64,000 bases of DNA, from contig NZ_JAUQSZ010000002.1 in the NCBI RefSeq assembly GCF_030580995.1, forward strand, positions 124,001-188,000, read 5' to 3'. The position numbers were made by a program, and so were the translations under genes. The DNA comes from Sphingomonas immobilis (GTDB lineage Bacteria > Pseudomonadota > Alphaproteobacteria > Sphingomonadales > Sphingomonadaceae). Each line of letters starts with the position of its first letter. Position 1 is the first letter of the stretch. This document shows, in pieces, positions 1 to 64,000 of this stretch. The notes under the pieces are model-generated. The model was not told the origin of the DNA, did not search any database, and saw only the letters and a program-made list of their open reading frames with translations.

Positions 1-73
1 CGCGCGCGACCTCGGCCGCGCACAGCGGCGCTAACGCCGGATCGGCACAGGAAACGGGGGACGACAGGCTCAT
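1..73 (-). CDS. Possible N-terminal fragment of an unidentified protein
   Basis: An ATG on the minus strand (bases 71-73) opens a frame without stop codons for 24 codons to the window edge, beginning MSLSSPVSCADP. A G-rich run sits directly before the ATG, so the ribosome-binding-site spacing is poor. The gene would be co-directional with the cell-wall hydrolase just to its right, whose stop codon lies about 50 bases upstream. The stretch is too short to recognise and could be a chance open frame. Confidence 0.3.
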   Translation of the reverse strand, partial: MSLSSPVSCADPALAPLCAAEVAR

Positions 74-126
74 CCCCCGAATAATAGAACATTATGCGAA
101 CAGGTCAAACCCGTTCCCGGCAATGC

Positions 127-756
127 TCAACGATAGAAAACGTGATTGCCGATCGCGGCGACGGTAGCGCGGCCCCATTTCGGCGCGACGCGACGCGCAT
201 GGAAATAGAGCGCGTCGGGCGCCGGGCTGTCCCACGCATCGGCCAGCGCGACGCGGGCGACCGCCAGGGCGGTGCGATACTGGCTGTTCGGTGCGATCGC
301 GGGCACCTGGCCGCCGCGCACGAAGGCGAACTGGCCGGGCTGCGTCACCACCGAGCAGACCGAGCGCGGGAAGCGACCGGACTTCGTGCGGTTGAGGATC
401 ACTTCGCCGACCGCGAGCTGCCCGCTCAGCGGTTCGCCCTTGGCTTCGAAGTAGATCGCTCCGGCAAGGCAGGTGAGTTCGTCGCTCTGTCCGGTACGAT
501 CCTGATGCGCGGCGATTGCCTGCTGCAAGGAATCATAATCTTCGGTGTCATCGCCATCACCGGTCGCAATCTCGGCGACGGCAGGCTTTTCGGCGGGAAC
601 GGAAGGAATTTCAGTGGCCTGGGGAACGATCTGAACAGTTGCTGCGTTTGCAGTCCGATCCAGTTCCTTGGCGAAGCCCGGCGTGCTCGCGCCGGCAGAG
701 GCCAGAAGGCCGAGAGTAATCGTCGCAACCGTTGCGACACGTTCGAAAAACGACAT
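127..756 (-). CDS. Cell wall hydrolase, SleB/Hydrolase_2 family
   Basis: This 209-residue protein is a probable exported peptidoglycan hydrolase of the SleB-like family (lytic transglycosylase fold). Residues 1-29 look like a signal peptide (a hydrophobic stretch ending ...AGASTPGFAK). A low-complexity Pro/Ala/Glu linker follows to about residue 75. The catalytic domain covers about 95-209 and shows the family hallmark LAGAIYFEAKGEP, whose Glu is the expected catalytic residue, plus VGEVILNRTKSGRFP and a C-terminal YFHARRVAPKW. Alphaproteobacteria use such enzymes in wall remodelling rather than spore germination. It stands alone, 153 bases from the next gene on its 5' side. Family assignment is firm; the cellular role is inferred. 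Confidence 0.85.
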   Translation of the reverse strand: MSFFERVATVATITLGLLASAGASTPGFAKELDRTANAATVQIVPQATEIPSVPAEKPAVAEIATGDGDDTEDYDSLQQAIAAHQDRTGQSDELTCLAGAIYFEAKGEPLSGQLAVGEVILNRTKSGRFPRSVCSVVTQPGQFAFVRGGQVPAIAPNSQYRTALAVARVALADAWDSPAPDALYFHARRVAPKWGRATVAAIGNHVFYR

Positions 757-909
757 TCAACCGACTAAAATGCGGTGGTGCGCGAGACGACAGGCTACCT
801 CAGCAGCATGTAGAACGGACAACCCCCGACTGCGTAACCAACGAGATCGCACCTCGACTGGCACAACGCGATAAAGACCGCGCGCGTCTGCTGGTATGGC
901 CGGTTCGGG

Positions 910-1251
910 TCAACCACCAAATATTGTTTCTGCGGCGAATCGTTCTGCAGACGGGATGTCGAGTTCGATCACCCACAGATCAGGGTCGCGCGCGCGGCGG
1001 CGTTTCCAATAGTCGTCGATCGTCGGCGCATCAGCCGATTCGTCCGGCCCAACGCGCGTAAGGATCGCCGCTCCGTCGAGATTGCGACCCGGCTCCGCCA
1101 TGCCCACGAATGCCCATTTCTCGCGCAGGATCAGCAACATCGATCCCGCTTGGTCGTCACCCCGGGCAAGCACCATCGCCATGCCACCGGCATCGTTCGC
1201 GCGCCGCAGCAACGCGCCAACCAGAACGCCCGTCGGCAGCCGGTCGCTCAT
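910..1251 (-). CDS. DUF1491 family protein
   Basis: This small soluble protein of 113 residues matches the alphaproteobacterial DUF1491 family as I remember it: an N-terminal LPTGVLVGALLRRANDAGG, a central ILREKWAFVGM and a C-terminal IDDYWKRRRARDPDLWVIEL. No signal peptide or membrane segment is visible. Its ATG overlaps the stop of the upstream thioesterase gene by four bases (ATGA), so it is the last gene of a ptsN-thioesterase-DUF1491 unit. The family has no established function that I know of. Confidence 0.8.
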   Translation of the reverse strand: MSDRLPTGVLVGALLRRANDAGGMAMVLARGDDQAGSMLLILREKWAFVGMAEPGRNLDGAAILTRVGPDESADAPTIDDYWKRRRARDPDLWVIELDIPSAERFAAETIFGG

Positions 1252-1721
1252 GCCTGTGGCGCGTAACCGGGCAATCCCGCCAATGCGATGCGCGAGCGCA
1301 TGAACGTTCCCGTTCCGCGCGCTGCCTCCTCGCCCTCCGCGTCGATCAGTCGCGCCTCGGCGACGAACACGCGCCGCTGTCCACTCACCCAGCGCCCCTC
1401 GGCGGTGACTGGCCCGGCACGCAACGGCTTCGTCAGCAGCAGGTTGAACGCGGTCGTCAGCAGAAAGCGATCGGTGACGAGGCTGTTGGCGGCATAAAAG
1501 GCCGCATCGTCGAGCATCTTGAAATAGCTCGTGCCATGCGCCGCGCCGCCGGCGTGAAAATAGCGTTCGTCGATCCTGAAGCGAATCCGCGCAAAGCCGG
1601 CTTCGGGGATTTCCAGCGCCGAATCGAACAGGCGGTTGATCGGCGCAGCCGCATAGAGATGCTCCAGCGCACGGAAGTGCGCAGCTTCCCCCTGCGCCGC
1701 GGGCTGTTCAGGCAGCGTCAC
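1248..1721 (-). CDS. PaaI-type hotdog thioesterase
   Basis: This is a 157-residue hotdog-fold protein, probably an acyl-CoA thioesterase. The motif HAGGAAHGTSYFKMLDDAAF has the His-Gly-Gly...Asp arrangement typical of PaaI-like enzymes. A later segment (FLLTTAFNLLLTKPLRAG, then GEGRWVSGQ-like strands) fits the rest of the fold. I place the start at a GTG at 1721 (protein MTLPEQPAAQG), which overlaps the end of ptsN by 14 bases; a longer in-frame extension to 1826 would run through ptsN coding sequence and is unlikely. Its stop overlaps the DUF1491 start by four bases. The substrate cannot be told from sequence. Confidence 0.8.
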   Translation of the reverse strand: MTLPEQPAAQGEAAHFRALEHLYAAAPINRLFDSALEIPEAGFARIRFRIDERYFHAGGAAHGTSYFKMLDDAAFYAANSLVTDRFLLTTAFNLLLTKPLRAGPVTAEGRWVSGQRRVFVAEARLIDAEGEEAARGTGTFMRSRIALAGLPGYAPQA

Positions 1722-2175
1722 GATTCTCGTCTGCGGAAAACAGGGCGAAAAGGGCGTCGGGCGAGCCCGTACCCCGCAGCTTTGCGAGGAAATTGCGATC
1801 CCGCAGAGCGCGCGAAACCTGCGCAAGTGCCTTCAGATGCGCGGACCCCGCCTCCACCGGCGAGAGCAGTGCGAAGACCAGGTCGACGGGAAGATCATCG
1901 ACCGCGTCGAACTCGATCGGTTGCGCCAGCGTCGCGAACACGCCCATCACGCGCGGCAATCCAGCGATCTTGCCGTGCGGCGTGGCGACACCGCCGCCAA
2001 AGCCGGTTGAGCCGAGCTTCTCGCGCGCGGCGAGCGCCTCGCTCACCACCGCCGCGTCGAGTCCGTAGACGTTCGCGGCCGTCGCGCCGATCTGCTGGAA
2101 AAGCGGCTTCTTGGCGGAGGCGGCGACGCGGGACAGGACGGCATCTGGAAGCAGCAGATCGCTGAGGTCGGACAT
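1708..2175 (-). CDS. ptsN: PTS IIA-like nitrogen regulatory protein PtsN (EIIA-Ntr)
   Basis: This is a 155-residue EIIA domain of the nitrogen phosphotransferase system, a phospho-acceptor that signals nitrogen and potassium status rather than transporting sugar. The phosphorylatable His is visible at about residue 67 in GGGVATPHGKI. The N-terminus (MSDLSDLLLPDAVLSRV) supports the ATG at 2175 over an in-frame ATG 14 codons upstream. It lies 81 bases downstream of hpf on the same strand. In many Proteobacteria rpoN, hpf and ptsN are contiguous; here rpoN is about 50 kb away. Confidence 0.92.
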   Translation of the reverse strand: MSDLSDLLLPDAVLSRVAASAKKPLFQQIGATAANVYGLDAAVVSEALAAREKLGSTGFGGGVATPHGKIAGLPRVMGVFATLAQPIEFDAVDDLPVDLVFALLSPVEAGSAHLKALAQVSRALRDRNFLAKLRGTGSPDALFALFSADENRDAA

Positions 2176-2256
2176 TTTGATCCCTGAGTCGCCGCGTGGA
2201 GTCGCGGCGACGCGCATAATCCTGAATGAAGCCGAGCGATAGCTCGCGCTGGGCTA

Positions 2257-2844
2257 TTAGGCGCGGTGGGGCTCCACCCATCCGATCGTACCGTCTCCCC
2301 GCCGATAGACCATATTATACGCGCCCGATCCGGCATTGCGGAAGAGAAGGGCGGTGGTGTTGCGCAGATCCAGCATCATCACCGCGTCCGACACCGAAGC
2401 GTCCGGCACATCGACTCGCGTTTCGGCGATGATGAGCGGGAAGTCGCTTTCGACCTCCTCCTCGTGATCCTGGAAAACGGTATAGCCCGCGTTGTCGATC
2501 ACGCCTGCATCGCCCTCTGCCGCGGCGCCGTTGCCGTTGGCCGAATGGCGGTCCTTGAGGCGGCTCATATAGCGCCGCAGCTGCTTCTCGATCTTGTCGG
2601 CGACGCCGTCGAAGGCACCGTTGGCGTCCATGCCGGTGTTAGTGCCCTTCAGCACCAGCCCCTGCATGACATGCGCGACGATATCGCAGGTGAACCCATT
2701 GTCGTGCGGGCCTTTGCCGAACGTAACCTGCGCCGATATCGCGCGGGCAAAATATTTGGTGGCGATGCCTTGCAAGCGTTCATCGACACGGAGCTTGAGA
2801 GCGTCGCCGGTGGCGACCTGATGGCCCGAAACCCGGATATCCAT
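2257..2844 (-). CDS. hpf: Ribosome hibernation-promoting factor, long form
   Basis: This is a 195-residue long-type HPF, which binds the 30S decoding region and promotes formation of inactive 100S ribosome dimers. Residues 1-100 form the HPF/RaiA beta-alpha domain (MDIRVSGHQVATGDALKLRV). An acidic, glycine-rich linker follows, then a C-terminal dimerisation domain at about 140-195 (VDVPDASVSDAVMMLDL...NVVYRRGDGTIGWVEP-type end). A good Shine-Dalgarno (AAGGAG) lies 8 bases before the ATG. It precedes ptsN, and expression is plausibly starvation-linked. Confidence 0.93.
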   Translation of the reverse strand: MDIRVSGHQVATGDALKLRVDERLQGIATKYFARAISAQVTFGKGPHDNGFTCDIVAHVMQGLVLKGTNTGMDANGAFDGVADKIEKQLRRYMSRLKDRHSANGNGAAAEGDAGVIDNAGYTVFQDHEEEVESDFPLIIAETRVDVPDASVSDAVMMLDLRNTTALLFRNAGSGAYNMVYRRGDGTIGWVEPHRA

Positions 2845-2900
2845 AGCGCAGTCTCCTTTAGAGAGCGGCCCTTGAGGCTAGGCCCCTCGCTATGGGGAGG

Positions 2901-3593
2901 TCAAGCGGAGGCTTCGGCCCAGAGAGGATTCGTTACAGTCTTGAGGAACGCGGCGTGGCGCTCGCGCTCTTCCTCGCTGGGGGCGAAACTGCGCGCGGGG
3001 CGCACCACGATCGGCGCCGACACCCGTTCGACCGTCGTCACCACCGTTTCAACGCGTTCGGCGACCAGGCCGAGTCCGATCTGCCGCCCGCCGGTCAGCT
3101 CGACATAGACCTGCGACAGCAACTGCGCATCGAGGAGCGCGCCGTGAAACGTGCGTGCGCTGCGATCGATGCCGTAGCGCGAACACAGCGCATCGAGGCT
3201 GTGCTTGGCACCAGGATGCTTCGCGCGCGCCAGCACGATCGTGTCGACCATACGGTGCATCCCGACCGGAAGATGGCCGCAGCGGCCGAGCTCGCCGTTG
3301 AGGAAACCGAAGTCGAAGCCGGCATTGTGCGCGACCAGCGGCGCATCGCCGAGGAAGTCGAGCAGGTCTTGCGCCGACGCGCCGAAAAGCGGCTTGTCGG
3401 AGAGGAAGGCGTCGCTGAGGCCGTGAACGCGCTGCGCCTCGGGCGGCATCGTCCGCTCGGGATGGAAATAGGCGTGGAAGGTGCGCCCGGTCTCGACCTT
3501 GTTGACCAGTTCGACGCAGCCGATCTCGACCATGCGGTCGCCGTCCTTGAAGCTGAAGCCGGTGGTTTCGGTATCGAAGATGATCTCGCGCAT
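2901..3593 (-). CDS. dnaQ: DNA polymerase III epsilon subunit (proofreading exonuclease)
   Basis: This is a 230-residue DEDDh 3'-5' exonuclease, the proofreader of the replicative polymerase. ExoI is FDTETTG (Asp7, Glu9), ExoII is AHNAGFDFGFLN and ExoIII is HGALLDAQLLSQVY (His and Asp). The C-terminal tail after about residue 175 would carry the polymerase-alpha contact. The start is seven bases past the coaE stop, so it belongs to the ppsR-maf-aroE-coaE-dnaQ row transcribed away from the origin. A second DnaQ-like exonuclease occurs at 30.2-31.0 kb. Confidence 0.95.
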   Translation of the reverse strand: MREIIFDTETTGFSFKDGDRMVEIGCVELVNKVETGRTFHAYFHPERTMPPEAQRVHGLSDAFLSDKPLFGASAQDLLDFLGDAPLVAHNAGFDFGFLNGELGRCGHLPVGMHRMVDTIVLARAKHPGAKHSLDALCSRYGIDRSARTFHGALLDAQLLSQVYVELTGGRQIGLGLVAERVETVVTTVERVSAPIVVRPARSFAPSEEERERHAAFLKTVTNPLWAEASA

Positions 3594-3600
3594 CGTGCGA

Positions 3601-4194
3601 TTATCGGGCTTCCGGAGTCGTGAGGCAAGCGATCACCGCAGCGACCGCGGCCTCGGTTTCGGCAATCGAACCGCCGGTCGGGATCACGAAATCAGCGCGC
3701 GCCGCCTTGGCGTCATTGGGCATCTGCCGGGCGAGGATGGCGTCGAATTTCTCCGCGCTCATGCCCGGCCGGGTGAGGACGCGCGCGCGCTGCACCTCGG
3801 GCGGGGCGGAGACGACGACGATCTTGTCCACCCCGCGCTCGCCGCCGGTTTCGAACAGCAGCGGCACGTCGAAGACGATGACCGGCGCATCGGCATGGCG
3901 TTCGAGAAAGGCACGACGCTCCGCGCCGACCGCCGGATGCACGATCGCCTCCAGCCGCTTCATCGCGGCATCGTCTCCCAGCACCGCCTTGCCCAGCGCC
4001 TGCCGGTCGACGCCGCCCGGACCCGTCGTGCCAGGAAATGCCGCCTCGATCGCCGCGACGAGTCTGCCGTCGGGGCCCTGCAAAAGATGCACCGCCGCGT
4101 CGGCATCGAACACCGGCACGCCTGCCGCCGCGAACATCGCCGCGACGGTCGACTTGCCCATGCCGATCGATCCGGTCAGCCCGATCTTGATCAT
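3601..4194 (-). CDS. coaE: Dephospho-CoA kinase
   Basis: This 197-residue enzyme would phosphorylate the 3'-OH of dephospho-CoA, the last step of coenzyme A synthesis. The Walker A loop is near the N-terminus ([14 protein letters not shown]). Further family motifs are [27 protein letters not shown] and [20 protein letters not shown]. The ATG at 4194 overlaps the aroE stop by four bases and begins MIKIGLTGS; a much longer in-frame extension would run across aroE and is rejected. The panC gene, for the CoA precursor pantothenate, lies at 33.7 kb. Confidence 0.94.
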
Positions 4195-5000
4195 GCGATC
4201 AACAGATCGCGCAATGCGTCGTCGCGGTCGCGCGGCGGGGCGACGCCGAAGAACAGTTCGAACGCCAGCGCCGCCTGGCCGACCAGCATCTCCAGCCCGT
4301 CGACCGTCTCTAGCCCGCGCGCATCGGCCTGCGCGAGTAGCGGCGTCTCCAGCGGCGCGTAGACGATATCGTAGACGATGGCGTTCTCGGGCAACGGCGA
4401 CAGGTCGATCTCCAGCGGCGGCTGGCCGGTCATGCCGAGCGCGCTGGTGTTGACGACGAGCGCGGCGGCGGGGAGGGTGCTCGCCAGCGGCAACGCCTTG
4501 CCCTTGAGCCCGAACGACGAAAGCAACGCCGCCGCCTTCAGCACGTTGCGGTTGAGGATCGTCACCGGCCCGACACCCGCCCGCGCCAGCGCGAACAGCA
4601 CCGCGCGCGCCGCGCCGCCCGCGCCGATCACCACCACCGGCTTGCCCGCCAGATCGGCGTCGGCGATCGGCGACCAGAAGCCGGCAGCATCGGTGTTGGT
4701 GCCGATCACCGTGTCGCCCTGACGCAGGATCGTGTTCATCGCGCCGATGGACCCGCGCACGCCGCCGGGATCGTCGACGAGATCGAGCACCGCGACCTTG
4801 TGCGGGATCGTAATGTTGCACCCGCGCCAGTCGGGATCGGCCCGCGCCTGCGCCAGATACTCCGTCAGTTGCTCGGGCTTCACATGCGCGCGGCGATAGT
4901 CCGCCTCAAGTCCGAGCGCGTCGATCCAGAAATTGTGAATCAGCGGCGATTTGGAATGTGCGATCGGATCGCCGATCACTTCGGCAAAGGGCTTGCTCAT
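4191..5000 (-). CDS. aroE: Shikimate dehydrogenase
   Basis: This 269-residue enzyme reduces 3-dehydroshikimate to shikimate with NADPH in aromatic amino-acid synthesis. The N-terminal substrate domain shows [16 protein letters not shown], and the catalytic Lys is in [11 protein letters not shown]. The dinucleotide-binding loop is [16 protein letters not shown], and the C-terminal part has the expected [13 protein letters not shown]. It overlaps coaE by four bases and follows maf after 50 bases, in the order known beside the Caulobacter origin. Confidence 0.94.
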
Positions 5001-5050
5001 GAATTCGATATCCGGAAAGTCACACTAAGGTCACACTGATCGGCACCATC

Positions 5051-5647
5051 TCAGCCTTCAAGCACACCGCGAACGCGCAGATAGTCGAGCACCGGGAGCA
5101 GCGGCAGGCCGAGCACGGTGAAGTGGCTCCCCTCGATCTTCGCGAACAATTGCACGCCCGGCCCCTCGATCCTGAAACACCCCACGCAGCCGGCGATCGC
5201 GGGCCACTCGGCATCAAGATAGCGATCGATGAAGCTGTAGGACAGCGGGCGTACATGCAGCCGCGCGCGTTCGACATGACGCCAGACCGGCGCGCCGCCA
5301 TGCGCGATCACCGCCGCGCTCCAGATGTCATGGACGCCGCCCGACATCGCTTTCAGATGCGCCGCCGCATCCTCGCGAGAGACCGGCTTGTCGAGGACGG
5401 TGCCGTCAGCGAGCGCGACGAGCGAGTCGCTGCCCAGCACCAGCGCCTCCGGGTCGCGCGACGAACCGCGCACCGCCTTCAGTTCGGCGAGAGCATCGGC
5501 AAGATCGCGCGGAGCGACACCCTGCGCGCGGAAACCCTCCTTGGCCGATTCCTCGTCGACATTCGCCGCAACCGCCTCGAACGGCACCCCGGCGTCGGTC
5601 AGCATCGCCCGGCGCGACGCGCTCTTCGAGGCCAGCACGAACCTCAT
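5051..5647 (-). CDS. maf: Maf family nucleotide pyrophosphatase
   Basis: This 198-residue Maf/YceF/YhdE-type protein is probably a house-cleaning nucleoside triphosphate pyrophosphatase. It starts MRFVLASKSASRRAMLTDAG with the family's Ser-Arg-Arg nucleotide loop, followed by LVLGSDSLVALADG and the KPVSREDAAAHLKAMSG segment. The start at 5647 is fixed by the four-base ATGA overlap with the ppsR stop. Which Maf subfamily (dTTP/UTP or m7GTP type) I cannot decide by eye. Confidence 0.92.
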   Translation of the reverse strand: MRFVLASKSASRRAMLTDAGVPFEAVAANVDEESAKEGFRAQGVAPRDLADALAELKAVRGSSRDPEALVLGSDSLVALADGTVLDKPVSREDAAAHLKAMSGGVHDIWSAAVIAHGGAPVWRHVERARLHVRPLSYSFIDRYLDAEWPAIAGCVGCFRIEGPGVQLFAKIEGSHFTVLGLPLLPVLDYLRVRGVLEG

Positions 5648-6453
5648 GCCTCCAGCCTTTCCGTCACCAGCGCGATGATCGCCGCCGCCGTCTCCTCGAT
5701 CGAGCGCCGCGTCACGTCGATCACCGGCCAGCCGTTGTCGGCGAACATCCGGCGCGCGAACGCGACCTCGCGCGTCACCGATTCCTGATCGACATAGGCG
5801 GTCTCCGGCGCCTGGTTGAGCGAGAGCAGGCGGTTGCGGCGCACTTGGATCAGCCGGTCCGCACTGGTCGTGAGGCCGACGACGAGCGGATGCTTGAGCG
5901 AAAACAGCACCGGCGGCGGCGGACTCTCGACCACGATCGGGATGTTGGCGGTCTTGAAGCCGCGATTGGCGAGATAGATCGAGGTCGGCGTCTTGGACGA
6001 GCGCGACACGCCCGCCAGTACGATATCGGCCTCCTCCCAATCCTCGGAGCCGAGCCCGTCGTCATGCGCGATGGTGAACTGGATCGCCTCGACGCGCGCG
6101 AAATAGGCGGCGTCGAGAACATGCTGCCGCCCGGGCCGCGCCTTCGCCTGCTGCCCGAGCAGCCCCGACAGCGCTCCCGTCACCGCATCGAGCGGCGCGA
6201 TCGCGGGCAGGCCGAGCGCACGGCACCGCGTCTCCAGGTTGCGCCGCGTCTCGCTGTTGACCAGCGTGAACAGCACGAGCCCCGGATTCTGCGCGATTTC
6301 CTGCAGGATGCGCTCGAGATGCCCCTCGGTGCGGATCATCGGCCAGAAGTGGCGGATCGTCTCGACGTCGTCATATTGCGCCAGCGCCGCCTTGGCGATG
6401 TTCTCCAGCGTCTCGCCCGTCGAATCCGACAGCAGATGGAGGTGCAGCCGCAT
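5644..6453 (-). CDS. ppsR: PEP synthase/PPDK regulatory protein (DUF299, RP001-like)
   Basis: This is a 269-residue bifunctional serine/threonine kinase and pyrophosphorylase of the PpsR/RP001 (DUF299) family. It controls pyruvate phosphate dikinase or PEP synthase. The N-terminus is MRLHLHLLSDSTGETLENIA, and the P-loop-like signature GVSRSSKTPTSIYLANRG lies in the middle. I start it at the ATG at 6453, directly at the edge of the probable origin; an upstream ATG would extend it into the DnaA-box region. It heads the leftward operon and is the classical marker gene on one side of the alphaproteobacterial origin. Confidence 0.93.
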   Translation of the reverse strand: MRLHLHLLSDSTGETLENIAKAALAQYDDVETIRHFWPMIRTEGHLERILQEIAQNPGLVLFTLVNSETRRNLETRCRALGLPAIAPLDAVTGALSGLLGQQAKARPGRQHVLDAAYFARVEAIQFTIAHDDGLGSEDWEEADIVLAGVSRSSKTPTSIYLANRGFKTANIPIVVESPPPPVLFSLKHPLVVGLTTSADRLIQVRRNRLLSLNQAPETAYVDQESVTREVAFARRMFADNGWPVIDVTRRSIEETAAAIIALVTERLEA

Positions 6454-6750
6454 TATCGGCACGGGTCTGTGGAAAACATGGGGGCAAGCGCTAGCGCAAC
6501 TCGCACCCCCTCGCAAAGCCGGATGCGCGTGTCGATAACGTCGGACTTGCCCACAATTCCGCGCACATTGCCCGGTTCCGTCAACATCCTGTGGATACCG
6601 GGGACGACGCACCCGACTCCGGGGAATCCCTTAAGGACCGCACGTCAAGCTGTTGGCATTTCCGGGACGGACGCATAAGCCCCGCGATCAACGCGCCAAC
6701 CACTACAACATCCTTTTTAGATTCTTCTTATTAGTAGAAGGGCAGTTCCG
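6454..6750. other. Probable chromosomal replication origin (oriC) between ppsR and hemE
   Basis: This 297-base gap separates divergent ppsR and hemE, the position of the Caulobacter origin. DnaA-box-like 9-mers seen are TGTGGAAAA (6468-6476), TGTCGATAA (6530-6538), TTGCCCACA (6547-6555) and TGTGGATAC (6590-6598). Read on their box strand these are TTTTCCACA, TTATCGACA, TTGCCCACA and GTATCCACA. Four GANTC (CcrM) sites start at 6615, 6624, 6720 and 6750. A T/A-rich stretch at about 6704-6735 next to hemE is a candidate unwinding element. One TTAA half-site occurs near 6630, but no full CtrA box is seen. Position and boxes make the call likely; function is inferred. Confidence 0.8.
6738..6742 (+). 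promoter_or_regulatory. Shine-Dalgarno sequence that decides the hemE start
   Basis: AAGGG within AGAAGGG lies 8 bases before the ATT at 6751 and is the only good Shine-Dalgarno sequence before the conserved hemE N-terminus. No ATG, GTG or TTG follows it at suitable spacing in the hemE frame, which is why an ATT start is proposed. Confidence 0.6.
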
Positions 6751-7788
6751 ATTCCGAGCGAAACCCCCGTTCCTAAGCCGCTCCTGCAGACCCTGCGCGG
6801 CGAGAAGCAGACGACCCCGCCGGTGTGGCTGATGCGTCAGGCCGGGCGCTATCTGCCGGAGTATCGCGCGCTGCGGGCAGAGAAGGGCGGTTTCCTGGCG
6901 CTGGCGACCGATCCCGAAACGGCGGCGGAGGTAACTTTGCAGCCGATACGTCGTTTCGGCTTCGACGGGGCGATCCTGTTCTCCGACATTCTGATGGTGC
7001 CCTGGGCGATGGGGCAGGATCTCAGCTTCGGGGTGGGCGAGGGGCCGCGCCTGGCGCCGGCGCTGGTCGACCATGCCCTGTCCGCGCTGCAGCCCGATCG
7101 CGCGCGTCTGGAGCCGGTCTACCGCACCGTGGAGCGAGTGAAGGCGGCATTGCCCTCAGAGACTACCTTCCTCGGCTTTGCCGGCTCTCCCTGGACGGTA
7201 GCGACCTACATGATCGCCGGGCAAGGCAGCCGCGAGCAGGCCGAGGCCCGCCGCTACGCTTATGCGGACACGCAGGCGATGCAGGCGCTGATCGACGCGA
7301 TCATCGCGTGGACCGTCGACTATCTCGCCGCGCAGGCCGCCGCGGGAGTCGAGGCGGTGCAATTGTTCGACAGCTGGGCCGGTAGTCTTTCCCCGGCGCA
7401 ATTCGAACGCTGGGTGATCGCGCCCAATGCCGCGATCGTCTCCGCCTTGCGTGACCGCTGGCCCGGCCTGCCGGTCATCGGCTTCCCCAAGGGCGCGGGC
7501 GGCAAACTGCCCGCTTACGCCCGCGAGACCGGTGTCGATGCGGTCGGCGTGGACGAGACGGTCGATCCCGTCTGGGCGGCGGCGAGCCTGCCGGAGGGGT
7601 TGCCGGTGCAGGGCAATCTCGATCCGCTCGCGCTGATCGCCGGCGGCGCGGAGCTCGAAGGCGCGGTGTCGCGCATCCTTGCCGCCTTCGCGGATCGCCC
7701 CCATGTCTTCAACCTTGGCCACGGCATTCAGCAGGACACGCCGATCGCGCATGTCGAGCAATTGCTGGCCTTGGTACGGAGCGCCTGA
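6751..7788 (+). CDS. hemE: Uroporphyrinogen decarboxylase, apparently ATT start
   Basis: This cytoplasmic enzyme decarboxylates uroporphyrinogen III to coproporphyrinogen III in haem synthesis. The conserved active-site motif PVWLMRQAGRYLPEYR is present, as are GFAGSPWTVATYMIAG and FNLGHGIQQDTP. The first conventional start in frame is the GTG at 6823, inside the conserved N-terminus (the Val of PVWLMRQ). The frame stays open upstream to a TAG at 6718. The ATT at 6751 has AAGGG 8 bases before it and gives 345 residues starting (M)PSETPVPKPLLQTLRG, close to the usual family length. A CTG at 6784 is the other option. A base error turning ATG into ATT is also possible. The stop overlaps the hemJ start (TGATG). 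Confidence 0.9.
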   Translation: MPSETPVPKPLLQTLRGEKQTTPPVWLMRQAGRYLPEYRALRAEKGGFLALATDPETAAEVTLQPIRRFGFDGAILFSDILMVPWAMGQDLSFGVGEGPRLAPALVDHALSALQPDRARLEPVYRTVERVKAALPSETTFLGFAGSPWTVATYMIAGQGSREQAEARRYAYADTQAMQALIDAIIAWTVDYLAAQAAAGVEAVQLFDSWAGSLSPAQFERWVIAPNAAIVSALRDRWPGLPVIGFPKGAGGKLPAYARETGVDAVGVDETVDPVWAAASLPEGLPVQGNLDPLALIAGGAELEGAVSRILAAFADRPHVFNLGHGIQQDTPIAHVEQLLALVRSA

Positions 7789-8240
7789 TGAATTTCCTCG
7801 GCAATGCCTATCTCTGGGCGAAGGCGGCGCACGTCATCTTCGTGATCTTCTGGATGGCGGGACTGTTCCTGCTGCCGCGCTACCTCGTCTATCATCAGGA
7901 GGCGCTCGGCAATTCGGCCGAGGAAGCGAAGTGGGTCGAGCGTGAGACCAAGCTGCGCAAGATCATCCTAAATCCCTCGATGGCGATCGTCTGGATTCTG
8001 GGGCTCATGCTGGCGGCGAACGCCGGTCTGTTCTCAGGCGTGGAAGGGCTCGGCTGGCTGCATGCCAAGCTGGCGCTGGTCGTGATCCTCAGCGGCTATC
8101 ACGGCTGGGCCGTCGGTTATGCGAAGAAACTTGCAGCCGGGAAACCGCGCTTGTCCGGCAAGGCGTTGAGGATGATCAACGAAGTCCCCGCGATCCTCGT
8201 GACGCTGATCGTCATCCTGGTGATCGTCCGCCCCTTCTGA
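7788..8240 (+). CDS. hemJ: Protoporphyrinogen IX oxidase HemJ
   Basis: This 150-residue integral membrane protein of the HemJ/UPF0093 family oxidises protoporphyrinogen IX late in haem synthesis. Four hydrophobic segments are visible (about residues 8-30, 64-83, 92-110 and 128-150). Conserved residues fit the family: His15 in AKAAHVIFVIFWMAG, and His92/Lys94 in GWLHAKLAL. Its ATG overlaps the hemE stop by one base, so the two haem genes are translationally coupled. Confidence 0.92.
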   Translation: MNFLGNAYLWAKAAHVIFVIFWMAGLFLLPRYLVYHQEALGNSAEEAKWVERETKLRKIILNPSMAIVWILGLMLAANAGLFSGVEGLGWLHAKLALVVILSGYHGWAVGYAKKLAAGKPRLSGKALRMINEVPAILVTLIVILVIVRPF

Positions 8241-8251
8241 CTTGACTTGAC

Positions 8252-8268
8252 GCTAAGCCGGACTTAGC
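8252..8268. repeat. Inverted repeat in the rho leader
   Basis: GCTAAG and CTTAGC are separated by five bases, between the hemJ stop and the rho start. This could be an operator or a small leader hairpin; nothing further is visible in the 165-base gap. No good -35/-10 pair at standard spacing was found, although TTGAC occurs twice just upstream. Confidence 0.3.
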
Positions 8269-8405
8269 TCCCGAGATAATGTTAGCACGCGCGACGCCTC
8301 GTCGGCGATCGTGTGGCGGCATCCTCCCTCCAGCATCGTGGCGCGTTTTCAGCGCCGGCCGACGCCAGACCTTTTCCATACAAAATCCTGCACCGGACGC
8401 CCGAA

Positions 8406-9662
8406 ATGCATCTCAAAGACCTCAAGAACAAGAAACCGGCCGAACTGGTCGAAATGGCCGAAGGGCTCGGCATCGAAAGCGCTTCGACGCTGCGCAAGCA
8501 GGATCTGATGTTCGCGATCCTCAAGGTTCAGGCCGAGAATGGTGAGCAGATCATGGGCCTCGGCACGATCGAGGTGCTGCCCGACGGCTTCGGCTTCCTG
8601 CGCAGCCCCGAGGCGAATTATCTCGCCGGCCCCGACGACATCTACATCTCGCCCAACCAGGTTCGTAAGTTCGGCCTGCGCACCGGCGACACGGTCGAAG
8701 GCGAAATCCGCGGTCCCAAGGACGGCGAGCGCTATTTCGCGCTGGTGAAGCTCACCGCCGTCAATTTCGACGATCCTGATGCGGTGCGCCACCGCGTCAA
8801 CTTCGACAACCTCACGCCGCTCTATCCCGAGCAGAAGCTCACGCTCGATCCGCTCGACCCGACCGTCAAGGACAAGTCGGCGCGCGTCATCGATATCGTT
8901 TCGCCGCAGGGCAAGGGCCAGCGCACGCTGATCGTCGCGCCGCCGCGCGTCGGCAAGACGGTCATGCTGCAGAACATCGCCAAGGCGATCACCGACAATC
9001 ATCCCGAGGTCTTCCTGATCGTGCTGCTCATCGACGAGCGCCCCGAGGAAGTCACCGACATGCAGCGCTCGGTAAAGGGCGAGGTTGTCTCCTCGACCTT
9101 CGACGAGCCTGCCACGCGCCACGTGCAGGTCGCCGAGATGGTGATCGAAAAGGCCAAGCGCCTGGTTGAGCACAAGAAGGATGTCGTGATCCTGCTCGAT
9201 TCGATCACCCGCCTTGGCCGCGCTTACAACACCGTCGTGCCGTCGTCGGGCAAGGTGCTGACCGGCGGCGTCGATGCCAACGCGCTGCAGCGGCCGAAGC
9301 GCTTCTTCGGTGCCGCCCGCAACATCGAGGAGGGCGGCTCGCTCTCGATCATCGCGACCGCGCTGATCGACACCGGCAGCCGCATGGACGAGGTCATCTT
9401 CGAAGAGTTCAAGGGCACCGGTAACTCGGAAATCGTTCTCGACCGCAAGGTCGCCGACAAGCGCATCTTCCCGGCACTCGACGTCGGCAAGTCCGGCACG
9501 CGCAAGGAAGAGTTGCTGGTCGATCAGGGCAAGCTCTCCAAGATGTGGGTGCTGCGCCGCATCCTCATGCAGATGGGCACGATCGACTCGATGGAGTTCC
9601 TGCTCGACAAGATGAAGAACTCGAAGACCAACGAGGACTTCTTCGACAGTATGAATCAGTAG
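8406..9662 (+). CDS. rho: Transcription termination factor Rho
   Basis: This 418-residue hexameric RNA helicase terminates transcription. The N-terminal helix bundle ([19 protein letters not shown]) is followed by an OB-fold RNA-binding domain at about 50-125 ([20 protein letters not shown]). The RecA-type motor has its Walker A around 179-186 (APPRVGKT), Walker B in [19 protein letters not shown] and the Q/R-loop region [18 protein letters not shown]. The ATG at 8406 gives the usual length; an upstream extension to 8313 has no conservation. Position between hemE/hemJ and mnmE matches other alphaproteobacteria. Confidence 0.97.
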
Positions 9663-9672
9663 TCGAGAGCGG

Positions 9673-9765
9673 CTTGCCGCATGTGCGGCAAGGCTCGCTC
9701 CGGCTCGGCCGGCGGGCGAAAGCCCGGCCGACGATTTGCAGGTACGCAATGCCCCGCATTGCGTA
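9673..9765. repeat. Three consecutive hairpins after rho
   Basis: Three palindromes lie within 93 bases downstream of the rho stop. The first is CTTGCCGCA/TGCGGCAAG (9673-9692). The second is TCGGCC...GGGC-GAAA-GCCC-GGCCGA (9706-9731, with a three-base bulge). The third is TACGCAATGC (9743-9752) with its exact complement (9756-9765) around a CCC loop. None is followed by a T-run, so they are not plain intrinsic terminators; they could stop 3' exonucleases or form cruciforms. See the similar clusters at 43.2 and 46.2 kb. Confidence 0.7.
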
Positions 9766-9853
9766 GATCATGCCGGGGAATGACCGACCTGCAACTGGCT
9801 TTGCCCGTGACCGCTCGGAACTCTAAGAACCATGCCGATGCGCGCTTCAGCCT

Positions 9854-9874
9854 CGCTTTAGCTGCACTAAAGCG
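9854..9874 (+). repeat. Leader hairpin before the TerC-like gene
   Basis: CGCTTTAG and CTAAAGCG are a perfect 8-base inverted repeat with a 5-base loop, ending 13 bases before the ATG at 9888. It overlaps the region where a ribosome-binding site would lie and no clear Shine-Dalgarno is present, so it may tune translation of this gene. Confidence 0.4.
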
Positions 9875-9887
9875 TTAGGCCGCGCGT

Positions 9888-10517
9888 ATGCTCAACCTCG
9901 CCGACGTTCTCACTCCCGCCGGTCTCGCGACGCTTGGCCAGGTCATCATGATCGACCTGATGCTCGCGGGCGACAATGCCGTCGTGCTCGGCACGCTCGC
10001 GGCCGGGCTCCCGCCGAAGCAACGCAAGCAGGTGCTCGCCATCGGCATCGGTGTCGCGATGGTGCTGCGCGTCGCCTTCGCGGTGGTCGCGACGCAGCTT
10101 CTCCAGATCACCGGCCTGCTGTTCGCCGGCGGGCTCCTGCTGCTGTGGGTGGCGTGGAAGCTCTATCGCGAGCTGCGTGCGTCCGACGCGGCGCATGACG
10201 AAACGGGCGTCGGTGGAAAACCACCGCGCACGCTGCTGCAGGCCGCGATCCAGGTCGCCATCGCCGATCTTTCGATGAGCCTCGACAATGTCCTCGCCGT
10301 CGCGGGCGCGGCGCGAGATCACCCCACGGTGCTCCTGTTCGGCCTGATCCTGTCGGTCGCGCTGATGGCCGTTGCGGCAAACTTCATCGCCAAGCTGATC
10401 GAGCGCTATCGCTGGATCGCGTATCTCGGACTGCTGGTGATCCTCTACGTCGCCGGATCGATGATTTATCACGGTATTGTCGATCACGAAGCGGGTCTCC
10501 TGCTCTTCTTCCGCTAG
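9888..10517 (+). CDS. TerC/YjbE family integral membrane protein
   Basis: This 209-residue polytopic membrane protein belongs to the TerC/YjbE superfamily, whose members are implicated in metal-ion (often Mn2+) export. It shows two symmetric acidic membrane motifs: IDLMLAGDNAVVLG near residue 25 and IADLSMSLDNVLAVAG near residue 130. About seven hydrophobic segments are visible. It stands alone on the plus strand between rho and DUF6489. A second, longer TerC protein with different motifs is at 56.7-57.5 kb. The transported ion cannot be read from sequence. Confidence 0.85.
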   Translation: MLNLADVLTPAGLATLGQVIMIDLMLAGDNAVVLGTLAAGLPPKQRKQVLAIGIGVAMVLRVAFAVVATQLLQITGLLFAGGLLLLWVAWKLYRELRASDAAHDETGVGGKPPRTLLQAAIQVAIADLSMSLDNVLAVAGAARDHPTVLLFGLILSVALMAVAANFIAKLIERYRWIAYLGLLVILYVAGSMIYHGIVDHEAGLLLFFR

Positions 10518-10570
10518 TTGCGGTCAGGGCCCGGTCGCGCGCATAGAGGTGCGAACGAGCGGAGACGGCC

Positions 10571-10795
10571 ATGAAGATCAATGTCGATATCGAGTGTACG
10601 CCCGATGAGGCGCGCCGCGTGATGGGCCTTCCCGATTTCACGCCGCTTCATGACAAGTATATAGAAACGTTGAAGGATTCCATGAACGGTAATGTCTCTT
10701 CCGAGGTGATGGAAAACCTCATGAAGAGTTGGGCGCCGATGGGCGACGCCGGCATGACCTTCTGGCGGAAACTGTTCGAGTCCGCGGGCAAATAG
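10571..10795 (+). CDS. DUF6489 family small protein
   Basis: This is a 74-residue soluble protein, MKINVDIECTPDEARRVMG..., with a Trp/Met/Phe-rich C-terminal helix (MKSWAPMGDAGMTFWRKLFE). It resembles the small conserved protein annotated DUF6489 beside mnmE in sphingomonads. A GAGCGGAGAC sequence precedes the ATG. Its TAG stop overlaps the GTG start of mnmE by one base, so the two are almost certainly co-translated. Part of it resembles the polyhydroxyalkanoate-associated small proteins; the function is unknown. Confidence 0.8.
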   Translation: MKINVDIECTPDEARRVMGLPDFTPLHDKYIETLKDSMNGNVSSEVMENLMKSWAPMGDAGMTFWRKLFESAGK

Positions 10796-12072
10796 TGGAC
10801 ACGATTTTTGCGGTGTCGAGCGGCACCGCGCCTGCCGCGATCGCGATTGTGCGGATCAGTGGATTGATGGCGCTGGCGGCGGCCAAGCGCCTCTGTGGCG
10901 AAATACCGCCGCCGCGCCGCGCCGCGCTGCGGGCGCTCCGCGGCGCGGACGGCCTGCTGCTTGATCGCGCAATTGTACTGGTCTTTCCGGGGCCGGCGAC
11001 GGCGACGGGCGAGGATCTTGTCGAATTGCATATCCACGGCGGACGGGCGACGATCCGCGCCGTCGAGTCGGCGTTGGCGGAGTTTCCAGGCTTACGCCAG
11101 GCCGAGCCGGGCGAGTTTACCCGTCGCGCGTTGTTCCATGGCAGGATCGATTTGACCGGAGCGGAAGGGCTGGGCGAGTTGCTCATCGCCGAGACCGAGA
11201 CCCAGCGCCGCGCGGCTGTGTCGATTTCGGAGGGTGGATTGCGCCGACGTATCGAGCGTTGGAACGACCAGCTCGTGCAGGCGGCGGCGCAGGTCGAAGC
11301 CGCACTCGATTTCTCGGACGAGGACGATGTTCCCGAAGATGTTGCTGCGCATCTCTCGGCTGCCATCGCACGCATGTGCGATGAGCTTGCCGTCGTATCG
11401 AGCGCCCCCGCGATCGAGCGATTGCGTGACGGGGTTCGGGTGGTGATCGCCGGTCCGCCGAACAGCGGGAAGTCGAGCTTGATAAACCGCCTCGCGGATC
11501 GCGATGTCGCGATCGTTTCGCCGCAAGCAGGTACAACCCGTGACCGGGTCGAGGCGCCGATCATGCGGGCGGGGGTCGCCTATGTGTTGACCGATACCGC
11601 CGGGCTTCACGATGCGACCGACGCGGTTGAGCGGATCGGTATCGATCGTGCCCGCGAAGCAATCATGGCGAGCGATATCCTCCTGTGGCTCGACGACGCG
11701 ACACCGCCGGTGGACAATGCGGTCTGGCTGCACGCGCGCTGCGACGAGCTTTCGCGCCGTGCGCTGCCGGTTGGGCCGACGTTGGCGATATCCTCCATCA
11801 GCGGTGAAGGTATTCCAGCGCTTTGGGAAATCCTCGCCGAACGCGCCGGCGAGATCGGCGCGCTACCTAATGGTATTGCCGTCAACGCTCGCCAACGTGC
11901 CCTTATCTCAGATGCAGAGATTGCGTTGAGAGACGGTGCTAGCCAAAATGACATGGTGTTGCTGGCGGAAGCGATACGAGTGGCACGCCACGCTTTTGAC
12001 GCCCTGACTGGACGGGCTGATGTGGAATCGGTTCTCGACGCATTGTTCGGACAATTCTGTATCGGCAAGTGA
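10795..12072 (+). CDS. mnmE: tRNA modification GTPase MnmE
   Basis: This 425-residue protein works with MnmG to make the 5-carboxymethylaminomethyl group on wobble U34 of tRNAs. The N-terminal formyl-THF-binding domain (VDTIFAVSSGTAPAAIAIVRISG) comes first, then an alpha-helical region with the G domain inserted: IAGPPNSGKSSLINRL (P-loop), TTRDRVEAP and TDTAGLHDA. The protein ends FCIGK, with the family's essential C-terminal Cys. The start is a GTG at 10795 overlapping the DUF6489 stop; an upstream in-frame extension would overlap that gene. A parS-like site follows directly. Confidence 0.95.
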   Translation: MDTIFAVSSGTAPAAIAIVRISGLMALAAAKRLCGEIPPPRRAALRALRGADGLLLDRAIVLVFPGPATATGEDLVELHIHGGRATIRAVESALAEFPGLRQAEPGEFTRRALFHGRIDLTGAEGLGELLIAETETQRRAAVSISEGGLRRRIERWNDQLVQAAAQVEAALDFSDEDDVPEDVAAHLSAAIARMCDELAVVSSAPAIERLRDGVRVVIAGPPNSGKSSLINRLADRDVAIVSPQAGTTRDRVEAPIMRAGVAYVLTDTAGLHDATDAVERIGIDRAREAIMASDILLWLDDATPPVDNAVWLHARCDELSRRALPVGPTLAISSISGEGIPALWEILAERAGEIGALPNGIAVNARQRALISDAEIALRDGASQNDMVLLAEAIRVARHAFDALTGRADVESVLDALFGQFCIGK

Positions 12073-12088
12073 TGTTCCACGTGGAACG
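12073..12088. promoter_or_regulatory. parS: parS centromere site 1 (between mnmE and mnmG)
   Basis: TGTTCCACGTGGAACG contains the 14-base perfect palindrome GTTCCACGTGGAAC (12074-12087). This matches the bacterial parS consensus (TGTTTCACGTGAAACA and its C/G variants). It lies about 2.5 kb upstream of parA and 5.4 kb from the predicted origin, where ParB-loaded sites are expected. Confidence 0.85.
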
Positions 12089-12126
12089 TTTTGACTTAAA
12101 GCAGCGGCGGGCATAGCGGATCGGCG

Positions 12127-13962
12127 ATGACCTTCGATGTGATCGTGATTGGCGGCGGCCACGCTGGCACCGAGGCGGCTGCTGCTGCAGCGCGTCGCGG
12201 CGCGCGCACCGCATTGGTAAGCTTCGATCCGGAAAAGATCGGCGCCATGTCGTGCAATCCCGCGATCGGTGGGCTCGGCAAGGGGCATCTCGTTCGCGAA
12301 GTCGATGCATTCGACGGACTGGTCGCCCGCGCCGCCGATGCGGCTGGCATTCACTATCGTATGCTCAATCGTAGCAAAGGGCTCGCCGTCCAGGGGCCGC
12401 GCGTCCAGGCCGACCGAAAACGCTATGCAGCGGCTATCCGCGAGATGCTGGCGGAACAAGAGGATCTGGAGATCGTGGCGGGGGAGGCGATCGCCCTGAT
12501 TCATGACGACCATGGTGCGATAGCGGGTGTCTCGCTCGCTGACGGCAGAGTGTTGGCGGCATCGGCGGTTGTGCTGGCGACGGGTACGTTTCTTGGCGCG
12601 CGCATGTTTCGTGGGGAGGATCGCGAGGTCGGAGGCCGCGTAGGCGAGTCGGCGGCGACAGAATTGGGCCGTCAGCTCCGGGCGGCCGGTCTGCCGATGG
12701 CGCGGCTGAAAACTGGCACGCCGCCACGCCTCGACGGGCGCACCATTGATTGGGCCATCCTCGAGGAGCAGCCCAGCGACGACGAGCTCTGGACGATGTC
12801 GCCACTCACACTCGGGCGGCATCTTCCACAACTGCACTGCGCCATCACCCGCACAACGCCGGAAACACACGCGATCATTCGCGCCGGGCTCGATCGCTCG
12901 CCGCTGTTTGGCGGCGCGATCGCCGGGCAGGGACCGCGCTATTGTCCCTCCATCGAGGACAAGATCCACCGGTTCGGCGATCGCGACGGGCATCAGATAT
13001 TCCTCGAGCCCGAGGGTCTGGACGATCATGTCATTTATCCAAACGGCATCTCCACGTCGCTGCCGGTCGATGTGCAGGCGGGGATGATCGCATCGATCCC
13101 GGGGCTCGAACGCGCGCGGATCATTACCCCCGGCTATGCGGTCGAGTATGACTATGTCGATCCACGCGCCCTTGATGCGACACTCGAGCTGCGCGCGATA
13201 AGCGGTTTGTTTTGCGCTGGACAGATCAACGGCACGACTGGCTATGAGGAAGCCGCGGGGCAGGGGCTGGTCGCGGGCCTCAACGCGGCTGGAAGGGCGC
13301 TTGGCCTCCCGCCGGTCGTGCTCGATCGTGCCAGCAGCTATCTTGGCGTCATGATCGACGACCTCGTCCTTCAGGGTGTGACCGAACCCTATCGGATGCT
13401 CACTGCCCGTGCGGAATACCGTCTGAGATTGCGCGCTGACAACGCGGAAACGCGCCTGACCCCGATCGCCGATGCCGTGGGGTGCCTGGGTCCGCTACGT
13501 CGACAGCGATTTCATGAGCGGACTCGGTTTCGCAACGAGATTGCGCAACGTTTGGCAGAGCCGGTCGCGCCCGCGACTTTGCGAGAACGCGGCGCGACCA
13601 TCACCTCACCGCATGCGCGCCCCGGCACGGAATGGCTCCTCCAGTCTGATATCGGGCTGGAGCAGGTGGCGCCCCATCTGATGGCAGAATTCGATCTCGG
13701 CCTATTGGCGGAAGCCGTCGAAGACGCGCGCTACGCCCCCTACATCCTGCGTCAGGAGAGCGAGGTCGCGACACTCCGCGCGAATGACGGGACCGCGCTT
13801 TCACCATCGCTCGACTTCGCGACGATACCTGGCCTGTCGAGCGAAATGGTCGAACGTCTGAGTGCTGCGAGACCGCTGACGTTGGGACAGGCGGGTCGCG
13901 TGCGAGGAGTTACACCGGTGGCGCTCGCTGCCATTCTGCTTCACGCAAAGCGCGCAGCATGA
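12127..13962 (+). CDS. mnmG: tRNA U34 modification enzyme MnmG (GidA)
   Basis: This is the 611-residue FAD-dependent partner of MnmE. The N-terminal FAD-binding motif is [21 protein letters not shown]. Family signatures follow: [47 protein letters not shown], and [20 protein letters not shown] near the C-terminal domain. Both family signature stretches are intact and the length is normal. It overlaps rsmG by four bases (ATGA). Confidence 0.96.
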
Positions 13963-14579
13963 TCGAGGACGAGGCACGGGCCTGGGTTCACGGCCAATTC
14001 GGTGACGCAGGCGTCGCCAAACTTCAGCAAATCGCGCAAATCGTCATTGCGGAATCCGCTCGCCAAAATCTCATCGCCGCCTCGACGATACCGGAAATCT
14101 GGTCGCGCCATCTCGTCGATTCTGCACAACTCATATTGCTCGCTCGAGATGCGCCGGGCATGTGGTTGGATATCGGCAGCGGTGCCGGCTTTCCCGGTTT
14201 GGTGGTCGCGGCCCTGACCGAACGCAGCGTCCATTTGGTCGAGCCGCGAGCGAAACGCGCCGCCTTTCTTGTCGATGCCGCCGCGGCGCTTGGCATCGGC
14301 AGCCGTGTCGTCGTTCATGCATGCCGTATCGAATCCGTTCGTAATGCGGCTCAGGTCATTTCGGCCCGGGCCGTCGCCGCCTTGCCGACGCTCCTCGACG
14401 CGGCCTTACCCTGTTCCACATCGAACACGCTCTGGCTTCTTCCCAAGGGACAGTCGGCGCATGAAGAGGTGGCAAACGCCGAGCGCGCATGGCATGGTGT
14501 GTTTCACGTGGAACAGAGCATCACCAATCCAGCTTCGCAGATCGTGGTGGCCCGGGGAGTCGCGCGCAGATGCAAGTAA
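13959..14579 (+). CDS. rsmG: 16S rRNA (guanine-N7) methyltransferase RsmG (GidB)
   Basis: This 206-residue SAM-dependent enzyme methylates G527 of 16S rRNA (E. coli numbering). The SAM-binding loop is [16 protein letters not shown], preceded by the family stretch [24 protein letters not shown]. The stop lies ten bases inside parA. Its coding sequence contains a parS site (14500-14515), read as part of GVFHVEQ, so this part of the protein is constrained by centromere sequence as well as by rRNA methylation. Confidence 0.94.
14412..14427. promoter_or_regulatory. Degenerate parS-like sequence inside rsmG
   Basis: TGTTCCACATCGAACA differs from the palindromic parS form TGTTCCACGTGGAACA at two central positions. 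It lies 73 bases before the intact site 2. Central mismatches usually weaken ParB binding, so it may be a decayed site or coincidence. Confidence 0.35.
14500..14515. promoter_or_regulatory. parS: parS centromere site 2 (inside rsmG, 55 bases before parA)
   Basis: TGTTTCACGTGGAACA matches the parS 16-mer with one arm in the T form and the other in the G form, a common variant. It is embedded in the rsmG reading frame close to the parA start, so ParB bound here could also affect parAB transcription. Confidence 0.9.
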
Positions 14580-15355
14580 TTGCGGTCGCCAATCAGAAGG
14601 GCGGAGTCGGTAAGACGACGACCGCGATTAACCTCGGCACGGCGCTCGCCGCGACCGGCCTGCGCGTCCTGCTGCTCGATATCGATCCGCAAGGAAACGC
14701 ATCGACCGGCCTGGGGATCGCCCGCAGTGATCGCCGCACCTCGATCTATGATGTTCTCTTGGGCGAGACGCCGCTCACGAGTGCTGCGATGCCGACAGCC
14801 GTGCCGAAGCTCGATATCGTGCCCGCTACGGTCGATCTGTCGGGTGCCGAAATCGAACTCGTCGAATTCGAGGAGCGAACACACCGTCTCAGCCGCGCCA
14901 TCGCCAAGAGCGAAGCGCGCTGGGACGTTATCCTGATCGATTGTCCGCCGTCGCTTGGCCTGCTGACTCTCAACGCGATGGTGTCGGCGAATTCGCTGCT
15001 GGTGCCGCTGCAATGCGAATTTTTCGCGCTCGAAGGGCTTAGCCAGCTTCTCAACACCGTTGAACGCATCCGCGAACGATTCAATCCCGGCCTGTCGATT
15101 ATCGGCGTTGCATTGACGATGTACGACCGTCGCAATCGCCTGACCGAGCAGGTGTCGGCCGACGTGCGGGCCGTGCTTGGCCGAGTGGTGTTCGACACCG
15201 TCATCCCGCGCAACGTGCGGCTGTCCGAAGCGCCCAGTCATGGCCTGCCGGCGTTGATCTACGATTATCGCTGTCCCGGCTCGGAGGCGTATATCGCGCT
15301 CGCCCGTGAACTCATCAATCGATTGCCGGAACGGCCGGCGAGGGTAGCGGCATGA
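14570..15355 (+). CDS. parA: Chromosome partitioning ATPase ParA
   Basis: This is a 261-residue deviant-Walker ATPase that moves ParB-parS complexes and segregates the origin. Walker A is at the N-terminus (VANQKGGVGKTTTAINL); Walker A' (LLLDIDPQGNAST), Walker B (VILIDCPPSLGLL) and the LIYDYRCPGSEAY tail are all present. The ATG at 14570 starts inside the end of rsmG and gives the standard N-terminus [12 protein letters not shown]. There is no N-terminal DNA-binding extension, as expected of chromosomal ParA. It overlaps parB by four bases. Confidence 0.96.
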   Translation: MQVIAVANQKGGVGKTTTAINLGTALAATGLRVLLLDIDPQGNASTGLGIARSDRRTSIYDVLLGETPLTSAAMPTAVPKLDIVPATVDLSGAEIELVEFEERTHRLSRAIAKSEARWDVILIDCPPSLGLLTLNAMVSANSLLVPLQCEFFALEGLSQLLNTVERIRERFNPGLSIIGVALTMYDRRNRLTEQVSADVRAVLGRVVFDTVIPRNVRLSEAPSHGLPALIYDYRCPGSEAYIALARELINRLPERPARVAA

Positions 15356-16257
15356 CCGACAACATCACTCCACTCTCTCGCCCCAAACCGCGCGCGGGGC
15401 TGGGGCGGGGGCTCGGCGCACTGATGGGCGACATGGCGCGTGAGCAGCCGGTCGATGCGACAGGGGAAGCGGTCGCTCAGGGCGTGCGCATGCTGCCGGT
15501 CGGATCGATCACGCCGCATCCCGGCCAGCCGCGCCGTCATTTCGATGAAGCCGCGCTGGAAGAATTGGCCGAATCGATCGCGATGCGCGGCCTCATCCAG
15601 CCGATCGTCGTGCGCCCGCACGGCACGGGCTATCAGATCGTGGCGGGCGAACGCCGCTGGCGCGCGGCGCAGCGTGCAAGATTGCACGAAGTCCCTGTTA
15701 TCGTTAAGGATTTTAGCGATACGGAGACGCTCGAAGTCGCGCTGATCGAGAATATCCAGCGGCAGGATCTCAACGCGATCGAAGAAGCGCAGGCCTATCA
15801 CCGGCTTATCGGCGACTTCGGCCATACCCAGGAAGTGCTGGCAAAGCTCGTCCACAAGTCGCGCAGCCATATCGCCAACCTGCTGCGATTGCTGGATCTG
15901 CCCGAAATCGTTCAGGAGCGTGTCGTCGATGGGTCGCTCAGCATGGGGCACGCCCGCGCGCTGATCGGCGTCGCGGATATCGAAGGGCTGGCCGACCAGA
16001 TCGTTGCGAAGGGCCTGTCGGTGCGCGACACGGAACGACTCGCGCGTGCCGCCAAACCCGATACGACGCGGGCCCGCGGGCATGGCGACGGCAGCCGCGA
16101 TGCCGATCTGACCGCACTCGAACATCATCTCGGCGATCTGCTCGGCCTGTCGGTGCGGATTTCCTACGGGCCGAAGGGCGGGGCGCTCAACCTGGGCTTC
16201 TCGACGCTCGATCAGCTCGACATGCTTTGCCAGCGGCTGACCGGAGAGCGGATCTAG
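15352..16257 (+). CDS. parB: Chromosome partitioning protein ParB
   Basis: This 301-residue CTP-dependent DNA clamp loads at parS. The N-terminus RAGLGRGLGALMGD is the usual ParA-stimulating stretch. The CTPase domain has PHPGQPRRHFDE and the GERRWRAAQ box (about residues 100-108). The helix-turn-helix follows in the region HTQEVLAKLVHKSRSHIANLLRLL, and a C-terminal dimerisation domain ends LCQRLTGERI. The parS sites are close by at 12.07 and 14.50 kb. It works with MipZ (32.9 kb) in alphaproteobacteria that have the MipZ system. Confidence 0.96.
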   Translation: MTDNITPLSRPKPRAGLGRGLGALMGDMAREQPVDATGEAVAQGVRMLPVGSITPHPGQPRRHFDEAALEELAESIAMRGLIQPIVVRPHGTGYQIVAGERRWRAAQRARLHEVPVIVKDFSDTETLEVALIENIQRQDLNAIEEAQAYHRLIGDFGHTQEVLAKLVHKSRSHIANLLRLLDLPEIVQERVVDGSLSMGHARALIGVADIEGLADQIVAKGLSVRDTERLARAAKPDTTRARGHGDGSRDADLTALEHHLGDLLGLSVRISYGPKGGALNLGFSTLDQLDMLCQRLTGERI

Positions 16258-16265
16258 CCGAAAAT

Positions 16266-17279
16266 CTAGCGGCGCCGCGCGGCCGTCCGTGCGACGGTCG
16301 TGATCGCCGCATCGGTCAACACGTTGCCGGGATTGTTCGGTGCCATTACGGCGCGTTCGGCGCGGCGGATGCGCTCTACCGCCTCGCTGAGCCGCACCGG
16401 ATCCCAGGTTCTGAGTGCCCGCGATGCCGTCGCCCGCTCGCGGAAGAAAACGCGGTCCATCAACGCCTTTGGGTCGGCACCGGCGGCGATCTCACCCTGC
16501 ATCTCGGCTGTCGCCATCAGTCGCCGGACGAGCTGCCGCAGCACCGGAATCGGCGAGACCCCGGCCTCGCCGAGCTGTGCGAGTTCGTGCGCGAGCACGT
16601 CGGGCGCGCCGTCGATTGCGGCATCGATCGCGCGCGACATTTCCGAATCGCCGAGATTCGCGCCAACCGCGTCGAGCGCGGCATCGTCCAGCTCGCGCGG
16701 CCGCTCCGGCGCCGCATCGAGATAAAGCGCGAGCTTCTCGATCTCGCGCGTCATCACCGCGCGGTCGCCGCCCGTCGCCGCCGCCAGCCGCGTCGCGGTC
16801 GCGCCGGTGGTGCGCAGCCCGTATTCGCGCGCGATCGATGTCGCCAGCCGGTCAGCGTCGGCACCCTCTGGCATGAAGCACGCCAGCGCCATCGCGCGCG
16901 GATGGCCGAGCGCGAGCTTGGCGACCTTCGACGTGGCCTTCAGCGACGGCGCGATTACCGCGACCGGATTGCCGACGGTCCCGATCTCCAGCAGCAACGT
17001 CAGCGCGTCCAGGCACTCCTCGCCCGCACCCATTACCCGGATGTGCCGTGCGCCGCCGAACAGAGAGATCGCTGCCGCCTCGTCGGCGAGCAGCCCAGGA
17101 TTGCCCTTGAGCTTCGCCGGTTCGAGGTCGATCCGCTCCGCCTCCGGCCCCAACGCCCGCCCGAGCCGCGTCGCCAGCTCCTGCGCACCCGATTCGTCGG
17201 GGCCGAACAGCAGGTAGAGGCGGATATCGGGGCTCGCCGCGTCGATCGCGGTGCGGATCTGGTTGAGGTTCGCTTTCAC
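16266..17279 (-). CDS. holA: DNA polymerase III delta subunit
   Basis: This is a 337-residue clamp-loader subunit that opens the beta ring. The N-terminal segment LYLLFGPDESGAQELATRLGRAL is typical of HolA, with the usual degenerate nucleotide-binding domain, and the C-terminal part has the clamp-loader collar helices. I start it at the GTG at 17279 (MKANLNQIR), seven bases after the lptE stop; an in-frame extension to 17402 would overlap lptE extensively. It converges with parB, with only eight bases between the stop codons. The leuS-lptE-holA order is conserved in alphaproteobacteria. Confidence 0.92.
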   Translation of the reverse strand: MKANLNQIRTAIDAASPDIRLYLLFGPDESGAQELATRLGRALGPEAERIDLEPAKLKGNPGLLADEAAAISLFGGARHIRVMGAGEECLDALTLLLEIGTVGNPVAVIAPSLKATSKVAKLALGHPRAMALACFMPEGADADRLATSIAREYGLRTTGATATRLAAATGGDRAVMTREIEKLALYLDAAPERPRELDDAALDAVGANLGDSEMSRAIDAAIDGAPDVLAHELAQLGEAGVSPIPVLRQLVRRLMATAEMQGEIAAGADPKALMDRVFFRERATASRALRTWDPVRLSEAVERIRRAERAVMAPNNPGNVLTDAAITTVARTAARRR

Positions 17280-17286
17280 GCCGCGC

Positions 17287-17793
17287 TCATTTCGCGTCGG
17301 GCGCGGTCCGCTCCGAATAGAGCGCGATGCGCGACACGATCTGTTCGGCGACGATGTCGGACAGGCGTTCGAGCGCGCTGTTCTCCGCCGCGATCGTCGC
17401 ATATTCGGAGCCGACCACGTCGATGCCGGCGTCCGACCCCGCCGCCGCGTCGAGCAGCACGGTGCCCTTCGACAGATCGATGAGCTGGTAGCGCGCGCGC
17501 AGCGTCCGGCGCTCGCGCGATACGCTGTCGTCGGCGCGCACGCCGAGGCCGATGATCTTGTCGTCGAGCTTCACTTCGAGCCGGTATTGCGCCGTCCCGC
17601 TCGAATGAAGGCGATCGCGCAGGGCATTGGCCATCAGCCAGCCCGACTTGCCCTCGATCGGCGCGACATCGACCTGCGTGAGCATGGAGCCCACAGCGCC
17701 GCTGCTGCCGCCCGAATAGAGCGGATGCAGCCCACAGCCGGAGGTCAACGCCACTGGGGCGCAGGCGAGCAGGAGGACGGCGAGCCGCTTCAT
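17287..17793 (-). CDS. lptE: LPS assembly lipoprotein LptE
   Basis: This 168-residue outer-membrane lipoprotein plugs the LptD barrel in the last step of lipopolysaccharide export. The signal peptide ends in a lipobox LTSGC with Cys20, followed by GLHPLYSGG, a usual LptE beginning. It overlaps the leuS stop by four bases and sits in the leuS-lptE-holA row. The other lpt genes of the window (lptC, A and B) are at 54-56 kb. Confidence 0.9.
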
Positions 17794-20372
17794 GCGACAA
17801 TATTCACGAGACGGTCAGGCACGACGATCACCTTTCGCGGGGCGGCACCGTCCAGAATGCGCTGCACGTTGGCGTTGGCAAGCGCGATCGTCTCTAGCGC
17901 CTCGCGCGCGGTGCCCTTGGCGACGGTCTGCGTGTCGCGCAGCTTGCCGTTGACCTGGATCGCGATCGTCACCTCGTCGTCGACGAGCAGCGCCGGATCG
18001 ACCTCGGGCCAGGCGGCGTCGGCGATCAGGCCTGCGTTGCCGGCGATGGCCCAAGCCTCTTCGGCGAGATGCGGCGCCATCGGCGCGACCAGCAGCATCA
18101 GCGTGCGGATCGCGGCGTTGCGCGAGGCGGACGGCGCGGCGCGTTCGAGCGCATTGACCAGTTCGTAGAGCTTGGCGACGGCCTTGTTGAAGGCCAGCCC
18201 CTCGATATCGGCGGCGATGCCGGCGATCGTCTGATGGAGCTTGCGGTCCAGCGCCTTGTCGCCGCCCTCCGCACCGGCGGTTTCGGTGAGCCCGTCGAAC
18301 AACCGCCACACGCGCTGCACGAAGCGCCACGATCCTTCGATGCCGCTCTCGCTCCATTCCAGATCGCGCTCGGGCGGCGAATCGGAAAGGACGAACCACC
18401 GCACGGCATCCGCGCCGTATTGGTCGACAATATGGGTGGGATCGACGGTATTCTTCTTCGACTTCGACATCTTCTCGATGCGGCCGACTTTAACCTCGTC
18501 ATCAGTGCCGATCAGGAAGGCCTTGCCATCTCGCCTTTCAATCTCAGTCGGGGAGAACCAAGTTTGAATAGAAGACGATTCCGTCACGATTGTCTCGGGA
18601 TCGGCCGTGCTAGGACGCTCAGTCCGAATGACCTTAGCTCGGTAGTAGGTCTCGTGCGTCACCATGCCCTGCGTGAACAGGCCGGCGAACGGTTCGGCGA
18701 TGTCGAGCATGCCGATATGTTTCAGCGCGCGCGTCCAGAAGCGGGCGTAGAGCAGGTGGAGGATCGCATGCTCCACGCCGCCGATATATTGCGCGACCGG
18801 CAGCCACTTTTCCGCCACCGCGCGGTCGAACGCTTTGTCGCTGGGCTGGCTGGCGAAGCGGATGAAATACCAGGACGAATCGACGAACGTGTCGAGCGTG
18901 TCGGTCTCGCGCCGTGCGTTGCCGGCGCAGGTCGGGCAGGGAACGTGCTTCCACGTCGGATGCCGGTCGAGCGGGTTGCCGGGCACGTCGAAGCTGACGT
19001 CCTCGGGCAATACCACGGGGAGCTGGTCGGCCGGCACCGGCACCGCGCCGCACGCGTCGCAGTGGATGATCGGGATCGGCGTGCCCCAGTAACGCTGACG
19101 GCTGACGCCCCAGTCGCGCAGGCGGAACACCGTCGATCCCTTGCCCCAGCCGCCGTCCTCGGCGCGCTGGATGACGGCGCGCTTGGCGTCCTCGATGTCC
19201 ATGCCATCGAGGAAGTGCGAATTGCAGATCGTGCCGGGCCCCGAATAGGCTTCCCCGGCCGTGAAATCCGGGTCGGTATCGTCGCCTTCGGAGACGACGC
19301 GGCGGATCGGCAGCCTGTATTTGCTCGCGAATTCGAAATCGCGCTGGTCGTGCGCGGGCACGCCGAACACCGCGCCGGTGCCATATTCCATCAGCACGAA
19401 ATTGGCGATGTAGACCGGGATTTGCCACGCTGGATCAAAGGGATGCGTCGCAGTGATGCCGGTGTCGAAGCCGAGCTTCTCCTGCGTTTCCAGCTCGGCC
19501 GCGGTCGTGCCGCCCTGCTTGCAGAGCGCGATGAAATCGGCGACCGCCGGATCGCTTTCGGCCAACTTCGCGGCGATCGGGTGATCCGCCGCCACCGCGA
19601 CGAAGCTCGCGCCGAAGATCGTGTCGGGCCGCGTCGTGAACACCTCCACGTTCCCGCCGTCGCTCAGCGACCAGCCGAACTGCAGCCCCTGGCTCTTGCC
19701 GATCCAGTTCTCCTGCATCAGCTTGACCTTGTCGGGCCAATGTTCGAGCGCATCGAGCCCGCTGAGCAGTTCGTCGGCGAAGTCGGTGATCTTCAGGAAC
19801 CACTGGCTCAGCTTGCGCCGCTCGACCAGCGCGCCCGATCGCCAGCCGCGCCCGTCGATCACCTGCTCGTTGGCGAGCACGGTCATGTCGACCGGATCCC
19901 AGTTGACCGAGGATTCCTTGCGATAGACCAGGCCGTGCCGGAACAGCTCCAGAAACAGCGCCTGCTCGTGGCCGTAGTAATCGGGCTCGCACGTCGCCAG
20001 CTCGCGCGTCCAGTCGAGCGCGAAGCCGAGCCGCTTGAGCTGTGCCTTCATCGTCGCGATGTTGTCGCGCGTCCAGCCGCCGGGATGGACGCCTTTCTCC
20101 ATCGCGGCATTTTCGGCGGGCATGCCGAAGGCGTCCCAGCCCATCGGATGCAGCACCTCGTGCCCCGTCATCCGCCGATAGCGCGCGAGCACGTCGCCCA
20201 TCGTATAATTGCGCACGTGCCCCATGTGAATCCGCCCCGAAGGATACGGAAACATTTCAAGCACATAGGTGCGCGGTTTGTCGGAATCGTCGCGCGCGGC
20301 GAAGGTGCGGCGCTCGTCCCACACCTGCTGCCATGCCGCGTCCGACTTCAGGGCGTTGAAACGCGACGCCAT
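17790..20372 (-). CDS. leuS: Leucyl-tRNA synthetase
   Basis: This 860-residue class I synthetase charges tRNA-Leu. The HIGH motif appears as [15 protein letters not shown] near residue 45, the editing domain covers about residues 220-420, and KMSKS appears as [13 protein letters not shown]. The C-terminal tRNA-binding domain ends with [12 protein letters not shown]. The stretch just before KMSKS, encoded at about 18480-18660, is unlike its surroundings in base composition (about 54% G+C by hand count) and reads [20 protein letters not shown] with many Thr/Ser residues. It lies in the leucine-specific domain region, which is variable. The gene is otherwise intact. Confidence 0.96.
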
Positions 20373-20382
20373 TTAAGAAACC

Positions 20383-20820
20383 TTAGTTGGTGATCGCGGC
20401 GCGGCGCAGATCGCGGGCTTGCGTCAGGATGATATCTTCCAGCTTCTGCACGGTCGCGGCCTGAACAGGGGCCGCCACCCACTGGCCGTTCTGGTTGACC
20501 TCGCGCAGCGCGGCCACGCGCAGGCCGTCGGCGCGCAGGTCCTGGTCGAGGATCGTCACCGTCACCTTCATCCGCTCGGTCGGCGCGGCCGGGTTCACGT
20601 ACCAGTCGGTAACGATCACGCCGCCGTTCGAATCGGTCTGCAGCAGCGGCATGAAGCTCAACGTCTGCAGCGCCGCGCGCCACAGATAGGAGTTCACGCC
20701 GATCGTCGTCACCTTCGACGGCGCAAGCGCGGCATCCTTGGGCCGGCCGCCCTTGTGGCCGCACGCGGCGGTCGCCATCAGCAAAGAGACCACGATCGCG
20801 GTGCGGAAGCGGCGGGACAT
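20383..20820 (-). CDS. DUF3576 family lipoprotein
   Basis: This is a 145-residue exported protein of the alphaproteobacterial DUF3576 family. I choose the ATG at 20820 (MSRRFRTAIVVSLLMATAACG) because AGGA lies seven bases upstream and the hydrophobic segment ends in a lipobox-like ATAAC. In-frame ATGs at 20844 and 20877 are possible alternatives. The mature part has VNSYLWRAALQTLSFMPLLQ and a VIVTDWYVNPAAPTERMKV strand pattern. It ends just ten bases from leuS, so the two are probably co-transcribed. The family has no established role; a cell-envelope function is an inference. Confidence 0.8.
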   Translation of the reverse strand: MSRRFRTAIVVSLLMATAACGHKGGRPKDAALAPSKVTTIGVNSYLWRAALQTLSFMPLLQTDSNGGVIVTDWYVNPAAPTERMKVTVTILDQDLRADGLRVAALREVNQNGQWVAAPVQAATVQKLEDIILTQARDLRRAAITN

Positions 20821-21053
20821 GGGCAATTTCCTGGACGATTTCATGGGAACGACTTCCGCTTCTATAGAATGTCTCAAGCCCGCCGCAAGCCGCGGTACAA
20901 TAGGCCTGAGCCGAGGCGCTGTGTCCCGAACACCACATGGCCGATAAAATGAGTCAAGATAGTGGCACGGCCGGATCGAATCGTGATACTCGGCCTTTCA
21001 AAGCATAAGAGCGCGACATATCTGCGCGTTAGAGTCGGGATACGGGGACGATT

Positions 21054-21767
21054 GTGATTGCGATGCGGTGGCTTGGCGGAATTGGTTTGGGGGCGCTCGT
21101 CGCCGCCGGCCTCGCCGTGGCTCCCGCGATCGGCGCTGCCGACGATTCGGTGAAGCACGTCGTGCGTCAGCCGATCTCGATGCTGCGCGGCCCCGGATCG
21201 TTCACCCCCGCGTCCGCCGATCCGCGCCTCGCCGCGATCTTCGCGCGCGGCGGCTTCGATCCGTCCAGCTTCCGCTTCACCCCGTCGGAACCGCGCCGCG
21301 GCAGCCGCGCCGTGTCGGTCGCCGTTCAGGCGCGCACCGTGCGCAACACCGTGATGGCGGATCGCTCGGTCACGCCGTCGACCGTCGCGCTCGCGCCGAT
21401 CTCGTACAATCTCGGCGTGGCCGTCGGCTGGCGCCGCTTCGCTTTGTCGGGCGACGTCAGCAAGGTCGATCTCGCCGGCATGCCGGGCAGCCGCGAAGCC
21501 GCCGATGTCGCCGTCAGCTACGCCGGCAAGCGCTTCACCGGCCAGGTCAGGGCCGGTGCCGACCGCCCCGTCGCGGGCGGACCGCGCCTGATCGAGGAGG
21601 CACCTGCCTATTCGGTCGATGTCGGCGGATCGTACCGCCTGACGCGCAACCTCGATCTCTCCGCGGGCGTGCGCTACAAGGCCGAGCGTAGCGATCGTCT
21701 CGCCGAACTCGACGCCAGCCGCCGCGACAGCCAGGCGGTGTACGTGGGCACCGCGTTTCGTTTTTGA
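21054..21767 (+). CDS. Exported beta-rich protein, probably outer membrane
   Basis: This 237-residue protein has a clear signal peptide (GGIGLGALVAAGLAVAPAIGA) and a C-terminal half of alternating strands: VDVGGSYRLTRNLDLSAGVRY ending TAFRF. A terminal Phe is typical of outer-membrane beta-barrels, but about 150 mature residues suit only a small barrel. I use the GTG at 21054 because GGGGA lies five bases before it; an ATG three codons on is possible. I do not recognise a named family. It stands alone, convergent with the ThiE-like gene. Confidence 0.65.
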   Translation: MIAMRWLGGIGLGALVAAGLAVAPAIGAADDSVKHVVRQPISMLRGPGSFTPASADPRLAAIFARGGFDPSSFRFTPSEPRRGSRAVSVAVQARTVRNTVMADRSVTPSTVALAPISYNLGVAVGWRRFALSGDVSKVDLAGMPGSREAADVAVSYAGKRFTGQVRAGADRPVAGGPRLIEEAPAYSVDVGGSYRLTRNLDLSAGVRYKAERSDRLAELDASRRDSQAVYVGTAFRF

Positions 21768-21779
21768 GTTGGGCCGCTT

Positions 21780-22301
21780 TTAACGCAGCCAGGCGTCGAT
21801 CGCCGCCCAGCCGTCGAAACCCAGGCCCCGCAAACGCCTGAACCTGCGCGCATCCATGCCGCCCAGCGCAATCCGTGCCATGCCCAGCCCCCGCCCGATC
21901 GCCGCCGCCCGGAGCGGACCCAGTGCCCGCGCCCCCGCATGCGATCGCGTGGCGAACACCGGCGAAACGAAGATCATTTGAGCCCCCGCCCGTTTCGCAT
22001 TCATTGCCTCCCGCGAATCGTGCGCGGGGGCTGTGCGCAAACCCCGCCCGCGCGTCCCGTGAACGCCGTCCTCCTGCCGGCCCAGCCGCGCGTCGCCCGC
22101 GCGTACCAAGACGAGCCCGCGCCGCCGCGCGATCCGTGCCAGCCGCGCGAACATCGCCCGCCGCGTCGCAAGGTCGGTGGCGTAGTGGCGAAAGACGACG
22201 CCCGATCCGCGTGGCAGCCGCCTCACCGCATCCCACAGCCCATCGCCCATCCGCTCGTCGGTCATCAGCCAGCGGGTCGGGATGGGGTGGCGGGCGCGCA
22301 T
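21780..22301 (-). CDS. Thiamine phosphate synthase/TenI-like protein
   Basis: This is a 173-residue TIM-barrel protein of the ThiE/TenI group. Recognisable parts are the GSGVVFRHY strand, RRGLVLVRAGDARLG, AQMIFVSPVFATRSHAGARALGP (the phosphate-loop-like segment) and MARIALGGMDARRFRRL. It is shorter than typical ThiE and several pyrophosphate-binding residues are not evident, so a TenI-like or altered function is possible. It has no thiamine-gene neighbours. The start could also be the ATG at 22265 (MTDERMG). It diverges from the YggS-type gene, with very little space for promoters. Confidence 0.7.
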   Translation of the reverse strand: MRARHPIPTRWLMTDERMGDGLWDAVRRLPRGSGVVFRHYATDLATRRAMFARLARIARRRGLVLVRAGDARLGRQEDGVHGTRGRGLRTAPAHDSREAMNAKRAGAQMIFVSPVFATRSHAGARALGPLRAAAIGRGLGMARIALGGMDARRFRRLRGLGFDGWAAIDAWLR

Positions 22302-22323
22302 CCCTGACCGTATAGCGCCCGCG

Positions 22324-22997
22324 ATGCCTTCCGACGATCCTGCTCAATCGCTCGCCGCCGTGCGCGACGCCATCACCCGCGCGGCCAAGCTCGCCGGGCG
22401 CAAGGACACCGCGACGTTGATCGCGATCTCCAAGACCAAGTCCGCAGACGAAATCGCGCCGCTGCTCGATATCGGCCAGCGCGTGTTCGGCGAGAACCGG
22501 GTGCAGGAGGCCGAGGCGAAATGGCCCGCCCTGCGCGCGCGCTATCCCGACATCCAACTCCACCTCGTCGGCCAGCTTCAATCGAGGAAGGCCGAGGATG
22601 CGGTCGCGCTGTTCGACGCGATCCATTCGGTCGATCGCCCGTCGCTGGTCGCCGCGCTCGCCAAGGCGATGGAAAAGCTCGGCAAACGCCCCGCCTGCTT
22701 CCTCCAGGTCAATATCGGCGACGAGCCGCAGAAGGGCGGCTGCGCGGTCGCCGATCTGCCCGCTTTGCTCGCCGAAGCGCAGGGTGCGGGGCTTCCCGTC
22801 GCCGGACTGATGGCGGTGCCCCCCGCCGATGTCGAGGCCGCACCCTATTTCGCGCTGCTCGCCAAACTGGCGCGCGACCACGGCGTCGCAGGGCTGAGCA
22901 TGGGCATGTCCGCCGACTATGAAACCGCCGTCACGCTCGGTGCGACGCATGTCCGCGTCGGCAGCGCCCTGTTCGGACCAAGGCTCGGGGCGCGGGC

Positions 22998-23001
<4 letters not shown>
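22324..23001 (+). CDS. YggS family pyridoxal-phosphate-binding protein
   Basis: This is a 225-residue PLP homeostasis protein (YggS/PLPBP family, alanine-racemase fold but single domain). The PLP lysine lies in TLIAISKTKSADEI. The family signatures FGENRVQEAEAKWP, LHLVGQLQSRKAE, FLQVNIGDEPQKGG and GLSMGMSADYETAVTLGATHVRVGSALFG are all present. The start is the ATG at 22324, since the in-frame upstream codons overlap the divergent gene. It overlaps the HAD phosphatase by four bases. Confidence 0.93.
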
Positions 23002-26251
<3,250 letters not shown>

Positions 26252-26311
26252 CGTCATGATATCGTCGCGCCGCGAAAGTAGCGTGACGCAACTTTAACGG
26301 GAGACGGATCG

Positions 26312-27052
26312 ATGCGCTTTGGTGTGACTCTGGCGGCGATCGCCGCGCTTTCGGCTCCCGTTGCGTCGCCCGCGAAGGACAGCGCTTCGCCCGTGATCGC
26401 CAAGGCGCTGGCCGATCCCGCGCGCGCCGATGCGCAGGCCGACGATGCGCGGCGGCAGGCTGCCGCGCTCGTCGCCTTCTCGGGCCTCAAGCCCGGCCAG
26501 AGCGTCGTCGATTTCTTTCCGGGCGGCGGATACTGGACACGGATCTTCACCGGCGTCGTCGGGCCCAAGGGTCATGTCTACGCGATCTTCCCGGCGGCGG
26601 CGGCGCAATATGCCACCAAGTCGCTGCCCGCGCTGCAGGCGCGCGGTCTCGCCAACGTGGCCGCCTCGGTCGATCCCGCGATCATCACCGTGCCGGCGCC
26701 CGTCGATCTCGTCTGGACGGTCGAGAATTACCACGACATCCCCAACAAGGGTGCCGGCGAGGCGGCGATCACGGCTGTCAACGCGGCGGCTTTCGCAGCA
26801 CTCAAGCCCGGCGGCCTCTACGTCGTGGTCGATCACGCCGCCCCGGCGGGCAGCGGCCTCGCCGACACCGAGACGACACACCGCATCGATCCCGCCATCG
26901 TCAAGAAGCAGGTGCTCGCCGCCGGTTTCCAGTGGGTCGGCGAGTCGAAAGCGCTCGCCAATCCGGCCGACGATCACACGCTGAAGGTGTTCGACCCGGC
27001 GATCCGCGGCCACACCGATCAGTTCATCTACAAGTTCCGCAAGCCGAAGTGA
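26312..27052 (+). CDS. Exported SAM-methyltransferase-like protein
   Basis: This is a 246-residue protein with a signal peptide (MRFGVTLAAIAALSAPVASPA) followed by a Rossmann-type methyltransferase domain: LKPGQSVVDFFPGGGYWTRIF corresponds to the SAM loop, then VYAIFPAAAAQYA, LVWTVENYHDIPN and LKPGGLYVVVDHAAPAGSG. Export of a SAM-dependent fold is odd, since SAM is not expected in the periplasm; related predicted-methyltransferase proteins with signal peptides are nevertheless widespread. It stands alone behind gyrB and is followed by an intergenic palindromic repeat. Confidence 0.8.
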   Translation: MRFGVTLAAIAALSAPVASPAKDSASPVIAKALADPARADAQADDARRQAAALVAFSGLKPGQSVVDFFPGGGYWTRIFTGVVGPKGHVYAIFPAAAAQYATKSLPALQARGLANVAASVDPAIITVPAPVDLVWTVENYHDIPNKGAGEAAITAVNAAAFAALKPGGLYVVVDHAAPAGSGLADTETTHRIDPAIVKKQVLAAGFQWVGESKALANPADDHTLKVFDPAIRGHTDQFIYKFRKPK

Positions 27053-27059
27053 CGGCCGT

Positions 27060-27137
27060 CACCCCAGCGAAAGCTGGGGTCTCGCCGTAACGAAGCGCGC
27101 CCTCGCGGCACGAGATCCCAGCTTTCGCCGGGATGAC
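27060..27137. repeat. REP-like intergenic repeat, copy 1
   Basis: CCCCAGCGAAAGCTGGGG (27062-27079) and a second palindrome CCCAGCTTTCGCCGGG lie about 40 bases apart in opposite orientation, so the second half is roughly the reverse complement of the first. A near-identical unit is at 53901-53980. The pair sits between convergent genes and could act as a bidirectional transcription or mRNA-end element. Confidence 0.8.
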
Positions 27138-27143
27138 GACGTG

Positions 27144-28187
27144 TCAGCTCAGCGCCGCCCGCAAGGTCGCGCGGACGCCGGTGCCCGACACGTCGTATTC
27201 CACCACGCTGCGCAGGCTCTGCGCCATCGCGCGGACGAGCTTGGTGCCCACGCCCGTGCCGCGCGCGGGCGCGGCCGGGTCCATGCCGATGCCGTCATCC
27301 TCGACCGCAAGGCGGAAATGCCCCTCGCCGTCCTGCGACAGCGCGATCCGCACTTCGCCGGGCGCCAGCGGATAAGCATATTTGCAAGCGTTGCTGACCA
27401 GTTCCGTCACGATCACGCCGAGCGACACGGCGCGATCGGTTGCCAGCCGGATCGGGTCCGCCGCCAGCGAGAGCGTGCGCGGCTCGGCCTCGCTCGACCA
27501 GGTTTCGCCCAGTTCCTCGACCAGCGCGCCGAGATATTCGCGCATGTCGACCTGCTCGACGTCGTTGCTGGTGTAGAGCCGCCGGTGGACCTGCGCGATC
27601 GCCGCGATCCGGCGCTGCGTATCCTCCAGCGCGTCGCGCGCCGTCCCGTCGCTCAGCGCGTTCGATTGCAGTCGCACCATCGCCGACACGATCTGCAGGC
27701 TGTTGGCAACGCGGTGATTGACCTCGCTCAGCAACGCCTCCAGCCGCGCGTTGGTCGTGCGCAGCTCCTGTTCGGCGGCCAGCTTGCCGCGCTCCAGCGC
27801 CGCACGCTTCAGTACCTGGCCGAAAGCGGTGCCGAGCAGATCGAAGAAGTCGGCACCGACCGACTTGACGACATAGTCCGCTGCGCCGGCCTTCAGCGCG
27901 GCGACTGCGATGCGGCCCTCTTCCGACCCCGTCACATAGACGATCGGCGGCTGGTTGGGCAGCGTGCGCAACTGAGCGAGCGTCTCCAGCCCGTCCATGC
28001 CGGGCATGTAGTGATCGACCGCGATCAGATCGAAAGCCTGGTCGCGCGCCAGTGCCACGCCCTCGGCGCCGCCCTCCGCCACCGTCACGACATACCCTTG
28101 CCGCGCGAGCGAACGCGACGCCAGCCGCCGGAGGCCGGCATCGTCGTCGATGTACAGGACGTTGGCGGGGCGCGTTTCTCCGGGCAT
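27144..28187 (-). CDS. Response regulator-histidine kinase hybrid (receiver + HisKA_2)
   Basis: This 347-residue cytoplasmic protein has an N-terminal receiver at about 10-120 (VLYIDDDAGLRRLA; Asp in LIAVDHYMPGMDG; Lys in DYVVKSVGA). A HisKA_2-type kinase follows: the phospho-acceptor His is in LLSEVNHRVANSLQIV, and the ATPase domain shows ELVSNACKYAYP, VEDDGIGMDP and GTGVGTKLV. There is no membrane segment, so it must receive its signal through the receiver. The ATG at 28187 overlaps the stop of the upstream response regulator by one base. It is the last gene of an overlapping kinase-regulator-hybrid trio, presumably a phosphorelay. Confidence 0.9.
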   Translation of the reverse strand: MPGETRPANVLYIDDDAGLRRLASRSLARQGYVVTVAEGGAEGVALARDQAFDLIAVDHYMPGMDGLETLAQLRTLPNQPPIVYVTGSEEGRIAVAALKAGAADYVVKSVGADFFDLLGTAFGQVLKRAALERGKLAAEQELRTTNARLEALLSEVNHRVANSLQIVSAMVRLQSNALSDGTARDALEDTQRRIAAIAQVHRRLYTSNDVEQVDMREYLGALVEELGETWSSEAEPRTLSLAADPIRLATDRAVSLGVIVTELVSNACKYAYPLAPGEVRIALSQDGEGHFRLAVEDDGIGMDPAAPARGTGVGTKLVRAMAQSLRSVVEYDVSGTGVRATLRAALS

Positions 28188-28630
28188 CAGTCGGATTCGA
28201 TATCCGGCACCTGGATCACCGACAGGAACAGCCCGAGCTGGCGGATCGCCTGCGCGAAGCTCTCGTAGTTGACCGGCTTGGTGATGTAGACGTTGCAGCC
28301 GAGATCGTAGCAGCGCTGGATCTCGACCTTGTCGTCGGTGGTCGTCAGCACGACGACCGGCGTGCGCTTCAGCGCGCCCTCGGCCTTGATCTTGGCGAGG
28401 ATGTCGGTGCCGCTCATGTCGGGCAGGTTGAGATCGAGCAGCACCAGCGCGGGGCCGTTCAGCGCGGGCCCGTCCTTGTGGTTGAACAGATAGTCGAGCG
28501 CGGTCGTGCCGTCGGTGAAGTGCATGATATCGTTGAGAATGCCCGCGCGGCGGATATTCTTTTCGATGAGGCGCGCATGGCCCTCGTCGTCCTCGATCAT
28601 GACGATGCTGACGGAGCGATGGTCGTTCAT
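28187..28630 (-). CDS. Single-domain response regulator, Rcp1-like
   Basis: This 147-residue stand-alone receiver has acidic pocket residues in IVMIEDDEGHARLIEKN, the phospho-acceptor Asp in LVLLDLNLPDMSG, Thr in VVVLTTTDD and Lys in VYITKPVNYESFAQAI. The long insertion after the first helix (DYLFNHKDGPALNGP) is typical of the Rcp1 subfamily paired with phytochrome-like kinases. It overlaps the upstream kinase by four bases and the downstream hybrid by one, so it probably shuttles phosphate between them. Confidence 0.92.
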   Translation of the reverse strand: MNDHRSVSIVMIEDDEGHARLIEKNIRRAGILNDIMHFTDGTTALDYLFNHKDGPALNGPALVLLDLNLPDMSGTDILAKIKAEGALKRTPVVVLTTTDDKVEIQRCYDLGCNVYITKPVNYESFAQAIRQLGLFLSVIQVPDIESD

Positions 28631-30165
28631 GGCTTTTCGTTCTCTTTGTTGGCCGGCTGGCCGGATTGCGGATCGACGTAGGTAAGGGGCAGGGTGATAC
28701 GAAAGGTGGAGCCCGTGCCGAGTTCGGATTCCACATCGATAGTCCCGCCGAGGCGATAGGCCAAGGCGCGGACATGCGCGAGCCCGATGCCTTCGCCCGG
28801 CTGGTCCTGCTGGCCAGAGCGGCGGAACAGGTCGAAGATGCGGGTATGGTCGCTCGGCGCGATGCCGCGCCCATTGTCCTCTATGTCGAAGATGGCGCGC
28901 GATCCCTCGACATGGCCGCGCAGCACGATGCGGCCGGGCCGGTCCGGGCTCAGATATTTGATCGCATTCTCGATGACGTTCGACAGGATCTGCTCCACTG
29001 CCAGCCGGTCGTTGACGATGGCGGGCACCGGATCCTCGACGATCATCTCGGCACCGCGTTCGTCGAGCAGATGCTGCACCGACGCCCGGATCGTCCGCCC
29101 CATCGCGGCGATATCGAGCCGGTCGGGCATGATCGTGCGGCGGCCCTCGCGCGACAGCTTGAGGATGGCGTTGATCAGCCGGTCCATCTTCTGCGTCGAG
29201 GTGCGGATGAAGCCGATCGCCTCGGGCAGATCCTCGCGCGCGGCGAGCCGGTCGTCCTCGGTGGCGACGCCCGGTGCCGCCGCATCGACCCGGTCGATCA
29301 GGTCGCGGATCGTCGCGGTCGCCGATTCGAGCTCGGCGGTGAAGCCCATGACGTTGACCAGCGGCGAGCGCAGATCGTGGCTGACGATATAGGCGAAGCG
29401 CTGCACCTCCTCGTTGGCGCGGGTCAGCTCGGCGGTGCGCTCGGCGACCTGCTCCTCCAGCGAGTCGGCGAAGTCGCGCAAGCGCTCCTGCGATGCATTG
29501 AGGTCGCGGGTATATTGCAGCACCGTCGCAAGGCTGAAGGTCGCGACGACCAGCAACAGCAGCGCAGCCACAGACAGCGTCACATAGAACGCATTGATCC
29601 CGGCGCGCTGCTCGCCGTTGCGGATCGTCAGCAGGCGGGATTCCTCCGCGCTCATCCGCGACAGGATCTCGCGGATGCGAAACATGCGGCGGGCATTCTT
29701 TTCCGCCGTGAAGGTGGCGATCGCGGCGTCGCGGCGGCCCGCGTCGGTGTCGGCGATGGTTCGCTCGCGCTGCTCGATCAGGTCGCTTACCAACATGCGC
29801 AGGTTGCCGATGTTGCGGACCTGATTGGGATTGTCGGCGGTAAGGTCGTTGATCCGGTCGATCTCGCGGGGCGTGACGCGCGCGGCGATGACGTAATTGT
29901 CGCGGTACGCCTTGTCGCCGGTCAGCAAATAGCCCCGTCGCGCCGTTTCGCCCTGTTCCACCAAAGTGCGCGCACGATCGATCGCCAGCTTCACGACATA
30001 GGTGTGGTTGACCATCTCGGTATGGCGTTCGGTGCGCACCACCGTCAGCACCGCCGCGACGCCCGCCGCCAGCAACGCGAGGAAGCCGACGACCATGCAG
30101 ACGATCAGAAAGCGTCCGATCGCGTGCCGCGTACCGCCGAAGCGTCTCAGGACAGTCTCGAACAT
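28627..30165 (-). CDS. CHASE3 sensor histidine kinase
   Basis: This is a 512-residue membrane sensor kinase. A first transmembrane segment at about 17-40 is followed by a periplasmic helical CHASE3 domain (MVNHTYVVKLAIDRARTLVEQGETARRGYLLTG), a second membrane segment near 195-215 and a coiled coil (LEEQVAERTAELTRANEEVQ). The HisKA H box is YIVSHDLRSPLVNVMGF, and the HATPase boxes are NVIENAIKYLSP, DNGRGIAPSD and GEGIGLAHVRAL. I start at the ATG at 30165 (GGGAG upstream), not an in-frame ATG 15 codons earlier. No PAS, GAF or haem domain is visible, so the signal is unknown. Confidence 0.92.
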   Translation of the reverse strand: MFETVLRRFGGTRHAIGRFLIVCMVVGFLALLAAGVAAVLTVVRTERHTEMVNHTYVVKLAIDRARTLVEQGETARRGYLLTGDKAYRDNYVIAARVTPREIDRINDLTADNPNQVRNIGNLRMLVSDLIEQRERTIADTDAGRRDAAIATFTAEKNARRMFRIREILSRMSAEESRLLTIRNGEQRAGINAFYVTLSVAALLLLVVATFSLATVLQYTRDLNASQERLRDFADSLEEQVAERTAELTRANEEVQRFAYIVSHDLRSPLVNVMGFTAELESATATIRDLIDRVDAAAPGVATEDDRLAAREDLPEAIGFIRTSTQKMDRLINAILKLSREGRRTIMPDRLDIAAMGRTIRASVQHLLDERGAEMIVEDPVPAIVNDRLAVEQILSNVIENAIKYLSPDRPGRIVLRGHVEGSRAIFDIEDNGRGIAPSDHTRIFDLFRRSGQQDQPGEGIGLAHVRALAYRLGGTIDVESELGTGSTFRITLPLTYVDPQSGQPANKENEKP

Positions 30166-30231
30166 TACCCACTCCCGTAATGTTACGGAGCCGAAAACGC
30201 CAGCCGACAACGCTTTACCTGAATCAATTCG

Positions 30232-30993
30232 TCAGAGCAGCGACCCTTGCCGCGTCTCGCGCCCGACCGGGCCACCGCCGCGCCGCCGCGCGAGCTCGGT
30301 TTCGGCGGTGTAGCGGATATCGATGTCGCGGTCGCCCAGGAAGCCGATCAGCACCTCTTCCTCGATCTCGCGCCAGTCCTTGCCGCGATCGGGGCCGTAA
30401 CGGACGCGCGGAATCAGGCCCGGCACGCGAGACCAGTCGAGCAATTGCTCGAATCCCACGTCGTTCAGCATGTCGCGCAACGTGAAGGCGGTGACGTAGG
30501 CGTCGGGGAAGGCGCGGTGCGCGGGCAGGCCGCGCTCATGCTCGATGCCCTCGGGCTTGCGCCAGTAGCGCAACACCTGGTTGGAAAAGCTCGGCGCGTC
30601 GGGCCACAGCCGCATCGCGCATTTCCAGGTGCAGATCCATTCGGCGCTGCGGGTCAGGGCGGGGGTGCAGAACACCTGCTCGAAATCAGCGCGGTGCGCG
30701 GCGAGCGCGATGCGGCGCGGATAGGGATCGAGCGCGGCGCGCGCGACATCGTGCCACAAAGGCGCGTCGGCGACCTGCTCGTCGAGGATATGGTGGATAG
30801 CCTGCGTGATCGGCGGCATCGCCCGGCCGGGATTGACCAGCCGCGCGCCGCCCTCGCCGTGGAGTTCCCAGCGCCCGTCCGCCCCCAGCGCCACGTCCTG
30901 CCAGCCGATCTCGCACACGCCGTGCGCGGGCGGGGCGGGGCCGGTGGTCTCGAGATCGACGACGCGGATGATCTTGGGCGGGGGCGGGGGCAT
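30232..30993 (-). CDS. DnaQ-like 3'-5' exonuclease
   Basis: This 253-residue protein has an N-terminal DEDDh exonuclease domain: ExoI VVDLETTGPAPP (Asp and Glu), ExoII-like AAHRADFEQVF and ExoIII AHRAFPDAYVTAF (His and Asp). The C-terminal 80 residues (VPGLIPRVRYGPDRGKDWREI...) are a family-specific domain that ends in a short arginine-rich tail. This is distinct from the true polymerase epsilon subunit at 2.9 kb. It is a plausible repair or RNA exonuclease; substrate unknown. Confidence 0.85.
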   Translation of the reverse strand: MPPPPPKIIRVVDLETTGPAPPAHGVCEIGWQDVALGADGRWELHGEGGARLVNPGRAMPPITQAIHHILDEQVADAPLWHDVARAALDPYPRRIALAAHRADFEQVFCTPALTRSAEWICTWKCAMRLWPDAPSFSNQVLRYWRKPEGIEHERGLPAHRAFPDAYVTAFTLRDMLNDVGFEQLLDWSRVPGLIPRVRYGPDRGKDWREIEEEVLIGFLGDRDIDIRYTAETELARRRGGGPVGRETRQGSLL

Positions 30994-31133
30994 TGTGCCG
31001 CCTAGGTGGCGGTTATCGCCGCGAATTGCGAGTCCCGCTGTCCTACAGGCTCGATGTCAGGTATCTTCGTGACGCTCTTTGACATCGCCGCGACACCATC
31101 TGGATCATGACAGTTTCGGAAACGATCGAGCCG

Positions 31134-31164
31134 GATATTTTCGATTCAGGCGTCAATCTGTCAA
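31134..31164 (-). promoter_or_regulatory. Candidate promoter for the DnaQ-like exonuclease gene
   Basis: On the minus strand TTGACA (31159-31164) is followed after 17 bases by AAAATA (31136-31141). This lies in the 184-base gap between pgmG and the exonuclease gene, a stretch visibly poorer in G+C than its neighbours. The start would leave a leader of about 140 bases containing a possible 21-codon frame, which I do not call. Confidence 0.4.
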
Positions 31165-31177
31165 GCGAGCTATCACT

Positions 31178-32560
31178 TTAATGCGGCACCTGCGCCCCGC
31201 GCGCCAGACCGCTCGCCGCGAGCTGCGCGTCGATCTGCGCGAGCAGCCGGTCGAGCCCGGCCTGATCCTTCGCCTCGGCGCGCGCGGTCAGCACGTCCTG
31301 CGTGTTGGAGGCGCGCAGCAGCCACCAGCCATCGGGCGTATCCACCCGCGCGCCGTCGGTGCGATTGACCGTCGCGCCCTCCGCCGCAAGCCGGTCGAGC
31401 ACCTCGTCCACCACCGCGAATTTGCGCGTCTCGTCGATCTGAAAGCGCATCTCGGGCGTGTTGATCATTTGCGGCATCGCCCCGCGCAACTCTGTGATCG
31501 ACCGGCCCGCCATGTGCGCGGCGCGGATCAGCCGCACGGCGGCGTAATGTGCATCGTCGAAGCCGTAGAAATCCTGCCCGAAGAAGATGTGTCCGCTCAT
31601 CTCCCCGGCGAGCGGGGCGCCCGTCTCCTTCATCTTGGTCTTCATCAGACTGTGCCCGGTCTTCCACATCACCGGCTTGCCGCCGAGCTCGGCGATGCGG
31701 TCGAACAGCGCCTGGCTCGCCTTCACGTCGGCGACGATGGTCGCGCCGGGCACTTCCTTCAGCACGGGTTCCGCCAGAATGGAGAGGATCTGGTCGCCCC
31801 AGATCACGCGGCCCAGCCCGTCGATCGCGCCGATCCGGTCGCCGTCGCCGTCGAAAGCCACTCCGAAATCGAGCTGCTTCTCCGCGACGAGGCGCTTCAG
31901 GTCCGTCAGATTCGCCTCGACCGTGGGATCGGGATGATGGTTGGGGAAATTGCCGTCGATATCGGTGAACAGCAGGTGATGCTCACCCGGCAGCAGCTCG
32001 ACGAGCTTCTCGACGACGCGACCCGACGCACCGTTGCCGCAATCCCACCCGATCCGGTAGGCACCGCCGCCGTAGCCAGCGAACAGCCGCGCGACATAGG
32101 CGTCCTCGATGTCGAAATCGGTGACGGTGCCGGCCCCCTCCTCCCAGTCGCCCGCCGCGGCGAGACGGGCGAGGTTCTGGATGTCCTCCCCGAAAAACGG
32201 CGCGCGCTGCAGCACCATCTTGAAGCCGTTATACTCGGCGGGATTATGGCTGCCGGTTATCTGTATGCCGCCGTCCAACTCTAAAGTCGCCTCGGCATAA
32301 TAGAGCATCGGCGTCGGCCCGAGCCCGGTGCGCACGACATCGACCCCGCTCGCGACGAGCCCCGCGATCAGCGCCTCCTCCAGCGCGGGCGAGGACAGCC
32401 GCCCGTCGTAACCGACCGCGACGCGGGTGCCGCCCGCGCGCCGCACCCGCGTCGCGAAGCCGCGCCCGATGGCGGTGGCGTCGGCCGGGCCCAAAGTCTT
32501 CCCGACCACGCCGCGAATGTCATATTCGCGCAGAGCGCTGGGGTTGAAACGGTGCGTCAT
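31178..32560 (-). CDS. pgmG: Phosphoglucomutase/phosphomannomutase PgmG
   Basis: This is a 460-residue alpha-D-phosphohexomutase interconverting glucose or mannose 1- and 6-phosphates, feeding sugar nucleotides to LPS and exopolysaccharide. It starts with the family [20 protein letters not shown]. The phosphoserine loop is [19 protein letters not shown], the metal-binding loop is [15 protein letters not shown], and the sugar-binding loop is GEMSGHIFF. PgmG of Sphingomonas is known from gellan-type sphingan synthesis; the name here rests on family and genus resemblance. Confidence 0.9.
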
Positions 32561-32609
32561 CGCAGGTCTCCTCGGGAACGCGGAGCAAACGGCGCGGGCT
32601 GCGCGAAGT

Positions 32610-32864
32610 TCAATCGCGCGGTTTGAGCAGGACGTCGCGCGCGCGGTTGATCCGCTGCGTCAGTTCGGCCGATCCGCCGCGATCGGGATGGACGGCGGCC
32701 ACCAACCGGCGGTGCGCGGCGCGGATCGTGTCCGGGTCCGCACTGGTGCTCACGCCCAGGATCGCGCGCGCCTCGCTCTCATCGAGACGCGGCTTCGGCG
32801 CGGTGCGGCGGAACATCAGCCAGAGCCCCGCCAGAATCGCCGCGACGAGGAGGAATTTCACCAT
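32610..32864 (-). CDS. Membrane-anchored J-domain protein
   Basis: This is an 84-residue protein with an N-terminal membrane segment ([17 protein letters not shown]) and a C-terminal J domain from about residue 30 ([33 protein letters not shown]). The HPD motif needed to stimulate DnaK is intact, and the arrangement resembles mitochondrial Tim14/Pam18. Five bases separate it from the mipZ stop, so it is transcribed directly after mipZ. Confidence 0.88.
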
Positions 32865-32868
32865 CGGC

Positions 32869-33663
32869 TCAGGCGAACAGCGGCAGCGCGGGTTCCGGCA
32901 ACGACAGCGCGCCCATCATCTCGCGCAGTTCCTGGCGCGCGGCGACATGGCTCAGCCCCATCTCGCCGAATTCGCCCGAATCGAGCATCGTCAGCCCGGC
33001 GGGGAACAGCTCGCGGTAGATGACGCGCTCGCCGAGACCCGGCACGAGCCGGAAGCCGACGCGCTTGGCGAGTTGGTTGAGCGCCTCAGACACGCGGCGC
33101 ATGTTGCGCGCCTCGATATGTTGGACGCGGTTGCGCAGCACCACCCAGTCGATCGTCGCGCCATCGACCTTGGCGCGCGCTTTCCGCGCTTCCCAGATCA
33201 GCTCCGAATAGAAGCTCGGCCGCGTCACCTTGTACGTGTCGGGATCGACCTGGCCGATCAGGTCGAAATCGACGAAACTGTCGTTCATCGGCGTGACGAG
33301 CGTATCGGCACGCTGCGCCGCCAGCCGCGCGAAACGATCGTCGCGGCCGGGGGTGTCGATCACCAGGAAATCGACGCCCGCGGCGAGATCGTCGAACACT
33401 TCGGTGAAGCGCGCCAGATTCTCGCCGTCATGCGTGGCATGGCGGGGAATGACGAGATCGCGGCCGGTGCGCTTGATCGTCGCGGCGCGATTGTCGAGGT
33501 AGCGCCCCATCGTGCGCTGGCGGTGATCAAGGTCGAACGCGGCGACCTTGCTGCCGCGCATGGCGAGCGCGATGGCGACGTGGACGGCGGTGGTCGACTT
33601 GCCCGTCCCGCCCTTTTCGTTCGCGAAGACGATGATGTGCGGTTTTGTGTCGGCGCCCGGCAA
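32869..33663 (-). CDS. mipZ: Division-site positioning ATPase MipZ
   Basis: This 264-residue ParA-superfamily ATPase binds ParB at the origin and inhibits FtsZ near the poles, placing the division site. The deviant Walker A is FANEKGGTGKSTTAVHVAIA, Walker A' is VAAFDLDHRQRTMGRYLDNR and Walker B is DFLVIDTPGRDDR. The conserved MipZ stretch VTPMNDSFVDFDLIGQVD is present. No ATG or GTG precedes the conserved N-terminus, so I take the TTG at 33663 (MPGADTKPHIIVF), with GGGGA about ten bases upstream. It diverges from panC with 78 bases between the starts. Confidence 0.93.
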   Translation of the reverse strand: MPGADTKPHIIVFANEKGGTGKSTTAVHVAIALAMRGSKVAAFDLDHRQRTMGRYLDNRAATIKRTGRDLVIPRHATHDGENLARFTEVFDDLAAGVDFLVIDTPGRDDRFARLAAQRADTLVTPMNDSFVDFDLIGQVDPDTYKVTRPSFYSELIWEARKARAKVDGATIDWVVLRNRVQHIEARNMRRVSEALNQLAKRVGFRLVPGLGERVIYRELFPAGLTMLDSGEFGEMGLSHVAARQELREMMGALSLPEPALPLFA

Positions 33664-33741
33664 CGTTCGATATTCCCCATATTGCCCGTCCGGGCCGTCG
33701 CCAATAGAAGGCCCGCTTCCTTTACCGAAGGCCACACCCGC

Positions 33742-34593
33742 GTGCAAACCATCCGTCAGATCGTGCTGCTCAGAAGTGCCATTGCCGCCTTTCGCGCGGA
33801 AGGCGCGAGCGTCGCGCTGGTGCCGACGATGGGGGCGCTGCACGATGGCCATATGGCGCTTATCGAGGCCGCGAAGCGAGACGGGCGCAAGGTTGTGGCG
33901 TCGATCTTCGTCAATCCCAGGCAGTTCGGCCCGAACGAGGATCTCGCGCGCTATCCGCGGCGCGAGGGCACCGATTCGCAGATGCTGACCAAGGCGGGCT
34001 GCGATCTGCTCTGGGCGCCGGGCGTCGAGGAGATGTACCCCGATGGCTTCGCGACCAACATCTCGGTGACGGGGGTGAGCGACGGGCTCGACGGCGCGGC
34101 GCGTCCGGGGCATTTCGACGGGGTCGCGACCGTCGTCGCCAAGCTGTTCAATCAGGTGCGGCCCGATGTCGCGCTGTTCGGCGAGAAGGATTTTCAGCAG
34201 CTCGCGGTCATCCGGCGGATGGTTCTGGATCTCGATTTCGGGATCGAGATCATCGGCGTGCCCACCCAGCGCGAGGATGACGGCCTCGCACGCTCCTCAC
34301 GCAATATCTATCTCGACGAGAGCGAGCGGGCACGTGCGGTCGCGTTGCCGCGCGCGCTCGGCGTCGCGGCGCGCGAGATCGAGCGTGGCGGCGAGGTCGC
34401 GACCGCATTGGCGAGCGCGCACGACATGCTCGCCGCCGCCGGGTTCGAGGTCGACTATGTCAGCCTGGTCGATGCCGAAACGCTCGACGAAAATCCCGCG
34501 CCCGACCGGCCGCTGCGCCTGCTCGCCGCCGCCCGGATCGGCACGACGCGGCTGATCGACAATATCGCCGTGGACCTCCGCAATCATCCCTAG
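33742..34593 (+). CDS. panC: Pantothenate synthetase
   Basis: This 283-residue enzyme joins pantoate and beta-alanine using ATP. The HIGH-like motif is in VPTMGALHDGHMALI; further family residues lie in SIFVNPRQFGPNEDL, FGEKDFQQLAVI and ARSSRNIYLDESER. The start is a GTG at 33742 (MQTIRQIVLLRSAI); the open frame continues upstream across mipZ on the other strand but without conservation. CoaE, later in the same pathway, is at 3.6 kb. panB is not in the window. Confidence 0.94.
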   Translation: MQTIRQIVLLRSAIAAFRAEGASVALVPTMGALHDGHMALIEAAKRDGRKVVASIFVNPRQFGPNEDLARYPRREGTDSQMLTKAGCDLLWAPGVEEMYPDGFATNISVTGVSDGLDGAARPGHFDGVATVVAKLFNQVRPDVALFGEKDFQQLAVIRRMVLDLDFGIEIIGVPTQREDDGLARSSRNIYLDESERARAVALPRALGVAAREIERGGEVATALASAHDMLAAAGFEVDYVSLVDAETLDENPAPDRPLRLLAAARIGTTRLIDNIAVDLRNHP

Positions 34594-34599
34594 CCGCCA

Positions 34600-34615
34600 T
34601 TAACGCTTTGTTGAC
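34600..34615 (+). promoter_or_regulatory. CtrA-like box upstream of the Sel1 protein gene
   Basis: TTAA, seven bases, then TTGAC: one mismatch from the alphaproteobacterial CtrA consensus TTAA-N7-TTAA(C). It lies between the panC stop and the ATG at 34670, where a promoter would be. A single near-match may be coincidence. Confidence 0.3.
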
Positions 34616-34669
34616 CACGTTCGCGCGAGAACGAGCCTCGCAAGGAACGGGTCAACAGGGGTTTAGGTC

Positions 34670-34966
34670 ATGGGCAACAGCCTGAAGAGTGCGCAATTCT
34701 TAATGGACAGTCGGCTTGCCGACGCGGCGAACGGCGATGCCGATGCCTGCTACGATCTCGGCATGATCTATTCGAGCGGTGCCGCCGGCGTCGACGTGGA
34801 TCTGGTCGAAGCGCACAAATGGTTCAACATCGCCGCCATGTCGGGCAGCGAAGCGGCGATGGCCTGTCGCAGCGAAATCGCCGAGGACATGACCGCGCGC
34901 GAAATCTCGAATGCGCAGAAGGCCGCGCGCGCCTGGCTGCAAATGACGAGCCGCCGCGCCGCGTAA
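34670..34966 (+). CDS. Small Sel1-repeat protein
   Basis: This 98-residue soluble protein contains one and a half Sel1/TPR-type repeats: ANGDADACYDLGMIYSSGAAGVDVDLVEAHKWFNIAAMSGSEAA, with the Ala/Gly/Leu pattern of the family. A longer C-terminal helix carries NAQKAARAWLQM. There is no signal peptide. Such proteins are usually protein-protein adaptors. Its promoter region has a CtrA-like box (34600-34615), so cell-cycle control is conceivable. It converges with topA. Confidence 0.85.
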   Translation: MGNSLKSAQFLMDSRLADAANGDADACYDLGMIYSSGAAGVDVDLVEAHKWFNIAAMSGSEAAMACRSEIAEDMTAREISNAQKAARAWLQMTSRRAA

Positions 34967-34981
34967 CGCCTTCGCGACGGA

Positions 34982-37540
34982 CTATTCCGCCGCCGCTGCC
35001 TTCTTTGCCTTCGCGGGCGCCTTTTTTGGTGCCGCCTTCTTCGCCGCCGGTTTCTTGGCCGGAGCTTTCTTCTTGCCCTTCTTCGCCGGCGCAGCCGCCG
35101 CGCGTGCGTCGATCAGTTGCGCCGCTTCCTCGAGCGTGAGCGCATCCTTCTCGATCGACTTCGGCAGCGTCGCATTGGTCTCGCCATCGGTGACGTACGC
35201 GCCGTAACGCCCCTCCATCAGCTTGATCTCCGCCTCGGTGCGCGGATGCTTGCCCAGCACCTTGAGCGGCGCCTGCGCCCCCCGCTGCGGACGTCCGCCG
35301 CCCGCCGCCGCCTCGGCGAGCTTCACCACCGCCGCATTCATGCCCGTCTCGAACACGTCCGCCGTCAAGGACAGGCGCGCGTACTTGCCGTCGTGGAGCA
35401 GATACGGCCCGTAGCGCCCGATCGCCGCCGTGATCGGATTGCCGCTCTCGGGATGCGTACCGATCGTGCGTGGCAGGCTCAGCAGCTTGATCGCCCATTC
35501 CAGATCGAGCTCGGGAATGTCCTTCGGGATCGAGGCGCGCTTGGCCTCCTTGCCCTCGCCGAGTTGGATATAGGGGCCGAACCGCCCCGACTTGCGCTCG
35601 ATCGGCAGTCCGGTGTCGGGATCGTTGCCGAGCGTTTCGTTGTCGTTCGCCCCGGCCTCAGCCTCCGCGCCGCCCTGGCCGAAGCGGCGGGTATATTTGC
35701 AGTCGGGGTAATTGGAGCAGGCGATGAACGCGCCGAACTTGCCCCCGCGCAACGAAAGCTGCCCCACGCCGCAGGTCGGGCACAGCCGCGCGTCGCCGCC
35801 GTCCGCCTTGGGGGGAAAGAGATAGGGTTCGAGGAACTTGTCGAGCGCTGCCGTCACCTCGGAGGGCTTCTGCTCCATCACCTCGGTGGTGCGCGGCTTG
35901 AAGTCCTTCCAGAAGTCCTCAAGCACCTTCTGCCACTCGGCGCGGCCGCCGGAAACCTCGTCGAGCTCGTCCTCGAGGCCGGCGGTGAAATCATAGCCGA
36001 CATAGCGTTCGAAGAAACGTTCGAGGAAGGCCGTCACCAACCGCCCGCTTTCCTCCGCGAAGAAGCGGTTCTTCTCGGTGCGGACGTAGTTGCGGTCCTT
36101 CAGCGTCTTGATGATCGACGCATAGGTCGACGGACGCCCGATCCCCAGTTCCTCGAGCCGCTTGACGAGGCTGGCTTCGGAGAAGCGCGGCGGCGGCTGG
36201 GTGAAATGCTGCTCGGCATCGACCGACTTCTTGGCGGGCGCATCGCCCTCACGCATGCGTGGCAGGCGGCGGGCGTCCTCGTCCTGGCTGTCGTCGGTGC
36301 CCTCTTCGTAGAGCGCGAGATAGCCGGGGAAGAGCACGACCTGCCCGGTCGCGCGCAACGCGGTGCGACCGGTGCCCTCGGCCAGTTCGACCGTGGTGCG
36401 CTCCATCCGCGCCGACGCCATCTGGCTGGCGAGCGCGCGCTTCCAGATCAGCTCGTAGAGGCGGCCGTGGTCGCCGGAGCCAGCCTTGTCCTTGGCGAAA
36501 TCGGTCGGGCGGATCGCCTCGTGCGCTTCCTGCGCGTTCTTCGCCTTGCTTGTATAGACGCGCGGCTTGTCGGGCACATAGCTGGCGTCATAGCGGTTCG
36601 CGACTGCGAGGCGCGCGGCCGAGATGGCGCTGCCGTCCATCTGCACGCCGTCGGTCCGCATATAGGTGATCGCGCCATCCTCGTAGAGGCCTTGCGCGAT
36701 CCGCATCGTGTGATCGGCCGAGAAGCCGAGTTTCCGCGCCGCCTCCTGCTGCAGGGTCGAGGTGGTGAAGGGCGGTGGCGGGTTGCGCGTGGCGGGCTTG
36801 GTCTCGACCGACTGGACGGTGAAATGCCCGGCCTCGACGTCGGCCTTGGCCTTCAACGCAGCGCCCTCCGCGCCGATCGACAGGCGGTCGAGTTTCTCGC
36901 CATTCCATTTGGTCAGGCGCGCGGTGAAGGGCGTGCCGTCCTGCTCCATCTGCGCCGTAATCGACCAATATTCCTGAGAGCGGAACGCCTCGATCTCGCG
37001 CTCACGCTCGACGATCAGCCGCAGCGCGACCGACTGTACGCGCCCCGCCGACTTTGCGCCGGGCAGCTTGCGCCACAGCACTGGCGAAAGCGTGAAGCCG
37101 ACGAGGTAATCGAGCGCCCGCCGCGCCCGATAGGCATCGATCAGATCGGTATCGAGCTCGCGCGGGTGCTTCATCGCCTCCGTCACCGTCGCCTTGGTGA
37201 TGGCGTTGAAGGTGACGCGCTGCACGTCCTTGGGAAGCGCGCGGCGGTTGCGGAGTACCTCCTGCACATGCCACGAAATCGCCTCGCCCTCGCGGTCGGG
37301 ATCGGTCGCGAGGATCAGACGGTCGGCGGTCTTGGCGAGGTCGGTGATCGCCTTGAGCTGCTTCTGCTTGTCGGCGTAATTCTCCCATTCCATCGCGAAA
37401 CCCTCGTCGGGGTTCACCGAGCCGTCCTTGGCGGGCAGATCGCGGACATGGCCGTAGCTTGCCAGTACGCGGTAATCGGAACCCAGATATTTCTCGATGG
37501 TCTTCGCCTTGGCGGGCGATTCGACGATGACAAGCTGCAT
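34982..37540 (-). CDS. topA: DNA topoisomerase I
   Basis: This 852-residue type IA topoisomerase relaxes negative supercoils and counterbalances gyrase. The TOPRIM domain is N-terminal (MQLVIVESPAKAKTIEKYLG; ATDPDREGEAISWH). The active-site Tyr is in AITYMRTDGVQM, where most relatives have Ser instead of Gly after TD. A zinc-ribbon (CPTCGVGQLSLRGGKFGAF... with paired Cys) comes near residue 590. The protein ends in a Lys/Ala-rich tail (KKAPAKKPAAKKAAPKKAP), as in several alphaproteobacteria and actinobacteria, expected to bind DNA. The start ATG at 37540 is standard. Confidence 0.96.
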   Translation of the reverse strand: MQLVIVESPAKAKTIEKYLGSDYRVLASYGHVRDLPAKDGSVNPDEGFAMEWENYADKQKQLKAITDLAKTADRLILATDPDREGEAISWHVQEVLRNRRALPKDVQRVTFNAITKATVTEAMKHPRELDTDLIDAYRARRALDYLVGFTLSPVLWRKLPGAKSAGRVQSVALRLIVEREREIEAFRSQEYWSITAQMEQDGTPFTARLTKWNGEKLDRLSIGAEGAALKAKADVEAGHFTVQSVETKPATRNPPPPFTTSTLQQEAARKLGFSADHTMRIAQGLYEDGAITYMRTDGVQMDGSAISAARLAVANRYDASYVPDKPRVYTSKAKNAQEAHEAIRPTDFAKDKAGSGDHGRLYELIWKRALASQMASARMERTTVELAEGTGRTALRATGQVVLFPGYLALYEEGTDDSQDEDARRLPRMREGDAPAKKSVDAEQHFTQPPPRFSEASLVKRLEELGIGRPSTYASIIKTLKDRNYVRTEKNRFFAEESGRLVTAFLERFFERYVGYDFTAGLEDELDEVSGGRAEWQKVLEDFWKDFKPRTTEVMEQKPSEVTAALDKFLEPYLFPPKADGGDARLCPTCGVGQLSLRGGKFGAFIACSNYPDCKYTRRFGQGGAEAEAGANDNETLGNDPDTGLPIERKSGRFGPYIQLGEGKEAKRASIPKDIPELDLEWAIKLLSLPRTIGTHPESGNPITAAIGRYGPYLLHDGKYARLSLTADVFETGMNAAVVKLAEAAAGGGRPQRGAQAPLKVLGKHPRTEAEIKLMEGRYGAYVTDGETNATLPKSIEKDALTLEEAAQLIDARAAAAPAKKGKKKAPAKKPAAKKAAPKKAPAKAKKAAAAE

Positions 37541-37583
37541 GGCGGTGTTTGTGCATCCTTACGTGTACGCGCGAGGGTGAGAG

Positions 37584-37636
37584 GGTTAGCGGGGCCCCGT
37601 CAATAGCTTGACTCTCGGCTGGCCCCCCGCTAACCG
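37584..37636 (+). promoter_or_regulatory. Candidate rpsD promoter overlapping an inverted repeat
   Basis: TTGACT (37608-37613), 17 bases, then TAACCG (37631-37636) form a plausible promoter reading to rpsD. An 11-base perfect inverted repeat, GGTTAGCGGGG (37584-37594) and CCCCGCTAACC (37625-37635), brackets it and covers the -10 element. The palindrome could be an operator or a transcript-end hairpin for topA-side RNA. Confidence 0.45.
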
Positions 37637-37779
37637 CCCGCCTTCGCAAATGGCCCCGCACCCCGGTGAAGCGGTGGCCCTGTCCTCGAAATGAGACAGC
37701 GCGATGACCGGGTATCGATCGGAATGGTCTCTTTGGGCTGCTCTGGTCTTGTTGTTGGCATTTGAACGAAGGAAATATC

Positions 37780-38394
37780 ATGTCGAAGCGCTCCAGCGCC
37801 AAGTACAAGCTCGATCGCCGCATGGGCGAGAATATCTGGGGTCGCCCCAAGAGCCCCGTCAACAAGCGCGAATACGGCCCCGGCCAGCACGGCCAGCGCC
37901 GCAAGGGCAAGGTCTCCGACTTCGGCCTGCAGCTGCGCGCCAAGCAGAAGCTCAAGGGCTATTACGGCGACGTCACCGAGAAGCAGTTCCGCGCTTGCTA
38001 TCATGAAGCTGCGCGCATGAAGGGCGATACCAGCCAGAACCTGATCGGCCTGCTCGAGCAGCGTCTGGACATGATCGTGTACCGCGCCAAGTTCGCGCCG
38101 ACCGTGTTCGCCGCGCGTCAGCTCGTTTCGCACGGCCACATCAAGGTCAACGGCGTGAAGTGCAACATCGCGTCGCGCCGCTGCTTCGTCGGCGACGAGA
38201 TCACGCTGGGTTCGAAGGCGCAGGAAATGGCGCTGGTGATGGAAGCGCAGGCCTTGGCCGAGCGCGAGATCCCCGATTACGTCGCGCCCGACGGCACCGC
38301 CAAGATCACCTTCACCCGCGTGCCGACGCTCGACGAGGTTCCCTATCCGGTGAAGATGGAACCGAACCTGGTCGTGGAATTCTATTCGCGCTGA
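37780..38394 (+). CDS. rpsD: 30S ribosomal protein S4
   Basis: This 204-residue primary 16S rRNA-binding protein nucleates 30S assembly. It starts [22 protein letters not shown], with [15 protein letters not shown]-like basic sequence, and the S4 RNA-binding domain is [37 protein letters not shown] lies seven bases before the ATG at 37780. The gene stands alone, as usual in alphaproteobacteria, with its own terminator at 38416-38446. Confidence 0.97.
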
Positions 38395-38415
38395 TCCGCG
38401 ACACTTCCGAAACAG

Positions 38416-38446
38416 AAAAGGGCGGTCCTCACGGGCCGCCCTTTTT
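38416..38446 (+). terminator. Rho-independent terminator after rpsD
   Basis: AAAAGGGCGG and CCGCCCTTTTT form a strong stem around a ten-base middle (which itself pairs partly as TCC/GGG), ending in a run of T. Because the other side has a matching A-run it could work in both directions, serving the convergent S9 peptidase gene too. Confidence 0.9.
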
Positions 38447-38450
38447 CGTC

Positions 38451-40436
38451 TCATGGCGCCGGCGGCATCCCCATCGTGGTGCGCAGGAACCCGTCCATCC
38501 TGTCGAGCATGGCGGCGCGAACGTCGCTGTCGTCGAGCTGGTGGTCGAGATTATGATACTCGATCAGTTCGACCTTCTTGTTCGCCGCCCGCAGGCGCGA
38601 CGCCATCAGCCGGGATTCGTTGACGCTGACGTTGCGGTCGCCATCGCCGTGGAACAACAGGACGGGGGCGGTGATGCGTTGCGCACGTTGCGCCGGGGAT
38701 CCTGCCACGACATGGGGGCCGCGCCCGATCTGGGCGTCGACTTGCGGGAAACTCGTGAAATCGGTGAATTCGCCGCGTAGGCTTTCGAGATCGGTGACGG
38801 GGGCCACCGCGACGATCGCCTTGAACAGCGCGGGATCGACCACGCCCGACTGGAGCGCCGCATAGCCACCATAGGACCAGCCGACGATCGCGAGCTTGTC
38901 GGAGCTTGCGATGCCCTGTTTGATCAGCCAGCGCCCGCTGTCGTTTACGTCGCCGATCGCGGTCGGCCATGATTTGAAGCCATTGTCCTTGAAAAAGGCC
39001 GAGCCATAACCCGTCGATCCGCGGAAATTGGGCTGCAACACGGCATAGCCGCGGTTGGCGAAGAATTGCGCCAGCCAATCGAAACCCCATTCGTCGCGCG
39101 CGTCGGGCCCGCCATGCGGCATGACGATCGCGGGCAGCCCCTTGCCGTCGCTGCCCGGAGGCAGCGTGAGATACGCGGGGATCGCGGTGCCGTCGGCGCC
39201 GGGGATACTGACCGGCTTGACGGTCGCGAGCTTGATCTCCGCGAGTTGTGGTCGCTGCGGCAGCACCTCGCCGAGATGGCGTGTCGCCTTGTCGAACAGA
39301 TAATAGCGGCCGGGATCGATATCGCTGCCCGCGAACAGCAGCAGCTTGCTCTCGTCGGCGCTCGCATCGACGATATTGACCAGCGGCAAGCCGGGAATCG
39401 CCTTGGCGAGCGCAGTGGCGAGAGCCTTGAACTGGGGATCGAAATAGTGCGTTTCGCGGCGATCGGTCGCGAAGCCCGCGCCGACGACGCGGTTCTGCCG
39501 GCCGACCTGTACCAAGGTATCGACATCGGCGCCCGGCTTTGCCAGCACCGTCTCGCGCTTCATCGATCCGTCGAGCGACATGGCCACCAGCGTCTGAAAT
39601 CCGCCAACGGAATCGAAGCCGTAGACGACGTCGCGGTCGGAATCGATGGCAACCGGCTCAAACCCCGTCGAGACGCTGCCCGAGATCGTGATGGTGTTGA
39701 GCAGGCGCCAATCGCGGTTGCCTTTGGTCCGATAGAGCACGCGGATCGTGTTTCCACGATATCCGTCATTGTCGGTGCCGCGCGTTTCCATGATGCGGAC
39801 ATTGCCACGGCCGTCGGTGATATAGGCGATCGCGCCGTCGCGTGGCGGCTCCACGGTGGTGCGCTTCAACGTCACGGTGTCGACCCGGTCGACCCCGTAG
39901 CCCTGTCGCGTCGAAGCGGCGAGGCTGCCGGTGTTCGTTTCAGCTACATAAGCGCGTGCCATCAGCACGCTGCCGTTCGCCGAATCGGCCTGCCAGTCGA
40001 TGATATCGCCACCGCCAAGTGCAAAACCGAGCGCCCGATCGGTCTTTCGAAGGCTGAGCTGTTGCTGGTTCTTGCCATCGGCATCGACCGCGACCAGCCG
40101 CGTGTAACCCAGCAGCCCGACAACGCTGGTATTGTTGATCGTGTAGGCGCGGCACACGAGCCGCGTGTTGGTCGTCCAGTGGCAATCGGTCAGGCGTTGC
40201 AGCGCGGCATCCACCGTCAGCACCGGCTTGAGGTCGCCGGTCTCCAGCGAGGCGACGAAAACCGCGCTACCGGCCCCCTTGGTCGGGCCGATCACGGCAA
40301 CATGCTTGCCGTCGGGCGAGAGACTGATCTGCCCGACATTCTCGCGCGCGCCGAATCGCGTCGCCGCGTCGCTCGCCGCATGGAGCGGCGCGGCCGGCGC
40401 GCACGCCAGCAGCACCGCGATCATTCGCTTCGACAT
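38451..40436 (-). CDS. S9 family peptidase (prolyl oligopeptidase type)
   Basis: This is a 661-residue exported serine peptidase. A signal peptide (MIAVLLACAPAAPLHAAS) precedes an N-terminal beta-propeller-like region with SLSPDGKHVAVIG. The C-terminal alpha/beta hydrolase domain shows PHGGPDARDEWGFDW, NFRGSTGYG, the nucleophile in AIVGWSYGGYAALQ, the Asp region in LLFHGDGDRNVSV and the His in YHNLDHQLDD. Sphingomonads carry many such peptidases; substrate unknown. It diverges from the M28 peptidase gene, both being exported peptidases. Confidence 0.9.
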   Translation of the reverse strand: MSKRMIAVLLACAPAAPLHAASDAATRFGARENVGQISLSPDGKHVAVIGPTKGAGSAVFVASLETGDLKPVLTVDAALQRLTDCHWTTNTRLVCRAYTINNTSVVGLLGYTRLVAVDADGKNQQQLSLRKTDRALGFALGGGDIIDWQADSANGSVLMARAYVAETNTGSLAASTRQGYGVDRVDTVTLKRTTVEPPRDGAIAYITDGRGNVRIMETRGTDNDGYRGNTIRVLYRTKGNRDWRLLNTITISGSVSTGFEPVAIDSDRDVVYGFDSVGGFQTLVAMSLDGSMKRETVLAKPGADVDTLVQVGRQNRVVGAGFATDRRETHYFDPQFKALATALAKAIPGLPLVNIVDASADESKLLLFAGSDIDPGRYYLFDKATRHLGEVLPQRPQLAEIKLATVKPVSIPGADGTAIPAYLTLPPGSDGKGLPAIVMPHGGPDARDEWGFDWLAQFFANRGYAVLQPNFRGSTGYGSAFFKDNGFKSWPTAIGDVNDSGRWLIKQGIASSDKLAIVGWSYGGYAALQSGVVDPALFKAIVAVAPVTDLESLRGEFTDFTSFPQVDAQIGRGPHVVAGSPAQRAQRITAPVLLFHGDGDRNVSVNESRLMASRLRAANKKVELIEYHNLDHQLDDSDVRAAMLDRMDGFLRTTMGMPPAP

Positions 40437-40576
40437 TTTCCCCCCGTTCTTGTTCAGGCTTCACGATAGGCGCGGTTTCGCCAAAGGGAAGCCGGAGGCA
40501 TGGATGTGCCGCAGTCCGGTTGCGACTTCCCGCGCCTACTGTCAGAACGGCGCCGATTTCGACCGATAGGACTGCC

Positions 40577-42205
<1,629 letters not shown>

Positions 42206-42207
42206 CG

Positions 42208-43176
<969 letters not shown>

Positions 43177-43179
43177 GCG

Positions 43180-43272
43180 CGACGCGGCAAAGCCGCGTCG
43201 TCGGTCGTTGCTTCGCAACGCCGGCCGGGCTCAGCCGTGCGCTGCGCGCAACGCCGCGGAAGTGCCTTCCGC
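43180..43272. repeat. Four short perfect hairpins in tandem after aguA
   Basis: Palindromes with three-base loops follow one another: CGACGCGGC-AAA-GCCGCGTCG (43180-43200), CGTTGC-TTC-GCAACG (43206-43220), TGCGC-TGC-GCGCA (43238-43250) and GCGGAAG-TGC-CTTCCGC (43256-43272). The stems are unrelated in sequence. They fill the gap between the convergent aguA and iron-permease-like genes. Confidence 0.8.
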
Positions 43273-43279
43273 GCCTCGA

Positions 43280-43675
43280 CTAGAGCCGTTCAATCAGCCG
43301 CTCGATCGATTCGTGGTCGTTGCCGCCGCCGCACGAATCCTCGATCTTCTTCTTGATTCGTTCGAGTTCGTTCTGGGTCAGATGTTCGATGCCGACGAAA
43401 TCGTCGCGCGGGCCGTCGAGCGCGCGGATCAGCTCGTCGAGCTTGGCCTGCATCGCCGATGCGTCGCGATTCTGCGCATTCTGAATCAGGAACACCATCA
43501 GGAAGGTGACGATTGTCGTGCCGGTGTTGATGACGAGCTGCCAGGTGTCCGAATATTTGAAGATCGGCCCGGTCACGCCCCAGACGATCACGGTCGCCAG
43601 CGCTAGGACGAACGCGGGCGGGCGCCCCGCCCAGCTCGCGACCTTCTGCGCGACCGCCTCGAACAATCTTTCCAT
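43280..43675 (-). CDS. Low-affinity iron permease-like protein
   Basis: This is a 131-residue membrane protein with two hydrophobic segments (AFVLALATVIVWGVTGPIF and LVINTGTTIVTFLMVFLI) followed by the family signature IQNAQNRDASAMQAKLDELIRAL. It matches the small bacterial proteins named after fungal Fet4 (low-affinity iron permease); transport has not generally been shown for these short forms. The acidic C-terminal helix is soluble. It separates aguA from aguB on the opposite strand. Confidence 0.88.
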   Translation of the reverse strand: MERLFEAVAQKVASWAGRPPAFVLALATVIVWGVTGPIFKYSDTWQLVINTGTTIVTFLMVFLIQNAQNRDASAMQAKLDELIRALDGPRDDFVGIEHLTQNELERIKKKIEDSCGGGNDHESIERLIERL

Positions 43676-43731
43676 GCATGTGCCTCTTTTGTGCGTTTGA
43701 AACGCTCCCGGAAAACACGATATGGGGCGGC

Positions 43732-44580
43732 ATGACCGAAATCACCGTCGCCGCCCTGCAACTCGCGTTCAGCAACGATATGGACGCCAATATCGCCCAT
43801 GTCTCCGATCTCGTGCGCGAGGCGGCAGGCAAGGGCGCGCAGGTGATCCTGCCGCCCGAATTGTTCGAGGGCGAATATTTCTGCCGTGTCGAGGATGAGG
43901 GCCTTTTCGCCACTGCGAAGCCGACAGCGGAGCACAAGGCGGTGCTGGCGATGCAGAAGCTCGCGGCGGAGCTGAAAGTCTACATCCCGACCAGCTTCTT
44001 CGAGGCGGACGGCCCGCACCATTATAATTCGCTGGCGATGATCGGCCCCGACGGCGGCGTGATGGGCGTCTACCGCAAGAGCCACATTCCCGACGGGCCG
44101 GGCTATGAGGAGAAATTCTATTTCCGCCCCGGCAATACCGGTTTCAGGGTCTGGCCAGGGCCGCAGGCTACGCTCGGCGTCGGCGTCTGCTGGGACCAAT
44201 GGTATCCTGAAACCGCGCGCGCGATGATGCTGATGGGCGCGGAGGTGCTGTTCTACCCCACCGCGATCGGCAGCGAGCCGCACGACGCCGATCTCGATAC
44301 GTCGCGGCTATGGCGGCGGGCGATGGTGGGGCACGCGGTGTCCAATGTCGTGCCGGTAATAGCCGCAAACCGCATCGGCACCGAGCATGGCCAGACCTTC
44401 TACGGCCACAGCTTCATCTGCGACGAGCGCGGCGACATGCTGGCGGAATTCGGCGCGCAGGAAACCGGCGTGCTGACCGCGCGACTCGATCTCGACCTTG
44501 TGAAGCGCCACCGCGCGGCATTCGGTTTTTTCCGCGATCGTCGGCCAGAACTGTACGGCCGTCTGGTCCAGGATATCTGA
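43732..44580 (+). CDS. aguB: N-carbamoylputrescine amidase
   Basis: This 282-residue nitrilase-superfamily enzyme converts N-carbamoylputrescine to putrescine, CO2 and ammonia. The Glu-Lys-Cys triad is visible in ILPPELFEGEYF, VYRKSHIPDGPGY and GVGVCWDQWYPE. The conserved NRIGTEHGQTFYGHSFICD and the C-terminal FFRDRRPELYG are typical of AguB. The ATG at 43732 gives MTEITVAALQ. Its partner aguA is on the same strand 0.55 kb upstream. Confidence 0.94.
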   Translation: MTEITVAALQLAFSNDMDANIAHVSDLVREAAGKGAQVILPPELFEGEYFCRVEDEGLFATAKPTAEHKAVLAMQKLAAELKVYIPTSFFEADGPHHYNSLAMIGPDGGVMGVYRKSHIPDGPGYEEKFYFRPGNTGFRVWPGPQATLGVGVCWDQWYPETARAMMLMGAEVLFYPTAIGSEPHDADLDTSRLWRRAMVGHAVSNVVPVIAANRIGTEHGQTFYGHSFICDERGDMLAEFGAQETGVLTARLDLDLVKRHRAAFGFFRDRRPELYGRLVQDI

Positions 44581-44639
44581 TCGGTGGCGTCGCGCAGAAA
44601 TCGAACAGGTTTCTGTTTGCGTAACAATGGATGCAATTT

Positions 44640-44667
44640 TTGCACTTGCGAGCATTCGTGTTGCGAT
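44640..44667 (+). promoter_or_regulatory. Candidate promoter of a small RNA
   Basis: TTGCAC (44640-44645), a 16-base spacer and TGCGAT (44662-44667) could drive the transcript ending at the strong terminator at 44713-44739. The match is moderate. Confidence 0.35.
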
Positions 44668-44668
44668 G

Positions 44669-44739
44669 CACAACGACTGTGCCTTTCAGGCATCCTCTCC
44701 TAAAACTTTCACGGCCGGTCTCTGACCGGCCTTTTTTTT
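44669..44739 (+). ncRNA. Candidate trans-acting small RNA, anti-Shine-Dalgarno type
   Basis: About 70 bases between aguB and the uracil-DNA glycosylase gene look like a compact sRNA. They hold a 5' hairpin GCAC...GTGC, a small GCC-TTTCA-GGC hairpin, a single-stranded CATCCTCTCCTAAAAC stretch able to pair with ribosome-binding sites, and a perfect terminator with eight T. The layout resembles the alphaproteobacterial suhB/mmgR (alpha-r8) group, where a CCUCC-type segment precedes the terminator. There is no open reading frame of note. The 5' end is a guess from the promoter. Confidence 0.5.
44713..44739 (+). terminator. Strong Rho-independent terminator
   Basis: GGCCGGTC and GACCGGCC form an 8-base perfect stem with a TCT loop followed by eight T. 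It lies 133 bases after the aguB stop and more likely ends the small-RNA candidate than aguB itself. Confidence 0.92.
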
Positions 44740-44764
44740 GTTTGCGGTTCGGCGTAGATACGGC

Positions 44765-44879
44765 CGCATCGTGGCGCCGTTCTAAAACAAAACGTCCAGG
44801 AGTGGAAAGCCGCCGGTAAAACCGGCACCGGCGAAACGATAGCGCGGGGGATCGAGCGTGGCGCTCTCCCCCGCGTTTT
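44765..44879 (+). ncRNA. Second small-RNA candidate
   Basis: Between the two terminators lies a non-coding stretch of about 115 bases. It contains an AACGTCCAGGAGTGG segment and a CGCCGG...CCGGCG hairpin, and it ends with the terminator at 44842-44879. A TAGATA (44755-44760) could be a -10 element, but no -35 is convincing. No frame longer than a few codons follows the AGGAG. It may instead be the leader of something on this strand that I cannot see. Confidence 0.3.
44842..44879 (+). terminator. Rho-independent terminator
   Basis: CGCGGGGGA (44843-44851) and TCCCCCGCG (44867-44875) form a 9-base stem with a 15-base loop, followed by TTTTCTCTTTC. Its tail is T-rich only on the plus strand, so it terminates rightward transcription toward the convergent uracil-DNA glycosylase gene. 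Confidence 0.7.
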
Positions 44880-44939
44880 CTCTTTCAACCTATCGGTGCG
44901 GCTGGTCGACTTCGGGTTGGATGACGACGATCGGCGGCA

Positions 44940-45611
44940 TCAGGGCGTTCCTTCCAGTTCGCGCTGCACTTCCACCGCCCGCGCGAACACCGCTTCGAAC
45001 ATTTCCGCGGTCAGGCGGCCGGTATTCTGATTGTACCGCGAGCAGTGATAGCTGTCGATCAGCACCTGCCCGCGCGGTACGCGGTGCTCGGCGAGATGCG
45101 CGAAGCGTGCCTTGGGCAACCGCCCGCCGAGGATCTTCACCGCCGACTGATGCGCGATCTGGCCGAGCGCGACATAGACGCGCGCGTTGGGTAGCGCCGC
45201 CGCCTGCGCGGCGAGGAACGGGCGGCAGGCGTGGATCTCCGCCGGGCTCGGCTTGTTGTCGGGCGGCAGGCATTTCACCGCATTGATGATGATCGCGCCC
45301 TCCAGCCGCAGCGTATCGTCGGCGCGGCCCTCGTAAGTGCCCGTCGCCAGCCCGAACTTCGCGAGCGTATCGAACAGCAGGCCGCCGGCATGATCGCCGG
45401 TGAAGGGCCGGCCGGTGCGGTTCGCGCCGTGCTTGCCCGGCGCGAGGCCGACGATGGCGAGCCACGCCTGCGGGTCACCGAAGGCGTTGACGGGCGCGTT
45501 CCACCAATCGGGCTGCTCGACGCGCAGTGTCTCGCGCAGATCGACCAGGTGGGGGCAGCGCGGGCAATCGTGCGGCGGCTCGGTATCGGGAAGGGGGCTT
45601 GGGACAAACAC
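44940..45611 (-). CDS. Uracil-DNA glycosylase family 5 (UDGb)
   Basis: This is a 223-residue base-excision repair glycosylase. Motif 1, GLAPGKHGANRTGRPFTGD, is that of the family-5 UDGb enzymes, which lack the usual catalytic Asp/Asn and accept several deaminated bases. The Fe-S cluster Cys are seen in DCPRCPHL and in NAVKCLPPDNKPSPAEIHAC. The C-terminal motif YHCSRYNQNTGRLT is also of this family. It diverges from folK with 22 bases between start codons. Confidence 0.92.
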   Translation of the reverse strand: MFVPSPLPDTEPPHDCPRCPHLVDLRETLRVEQPDWWNAPVNAFGDPQAWLAIVGLAPGKHGANRTGRPFTGDHAGGLLFDTLAKFGLATGTYEGRADDTLRLEGAIIINAVKCLPPDNKPSPAEIHACRPFLAAQAAALPNARVYVALGQIAHQSAVKILGGRLPKARFAHLAEHRVPRGQVLIDSYHCSRYNQNTGRLTAEMFEAVFARAVEVQRELEGTP

Positions 45612-45633
45612 GCCAGCGGGGTAGGCGGGGGGC

Positions 45634-46140
45634 GTGCCGAGAACAAGCTACGCCATCGCGATCGGGTCGAACCGCTGGGGCCGCTACGGCCCGCCCGTGA
45701 CTCAGGTGCAGGATGCGCGAATTTTCCTGAGCGAAGTAGGGCGCGTGACCGCGTCGTCGCCGGTCATCGCCTCGCCCCCGCTGGGGCCGTCGCGGCGGCG
45801 CTTCGCGAACGCGGTGATCCTGTTCGAGACAATGCTCGATCCGCCTGCGCTGCTGCGCGCGCTGAAGGCGATCGAGCGCGATTTCGGGCGGCGGCCCGGC
45901 GTGCGCTGGGGCGCGCGCGTGCTCGATCTCGATATCGTGCTGTGGAGCGCGGGGCCGTATTGGGACCGCACGCTGACGATCCCGCATCCGCAGTTCCGAA
46001 AGCGGCGCTTCGTGCTCGATCCGCTGCTCAGGATCGCCCCGGACTGGCGCGATCCGCTCTCCGGGCTGAGCGTTCGCCAACTCGCCGCGCGGGCACGCAA
46101 GGTTGGGCACAAGGTTGACCGGGCGCGCCTGCGCTCCTAA
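45634..46140 (+). CDS. folK: HPPK (dihydropterin pyrophosphokinase)
   Basis: This 168-residue enzyme transfers pyrophosphate from ATP to 6-hydroxymethyl-dihydropterin in folate synthesis. It has AIAIGSNRWGRYG at the N-terminus, FANAVILFETMLDPPALLRALKAIERDFGR, then RWGARVLDLDIVLWSAG (metal-binding Asp pair) and TIPHPQFRKRRFVLDPL. The start is a GTG at 45634. No other folate gene is adjacent. It is followed after 16 bases by tRNA-Lys. Confidence 0.93.
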   Translation: MPRTSYAIAIGSNRWGRYGPPVTQVQDARIFLSEVGRVTASSPVIASPPLGPSRRRFANAVILFETMLDPPALLRALKAIERDFGRRPGVRWGARVLDLDIVLWSAGPYWDRTLTIPHPQFRKRRFVLDPLLRIAPDWRDPLSGLSVRQLAARARKVGHKVDRARLRS

Positions 46141-46156
46141 CGCCGCTGCCTTGCGT

Positions 46157-46232
46157 GGGCTCGTAGCTCAGTCGGTAGAGCAACGGACTTTTAATCTGTA
46201 GGTCCCGGGTTCGAATCCCGGCGAGCCCACCA
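46157..46232 (+). tRNA. tRNA-Lys (anticodon TTT)
   Basis: The acceptor stem GGGCTCG pairs with CGAGCCC, followed by A and an encoded CCA. The D arm GCTC-AGTCGGTA-GAGC, anticodon loop CTTTTAA with anticodon TTT, and T arm CCGGGTTCGAATCCCGG are all intact. This U34 tRNA is a substrate of the MnmE/MnmG pair encoded at 10.8-14.0 kb. Confidence 0.98.
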
Positions 46233-46239
46233 ATGCGCA

Positions 46240-46325
46240 GTTGGCGAGATGCGCCGTGTCGGCGCACACGCCAACAAGCACGGCCAGCGCAGCAAAGCCG
46301 CGCCACAAGGCGCAGCTTTGCTGCG
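46240..46325. repeat. Two nested hairpins after tRNA-Lys
   Basis: The first is GTTGGCG-aga-TGCGCCG-TGT-CGGCGCA-ca-CGCCAAC (46240-46275). The second is CGCAGCAAAG...CTTTGCTGCG enclosing GCGCC-ACAA-GGCGC (46288-46325). Together they fill the gap between the tRNA and the convergent retropepsin gene. Neither has a T-tail. They resemble the hairpin clusters after rho and aguA. Confidence 0.75.
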
Positions 46326-46340
46326 ACTGACGGCGTGGCG

Positions 46341-47288
46341 TTATTTGGAAGCCAACACCAAAGCCCCCGCCCGCATCGCCTCCCGCGGCAACAGCAACCG
46401 CAACTCGCGGTTGGCGAAATCGATCTTCACCCGCCGAAACAGCCGCAACGCGTCCATGCCCAGCATCAACGCGGGCCGGTCCGACAGGCCGAAACGCGCG
46501 AACGGCGGTGCCTCGGCGAAAGCGACCGGCAGGTTCTGGATCGTCGCCTCGCCGATCTTGACCTGCTCGATCTGGGTATAGTCCGCCGCCAGCTCCGATC
46601 CCGTCACCGACGTGAGCGAGATCGCCTGCAGCCCGCGCGGCCGCCCCGCGACGAGGCGGCGCAGCGCGGCATTGCCCATCGTCACGGCCGATCCGGTGTC
46701 GATCACCACGCGCACGCGGCGCTCGCGGTAACTGGCGTCGGTGACGACGAGTTGGCCGAACACGTCGCGCGCGCGCACGACGATCTCGCCCGGTGCGGCG
46801 ATCGGCGTGTGCTTGCGCTTGACCGACGGCAGGACGGTCATCTCCTGCCGATCGAAATCGATGGTGACCACATGGCCCTGCAGCGCGTCGATGCCGAGCA
46901 TCCCGGGCGCGCCAAGGTTGCGGAAACCAAGCGCAGGCGCTTCGATCCGCTCGCCGCCGAGTGGCCCGACGCCGATGCGCGGGATGACGACAGTCTCGAC
47001 GCGCCGCACGTCGGCCATGCTCGTCATGCGGATCGTCGCCCCGGCCGACAGCCGCAGCAGCGACGCCAATTCGCGCGCGATGACGGTACGCTCTGCCCCC
47101 GTATCGACGATGAAGCGGTAGGGGCCGGCATCGGCGATCTGCACCGGCACGGTCATCCGCCCAGCCTCATTGCCGAACGCGATCAGCTCCGCGGCGGTGA
47201 CGGGCGCTTCAGGAGCGAGCGGTTCTTGCGCAGGTACGGGCGCGGCGAGCGCGAGCAACGGCGCGGCACAGGCAAGCATCCACTCCAT
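46341..47288 (-). CDS. Tandem retropepsin-like aspartic protease
   Basis: This 315-residue exported protein has a short signal peptide (LACAAPLLALAAPVPA) and two retropepsin-type halves. The first has FIVDTGAERTVIARELA and the second has VVIDTGSAVTMGNAAL; each Asp-Thr-Gly would supply one catalytic Asp. Most bacterial homologues carry the two halves in one chain as here, allowing an internal pepsin-like dimer. I use the ATG at 47288; a GTG one codon upstream is equivalent. Substrate unknown. Confidence 0.85.
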   Translation of the reverse strand: MEWMLACAAPLLALAAPVPAQEPLAPEAPVTAAELIAFGNEAGRMTVPVQIADAGPYRFIVDTGAERTVIARELASLLRLSAGATIRMTSMADVRRVETVVIPRIGVGPLGGERIEAPALGFRNLGAPGMLGIDALQGHVVTIDFDRQEMTVLPSVKRKHTPIAAPGEIVVRARDVFGQLVVTDASYRERRVRVVIDTGSAVTMGNAALRRLVAGRPRGLQAISLTSVTGSELAADYTQIEQVKIGEATIQNLPVAFAEAPPFARFGLSDRPALMLGMDALRLFRRVKIDFANRELRLLLPREAMRAGALVLASK

Positions 47289-47355
47289 CACCGCAGGCTA
47301 CGCCCGTTCCGGCCCCTTCACAAGCACTACGAAAGTCGCGCGGCGCGACTCTAAA

Positions 47356-47391
47356 CCTCCGTTCGCCCTGAGCGAAGTCGAAGGGCTGTCC
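47356..47391. repeat. Dispersed palindromic repeat (CCCTGAGC/GTCGAAGGGC type)
   Basis: The intergenic sequence from 47361 begins GTTCGCCCTGAGCGAAG and continues TCGAAGGGC. This is a very common intergenic repeat type of sphingomonads and other Proteobacteria as I know it, with GCCCT/AGGGC arms. A GTCGCGC-GGC GCGAC palindrome lies just before it (47336-47350 region). The 158-base gap holds nothing else recognisable. Confidence 0.7.
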
Positions 47392-47446
47392 TTCTTGGCA
47401 CAAAGAAAGGGCAGGGCTTAAACAGGCTAAGCCCGAACGGTTTGCT

Positions 47447-49852
47447 TCAGTCCAGCCGCATCGCGTCCGCCGCCAGCGCCTCCGCCTCGATCAGCAGCGC
47501 GTCGTCAACCAGCCCCTGCGCCACGCGCTCGCGCCCGATCAGCGTCAGCACCGGTACGGCGAGCGGCGAGACGCGCGGCAGGTCGATGTGCAGCATCGTC
47601 CCCGCCGCCCGGTCGAGCAGATCGGCGAGGCGGCCGACATCGGTCATCCGCGCGCGCGCATCGGCCCAGGCGGCCTGCAGCAGCAGATGGCCGGGCTCGT
47701 ACTTGCGAAGCACGTCGTAGATCAGGTCGGTCGAGAAGGTCACTTGCCGGCCGGTCTTGCGCTTGCCCGGAATCTGGCGCTCGACGAGGCCGCCGATCAC
47801 CGCGACCTCGCGAAAGGCGCGCTTAAGCAGCGACGAATTTTCCACCCACTCGACGAATTCGTCCTCCAGGATATCGGGCGAGAACAGCGCGGCGGGATCG
47901 GTGACGGGCTCCAGCGAATAGGCGGCGAAGGCATAGTCGTTCGACACGAAACCGAGCGGCTTCAGCCCGCGCGTCTCCATCCGCCGCGTGATCAGCATGC
48001 CGAGCGATTGGTGCGCATTCCACCCCTCGAAACTGTAGGCGACCATATAGTGCCGGTTCTCGTGCGGAAACGTCTCGACCAGCAACTGACCGGGGGCAGG
48101 CAGGACCGAGCGCTTGGCCTGCACCTCCAGCCATTCGCGCACGTCGTCGGGGAAGCGATGCCACTGGCCGGGATCGGCGAGGAAGCCGCGCACGCGGTCG
48201 GCAAGATTGGTCGACAGCGGCATGCGCGCGCCGCCATAGGTCGGGATGCGCGCGGGCCGCGACGTGGCGCGGACCAGCAGATCCTCGGTGTCCATCGCGA
48301 TCACCTCCAGGCTGAGGCCCGCGAAGAAGAAGGTGTCGCCGGGCGACAGCGTCGCGGCGAACCCCTCCTCGACCTTGCCGAGCGAACGGCCGTTCTTGAA
48401 GCGCACCGTCAGCATCGTCGCCTCGACGATGATGCCGGCATTGAGCCGGTGCTGCGCCACGAACTTCGGGTGGCTGACGCGCCACGTGCCGTCCTCCTCG
48501 GTCAGCCGCCGGAACTTGTCGTAGGCGCGCAAGGCATAGCCGCCGTCGCGGATGAAGCCGAGCACCGCGTCGAAGGTGGCGTCGGGCAGCGCCGAATAGG
48601 GGAGCGCGGAGCGCACCTCGTCGAGCATGGCGTCACGGTGGAAGGGAGCCGCGCACGCACAGGCCATCAGATGCTGCGCCAGCACGTCGAGAGAGCCCAT
48701 GCGGAACAGGTCCGGGTCCAACTCACCACGCTCGACCGCGTCGAGCGCGGCGCGCGCCTCGAGATATTCGAAGCGGTTGCCCGGCACGATCAGCGCCTCG
48801 GATGGTTCGTCGAGCCGGTGATTCGATCGCCCGATCCGCTGCAGCAGCCGCGACGATCCCTTGGGCGCCCCCATCTGGATGACGCAATCGACGTCACCCC
48901 AGTCGACGCCGAGGTCTAGACTGGCAGTGGCGACCAGAGCGCGGAGCTGCCCCGCCGCCATCGCCCCTTCCACCTTCTGCCGCGCCTCCAGGCTGAGCGA
49001 GCCGTGGTGGACGCCGATCGGCAGGTTTCCCGCATTCGCCTTCCACAGATCCTGAAAGATCAGCTCGGCCAGGCTGCGCGTGTTGCAGAAGACGATGGTG
49101 GTGCGATGCGCGGCGATCTCCGCCATCACCTGTTCGGCGGCGTAGCGCCCCGAATGGCCCGCCCAGGGCACGCGCCCCTGGGGCAGGACGATGGCGACGT
49201 TGGGCGGCGCACCGGGCTCGCCCTGTACCAGCGCGACCTCCTCGATATCGCCATCGGGCGCGAGCCAGGCGCGATAGGCATCGGGGTCCGCGACGGTGGC
49301 GGACAGCGCGACTCGCCGCAGCCTCGGCGCGATCCGCTGCAGCCGCGCCATGCACAACGACAGCAGGTCGCCACGCTTGCCGGTGGCGAAAGCGTGAACC
49401 TCGTCGACCACGATTGTCCGCAACCCCTCGAACATCGTGAAACTGTCGGGATAGGACAGCAAAAGGCTGAGCGATTCTGGCGTCGTCAGCAGGATCTGCG
49501 GCGGCTTGATGCGCTGCCGCGCCTTCTTGTCGGAGGAGGTGTCACCGGTGCGCGTCTCGATGCGGATATCCAGGCCCATCTCCTCGACCGGGGTGAGCAG
49601 GTTGCGCCGTACATCGACCGCCAAAGCCTTTAGCGGCGAGACGTAGAGCGTGTGCAGGCCCTCGCTCGGCTGCTCGATCAGCTCGGCGAGGGAGGGCAGG
49701 AACCCCGCCAGCGTCTTGCCCGCGCCCGTCGTCGCGACGAGCAGCCCGTGCCGCCCGGCGCGCGCGACTTCCAGCATATCGAGCTGGTGGCGGCGGGGAG
49801 ACCAGCCCTTGGTGGCGAACCAGTCGCTGAGGGGTTGGGGGAGTGGCGTCAA
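47447..49852 (-). CDS. Ligase-associated DNA-damage DEXH-box helicase
   Basis: This 801-residue Lhr-type superfamily 2 helicase belongs to the ligase-associated (LAD) repair group. Walker A is VATTGAGKTLAGFLPSL, the DEVH box is TIVVDEVHAFATGKRG, then come LSATVADPDAYR, IVFCNTRSLAEL and motif VI LLQRIGRSNHRLDEP, with a long C-terminal Lhr domain. The start is a TTG at 49852 (MTPLPQPLSDWF); the GGGGGAGG five bases before it belongs to the inverted repeat at 49855-49986. The divergent neighbour is the matching exonuclease; the ligase is at 59.2 kb. Confidence 0.92.
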   Translation of the reverse strand: MTPLPQPLSDWFATKGWSPRRHQLDMLEVARAGRHGLLVATTGAGKTLAGFLPSLAELIEQPSEGLHTLYVSPLKALAVDVRRNLLTPVEEMGLDIRIETRTGDTSSDKKARQRIKPPQILLTTPESLSLLLSYPDSFTMFEGLRTIVVDEVHAFATGKRGDLLSLCMARLQRIAPRLRRVALSATVADPDAYRAWLAPDGDIEEVALVQGEPGAPPNVAIVLPQGRVPWAGHSGRYAAEQVMAEIAAHRTTIVFCNTRSLAELIFQDLWKANAGNLPIGVHHGSLSLEARQKVEGAMAAGQLRALVATASLDLGVDWGDVDCVIQMGAPKGSSRLLQRIGRSNHRLDEPSEALIVPGNRFEYLEARAALDAVERGELDPDLFRMGSLDVLAQHLMACACAAPFHRDAMLDEVRSALPYSALPDATFDAVLGFIRDGGYALRAYDKFRRLTEEDGTWRVSHPKFVAQHRLNAGIIVEATMLTVRFKNGRSLGKVEEGFAATLSPGDTFFFAGLSLEVIAMDTEDLLVRATSRPARIPTYGGARMPLSTNLADRVRGFLADPGQWHRFPDDVREWLEVQAKRSVLPAPGQLLVETFPHENRHYMVAYSFEGWNAHQSLGMLITRRMETRGLKPLGFVSNDYAFAAYSLEPVTDPAALFSPDILEDEFVEWVENSSLLKRAFREVAVIGGLVERQIPGKRKTGRQVTFSTDLIYDVLRKYEPGHLLLQAAWADARARMTDVGRLADLLDRAAGTMLHIDLPRVSPLAVPVLTLIGRERVAQGLVDDALLIEAEALAADAMRLD

Positions 49853-49854
49853 AC

Positions 49855-49986
49855 AATCCTCCCCCGCCAGGGGGAGGTGGCGCCGAAGGCGACGGAGGGG
49901 GCGGTCAGCGAAACTCTTGAGAGGGCACCGCCGTCCGCCCCCTCCATCACGCTACGCGGGCCACCTCCTCCTTGCGGGGGAGGATT
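49855..49986. repeat. 132-base inverted repeat between the repair helicase and exonuclease genes
   Basis: The outer arms are AATCCTCCCCCGC (49855-49867) and GCGGGGGAGGATT (49974-49986). Further matches continue inward: GGAGGTGG with CCACCTCC, and GGAGGGGGCGG with CCGCCCCCTCC. Read outward, each end finishes GGGGGAGGATTG, which on the minus side acts as the helicase Shine-Dalgarno. The unit looks like a mobile-repeat (MITE- or REP-type) insertion. Confidence 0.85.
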
Positions 49987-50043
49987 GAAAGATCGTAGCC
50001 GCTTATTCTGGGAACCGCCGGTCATCCCAACCATATAAGCACG

Positions 50044-51042
50044 ATGGTGAAGCTCGGCGACTGGATCGATCCGCAACCCGGCGGCATCTACGTGAAGCCG
50101 GGGGACGTGTGGATCGATCCCTCGTCGCCGCAGCCGCGTGCGCTGGTCACGCACGGCCATGCCGATCACGCGCGCGGCGGGCACGGCGCGGTGTGGGCGA
50201 CGCCCGAGACGCTGGCGATCATGGGCGTCCGCTACGGCCCGCAGAGCGGCACGCCGGTCGCCTACGGTGAGGCGCTGGCCTTCGGAGACGTATACGCGCG
50301 CTTCGTGCCCGCCGGCCACGTGCTCGGCTCGGCGCAGATCGTGCTCGAACATCGCGGCGAGACCATCATCGTCTCGGGCGATTACAAGCGCCGGCCCGAC
50401 CCGACCTGCGCACCGTTCGAGCCGACGCCGTGCGACGTGTTCGTCACAGAGGCGACCTTCGGCCTGCCCGTCTTCCGCCACCCGGAGACCGGCGACGAGA
50501 TCGACAAGCTCACCGCCGCCTTGCGCGCCAACCCGACGCGCTGCGTGCTGGTCGGCGCCTATGCGCTCGGCAAGGCGCAGCGTGTGATCGCCGAATTGCG
50601 CGCACGCGGGTTCGACGATCCGATCTACATCCACGGCGCGCTGCAGCGGCTGTGCGATCTCTACGCCGATCATGGCGTCATGCTGGGCGAGCTCCGCCCC
50701 GCCACCGAGGCCAGCAAGGCCGAGCTGGCCGGACGTATCGTCATCGCGCCGCCCTCTGCGCTGCAGGATCGCTGGTCGCGGCGGCTGCCCGATCCGATCA
50801 CGGCGATGGCGAGCGGGTGGATGCGGGTGCGTCAGCGCGCGGTGCAGCGCGGCGTCGAGCTGCCGCTGATCCTCTCCGATCACGCCGACTGGGACGAACT
50901 GACGTCAACGCTGCTCGAAATCGCCCCGAAGGAGGTCTGGGTCACGCACGGCCGCGAGGAGGCGCTCGTCCACTGGTGCCAGATGCACCAGATCAAGGCT
51001 CGTGCGTTGATGCTGCATGGATATGAGGACGAGGACGACTGA
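50044..51042 (+). CDS. Ligase-associated DNA-damage exonuclease (metallo-beta-lactamase fold)
   Basis: This is a 332-residue nuclease of the beta-CASP/SNM1-like group found with the LAD ligase and helicase. Metal ligands lie in VTHGHADHARGGHG (HxHxDH), with FVPAGHVLGSAQIVLE, VSGDYKRRPDPT and a late ILSDHADWDELT. Nothing suggests degeneration. It diverges from the helicase gene across the inverted repeat, and the DUF899 gene begins two bases after its stop. Confidence 0.92.
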   Translation: MVKLGDWIDPQPGGIYVKPGDVWIDPSSPQPRALVTHGHADHARGGHGAVWATPETLAIMGVRYGPQSGTPVAYGEALAFGDVYARFVPAGHVLGSAQIVLEHRGETIIVSGDYKRRPDPTCAPFEPTPCDVFVTEATFGLPVFRHPETGDEIDKLTAALRANPTRCVLVGAYALGKAQRVIAELRARGFDDPIYIHGALQRLCDLYADHGVMLGELRPATEASKAELAGRIVIAPPSALQDRWSRRLPDPITAMASGWMRVRQRAVQRGVELPLILSDHADWDELTSTLLEIAPKEVWVTHGREEALVHWCQMHQIKARALMLHGYEDEDD

Positions 51043-51043
51043 G

Positions 51044-51736
51044 ATGGCCGATCTGGAGCCGGAACCCGCCGCCGATCTTGCCGCGCGACGCACGCCCTTC
51101 GCCGGTGAAAGCCCCGAATACAGCGCCGCGCGCCGCGATCTGCTCACCGAGGAGATCGAGCTGCGCCGCCATATCGAGCGTGTCGCCGCGCAGCGCCGCG
51201 CGCTGCCGCCGGGCCCGGTCATCCGCAACGATTACGACTTCATCGGCGAGAACGGCCCGGTCGGCTTCGAGGAGCTGTTCGGCGATCACGATTCGCTCGT
51301 CGTCTACACCTTCATGTTCGGGCCCGAGCGCGTGCGGCCGTGCCCGATGTGTACCGCCTTCCTCGGCCCGCTGGACGGCAATGCCGCCGACATCCTGCAG
51401 CGCACCGGCCTCGCCGTGGTGGCGCGCGCGCCGATCGAGCGGCTGATCGCCTTCAAGCTGGAGCGTGGCTGGCGCAATCTGAAGCTCTATACCGACACGA
51501 CCGGCGCGTTCGGCCGCGATATGGGAAGCTGGACGGAAAGCGGCGACAATCCCGGCTACAACGTCTTCACCCGCGACGAGGGCGTCATCCGCCGCTTCTG
51601 GGGCGGCGAACTCGGCGGCACGCAGGATCCGGGCGAGGATCCGCGCGGCGCGCCCGACATGACGGTATTGTGGAACGTGCTCGACACCATCCCCGCCGGG
51701 CGCGGGACAGACTGGTATCCGAGCCTCGCCTATTAG
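51044..51736 (+). CDS. DUF899 thioredoxin-like protein
   Basis: This is a 230-residue cytoplasmic protein of the DUF899 family with a thioredoxin-like fold. The central segment LVVYTFMFGPERVRPCPMCTAFLGPL carries a CPMC pair in the redox position, and WRNLKLYTDTTGAFGRDMG and GYNVFTRDEGVIRRFWG are typical. It starts with an ATG just past the exonuclease stop and is probably co-transcribed with it. The biochemical role is not established. It converges with the SH3-like protein gene by overlapping stops. Confidence 0.85.
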   Translation: MADLEPEPAADLAARRTPFAGESPEYSAARRDLLTEEIELRRHIERVAAQRRALPPGPVIRNDYDFIGENGPVGFEELFGDHDSLVVYTFMFGPERVRPCPMCTAFLGPLDGNAADILQRTGLAVVARAPIERLIAFKLERGWRNLKLYTDTTGAFGRDMGSWTESGDNPGYNVFTRDEGVIRRFWGGELGGTQDPGEDPRGAPDMTVLWNVLDTIPAGRGTDWYPSLAY

Positions 51737-52392
51737 CGTTTCTTCGCCGGGGCTCCCGCGCGACGGTAGAAGCCGTTGAAGCGCACGTTCATGCCGCCGC
51801 ACATGCCGTTGTCGGCGGCGATCAGGTACGGCCCGGCGAGCTTGAGCGACCAGGCGCATTCATAGTCCGCCTTCTCGTCGCCGCCGCGCAGCAGGCCGTT
51901 CGCGGGCACGCCCTCGCCGTCGATATTGCCGATGTTGACGCCGCCGCGCTTCACCCGGTCGGGATCGTGCATCCCGTAGGTCGCCTCGCCGTCGACCGCG
52001 TAGGTGCCCGTGCGCTTGCCGGGGCGGATATCGATCTCGCCCTCGTCGCGGACCCAGTGGCCGGTCCAGACAGCAGGCGCGGTCCAAGGTTTGATCGCCG
52101 CTACGGGCACGAAACCTTCGCTCAGCGTGCCCTTCGGCCCGGTGAACGACACCTCGCGATAGCCCCCTTGCGTCTTGCCGAGCAGCACCGGATCACCGCT
52201 GAGCAGATAGCCCTTCCGCACGCATTTCGGCGCGGCCGACGGGCAACCCGCGATATCGCCGCGCAGGAAATTGGTACGCGCCACAACGGTCGCGACCGGG
52301 CGCTGCTGGTCGCGCGCATCCTCGGGGTCGATCGGCGTGGCCTGCGCGGTGCCCGCGATCAGCAGGCCGAGGCTAAGCGCTATTCGTTTCAT
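51733..52392 (-). CDS. Exported SH3-like-domain protein
   Basis: This 219-residue protein has a signal peptide (LSLGLLIAGTAQATP) and a bacterial-SH3-like region at about 35-105 (CVRKGYLLSGDPVLLGKTQGGYREVSF). The second half, VWTGHWVRDEGEIDIRPG...YGMHDPDRVKRGGVN, I do not recognise; it contains a Cys pair that may form a disulphide. The ATG at 52392 overlaps the rpoN stop by four bases, so it is co-translated with sigma-54, an unusual partner for a periplasmic protein. Confidence 0.75.
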   Translation of the reverse strand: MKRIALSLGLLIAGTAQATPIDPEDARDQQRPVATVVARTNFLRGDIAGCPSAAPKCVRKGYLLSGDPVLLGKTQGGYREVSFTGPKGTLSEGFVPVAAIKPWTAPAVWTGHWVRDEGEIDIRPGKRTGTYAVDGEATYGMHDPDRVKRGGVNIGNIDGEGVPANGLLRGGDEKADYECAWSLKLAGPYLIAADNGMCGGMNVRFNGFYRRAGAPAKKR

Positions 52393-53891
52393 GCACCCTC
52401 CAGCGCCCGCGCCCTCCGGCGTTGCACCGAGGATCCGATTCCGAGCGCTTCCCGGTACTTGGCGACGGTGCGGCGGGCAATGTCGAAGCCCTTGGCATTG
52501 AGCAGTTCGACCAACGTGTCGTCGGACAGGATCTTGTCGCCCTCCACCGCGATCAGCGCCTTCAACGCCGCCTTTACCGCGTTGGCCGACACCGCATCCC
52601 CGCCATCGGCCGACTGGATCGCGCTCGTGAAGAAATATTTGAGCTCGTACAGCCCGCGCGCGCAGCTCAGATATTTGTTGCTCGTCACGCGGCTGACGGT
52701 CGATTCGTGCATCTCGATCGCATCGGCCACCTGCCGCAGCGTCATCGGCTTGAGATGCGCGACGCCGTGGAGGAAAAACGCCTCCTGCTGCTTCACGATC
52801 TCGGTCGCGACCTTGATGATCGTGCGCTGGCGCTGATCGAGCGCCTTCACCAGCCAGTTGGCGGAGGCGAGCATGTCCGACAGCCACGCCTTCGACGCGC
52901 GGTCGCCCCCCGCCGCGTTCAGCTCGACATAGTAATTGCGGTTGACCAGCACGCGCGGCAGCGTCGCCGCGTTGATCTCGATGCCCCAGCCATCCTTGCG
53001 CCGGGCGATGAACAGGTCCGGCACGACCGATTGCGCCGCTTCGCCGCCGTAGCGGCAACCGGGCTTGGGATCGTATGCGCGCAGCTCGCGGATCATGTCG
53101 GCCAGGTCTTCGTCATCGACATGGCACAGCCGCCGCAGCCGGCCGAGGTCGCCGCGCGCGAGCAGGTCGAGATTGTCGATCAGCCGCGCCATGCACGGAT
53201 CGTAGCGATCGGCGTCTTTCGCCTGTATCGCCAGGCACTCGGCCAGATCACGCGCGCCGACGCCGGTCGGGTCGAAGGTCTGGATGATGCCCAACACGCC
53301 CTCGATCCGCGCGAGCGGCACGCCGAGCCGGTTGGCGATCTCGAGCAGCGGCACCGTGAGATATCCGCACTCGTCGATCTGGTCGATCAGATGCGCGGCG
53401 ATGAAGTGATCCGCCCCGTCGACTGCGGTGCCGGCCTGCGCGAGCAGGTGATCGGCAAGGCTGATGTCGGCGCTGGCGAAGCTATCGAGATCGGGCGCGT
53501 CCTCGCCGCCTGCGCCGCCGCTCGACGCGCCGTTCAGGCCGAGGGCGCCGTCCATTCCCGCTCCGCCCGAATCGGCGGCGCTGTCGTGGTGGAAGGTCTC
53601 GGACGTGAAATCGACGTCGAGCGACGCCTCGCCCGAGTCCGCGCCGCCCATCAGCAATTCGTCGGCGGAGGCCGGCTCGTCGCGGGCGGGTTCGGGGGCG
53701 TCGCGCTCGACGACCGGGCCGTCATCTTCCGCGGCGCTCGATTCGAGCAGGGGGTTCTTCTCGATCTCCTCGGCGATGAAGCCCTCGACTTCGAGGTTCG
53801 ACAGCGCGAGCAGGCGGATCGCCTGCTGCAGCTGCGGCGTCATCACCAGCGATTGCGACTGCCGCAGATCGAGGCGGGGAGCGAGACTCAT
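52389..53891 (-). CDS. rpoN: RNA polymerase sigma-54 factor
   Basis: This is a 500-residue sigma-54. Region I is glutamine/leucine-rich (APRLDLRQSQSLVMTPQLQQAIRLLALSNLE), followed by an acidic region II, a core-binding domain, the DNA-binding helix-turn-helix (MTLRQVADAIEMHESTVSRVTSNKYL) and the RpoN box near the end (IARRTVAKYREALGIGSS). All parts are complete. It sits downstream of lptB, as in many Proteobacteria, but hpf and ptsN, which commonly follow it, are at 1.7-2.8 kb instead. Confidence 0.96.
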   Translation of the reverse strand: MSLAPRLDLRQSQSLVMTPQLQQAIRLLALSNLEVEGFIAEEIEKNPLLESSAAEDDGPVVERDAPEPARDEPASADELLMGGADSGEASLDVDFTSETFHHDSAADSGGAGMDGALGLNGASSGGAGGEDAPDLDSFASADISLADHLLAQAGTAVDGADHFIAAHLIDQIDECGYLTVPLLEIANRLGVPLARIEGVLGIIQTFDPTGVGARDLAECLAIQAKDADRYDPCMARLIDNLDLLARGDLGRLRRLCHVDDEDLADMIRELRAYDPKPGCRYGGEAAQSVVPDLFIARRKDGWGIEINAATLPRVLVNRNYYVELNAAGGDRASKAWLSDMLASANWLVKALDQRQRTIIKVATEIVKQQEAFFLHGVAHLKPMTLRQVADAIEMHESTVSRVTSNKYLSCARGLYELKYFFTSAIQSADGGDAVSANAVKAALKALIAVEGDKILSDDTLVELLNAKGFDIARRTVAKYREALGIGSSVQRRRARALEGA

Positions 53892-53900
53892 GATCCCGCA

Positions 53901-53980
53901 TCACCCCAGCGAAAGCTGGGGTCTCGTGCGGCAAGCGGGCGCTTCGTTACCGGAAGATCCCAGCTTTCGCTGGGATGACG
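53901..53980. repeat. REP-like intergenic repeat, copy 2
   Basis: CCCCAGCGAAAGCTGGGG and the reverse element CCCAGCTTTCGCTGGG lie about 45 bases apart, matching the unit at 27060-27137 in both sequence and arrangement, including the flanking TCA...TGA. Here it separates lptB and rpoN, which point the same way, so it may set different mRNA levels for the two. Confidence 0.8.
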
Positions 53981-54005
53981 GAAGGGAAGGGCGGTACGCA
54001 TGGGC

Positions 54006-54782
54006 TCAGAGCGAGAAGCCCTCGCCCAGGTACAGGCGGCGCACGTTGGCGTCGGCGACGAGTTCGGACGGGCTGCCGGTGAACAGCACGCGGCCGTCGT
54101 AGATGATGTACGCGCGGTCGACGATCTCGAGCGTCTCGCGCACGTTATGGTCGGTGATGAGCACGCCGATGCCGCGCTTCTTGAGCTCGCCGACCAGATC
54201 GCGGATGTCGGCGATCGAGATCGGGTCGATGCCCGCGAACGGCTCGTCGAGCAGCATGATCGACGGATCGGCCGCGAGCGCGCGCGCGATCTCGGCGCGG
54301 CGGCGCTCGCCGCCTGACAGAGCCATCGCAGGGGCATCGCGCAGCCGCGTCAGGCCGAATTCGTCGAGCAATTGATTGAGCCGCGCCTGCCGCTGGTCGG
54401 CGTCGGGAACGGCCAGTTCGAGCACGGTCAGAATGTTCTTCTCGACCGTCAGCCCGCGGAAGATCGACGTTTCCTGCGGCAGATAGCCGAGGCCAAGGAT
54501 CGCGCGGCGATACATCGGCAGGCCGGTGATATCGTCGCCGTCGAGCATGATGCGGCCCGAATCGGGCTTCACCAGCCCCATCACCGAATAGAAGCACGTA
54601 GTCTTGCCGGCACCGTTGGGGCCGAGCAGGCCGATCACCTCACCGCGCCCGACGCTGACCGAAACGTCGGTCAGCACGACTCGCTTGTCGTAAGATTTCG
54701 CGATCGACACGACCGACAGCCCGCGATTGACGGGCTGTTCGGCGATGGCCGGGGCGGTTTGAAGGTCGATCGTGTCGCTCAT
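54006..54782 (-). CDS. lptB: LPS export ABC transporter ATPase LptB
   Basis: This 258-residue ATPase powers extraction of LPS from the inner membrane by LptFG. Walker A is LLGPNGAGKTTCFYSVMG, the Q-loop is in LPQETSIFRGL, the ABC signature is ALSGGERRRAEIARAL, Walker B is IMLLDEPFAGIDP, and the H-loop is in ITDHNVRETLEI. A 20-residue N-terminal extension precedes the usual LptB start. It is separated from lptA by 147 bases, which contain a phased direct repeat (54808-54826). Confidence 0.96.
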   Translation of the reverse strand: MSDTIDLQTAPAIAEQPVNRGLSVVSIAKSYDKRVVLTDVSVSVGRGEVIGLLGPNGAGKTTCFYSVMGLVKPDSGRIMLDGDDITGLPMYRRAILGLGYLPQETSIFRGLTVEKNILTVLELAVPDADQRQARLNQLLDEFGLTRLRDAPAMALSGGERRRAEIARALAADPSIMLLDEPFAGIDPISIADIRDLVGELKKRGIGVLITDHNVRETLEIVDRAYIIYDGRVLFTGSPSELVADANVRRLYLGEGFSL

Positions 54783-54807
54783 CTCGGGTCCCGATTTCGC
54801 AGTTTAG

Positions 54808-54826
54808 GGTTACCGAAAGGTTACCG
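54808..54826 (-). promoter_or_regulatory. Direct repeat GGTTACCG x2, possible operator of lptB
   Basis: GGTTACCG occurs at 54808-54815 and 54819-54826, with an 11-base period, i.e. one DNA turn. Read as TTAC-N7-TTAC it resembles a degenerate CtrA box (TTAA-N7-TTAA). It lies 26 bases before the lptB start codon, inside its leader or promoter. Confidence 0.4.
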
Positions 54827-54929
54827 GACCCCGAATTGGCAGGCTTCGTGCATGGCTATGCCCGATCGCGGCGTTTCTGTGAAGCCGCGCGCGGTGGAAC
54901 GCGCGGAAAACTCGCCGGAAACGGGGGTG

Positions 54930-55451
54930 CTAGTTGCGCTTGGGGACCGAGAAGGTGCCCGTCACGCGGCCGCTCCTGCTGGTGACGCCAGTGCTGCCGC
55001 CACCGCCGACCGCAGCGCCGTCGATCACCGCGCGGCCGGTATCGAGGTTGATCGTCAGCCGTCCGCCGTTGACGGTGTTGCCGCTCTGCGTGAGCGTCAC
55101 CGCGCCGAGCATGGTGATAAGCCGCTTGTTGAGATCATAGACGGCATACTGGCTGCGCGCGGTCTTGTCCGGCTGCGTCACCGTCACGCCGCCCGCCGCG
55201 TCGAGCCGGCTGACCTGCGGTGCGCCGTTCACGACCTGGCCGGTATAGGCCACCGTCATGCGCGCGGCGTTGAGCGTCATCTCCGCCTGGCGGACCGAGA
55301 CGCTGCCCGTCAGGATCGCGCGATTGGCCTTGTCCTGCAGCTCGATATGATCGGCGCCGAAGTCGATCGGCGCGGCCGAATTGTGCGCCGTCTGCGCGGC
55401 CGCAGGGACGGCGCTCAGCAGAAGCAGGACGGGAAGGGCGATCTGGCGCAT
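54930..55451 (-). CDS. lptA: LPS transport periplasmic protein LptA
   Basis: This is a 173-residue periplasmic beta-jellyroll protein that forms the LPS bridge. The signal peptide is MRQIALPVLLLLSAVPAAAQ. The OstA-type body has PIDFGADHIELQDKANRAILTGSVSVRQ and INLDTGRAVIDGA, ending in a Gly/Ser-rich tail. The start ATG at 55451 lies seven bases past the lptC stop. It is the middle gene of the rnd-lptC-lptA row. Confidence 0.92.
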   Translation of the reverse strand: MRQIALPVLLLLSAVPAAAQTAHNSAAPIDFGADHIELQDKANRAILTGSVSVRQAEMTLNAARMTVAYTGQVVNGAPQVSRLDAAGGVTVTQPDKTARSQYAVYDLNKRLITMLGAVTLTQSGNTVNGGRLTINLDTGRAVIDGAAVGGGGSTGVTSRSGRVTGTFSVPKRN

Positions 55452-55458
55452 AGCGGCC

Positions 55459-56097
55459 CTATCTCGTCTTTCGCGGGACGATCCGCAAGCGGGCACGGCC
55501 ATCCAGCCGGACGATATGCGATTCGAGATCGGCGCTGAGCTGATTCGCGCTGAAATTGCCCTGCGGCACCGTGCCGGTGACGGCACCGCCGCTCTGCAGC
55601 TTGCGCGTCTTGAGGTCGATCGTCGAATTTTCGGTATCGAGCCGGTATCCGCCCGCCGCATCGACGCGCACCGGGCCGACGACCGCGACCTGCTGCGTCT
55701 TCATGTCGTAGCGGCCCTGGGGGGCGACGATCTTTGCCGGGCCATCGGTCAGCTGGATGTTGGCGGCAAGCTGGCTGATCTGCACGATCGGCACCGCCGC
55801 GCTTTTCTGCACCGCCGACCCGGCCGTCAGCGTGAAGGGCTGGCCCTTGCCGTCCGCGCCGCGATAGGTCGCGCTCTGCAGGCGCAGGCGTTCCTTCGCG
55901 ACCTCGACCTTGTTCTTGTCGAGCAGGAAGCTCATTTCGGTGCCGCTGACGAGCGGCATGACGACGAGGAACGCGCCGAGCACGCCGACGCCGATCGGCA
56001 ACACGATTCGGGCGAAGGCCACGAGTCGATCGTGGCTGCTCCCCGGCGCGGCCCAGATCTGCCGCGCCGACCGTGCCGGAAGCGTTCCTTCAAACAT
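55459..56097 (-). CDS. lptC: LPS export protein LptC
   Basis: This is a 212-residue bitopic protein linking LptBFG to LptA. It has one membrane segment (FARIVLPIGVGVLGAFLVVMPLV, residues about 28-50) and a periplasmic OstA-like domain with YRGADGKGQPFTLTAGSAVQ and KIVAPQGRYDMKTQQVAVVG. The ATG at 56097 (MFEGTLPARSARQ) overlaps the end of the RNase D-like gene by eight bases. Confidence 0.92.
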   Translation of the reverse strand: MFEGTLPARSARQIWAAPGSSHDRLVAFARIVLPIGVGVLGAFLVVMPLVSGTEMSFLLDKNKVEVAKERLRLQSATYRGADGKGQPFTLTAGSAVQKSAAVPIVQISQLAANIQLTDGPAKIVAPQGRYDMKTQQVAVVGPVRVDAAGGYRLDTENSTIDLKTRKLQSGGAVTGTVPQGNFSANQLSADLESHIVRLDGRARLRIVPRKTR

Positions 56098-56710
56098 GCG
56101 CGAAGATATCGATCTCGGGCCAGCCGGCGATGTCGAGTTCGGCGCGTGTCGGCAGGAAGTCGAAACACGCCTGCGCCAGCGCGGTGCGGCCCTCGCGCGC
56201 CAGCCGGCGGTCGAGCTCCTCGCGCATCGCATGGAGGTAACGCACGTCGGACGCGGCATAATCCTTCTGCGCCTCGGACAGCACCGGCCCGCCCCAGTCG
56301 GACGATTGCTGCGCCTTGGAAATGTCCTGGCCGAGCAGTTCGCGCACCAGCTCCTTCAGGCCGTGGCGGTCGGTATAGGTCCGCACCAGCCGCGAGGCGA
56401 TCTTGGTGCAATAGACCGGCGCGGCGGTCACGCGGAGGTAATGGCTGATCGCCGCGAGATCGAAGCGGGCGAAATGATAGAGCTTCACGCGGGCCGGATC
56501 GGTTAGCAGGGCACGCAGGTTCGGCGCGGCATAATCGCTGTCGGGGCCGAAGCGGACGAGATGCTCGTCGGGCCCGCCATCGGAAAGCTGGACGAGGCAC
56601 AGCCGGTCGCGCGGCGTGATCAGCCCCATCGTCTCGGTATCGACGGCGATATCGGCGCCGGGGGCGAACACGCCTTCCGGCAGGTCTTCTTCGTGAAGGT
56701 GAACGGTCAT
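56090..56710 (-). CDS. rnd: RNase D-like 3'-5' exoribonuclease
   Basis: This is a 206-residue DEDDy exonuclease with only the catalytic domain; the HRDC domains of full-length E. coli RNase D are absent. ExoI is IAVDTETMGL, ExoII is LYHFARFDLAAISHY and ExoIII is YAASDVRYLHAM (Tyr and Asp). Such short forms regularly sit before lptC in alphaproteobacteria. It overlaps lptC by eight bases. Role in tRNA 3' maturation is inferred. Confidence 0.88.
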   Translation of the reverse strand: MTVHLHEEDLPEGVFAPGADIAVDTETMGLITPRDRLCLVQLSDGGPDEHLVRFGPDSDYAAPNLRALLTDPARVKLYHFARFDLAAISHYLRVTAAPVYCTKIASRLVRTYTDRHGLKELVRELLGQDISKAQQSSDWGGPVLSEAQKDYAASDVRYLHAMREELDRRLAREGRTALAQACFDFLPTRAELDIAGWPEIDIFAHV

Positions 56711-56741
56711 CGCACGGCCCTAGCGGGGATGGTGCGAAGGC

Positions 56742-57536
56742 TCAATGCCCGCTGCCTCCGCGCTTTTCCTTCGCACGCCGCGACCACAGGTTGAGCGCCT
56801 CGATTCCTGCGGAGAACGCCATTGCCGTGTAGATATAGCCCTTGGGCACGTGTGCGCCGAAGCCTTCGGCGATCAGCACCATGCCGATCATCAGCAGGAA
56901 TCCGAGTGCCAGCATCACGACGCTGGGGTTCTTGTTGATGAAGTTGGAGAGCGGATCGGCGGCAAGCAGCATGACCGCGACCGCGACGACGACGGCCACG
57001 TACATCACCTCGACATGCTCGGTCATGCCCACTGCCGTCAGGATCGAATCGATCGAAAAGACGATATCGAGCGCGATGATCTGCACGATCGCCGCCGTGA
57101 ACGTCAGTTCCGCGGCTTTCTTGACCGGCGCTGCCCCGGCCTTTTCCGCTTCCGGCAGATCAACGCTGTGATGGATTTCCTTGGTGGCCTTGTAGACGAG
57201 GAACAGCCCGCCCGCGATGAGGATCAAGTCCTTCCACGAAAACTGCGTCTCGAAGCTCGGTACGCCGTGGTCGCCGAGCGGGCCGGTGATGCCTAGGTCG
57301 AGGATCGTCGACTGCAGGCTGATGATCCAGGCGATCGCCGTCAGCAGGCCGAGCCGCATCACCAGCGCGAGGACGATGCCGGTGCGCCGCGCGGTCTGGC
57401 GGATGTTTTCGGGCAGCTTGTTGGACAGGATCGCGATGAAGATCAGGTTGTCGATGCCGAGCACGACCTCCATCACGATGAGCGTGGCGAGCGCCGCCCA
57501 GACGGCGGGATCCGAGAGCAGAGCGGTAATGGCCAT
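56742..57536 (-). CDS. TerC family membrane protein
   Basis: This is a 264-residue polytopic protein of the TerC family. Acidic membrane motifs are [17 protein letters not shown] and [18 protein letters not shown], and conserved [27 protein letters not shown] follows. About seven hydrophobic segments are seen, with a cytoplasmic charged loop ([18 protein letters not shown]). The ATG at 57536 gives [16 protein letters not shown]; a far longer open frame upstream is a shadow of the cold-shock gene. Metal-ion export is the likely role by family. Confidence 0.9.
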
Positions 57537-57743
57537 GGGCCGCGATGTGCCCGAGTCGCGACGGGTTGCGCAAGCGCCGACGTAAGTGTGCCGCAATTTG
57601 GACGAATTTGTTCGCAGGGCAGCATTATTTAGGGTAGGAAGATAGTGTGGCGCGATTGGTTTGGTGCCCGAAGACCTGCGTTTTTCGTCCAGCGCAGATA
57701 GTCTTGGATGGTGATTTGGACGAGCCGGGAAGACGAACAGGGC

Positions 57744-58541
57744 ATGAGTTTCGATAAAGGACGCCGCGGGGATCGCGGTGGGCGTGGCCGCGACAAGCGC
57801 GACGGTTTCGGCGGCGATGATTTCGGCGGCGGCAGCAGCTTTGGCGGCGGTGACCGTTTCGGCGGTGGCGGCGATCGTTTCGGCGGCGGCGGTGATCGCT
57901 TTGGCGGCGGCGGTGGTTTCCGCAGCGGCGGTGGCGGCGGCTTCGGTGGCGGCGGCGGTGGTTTTGGCGGCGGTGGCGGCGGCGGTGGCCGCGGCATGCC
58001 CCCCCAGGTCGTCGGCGAGGGCACGGGCGTCGTAAAATTCTTCAACGGACAGAAGGGCTTCGGCTTCGTCGTTCGCGATGACGGCGGCGAGGACGTGTTC
58101 GTACACATCTCCGCGGTTGAGCAGGCGGGCCTGACGGGCCTGGCCGAGGGGCAGCCGCTCGGCTTCACCCTCGTCGATCGCGGCGGCCGCATCTCCGCGA
58201 CCGACCTCAAGATCGACGGCGAACCGCTCCCCGTCACCGATCGCGGCCCGCCGCGTGACCGTGATGCTGGTCCGGGTGCGCCGCGCGGCGGTGCGCCTGC
58301 AGGCGGCCCGCAGCGTCAGCTGACCGGCGAGAAGGCGACCGGCACGGTCAAGTTCTTCAACGCGATGAAGGGCTTCGGCTTCATTCAGCGCGACGACGGC
58401 CAGCCCGATGCGTTCGTGCATATCTCGGCGGTAGAGCGTGGCGGCATGACCTCGCTCAACGAGGGCGACCGGCTCGAATTCGAGCTCGAGGTCGATCGCC
58501 GCGGCAAATATGCGGCGGTGAACCTCACCTCGATCGCCTGA
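57744..58541 (+). CDS. Double cold-shock-domain protein with FG/glycine-rich N-terminus
   Basis: This 265-residue protein joins a disordered N-terminal tract to two cold-shock domains. Residues 5-20 are Arg/Gly/Lys-rich (RGG-like). Residues about 21-84 are nearly all Gly with regularly spaced Phe: DRFGGGG units repeat three times, followed by GGFGGGG. Domain 1 (about 93-157) has [16 protein letters not shown] and [11 protein letters not shown]; domain 2 (about 198-263) has [16 protein letters not shown] and [10 protein letters not shown], so both RNA-binding RNP motifs are intact. It should bind single-stranded RNA and might phase-separate. The 207-base upstream gap is poorer in G+C and could be a thermo-responsive leader. 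A terminator follows. Confidence 0.9.
57825..57985 (+). repeat. In-frame GGC/GGT-rich repeat tract
   Basis: The DNA consists of imperfect GGCGGC/GGTGGC triplets with three near-copies of a unit coding DRFGGGG. Such tracts can expand or contract by slippage in steps of three bases, changing the FG linker without breaking the frame. Confidence 0.75.
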
Positions 58542-58597
58542 TTTCGCGATCGCGTAGATCAGGCTCGCCTGATTCGCTTCGACTCGGGAAAAGACGG

Positions 58598-58630
58598 ACC
58601 CGGCGGCCTTTATGGTCGCCGGGTTTTTCT
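58598..58630 (+). terminator. Rho-independent terminator after the cold-shock gene
   Basis: CCCGGCGGCC (58599-58608) pairs with GGTCGCCGGG (58614-58623) around TTTAT, with one G-T pair, followed by TTTTTCTTTG. It lies 57 bases after the stop codon. Confidence 0.88.
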
Positions 58631-58693
58631 TTGTTGGCGCAAGGAGCGCCAATTCCCATAACCCGACTCGGAATTTTGACAGGAGCCGAATCG

Positions 58694-59212
58694 ATGACCC
58701 GCCTGCTCGCTCTCTCGCTCGCGGCCTTCGCCGCACTGGCGACGACCGCTCCCGCGCAGGCCGCGCAGGCGCCGAAGCTCGCCATCACCAGCTTCGATCA
58801 ACTCGCCCAGCCCCTCCCGCTTCCGTATGACGAGAAGGCCGACGCCAAGGCCGCCGTTGCCGCCGCCAAGGCGCGCGCCAGGGCGAATCGCAAGCTGCTG
58901 CTGATCGATCTCGGCGGCAACTGGTGCCTCGATTGCCGCATCCTCGCCGGCACGATCGAACAGCCCGCGCTCAAAACCTGGCTGGCGAAGAAGTACGAAA
59001 TCGTGACGGTCGATGTCGGCCGCTTCGACAAGAACCTCGACGTGCCTGCGCACTACGGCATCACCGAGCGGCTGAAGGGCGTGCCGAGCGTGCTCGTCGT
59101 CAACCCCAAGACCGACAAATTGATCAACCCCGGCAAGACCGCCGCGCTGTCCGACGCGCGCCACATGAACCCGCAGGGCCTCGCCGACTGGTTGGCCCAA
59201 TGGACCAGGTAG
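58694..59212 (+). CDS. Exported thioredoxin-fold protein (WCLDC)
   Basis: This 172-residue periplasmic protein has a signal peptide ([21 protein letters not shown]) and a thioredoxin domain with [19 protein letters not shown]; the active-site pair is Cys-Leu-Asp-Cys. The cis-Pro region is [14 protein letters not shown]. This is similar to the thioredoxin_7/DsbD-gamma-like family. AGGAG lies about eight bases before the ATG at 58694. It has its own transcription unit after the terminator. Disulphide reduction or isomerisation is likely; partner unknown. Confidence 0.88.
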
Positions 59213-59218
59213 CGCGGA

Positions 59219-60805
59219 CTAGGTAACCAGCTTCCCCAGCCCCGCCAGCGTATCGGCTTCGCTGGCGGGCTTGTCGGTGCGGATGCGCGCGATGCGGGGG
59301 AAACGCATCGCGACCCCCGATTTGTGCCGCTTCGACGCGTGAATCGAATCGAACGCGATCTCCAGCACCAAAGTCTTGTCGACCTCGCGCACCGGCCCGA
59401 ATCGCCCGGTCGTGTGCGCACGTACGAAGCGGTCGAGCTGCTTCAATTCCTCGTCGGTGATCCCGGAATAGGCCTTGCCGACCGGTAGTAATTCCCCCGA
59501 ATCGGTCCAGCAGCCGAATGTATAATCGGAGTAGAATGAGGATCGCCGCCCGTTGCCGCGTTGCGCATACATCAGTACGCAATCGGCGGTCAGCGGATCG
59601 CGCTTCCATTTGTACCAGAGGCCAACGCGCCGCCCGGTGACGTAAGCGCTGTCGCGGCGCTTGAGCATCACGCCTTCGATCGCGGCGTCGCGCGCACCCG
59701 CGCGAATCCCTTCCAGCGCGGTGAAATCCTCGGCCTCGATGATGGTGCTGACGTCGAACCGCTCGGGATCGAGCCGCGCCGCGAACGCTTCCAGCCGCGC
59801 GCGCCGCTGCGTCCAGCCGAGGTCGCGCAGATCCTCGGCGCCCTCGAACAGGATATCGTAGAGCCGCACGAAGGCGGGAGCCTCCGCCAGCATCTTGGCC
59901 GAAACCACCTTCCGCCCGAGTCGCTGCTGGAGCGCATTGAAGCTCGCCGCGCCGCCTTCCGAGCCGCCTTGTGCTTCGCCCTTGACCATCAGCTCACCGT
60001 CAAGGACGCCGGGCGTCGTGAAGTCGCGTGCCACTTCCGGGAAACTCCTGGTGATGTCGTCGCCCGCCCGGCTGTACAGCCGCGTCTCGCCGCCGACATG
60101 GACGAGCTGGACGCGGATGCCGTCCCATTTCCACTCCGCCGCATAGTCGGTGAGATCGACGCGCCCGTCGCCGAGCGGATGCGCGAGCATGAACGGGCGG
60201 AACACCGGCACGTCGCGCGCCACCGGCTGCGCCCCGCTGCCCGTCGCCCAGGCGAAAAGCAAATCGTAGGGCGGGTCGATGCCGTGCCACACCTCCTCGA
60301 TCGCCTCGACGTCGAGATCGAACGCCTGCGCCAGCGCGGTCTTGGCCAGCCGCGCCGACACGCCGATCCGCAAGGCCCCCGTCGCCATCTTCAGCAGCGC
60401 GAATCGCTCGTTCGCGCCGAGCCGGTCCATCATCGCCGCCAGCCCGCCCGGCGCATCGGCACGCGACAGCCCTCCGAGTCGCGTGATCGCCTCGGAAATG
60501 CTCAGCGGCGCGGGGTCGCGCGCGCCGCCCACCGGCTCCGGCCATAGCAGGGCGACAGTTTCGGCGGTGTCGCCGACATAGTCGCGGCTCATGCGGAACA
60601 GCACCGGATCGACGCGCTCCTCGATCAGCGTGCGGATCAGCGCGGGCTTGATCGCCGGCAGGTCGAGATCGCCGGTCAGCGCCGCCATCGCCCAGCCGCG
60701 ATCGGGATCGGGCGTGGCGATCAGATAATCGGCGATCAGCTTGAGCTTGGCGTTGCGCGAGCGCGTGTAGATCAACGAATCGAGGAGCTGCGCGAAGGCC
60801 TGCAT
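59219..60805 (-). CDS. ATP-dependent DNA ligase, ligase-associated (cisplatin-response) type
   Basis: This is a 528-residue LigC/LAD-type ligase. The adenylation Lys lies in AAEWKWDGIRVQLVHV (KWDG), followed by RLYSRAGDDITRSFPE, VLDGELMVKGEA, EGVMLKRRDSAYVTGRRVGLWYKWKRD, and an OB-fold ending with LVLEIAFDSIHASKRHKSGVAMRFPRI. The N-terminal helical domain starts MQAFAQLLDSLIYTRSRNAKL. The ATG at 60805 is chosen because upstream in-frame codons lack conservation. Its usual partners (helicase, exonuclease) are 8-12 kb away in this window. Confidence 0.92.
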   Translation of the reverse strand: MQAFAQLLDSLIYTRSRNAKLKLIADYLIATPDPDRGWAMAALTGDLDLPAIKPALIRTLIEERVDPVLFRMSRDYVGDTAETVALLWPEPVGGARDPAPLSISEAITRLGGLSRADAPGGLAAMMDRLGANERFALLKMATGALRIGVSARLAKTALAQAFDLDVEAIEEVWHGIDPPYDLLFAWATGSGAQPVARDVPVFRPFMLAHPLGDGRVDLTDYAAEWKWDGIRVQLVHVGGETRLYSRAGDDITRSFPEVARDFTTPGVLDGELMVKGEAQGGSEGGAASFNALQQRLGRKVVSAKMLAEAPAFVRLYDILFEGAEDLRDLGWTQRRARLEAFAARLDPERFDVSTIIEAEDFTALEGIRAGARDAAIEGVMLKRRDSAYVTGRRVGLWYKWKRDPLTADCVLMYAQRGNGRRSSFYSDYTFGCWTDSGELLPVGKAYSGITDEELKQLDRFVRAHTTGRFGPVREVDKTLVLEIAFDSIHASKRHKSGVAMRFPRIARIRTDKPASEADTLAGLGKLVT

Positions 60806-60870
60806 GGCGTCTCGAACATGCGGTCCCGCGGCGGGTTCCGCCAGCCGCGCCGATTCTCTACGGGGAGGGG

Positions 60871-61695
60871 ATGCTCCGCCGTCTGCTTTTCGTCGCGCTC
60901 GTCGCCGGTACGATCGTGCTCGCATATGCTTTCGCGGAGGCGCGGCGCGATCCGGCCGTGCGCCGCGCCAGAATCGCGATGGCGGACTGGCCCGCTGGCG
61001 CGAAGCCGGTGCGCGCGGTGCTGATCAGCGACATCCATATCGGGTCGCCCGCAATGGACGAACGCCGGCTCGACCGGATCGTCACGCAGATCGACGCGCT
61101 ACGGCCCGACATCGTCCTGATCGCGGGCGATTTCATCAACGGGCACGAACCGGGCAGCGCGGCACGCTTCGCGCCGGGGCTGCTCGCGCCCTTGTCGCGG
61201 CTGCATCCGCCGCTCGGCGTCATCGCCGTTGCCGGCAATCACGACTACTGGACGGGCCGCGACGCATTGCGCTCACAGCTAGCGGCCGCGCGTGTAATGA
61301 TGCTCGACAATCGCGCGATCCTGCGCGGCCCGCTCGTCATCGGCGGCGTATCGGACGACTATACCGACCACGCCAAGCTCGGCGTCACCGAGCGAGAGAT
61401 GCGGAGCCTGCGCGGTGCCCCAGTCACCCTCACGCATTCGCCCGATCTCGCGCCGTCGCTGACCGGGGAAGCACCACTGGTCCTCGCGGGTCACACGCAT
61501 TGCGGGCAGATCGTGCTGCCGTTCTACGGCCCGCTCGCCGAAGTATCGCGCTTCCGCTCGCGCTATCGTTGCGGACTGGTGCGGGAGGGCACCCGAACCG
61601 TTATCGTCACCGCGGGCCTGGGAACGAGCAACGTGCCGCTCCGGCTCGGGGCGCCGCCCGATCTCTGGCTGCTGACCCTCGGCCCGAAGCGCTAG
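60871..61695 (+). CDS. Membrane-anchored metallophosphoesterase
   Basis: This is a 274-residue calcineurin-like phosphoesterase with an N-terminal membrane anchor (LLFVALVAGTIVLAYAFA). Metal-binding motifs are LISDIHIGSP, IAGDFINGHEPG, VAGNHDYWTGRD, THSPDLAPSL and LAGHTHCGQIVLP. This is the YkuE-like group, some of which hydrolyse UDP-2,3-diacylglucosamine or other lipid-linked phosphates. It diverges from the ligase gene; the membrane anchor argues against its being the PdeM nuclease of the LAD system. Confidence 0.88.
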   Translation: MLRRLLFVALVAGTIVLAYAFAEARRDPAVRRARIAMADWPAGAKPVRAVLISDIHIGSPAMDERRLDRIVTQIDALRPDIVLIAGDFINGHEPGSAARFAPGLLAPLSRLHPPLGVIAVAGNHDYWTGRDALRSQLAAARVMMLDNRAILRGPLVIGGVSDDYTDHAKLGVTEREMRSLRGAPVTLTHSPDLAPSLTGEAPLVLAGHTHCGQIVLPFYGPLAEVSRFRSRYRCGLVREGTRTVIVTAGLGTSNVPLRLGAPPDLWLLTLGPKR

Positions 61696-61698
61696 CGG

Positions 61699-62190
61699 TC
61701 AGCCGTTGCGGCTGGCCTCGAACAGGAACCAGGCGCGTTCCTCGGCCTGATCGGTCCAGTCGTCGATGATCGCGGACGTGGCATTGTCCTTGGCATCGTC
61801 GGCAAGATCCTTCGCCGCGCGCAGTGATTCGACCAGCTTCAGATTGTCCTCGCGCAGCTCGACCAGCATGTCGCCCGGCGCGACGAAGCCCTCGTCATTG
61901 TCCTCGATCGTCTGATGACGCGAGATGTCGCTGATCGAGCGCAGCGTGGTGTTGCCGGTCTTGCGCACGCGCTCGGCGATGGCATCGGTGGTCGCGAAGA
62001 TCTGCGCCGCCTGATCGTCGAACAGCAGGTGATAGTCGCGGAAATGCGGGCCCGAGACGTGCCAGTGGAAATTCTTGGTCTTCAGATACAGCGCGAACGA
62101 ATCGGCGAGGATGCCGTTCAGCGCCTCCGCCACGGTCTTGGCGGCATTGCTCTTGATGTCGGTCGGGGTTTTCAGCGCTTCGTCGGTCAC
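61699..62190 (-). CDS. dps: Dps ferritin-like DNA-protection protein
   Basis: This is a 163-residue mini-ferritin that stores iron with peroxide and binds DNA in stationary phase. The ferroxidase residues are in KTKNFHWHVSGPHFRDYHLLFDDQ. The following helices IAERVRKTGNTTLRSISDISR and DDWTDQAEERAWFLFEA are typical. I choose the GTG at 62190 because AGGAG lies nine bases upstream and residues downstream are conserved. The frame is open further but without a good start. No OxyR or Fur box was clear. Confidence 0.92.
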   Translation of the reverse strand: MTDEALKTPTDIKSNAAKTVAEALNGILADSFALYLKTKNFHWHVSGPHFRDYHLLFDDQAAQIFATTDAIAERVRKTGNTTLRSISDISRHQTIEDNDEGFVAPGDMLVELREDNLKLVESLRAAKDLADDAKDNATSAIIDDWTDQAEERAWFLFEASRNG

Positions 62191-62291
62191 GTGCTGCAGC
62201 TCCTGCGATATGAGGTCGTTGCGATAACGGATCGATAGCGGAATCGCTCCACGCTGTATGCGCGGAATTATCGGCGGCTGTGATCGCTCCG

Positions 62292-62858
62292 TTAGATCAG
62301 CCCGAACGCCGACAGCGCGGCGATCGCTCCCGCGATCAGGAACAGGACGCCGGTCGCTATGCGGATCGCGCGGATCGGCACTTTCCGGCGCGCTTTCTCC
62401 CCGGCGACGATCGCCGCGGCGGTGACGACACTGGCGCCGAGCGTCGCGCCGATCGCGGCCAGCACCGGCGCGTCGCTGCGGATCGAAAAGACGAAGGTCA
62501 GGAACTGCACGCTGTCGCCCGCCGCCAGGATGCCGATCCCGAACAGGCTGGTCGCGAACGCGCCGATCCGCCATTTCGCAAGGGGATCGGGCGGCTTCAG
62601 CCGCTCGACGCAGCCGATCCCGGCGAACGCCAGCGCCAGCGCCAGCAGCAGCGCACGCGCGTTGGGGGTGAGGATGTGCGCGACCCACAGGCCGCCGAAG
62701 CCCGCCACCGCATTGCCGATGGCGATGGCGATCACCGCGCCGATGATGACCTGCCCCGGCCGCGCGAATCGATCGGCGAGGATCGCGGCGAGCCAGGTCG
62801 AGCGGCTGCCGGGCTGGATCAGGAGCGCCGCGACGAACGCGGCCATCAATGCGTCCAT
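62292..62858 (-). CDS. TMEM165/GDT1-like membrane protein with degenerate motifs
   Basis: This 188-residue protein has six hydrophobic segments in two repeated halves, as in the UPF0016/GDT1 cation-exchanger family. The family's signature is E-x-G-D-K-(T/S) in each half. Here the first half reads IQPGSRSTWLAAILADRF and the second AAGDSVQFLTFVFSIRS, so Glu and Lys of both motifs and the first Asp are missing. It may have lost or changed cation exchange. It starts 12 bases after the upstream gene's stop, without a good ribosome-binding site. Confidence 0.7.
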   Translation of the reverse strand: MDALMAAFVAALLIQPGSRSTWLAAILADRFARPGQVIIGAVIAIAIGNAVAGFGGLWVAHILTPNARALLLALALAFAGIGCVERLKPPDPLAKWRIGAFATSLFGIGILAAGDSVQFLTFVFSIRSDAPVLAAIGATLGASVVTAAAIVAGEKARRKVPIRAIRIATGVLFLIAGAIAALSAFGLI

Positions 62859-62870
62859 GCGTGTCTGGCG

Positions 62871-63182
62871 TCAGCTCGCGAAGCGGACGCCGCAGGCCGA
62901 GGCGAACAGCTCGCCCAGCGCCTTGTCCTGCCGGTCGCTGCGCACCGCATCGTTAAGCACGGTCAGCCAGCCCTGCACCAGCGGGCCCCGCTCGCCGCGC
63001 GCGACCGCACTTTCCAGCGCATGTGCGACGGCGACGACGGCGAGCAGCCCGTTGGCGGCGGCGATGTGGCGGATCGAATCGAGCTCGACGGCAAGGTCGG
63101 AGGGGCGGCGGCGCATCGCCAGCGCGGCGATGCGCGCGCCGAGATCGCTGCGAACGTCGTGATCGGCCGTGTTGCCCTGCAT
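62871..63182 (-). CDS. Conserved small protein of unknown function
   Basis: This is a 103-residue mainly helical protein starting MQGNTADHDVRSDLGARIAAL. It contains LDSIRHIAAANGLLAVVAVAHALESAVARG and WLTVLNDAVRSDRQDKALG. The His-containing first helix vaguely recalls an Hpt fold, and the nearby DivK-like receiver makes that idea tempting, but the evidence is weak. GGGAG lies eight bases before the ATG at 63182. It is followed in the same direction by the GDT1-like gene. Confidence 0.6.
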   Translation of the reverse strand: MQGNTADHDVRSDLGARIAALAMRRRPSDLAVELDSIRHIAAANGLLAVVAVAHALESAVARGERGPLVQGWLTVLNDAVRSDRQDKALGELFASACGVRFAS

Positions 63183-63268
63183 GTCCCCGGACTCCCGCTC
63201 TCTGGGAAGGGAGGCTGCGCCTGATATGGTGAAGATGGCGTTAACGGGCCGGTTTAGGGTGCGCGAGC

Positions 63269-63274
63269 TTGACA
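63269..63274 (+). promoter_or_regulatory. Consensus -35 element upstream of rpmG
   Basis: TTGACA lies 86 bases before the rpmG start. No convincing -10 appears at 16-18 bases (CATCGG at 17), so the promoter is only partly matched. A terminator hairpin lies between it and the gene. Confidence 0.4.
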
Positions 63275-63310
63275 TTCGGGCGACTCTCCGCCATCGGCCC
63301 CGGTCTGAAC

Positions 63311-63340
63311 GGCGGTCCGTGGGGCCGCCTTTGCTTTTTT
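63311..63340 (+). terminator. Terminator (attenuator-like) in the rpmG leader
   Basis: GGCGGTCC (63311-63318) and GGGCCGCC (63322-63329) pair around GTG with one wobble, followed by TTTGCTTTTTT (63330-63340). It ends 19 bases before the rpmG ATG. It could stop leader transcription, or be the end of a roughly 45-base small RNA. Confidence 0.75.
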
Positions 63341-63359
63341 ATCTGCAAGGACTGGGCTC

Positions 63360-63527
63360 ATGGCGAAGCCGACTACCGTCAAGATCAAGCTGATCAGCTC
63401 GGCTGACACCGGTTTCTTCTACGTCACGAAGAAGAACCCGCGCACCAAGACCGAGAAGCTGAGCTTCAAGAAGTACGATCCCGTCGTGCGCAAGCATGTC
63501 GAGTTCAAGGAAGCCAAGATCAAGTGA
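63360..63527 (+). CDS. rpmG: 50S ribosomal protein L33
   Basis: This 55-residue large-subunit protein starts [20 protein letters not shown], continues [20 protein letters not shown] and ends EFKEAKIK. It is the Cys-less L33 form, lacking the zinc-binding pairs found in C+ paralogues. AAGGA precedes the ATG by about 9 bases. A strong leader terminator sits just upstream and repeats plus a terminator just downstream. Confidence 0.96.
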
Positions 63528-63557
63528 TCGAACGGGCGGCCTGAGCCGCCGTTCGAT

Positions 63558-63728
63558 CATCCCCGCGCAGGCGGGGATCCAGAGCCGCGGGGGACGCCCT
63601 CCGCGGCTTTTGTCATGTCTGATCCCCAGCGCAGGCTGGGGCCCAGCTACGGAACACTCGAAAGCGAGCCGCGACATTTCCTCCCCGGCTGCATCGCAAC
63701 TGGACCCCGGCCTTCGCCGGGGATCAGC
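63558..63728. repeat. Cluster of REP-like palindromes after rpmG
   Basis: Three palindromes of the ATCCCC...GGGGAT kind occur: ATCCCCGC-GCAG-GCGGGGAT (63558-63577), CCCCAGC-GCAG-GCTGGGG (63625-63642) and ACCCCGGC...GCCGGGGAT (63704-63723). They resemble the units at 27.06 and 53.90 kb. They lie between convergent rpmG and the DivK-like gene. Confidence 0.75.
63584..63611 (+). terminator. Rho-independent terminator after rpmG
   Basis: GCCGCGG (63584-63590) and CCGCGGC (63601-63607) form a perfect 7-base stem followed by TTTT. A second, less perfect hairpin, CGAACGGGCGG/CCGCCGTTCG, lies directly after the stop codon. Confidence 0.75.
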
Positions 63729-64000
63729 TAAGGCGTTGCATCGCCGTCCGTTTCGCTGACATCGGCCGTCGCTTCGGGCTCGGCTGCGACCGCAGTCTCT
63801 TCGGCGGTCGATTGAGCCTCCGATTCGCCAGCCTCCGCTTCGACCTCGGCCTCCGCGACAACCTCCGCCACCGGCGCGCCGATCGCGCCCTCCAGCAGCG
63901 TGCTGACGGTATCGACGAAGCGGCTCAGCGAGATCGGCTTCGACACATAGGCATCCGCCCCCGCCGCGCGGATACGGTCCTCGTCCTCGCGGCCGGCATA
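63728..64000 (-). CDS. C-terminal part of a DivK-like response regulator with an acidic tail (partial)
   Basis: The frame enters from the right edge as AGREDEDRIRAAGADAYVSKPISLSRFVDTV. This is the end of a receiver domain: AGAD-Y-SKPIS contains the conserved Lys-Pro of CheY/DivK proteins. A roughly 55-residue tail follows, built almost only of Ala, Glu, Val, Ser and Thr (VAEAEVEAEAGESEAQS...). DivK of Caulobacter lacks such a tail. The N-terminal half with the phospho-Asp is outside the window, so DivK identity is likely but not proven. Confidence 0.8.
   Translation of the reverse strand, partial: YAGREDEDRIRAAGADAYVSKPISLSRFVDTVSTLLEGAIGAPVAEVVAEAEVEAEAGESEAQSTAEETAVAAEPEATADVSETDGDATP

Follow-up and report, generated by a model that had tools for sequence, protein, structure and literature searches.

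The intergenic stretch between the divergent genes ppsR and hemE of Sphingomonas immobilis is very probably the site at which chromosome replication starts, an origin of the alphaproteobacterial hemE/ppsR type. This reading, already proposed in the initial annotation, is supported because the GC skew, a parS-like site with presumed parA and parB genes beside it, the gene order and conserved DnaA boxes all agree. The window (the whole stretch of DNA analyzed, 64 kb) lies in contig C14 (438,290 bp) of a 21-contig draft genome. The positions of the identified features are collected in Table 1.

The GC skew, which the initial annotation had named as a check, was analyzed for contig C14 and for two single-contig congeners, and was found to change at or near hemE. 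In C14 (400 of 438 kb sampled) the best single split of the skew was placed at 128 kb (t 5.9), with the candidate origin at 130.6 kb; the skew averaged −0.051 on the left side of the candidate, while the right side was only weakly positive (+0.006). The congeners were examined in 20 samples of 20 kb per genome. The cumulative sampled skew of G021 reached its minimum in the sample at 1.71–1.73 Mb, with hemE at 1.77 Mb. G010 is the weaker case: its minimum fell in the sample at 2.04–2.06 Mb, the next sample being at 2.21–2.23 Mb (hemE at 2.21 Mb), and in the best circular fit the ter breakpoint is separated from ori by only some 0.7 Mb.

The parS-like site of the window is located approximately 8 kb from the candidate origin, and the ORFs that follow it are taken by us to be parA- and parB-like. 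Two parS-like sites, 5–17 kb from hemE, are present in each of the two congeners. The genome encodes DnaA, both IHF subunits (alpha and beta), a CcrM-like enzyme, GcrA and two CtrA proteins. The dnaA gene sits on a contig other than C14, in line with a passage of a review stating that dnaA near ori is not conserved in Sphingomonadales (PMC8116508).

The divergent orientation of ppsR and hemE, noted earlier from the open reading frames, was confirmed with family models NF003742 (− strand) and TIGR01464 (+ strand). A ppsR match adjoins hemE in 79 of the 80 named hemE loci compared. The ppsR ORF can be extended upstream to a GTG at 6612, and the conserved protein begins at the ATG at 6453. HemE matched TIGR01464 with 379.3 bits (cut-off 302.95) from residue 11 of the frame opened at 6751, so that the match begins before the first GTG (6823) of this frame is reached. 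A non-standard start codon of hemE is likely in the window and in some relatives: in the window and three others the only candidate is AT(T/C) followed by CC, 9 nt past AGAAGG, while CTG (often CTGACC) is the only candidate in 16 further regions of the 67 compared. In total, 20 of 67 regions contain no ATG, GTG or TTG in the open hemE frame between −105 and −45, and the KPLL-like N-terminus encoded there is still conserved. Besides the window (6736–6823), apparent non-standard hemE starts were noticed in loci L045, L046, L052, L010, L027, L081 and L091. Depending on the start chosen, the intergenic region of the window is about 300–370 bp long, within the 200–1000 bp between hemE and a COG1806/DUF299 gene that is expected of hemE-type origins. 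No Rfam match was obtained. In locus L049, whose contig is recorded, apparently by mislabelling, as Arthrobacter sp. TPD3018, ppsR adjoins a hemE of the Sphingomonas type (77–78% identity).

Table 1. Features of the candidate origin region of S. immobilis, with positions in the 64-kb window.
Feature	Position	Strand	Remarks
ppsR (DUF299/COG1806), left boundary gene	5644–6453	−	NF003742, 320.7 bits (cut-off 225)
DnaA box TTTTCCACA, 1 mismatch; conserved block CTGTGGANAACATG	6468–6476	−	box (≤2 mismatches) here in 51/57
Left block GCTAGCGCAAC	6490–6500	+	GCTAGCGNAAC with ≤1 mismatch in 50/67
GCTAGC, likely ppsR −10	6490–6495	−	fixed −35 spacing
Likely ppsR −35, TTTGCG here (TTGGCN in most relatives)	6512–6517	−	16 bp from GCTAGC
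DnaA box TTATCGACA, 1 mismatch	6530–6538	−	box at this place in 36/57
DnaA box TTGCCCACA, 2 mismatches; CCACA core conserved	6547–6555	+	box at this place in 48/57
DnaA box GTATCCACA, 1 mismatch	6590–6598	−	box at this place in 50/57
GANTC (CcrM target), conserved position	6615–6619		65/67 within aligned 6608–6628
GANTC, second of left hot spot	6624–6628		same offset in 14/57 genomes
Right block GTCAAGCTGTTGGCA	6644–6658	+	single copy in genome; exact in 45/67
TTGGCA, likely hemE −35, inside right block	6653–6658	+	
GCATAAGC, likely hemE −10	6673–6680	+	TAA at same offset in 52/57
CGATCAACG, where other genera have a TCCACAGG box	6685–6693	+	4 mismatches to DnaA consensus (by eye)
Trio-like triplet element CAA CCA CTA CAA CAT CCT	6697–6714	+	triplet-run scan
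Putative DNA unwinding element	6710–6739		least stable 30 bp of the 64 kb
GANTC inside unwinding element	6720–6724		zone has GANTC in 61/67
AGAAGG, likely hemE ribosome-binding site	6736–6741	+	sequence
GANTC at likely hemE start	6750–6754		motif scan
hemE, gene bounding the origin on the right; start probably non-standard (ATT at 6751)	6751–7788	+	TIGR01464
parS-like site TGTTTCACGTGGAACA	14500–14515		only one in genome at ≤2 mismatches

The comparison set was assembled from named hemE loci, the best 80 of 566 relatives (so that the set leans to near relatives), and from 30 whole-genome loci, the window among them, out of 39 genomes with a match. Thinning of 102 sequences at a similarity score of 0.88 left 67 (window included). 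L001 and L082 were dropped as copies of the window, L105, L106, L109 and L111 (other families) were left out of the genus alignment, and L068, L107, L108 and L110 yielded no ppsR start; L048 was retained in the set of 67 despite its resemblance to another genus (L222). Counts out of 57 refer to genomes with at most two mismatches to GTCAANCTGTTGGCA; in L086 the best right-block match falls on the leftmost DnaA box. Two outer groups were used: 36 regions of other Sphingomonadales (35 in the stability scan, one containing N being skipped), and other alphaproteobacteria, represented by 27 of 98 genomes with hemE (the 30 best-scoring loci less G000, G010 and G041).

The four DnaA-box-like 9-mers pointed out earlier within 131 bp are indeed present and span 6468–6598 (scored against the consensus TTATNCACA). 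The 64 kb contain six sites with at most one mismatch, compared to 7.85 expected from shuffling, and three of the six fall inside the 131 bp, where approximately 0.016 would be expected (P ~7e-7, if the interval is regarded as fixed beforehand). Sites of this quality were found in all 67 Sphingomonas 650-bp upstream regions, compared to 8.5 in dinucleotide shuffles. None of the four boxes of the window is perfect; at least one perfect box occurs in 48 of the 67 intergenic regions (window included). Relative to GTCAANCTGTTGGCA, boxes with at most two mismatches recur at three places of the − strand (near −178, −115 and −55) and at two of the + strand (near −99 and −67), the last in 34 of 57 genomes (see Table 1 for the others). 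The window has four of these five conserved places, with no box of at most two mismatches at −67. The box at 6590–6598 is the right half of an inverted pair, TCCACAGNCTGTGGATAA, whose left half (GTCAACA) is degenerate in the window. The spacing of the boxes is 60–63 bp across the compared set, and same-strand boxes of the window are 60–62 bp apart.

Within the T/A-rich stretch next to hemE, also remarked upon in the initial annotation, the 30-mer that begins at 6710 ranks first in instability among the 30-mers of the 64 kb. A least stable 30-mer starting 60–150 nt before the conserved hemE codon was found in 62 of 67 Sphingomonas regions (650 bp), and the same zone holds it in 31/35 other Sphingomonadales and 18/27 other alphaproteobacteria.

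All four GANTC sites previously reported between 6615 and 6754 were recovered (6615, 6624, 6720 and 6750). This motif is under-represented in the window as a whole (150 found, compared to 344 expected from dinucleotide shuffles), and GANTC occurs 55–110 nt past the start of the GTCAA block in 61 of 67 regions versus 12.3 in shuffles. Its retention at two places (Table 1) fits a methylation role near the origin. The CcrM-like enzyme of the genome has NF050803 as its best model (595 bits, below the cut-off of 830 for that model). GANTC sites are also carried by Cori of Caulobacter crescentus. In several other genera, the stretch equivalent to the triplets contains a GANTC of its own, CAACAGACTCC-like (loci L228, L230, L235, L236, L238, L242 and L244).

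From left to right, the conserved blocks are the leftmost DnaA box, GCTAGCGNAAC, more boxes including TCCACAGNCTGTGGATAA, GANTC, GTCAANCTGTTGGCA, GCATAAGCCCCG, the triplets and the AT-rich stretch. The left and right blocks are best read as the core promoters of ppsR and hemE, respectively, because of their fixed, promoter-like spacing and the Caulobacter RpoD consensus, TTGaCgS (TTGNCNS) and GCTANAWC, searched for at distances of 10–19 bp (PMC8144410). On the ppsR side, TTGGCN or TTTGCN is separated from GCTAGC by 15 bp in 44 of the 46 genomes with the hexamer (50 examined), by 16 bp in the window and by 25 bp in one genome. On the hemE side, 52 of 57 genomes have a TAA at a single offset downstream of TTGGCA on the + strand. 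The hexamers are imperfect, and a scan with the E. coli-type sigma-70 consensus found no promoter at the origin. The motif TTGTC(C/G)-N17-TTTATG is present upstream of ppsR on the − strand in 9 of 36 origins of other genera and families, and in none on the + strand.

Exact copies of the right block GTCAANCTGTTGGCA were found in 46 of the 296 genomes searched in the order, compared to 2/296 for a reversed control, and the block is single-copy in all but one of the 46. The second copy in that genome (G224, contig C41) has no hemE or ppsR within the 8 kb taken and was treated as a chance match. Of 30 fetched copies, 28 are located 165–189 bp upstream of the conserved hemE codon; no hemE match was found near the other two (L192 and L193, which belong to a different family of the order), and these were likewise ascribed to chance. 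The gap between the left and right blocks is 154–158 bp in 44 of 47 genomes and 144–145 bp in three, and this near-fixed spacing is kept despite an intergenic length that varies from 333 to 603 in the same set. The three exceptions (L037, L055 and L061) are about one helical turn shorter than the other 44.

The two blocks were at first regarded as sites of an unknown protein, a guess that was demoted once their constant promoter-like spacing had been recognized. That neither GCTAGCGNAAC nor GTCAANCTGTTGGCA is a promoter, both being bound by DnaA or by a DNA-bending protein, is nevertheless a possibility to be taken seriously, if a doubtful one. The right block would then belong to the DnaA array as its fourth member, or else be an IHF-like site. 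The former is retained because its position continues the 60–62 bp series: TGTTGGCAT at 6651 lies 61 bp past the box at 6590. Moreover, some right-block variants are more DnaA-box-like (e.g. CTGTGGACA in L227), and the conservation of the block spans 15 bp, beyond a bare −35. On the other hand, four of the eight fixed bases of the DnaA consensus differ in the block (by eye), and both blocks are paired with a partner at a fixed promoter-like distance. As for IHF, whose genes are present, TCAA-N4-TTG in the right block fits the core of the consensus, but the full consensus was found in 0 of 67 regions and the upstream bases are GC-rich and unconserved (by eye), so that the block is kept as an IHF site only within this alternative. 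A consensus IHF site is one of seven listed criteria for hemE-type origins, not all of which are required according to their authors.

Past the proposed hemE promoter, at the edge of the AT-rich stretch, the window contains six C[ACT][ACT] triplets in a row on the hemE strand. Runs of at least five such triplets were detected in 22/67 Sphingomonas, 5/36 other Sphingomonadales and 10/27 other alphaproteobacteria, compared to 0.6, 0.3 and 0.4 in shuffles, respectively, and in none on the opposite strand or in the upstream control; the pattern was picked after the alignment had been viewed, and 45 of 67 Sphingomonas regions have no run of five. Several families elsewhere in the order and class have CTACTACTAC-like triplets after the last DnaA box (TCCACAGG or TTCACAGG), and AT-rich DNA after the triplets (by eye), which is the layout of the basal unwinding system (PMC8287927).

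Membership in the published DnaA-trio system is not claimed, because the adjacent box is decayed, middle adenines are mostly missing and the scan performed no better than its control. The window contains no DnaA box of at most two mismatches within 16 bp of the triplets, and no three or more consecutive triplets with a middle adenine on the bound strand. A scan for canonical DnaA-trios (16/67, 22/36 and 13/27 in the three groups, versus 21, 15 and 14 in reverse-complement controls) was uninformative and was set aside in favor of the triplet runs.

The lack of a middle adenine from most triplets, the base that defines DnaA-trios, together with their position directly downstream of the proposed hemE −10, would suit a part of the hemE leader or promoter better than a single-strand site of DnaA. 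This explanation is considered rather unlikely, as triplets on the same strand and at the same place beside the AT-rich stretch are found in other orders, where in several they are CTACTACTAC-like and adjoin TCACAGG (alignment by eye).

The initial annotation had also observed that no full CtrA box is visible and had suggested a different control of initiation. The mismatch scan bore out the observation: no TTAA-N7-TTAA with zero or one mismatch is located near the origin, the only one-mismatch matches in the 64 kb being at 34600 and 63230. In the hemE upstream regions of the three groups, an exact box was found in 1/67 Sphingomonas (0.1 in shuffles), 1/36 other Sphingomonadales (0.4) and 3/27 other alphaproteobacteria (0.4), and a box with one mismatch in 4/67 (1.1), 9/36 (7.3) and 5/27 (4.6). 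Thus, CtrA boxes are rare at these origins in general and, since 66/67, 35/36 and 24/27 regions have none, their absence does not single out S. immobilis. The passage of a review concerning S. melonis cuts both ways: the loss of ctrA harmed neither growth nor viability, and an influence of CtrA on replication was demonstrated (PMC8116508). The absence of the box thus holds, and the suggested difference in control is no more than possible.

Binding of CtrA at a consensus box in this origin is unlikely. Direct control of the origin by CtrA through degenerate or half sites is also quite unlikely, though slightly less so than before the S. melonis passage (PMC8116508), with its influence on replication, was taken into account. 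Imperfect half sites can be bound (PMC1914354), two CtrA genes of S. immobilis exceed the family cut-off of 350 (418.6 and 412 bits), and sites with at most one mismatch are in slight excess among the 67 regions. Against this stand the single exact site in these regions, the lack of any site with at most one mismatch at the origin of the window, and the unharmed growth of S. melonis without ctrA (PMC8116508). The two CtrA paralogs (G000:C7, L253:1976–2677; G000:C15, L254:2285–2980) are identical at 213 of 233 aligned positions.

It is extremely improbable that the ppsR/hemE stretch holds no more than divergent promoters under DnaA regulation and that replication starts at another place, since the skew, parS, gene order and unwinding element all point to this stretch, promoter-like pairs between the two genes notwithstanding.

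If the ppsR/hemE stretch is the origin, DnaA-ATP would fill the boxes at 6468–6598, and the complex may then reach over the hemE promoter and settle on the triplet strand (6697–6714), so that the AT-rich stretch (6710–6739) would be opened for helicase loading. The putative divergent core promoters (ppsR, ~6490–6517; hemE, ~6653–6680) would sit within the DnaA array, and transcription from the hemE promoter would traverse the unwinding element. Through the GANTC hot spots, methylation by CcrM could mark origins that have just been copied, and CtrA might act indirectly or through weak sites. A more far-reaching proposal, speculative and on balance unlikely, is that the unwinding module was rebuilt in Sphingomonas and near genera. 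The docking box would have decayed, the triplets would have drifted from 3′-GAT-5′ to a G at every third base, and the hemE promoter block, in helical register with the DnaA array, would have taken over, with opening aided by transcription or by a protein on GTCAANCTGTTGGCA, without a CtrA box.

The place of the origin is unsurprising, because it had been predicted before in Sphingomonadaceae: an oriC on the hemE side is predicted for Sphingopyxis granuli TFA and, in the same passage, stated for most Sphingomonadaceae in DoriC (PMC4741004), and a predicted origin near hemE is also reported for Novosphingobium PP1Y (PMC4059872). What is new is the box spacing, the pair of blocks, the GANTC hot spots and the triplet run. 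No paper with this conserved footprint was found in the literature searched, which mostly excluded subscription journals. The value of the analysis lies in a genus-wide map of the conserved bases at the origin. The map provides exact targets for the study of alphaproteobacterial initiation without consensus CtrA sites at the origin, and bears on whether the embedded hemE promoter is a part of the initiation switch.

The S. immobilis origin resembles that of Sphingopyxis granuli TFA and other Sphingomonadaceae in its place, DnaA boxes and putative unwinding element. The passages on these relatives mention neither a fixed spacing nor a promoter pair, and neither triplets in a run nor hot spots of GANTC (PMC4741004). 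The description of C. crescentus Cori comprises hemE/COG1806 flanks, DnaA boxes and an AT-rich stretch, all of which are shared; however, Cori as described there has five CtrA boxes and one IHF site, whereas the S. immobilis origin has no CtrA box and no consensus IHF site (PMC1914354). The basal unwinding system consists, in the section defining it, of a DnaA box, a spacer and DnaA-trios (PMC8287927). The S. immobilis origin differs from it in that the adjacent box has four mismatches (by eye) and the triplets begin with C on the hemE strand and mostly have no middle adenine on the opposite strand, and is similar to it in having strand-specific triplets beside the unwinding site. The map also bears on whether DnaA can use triplets without a middle adenine, a deviation suspected by the trio authors themselves (PMC8287927).
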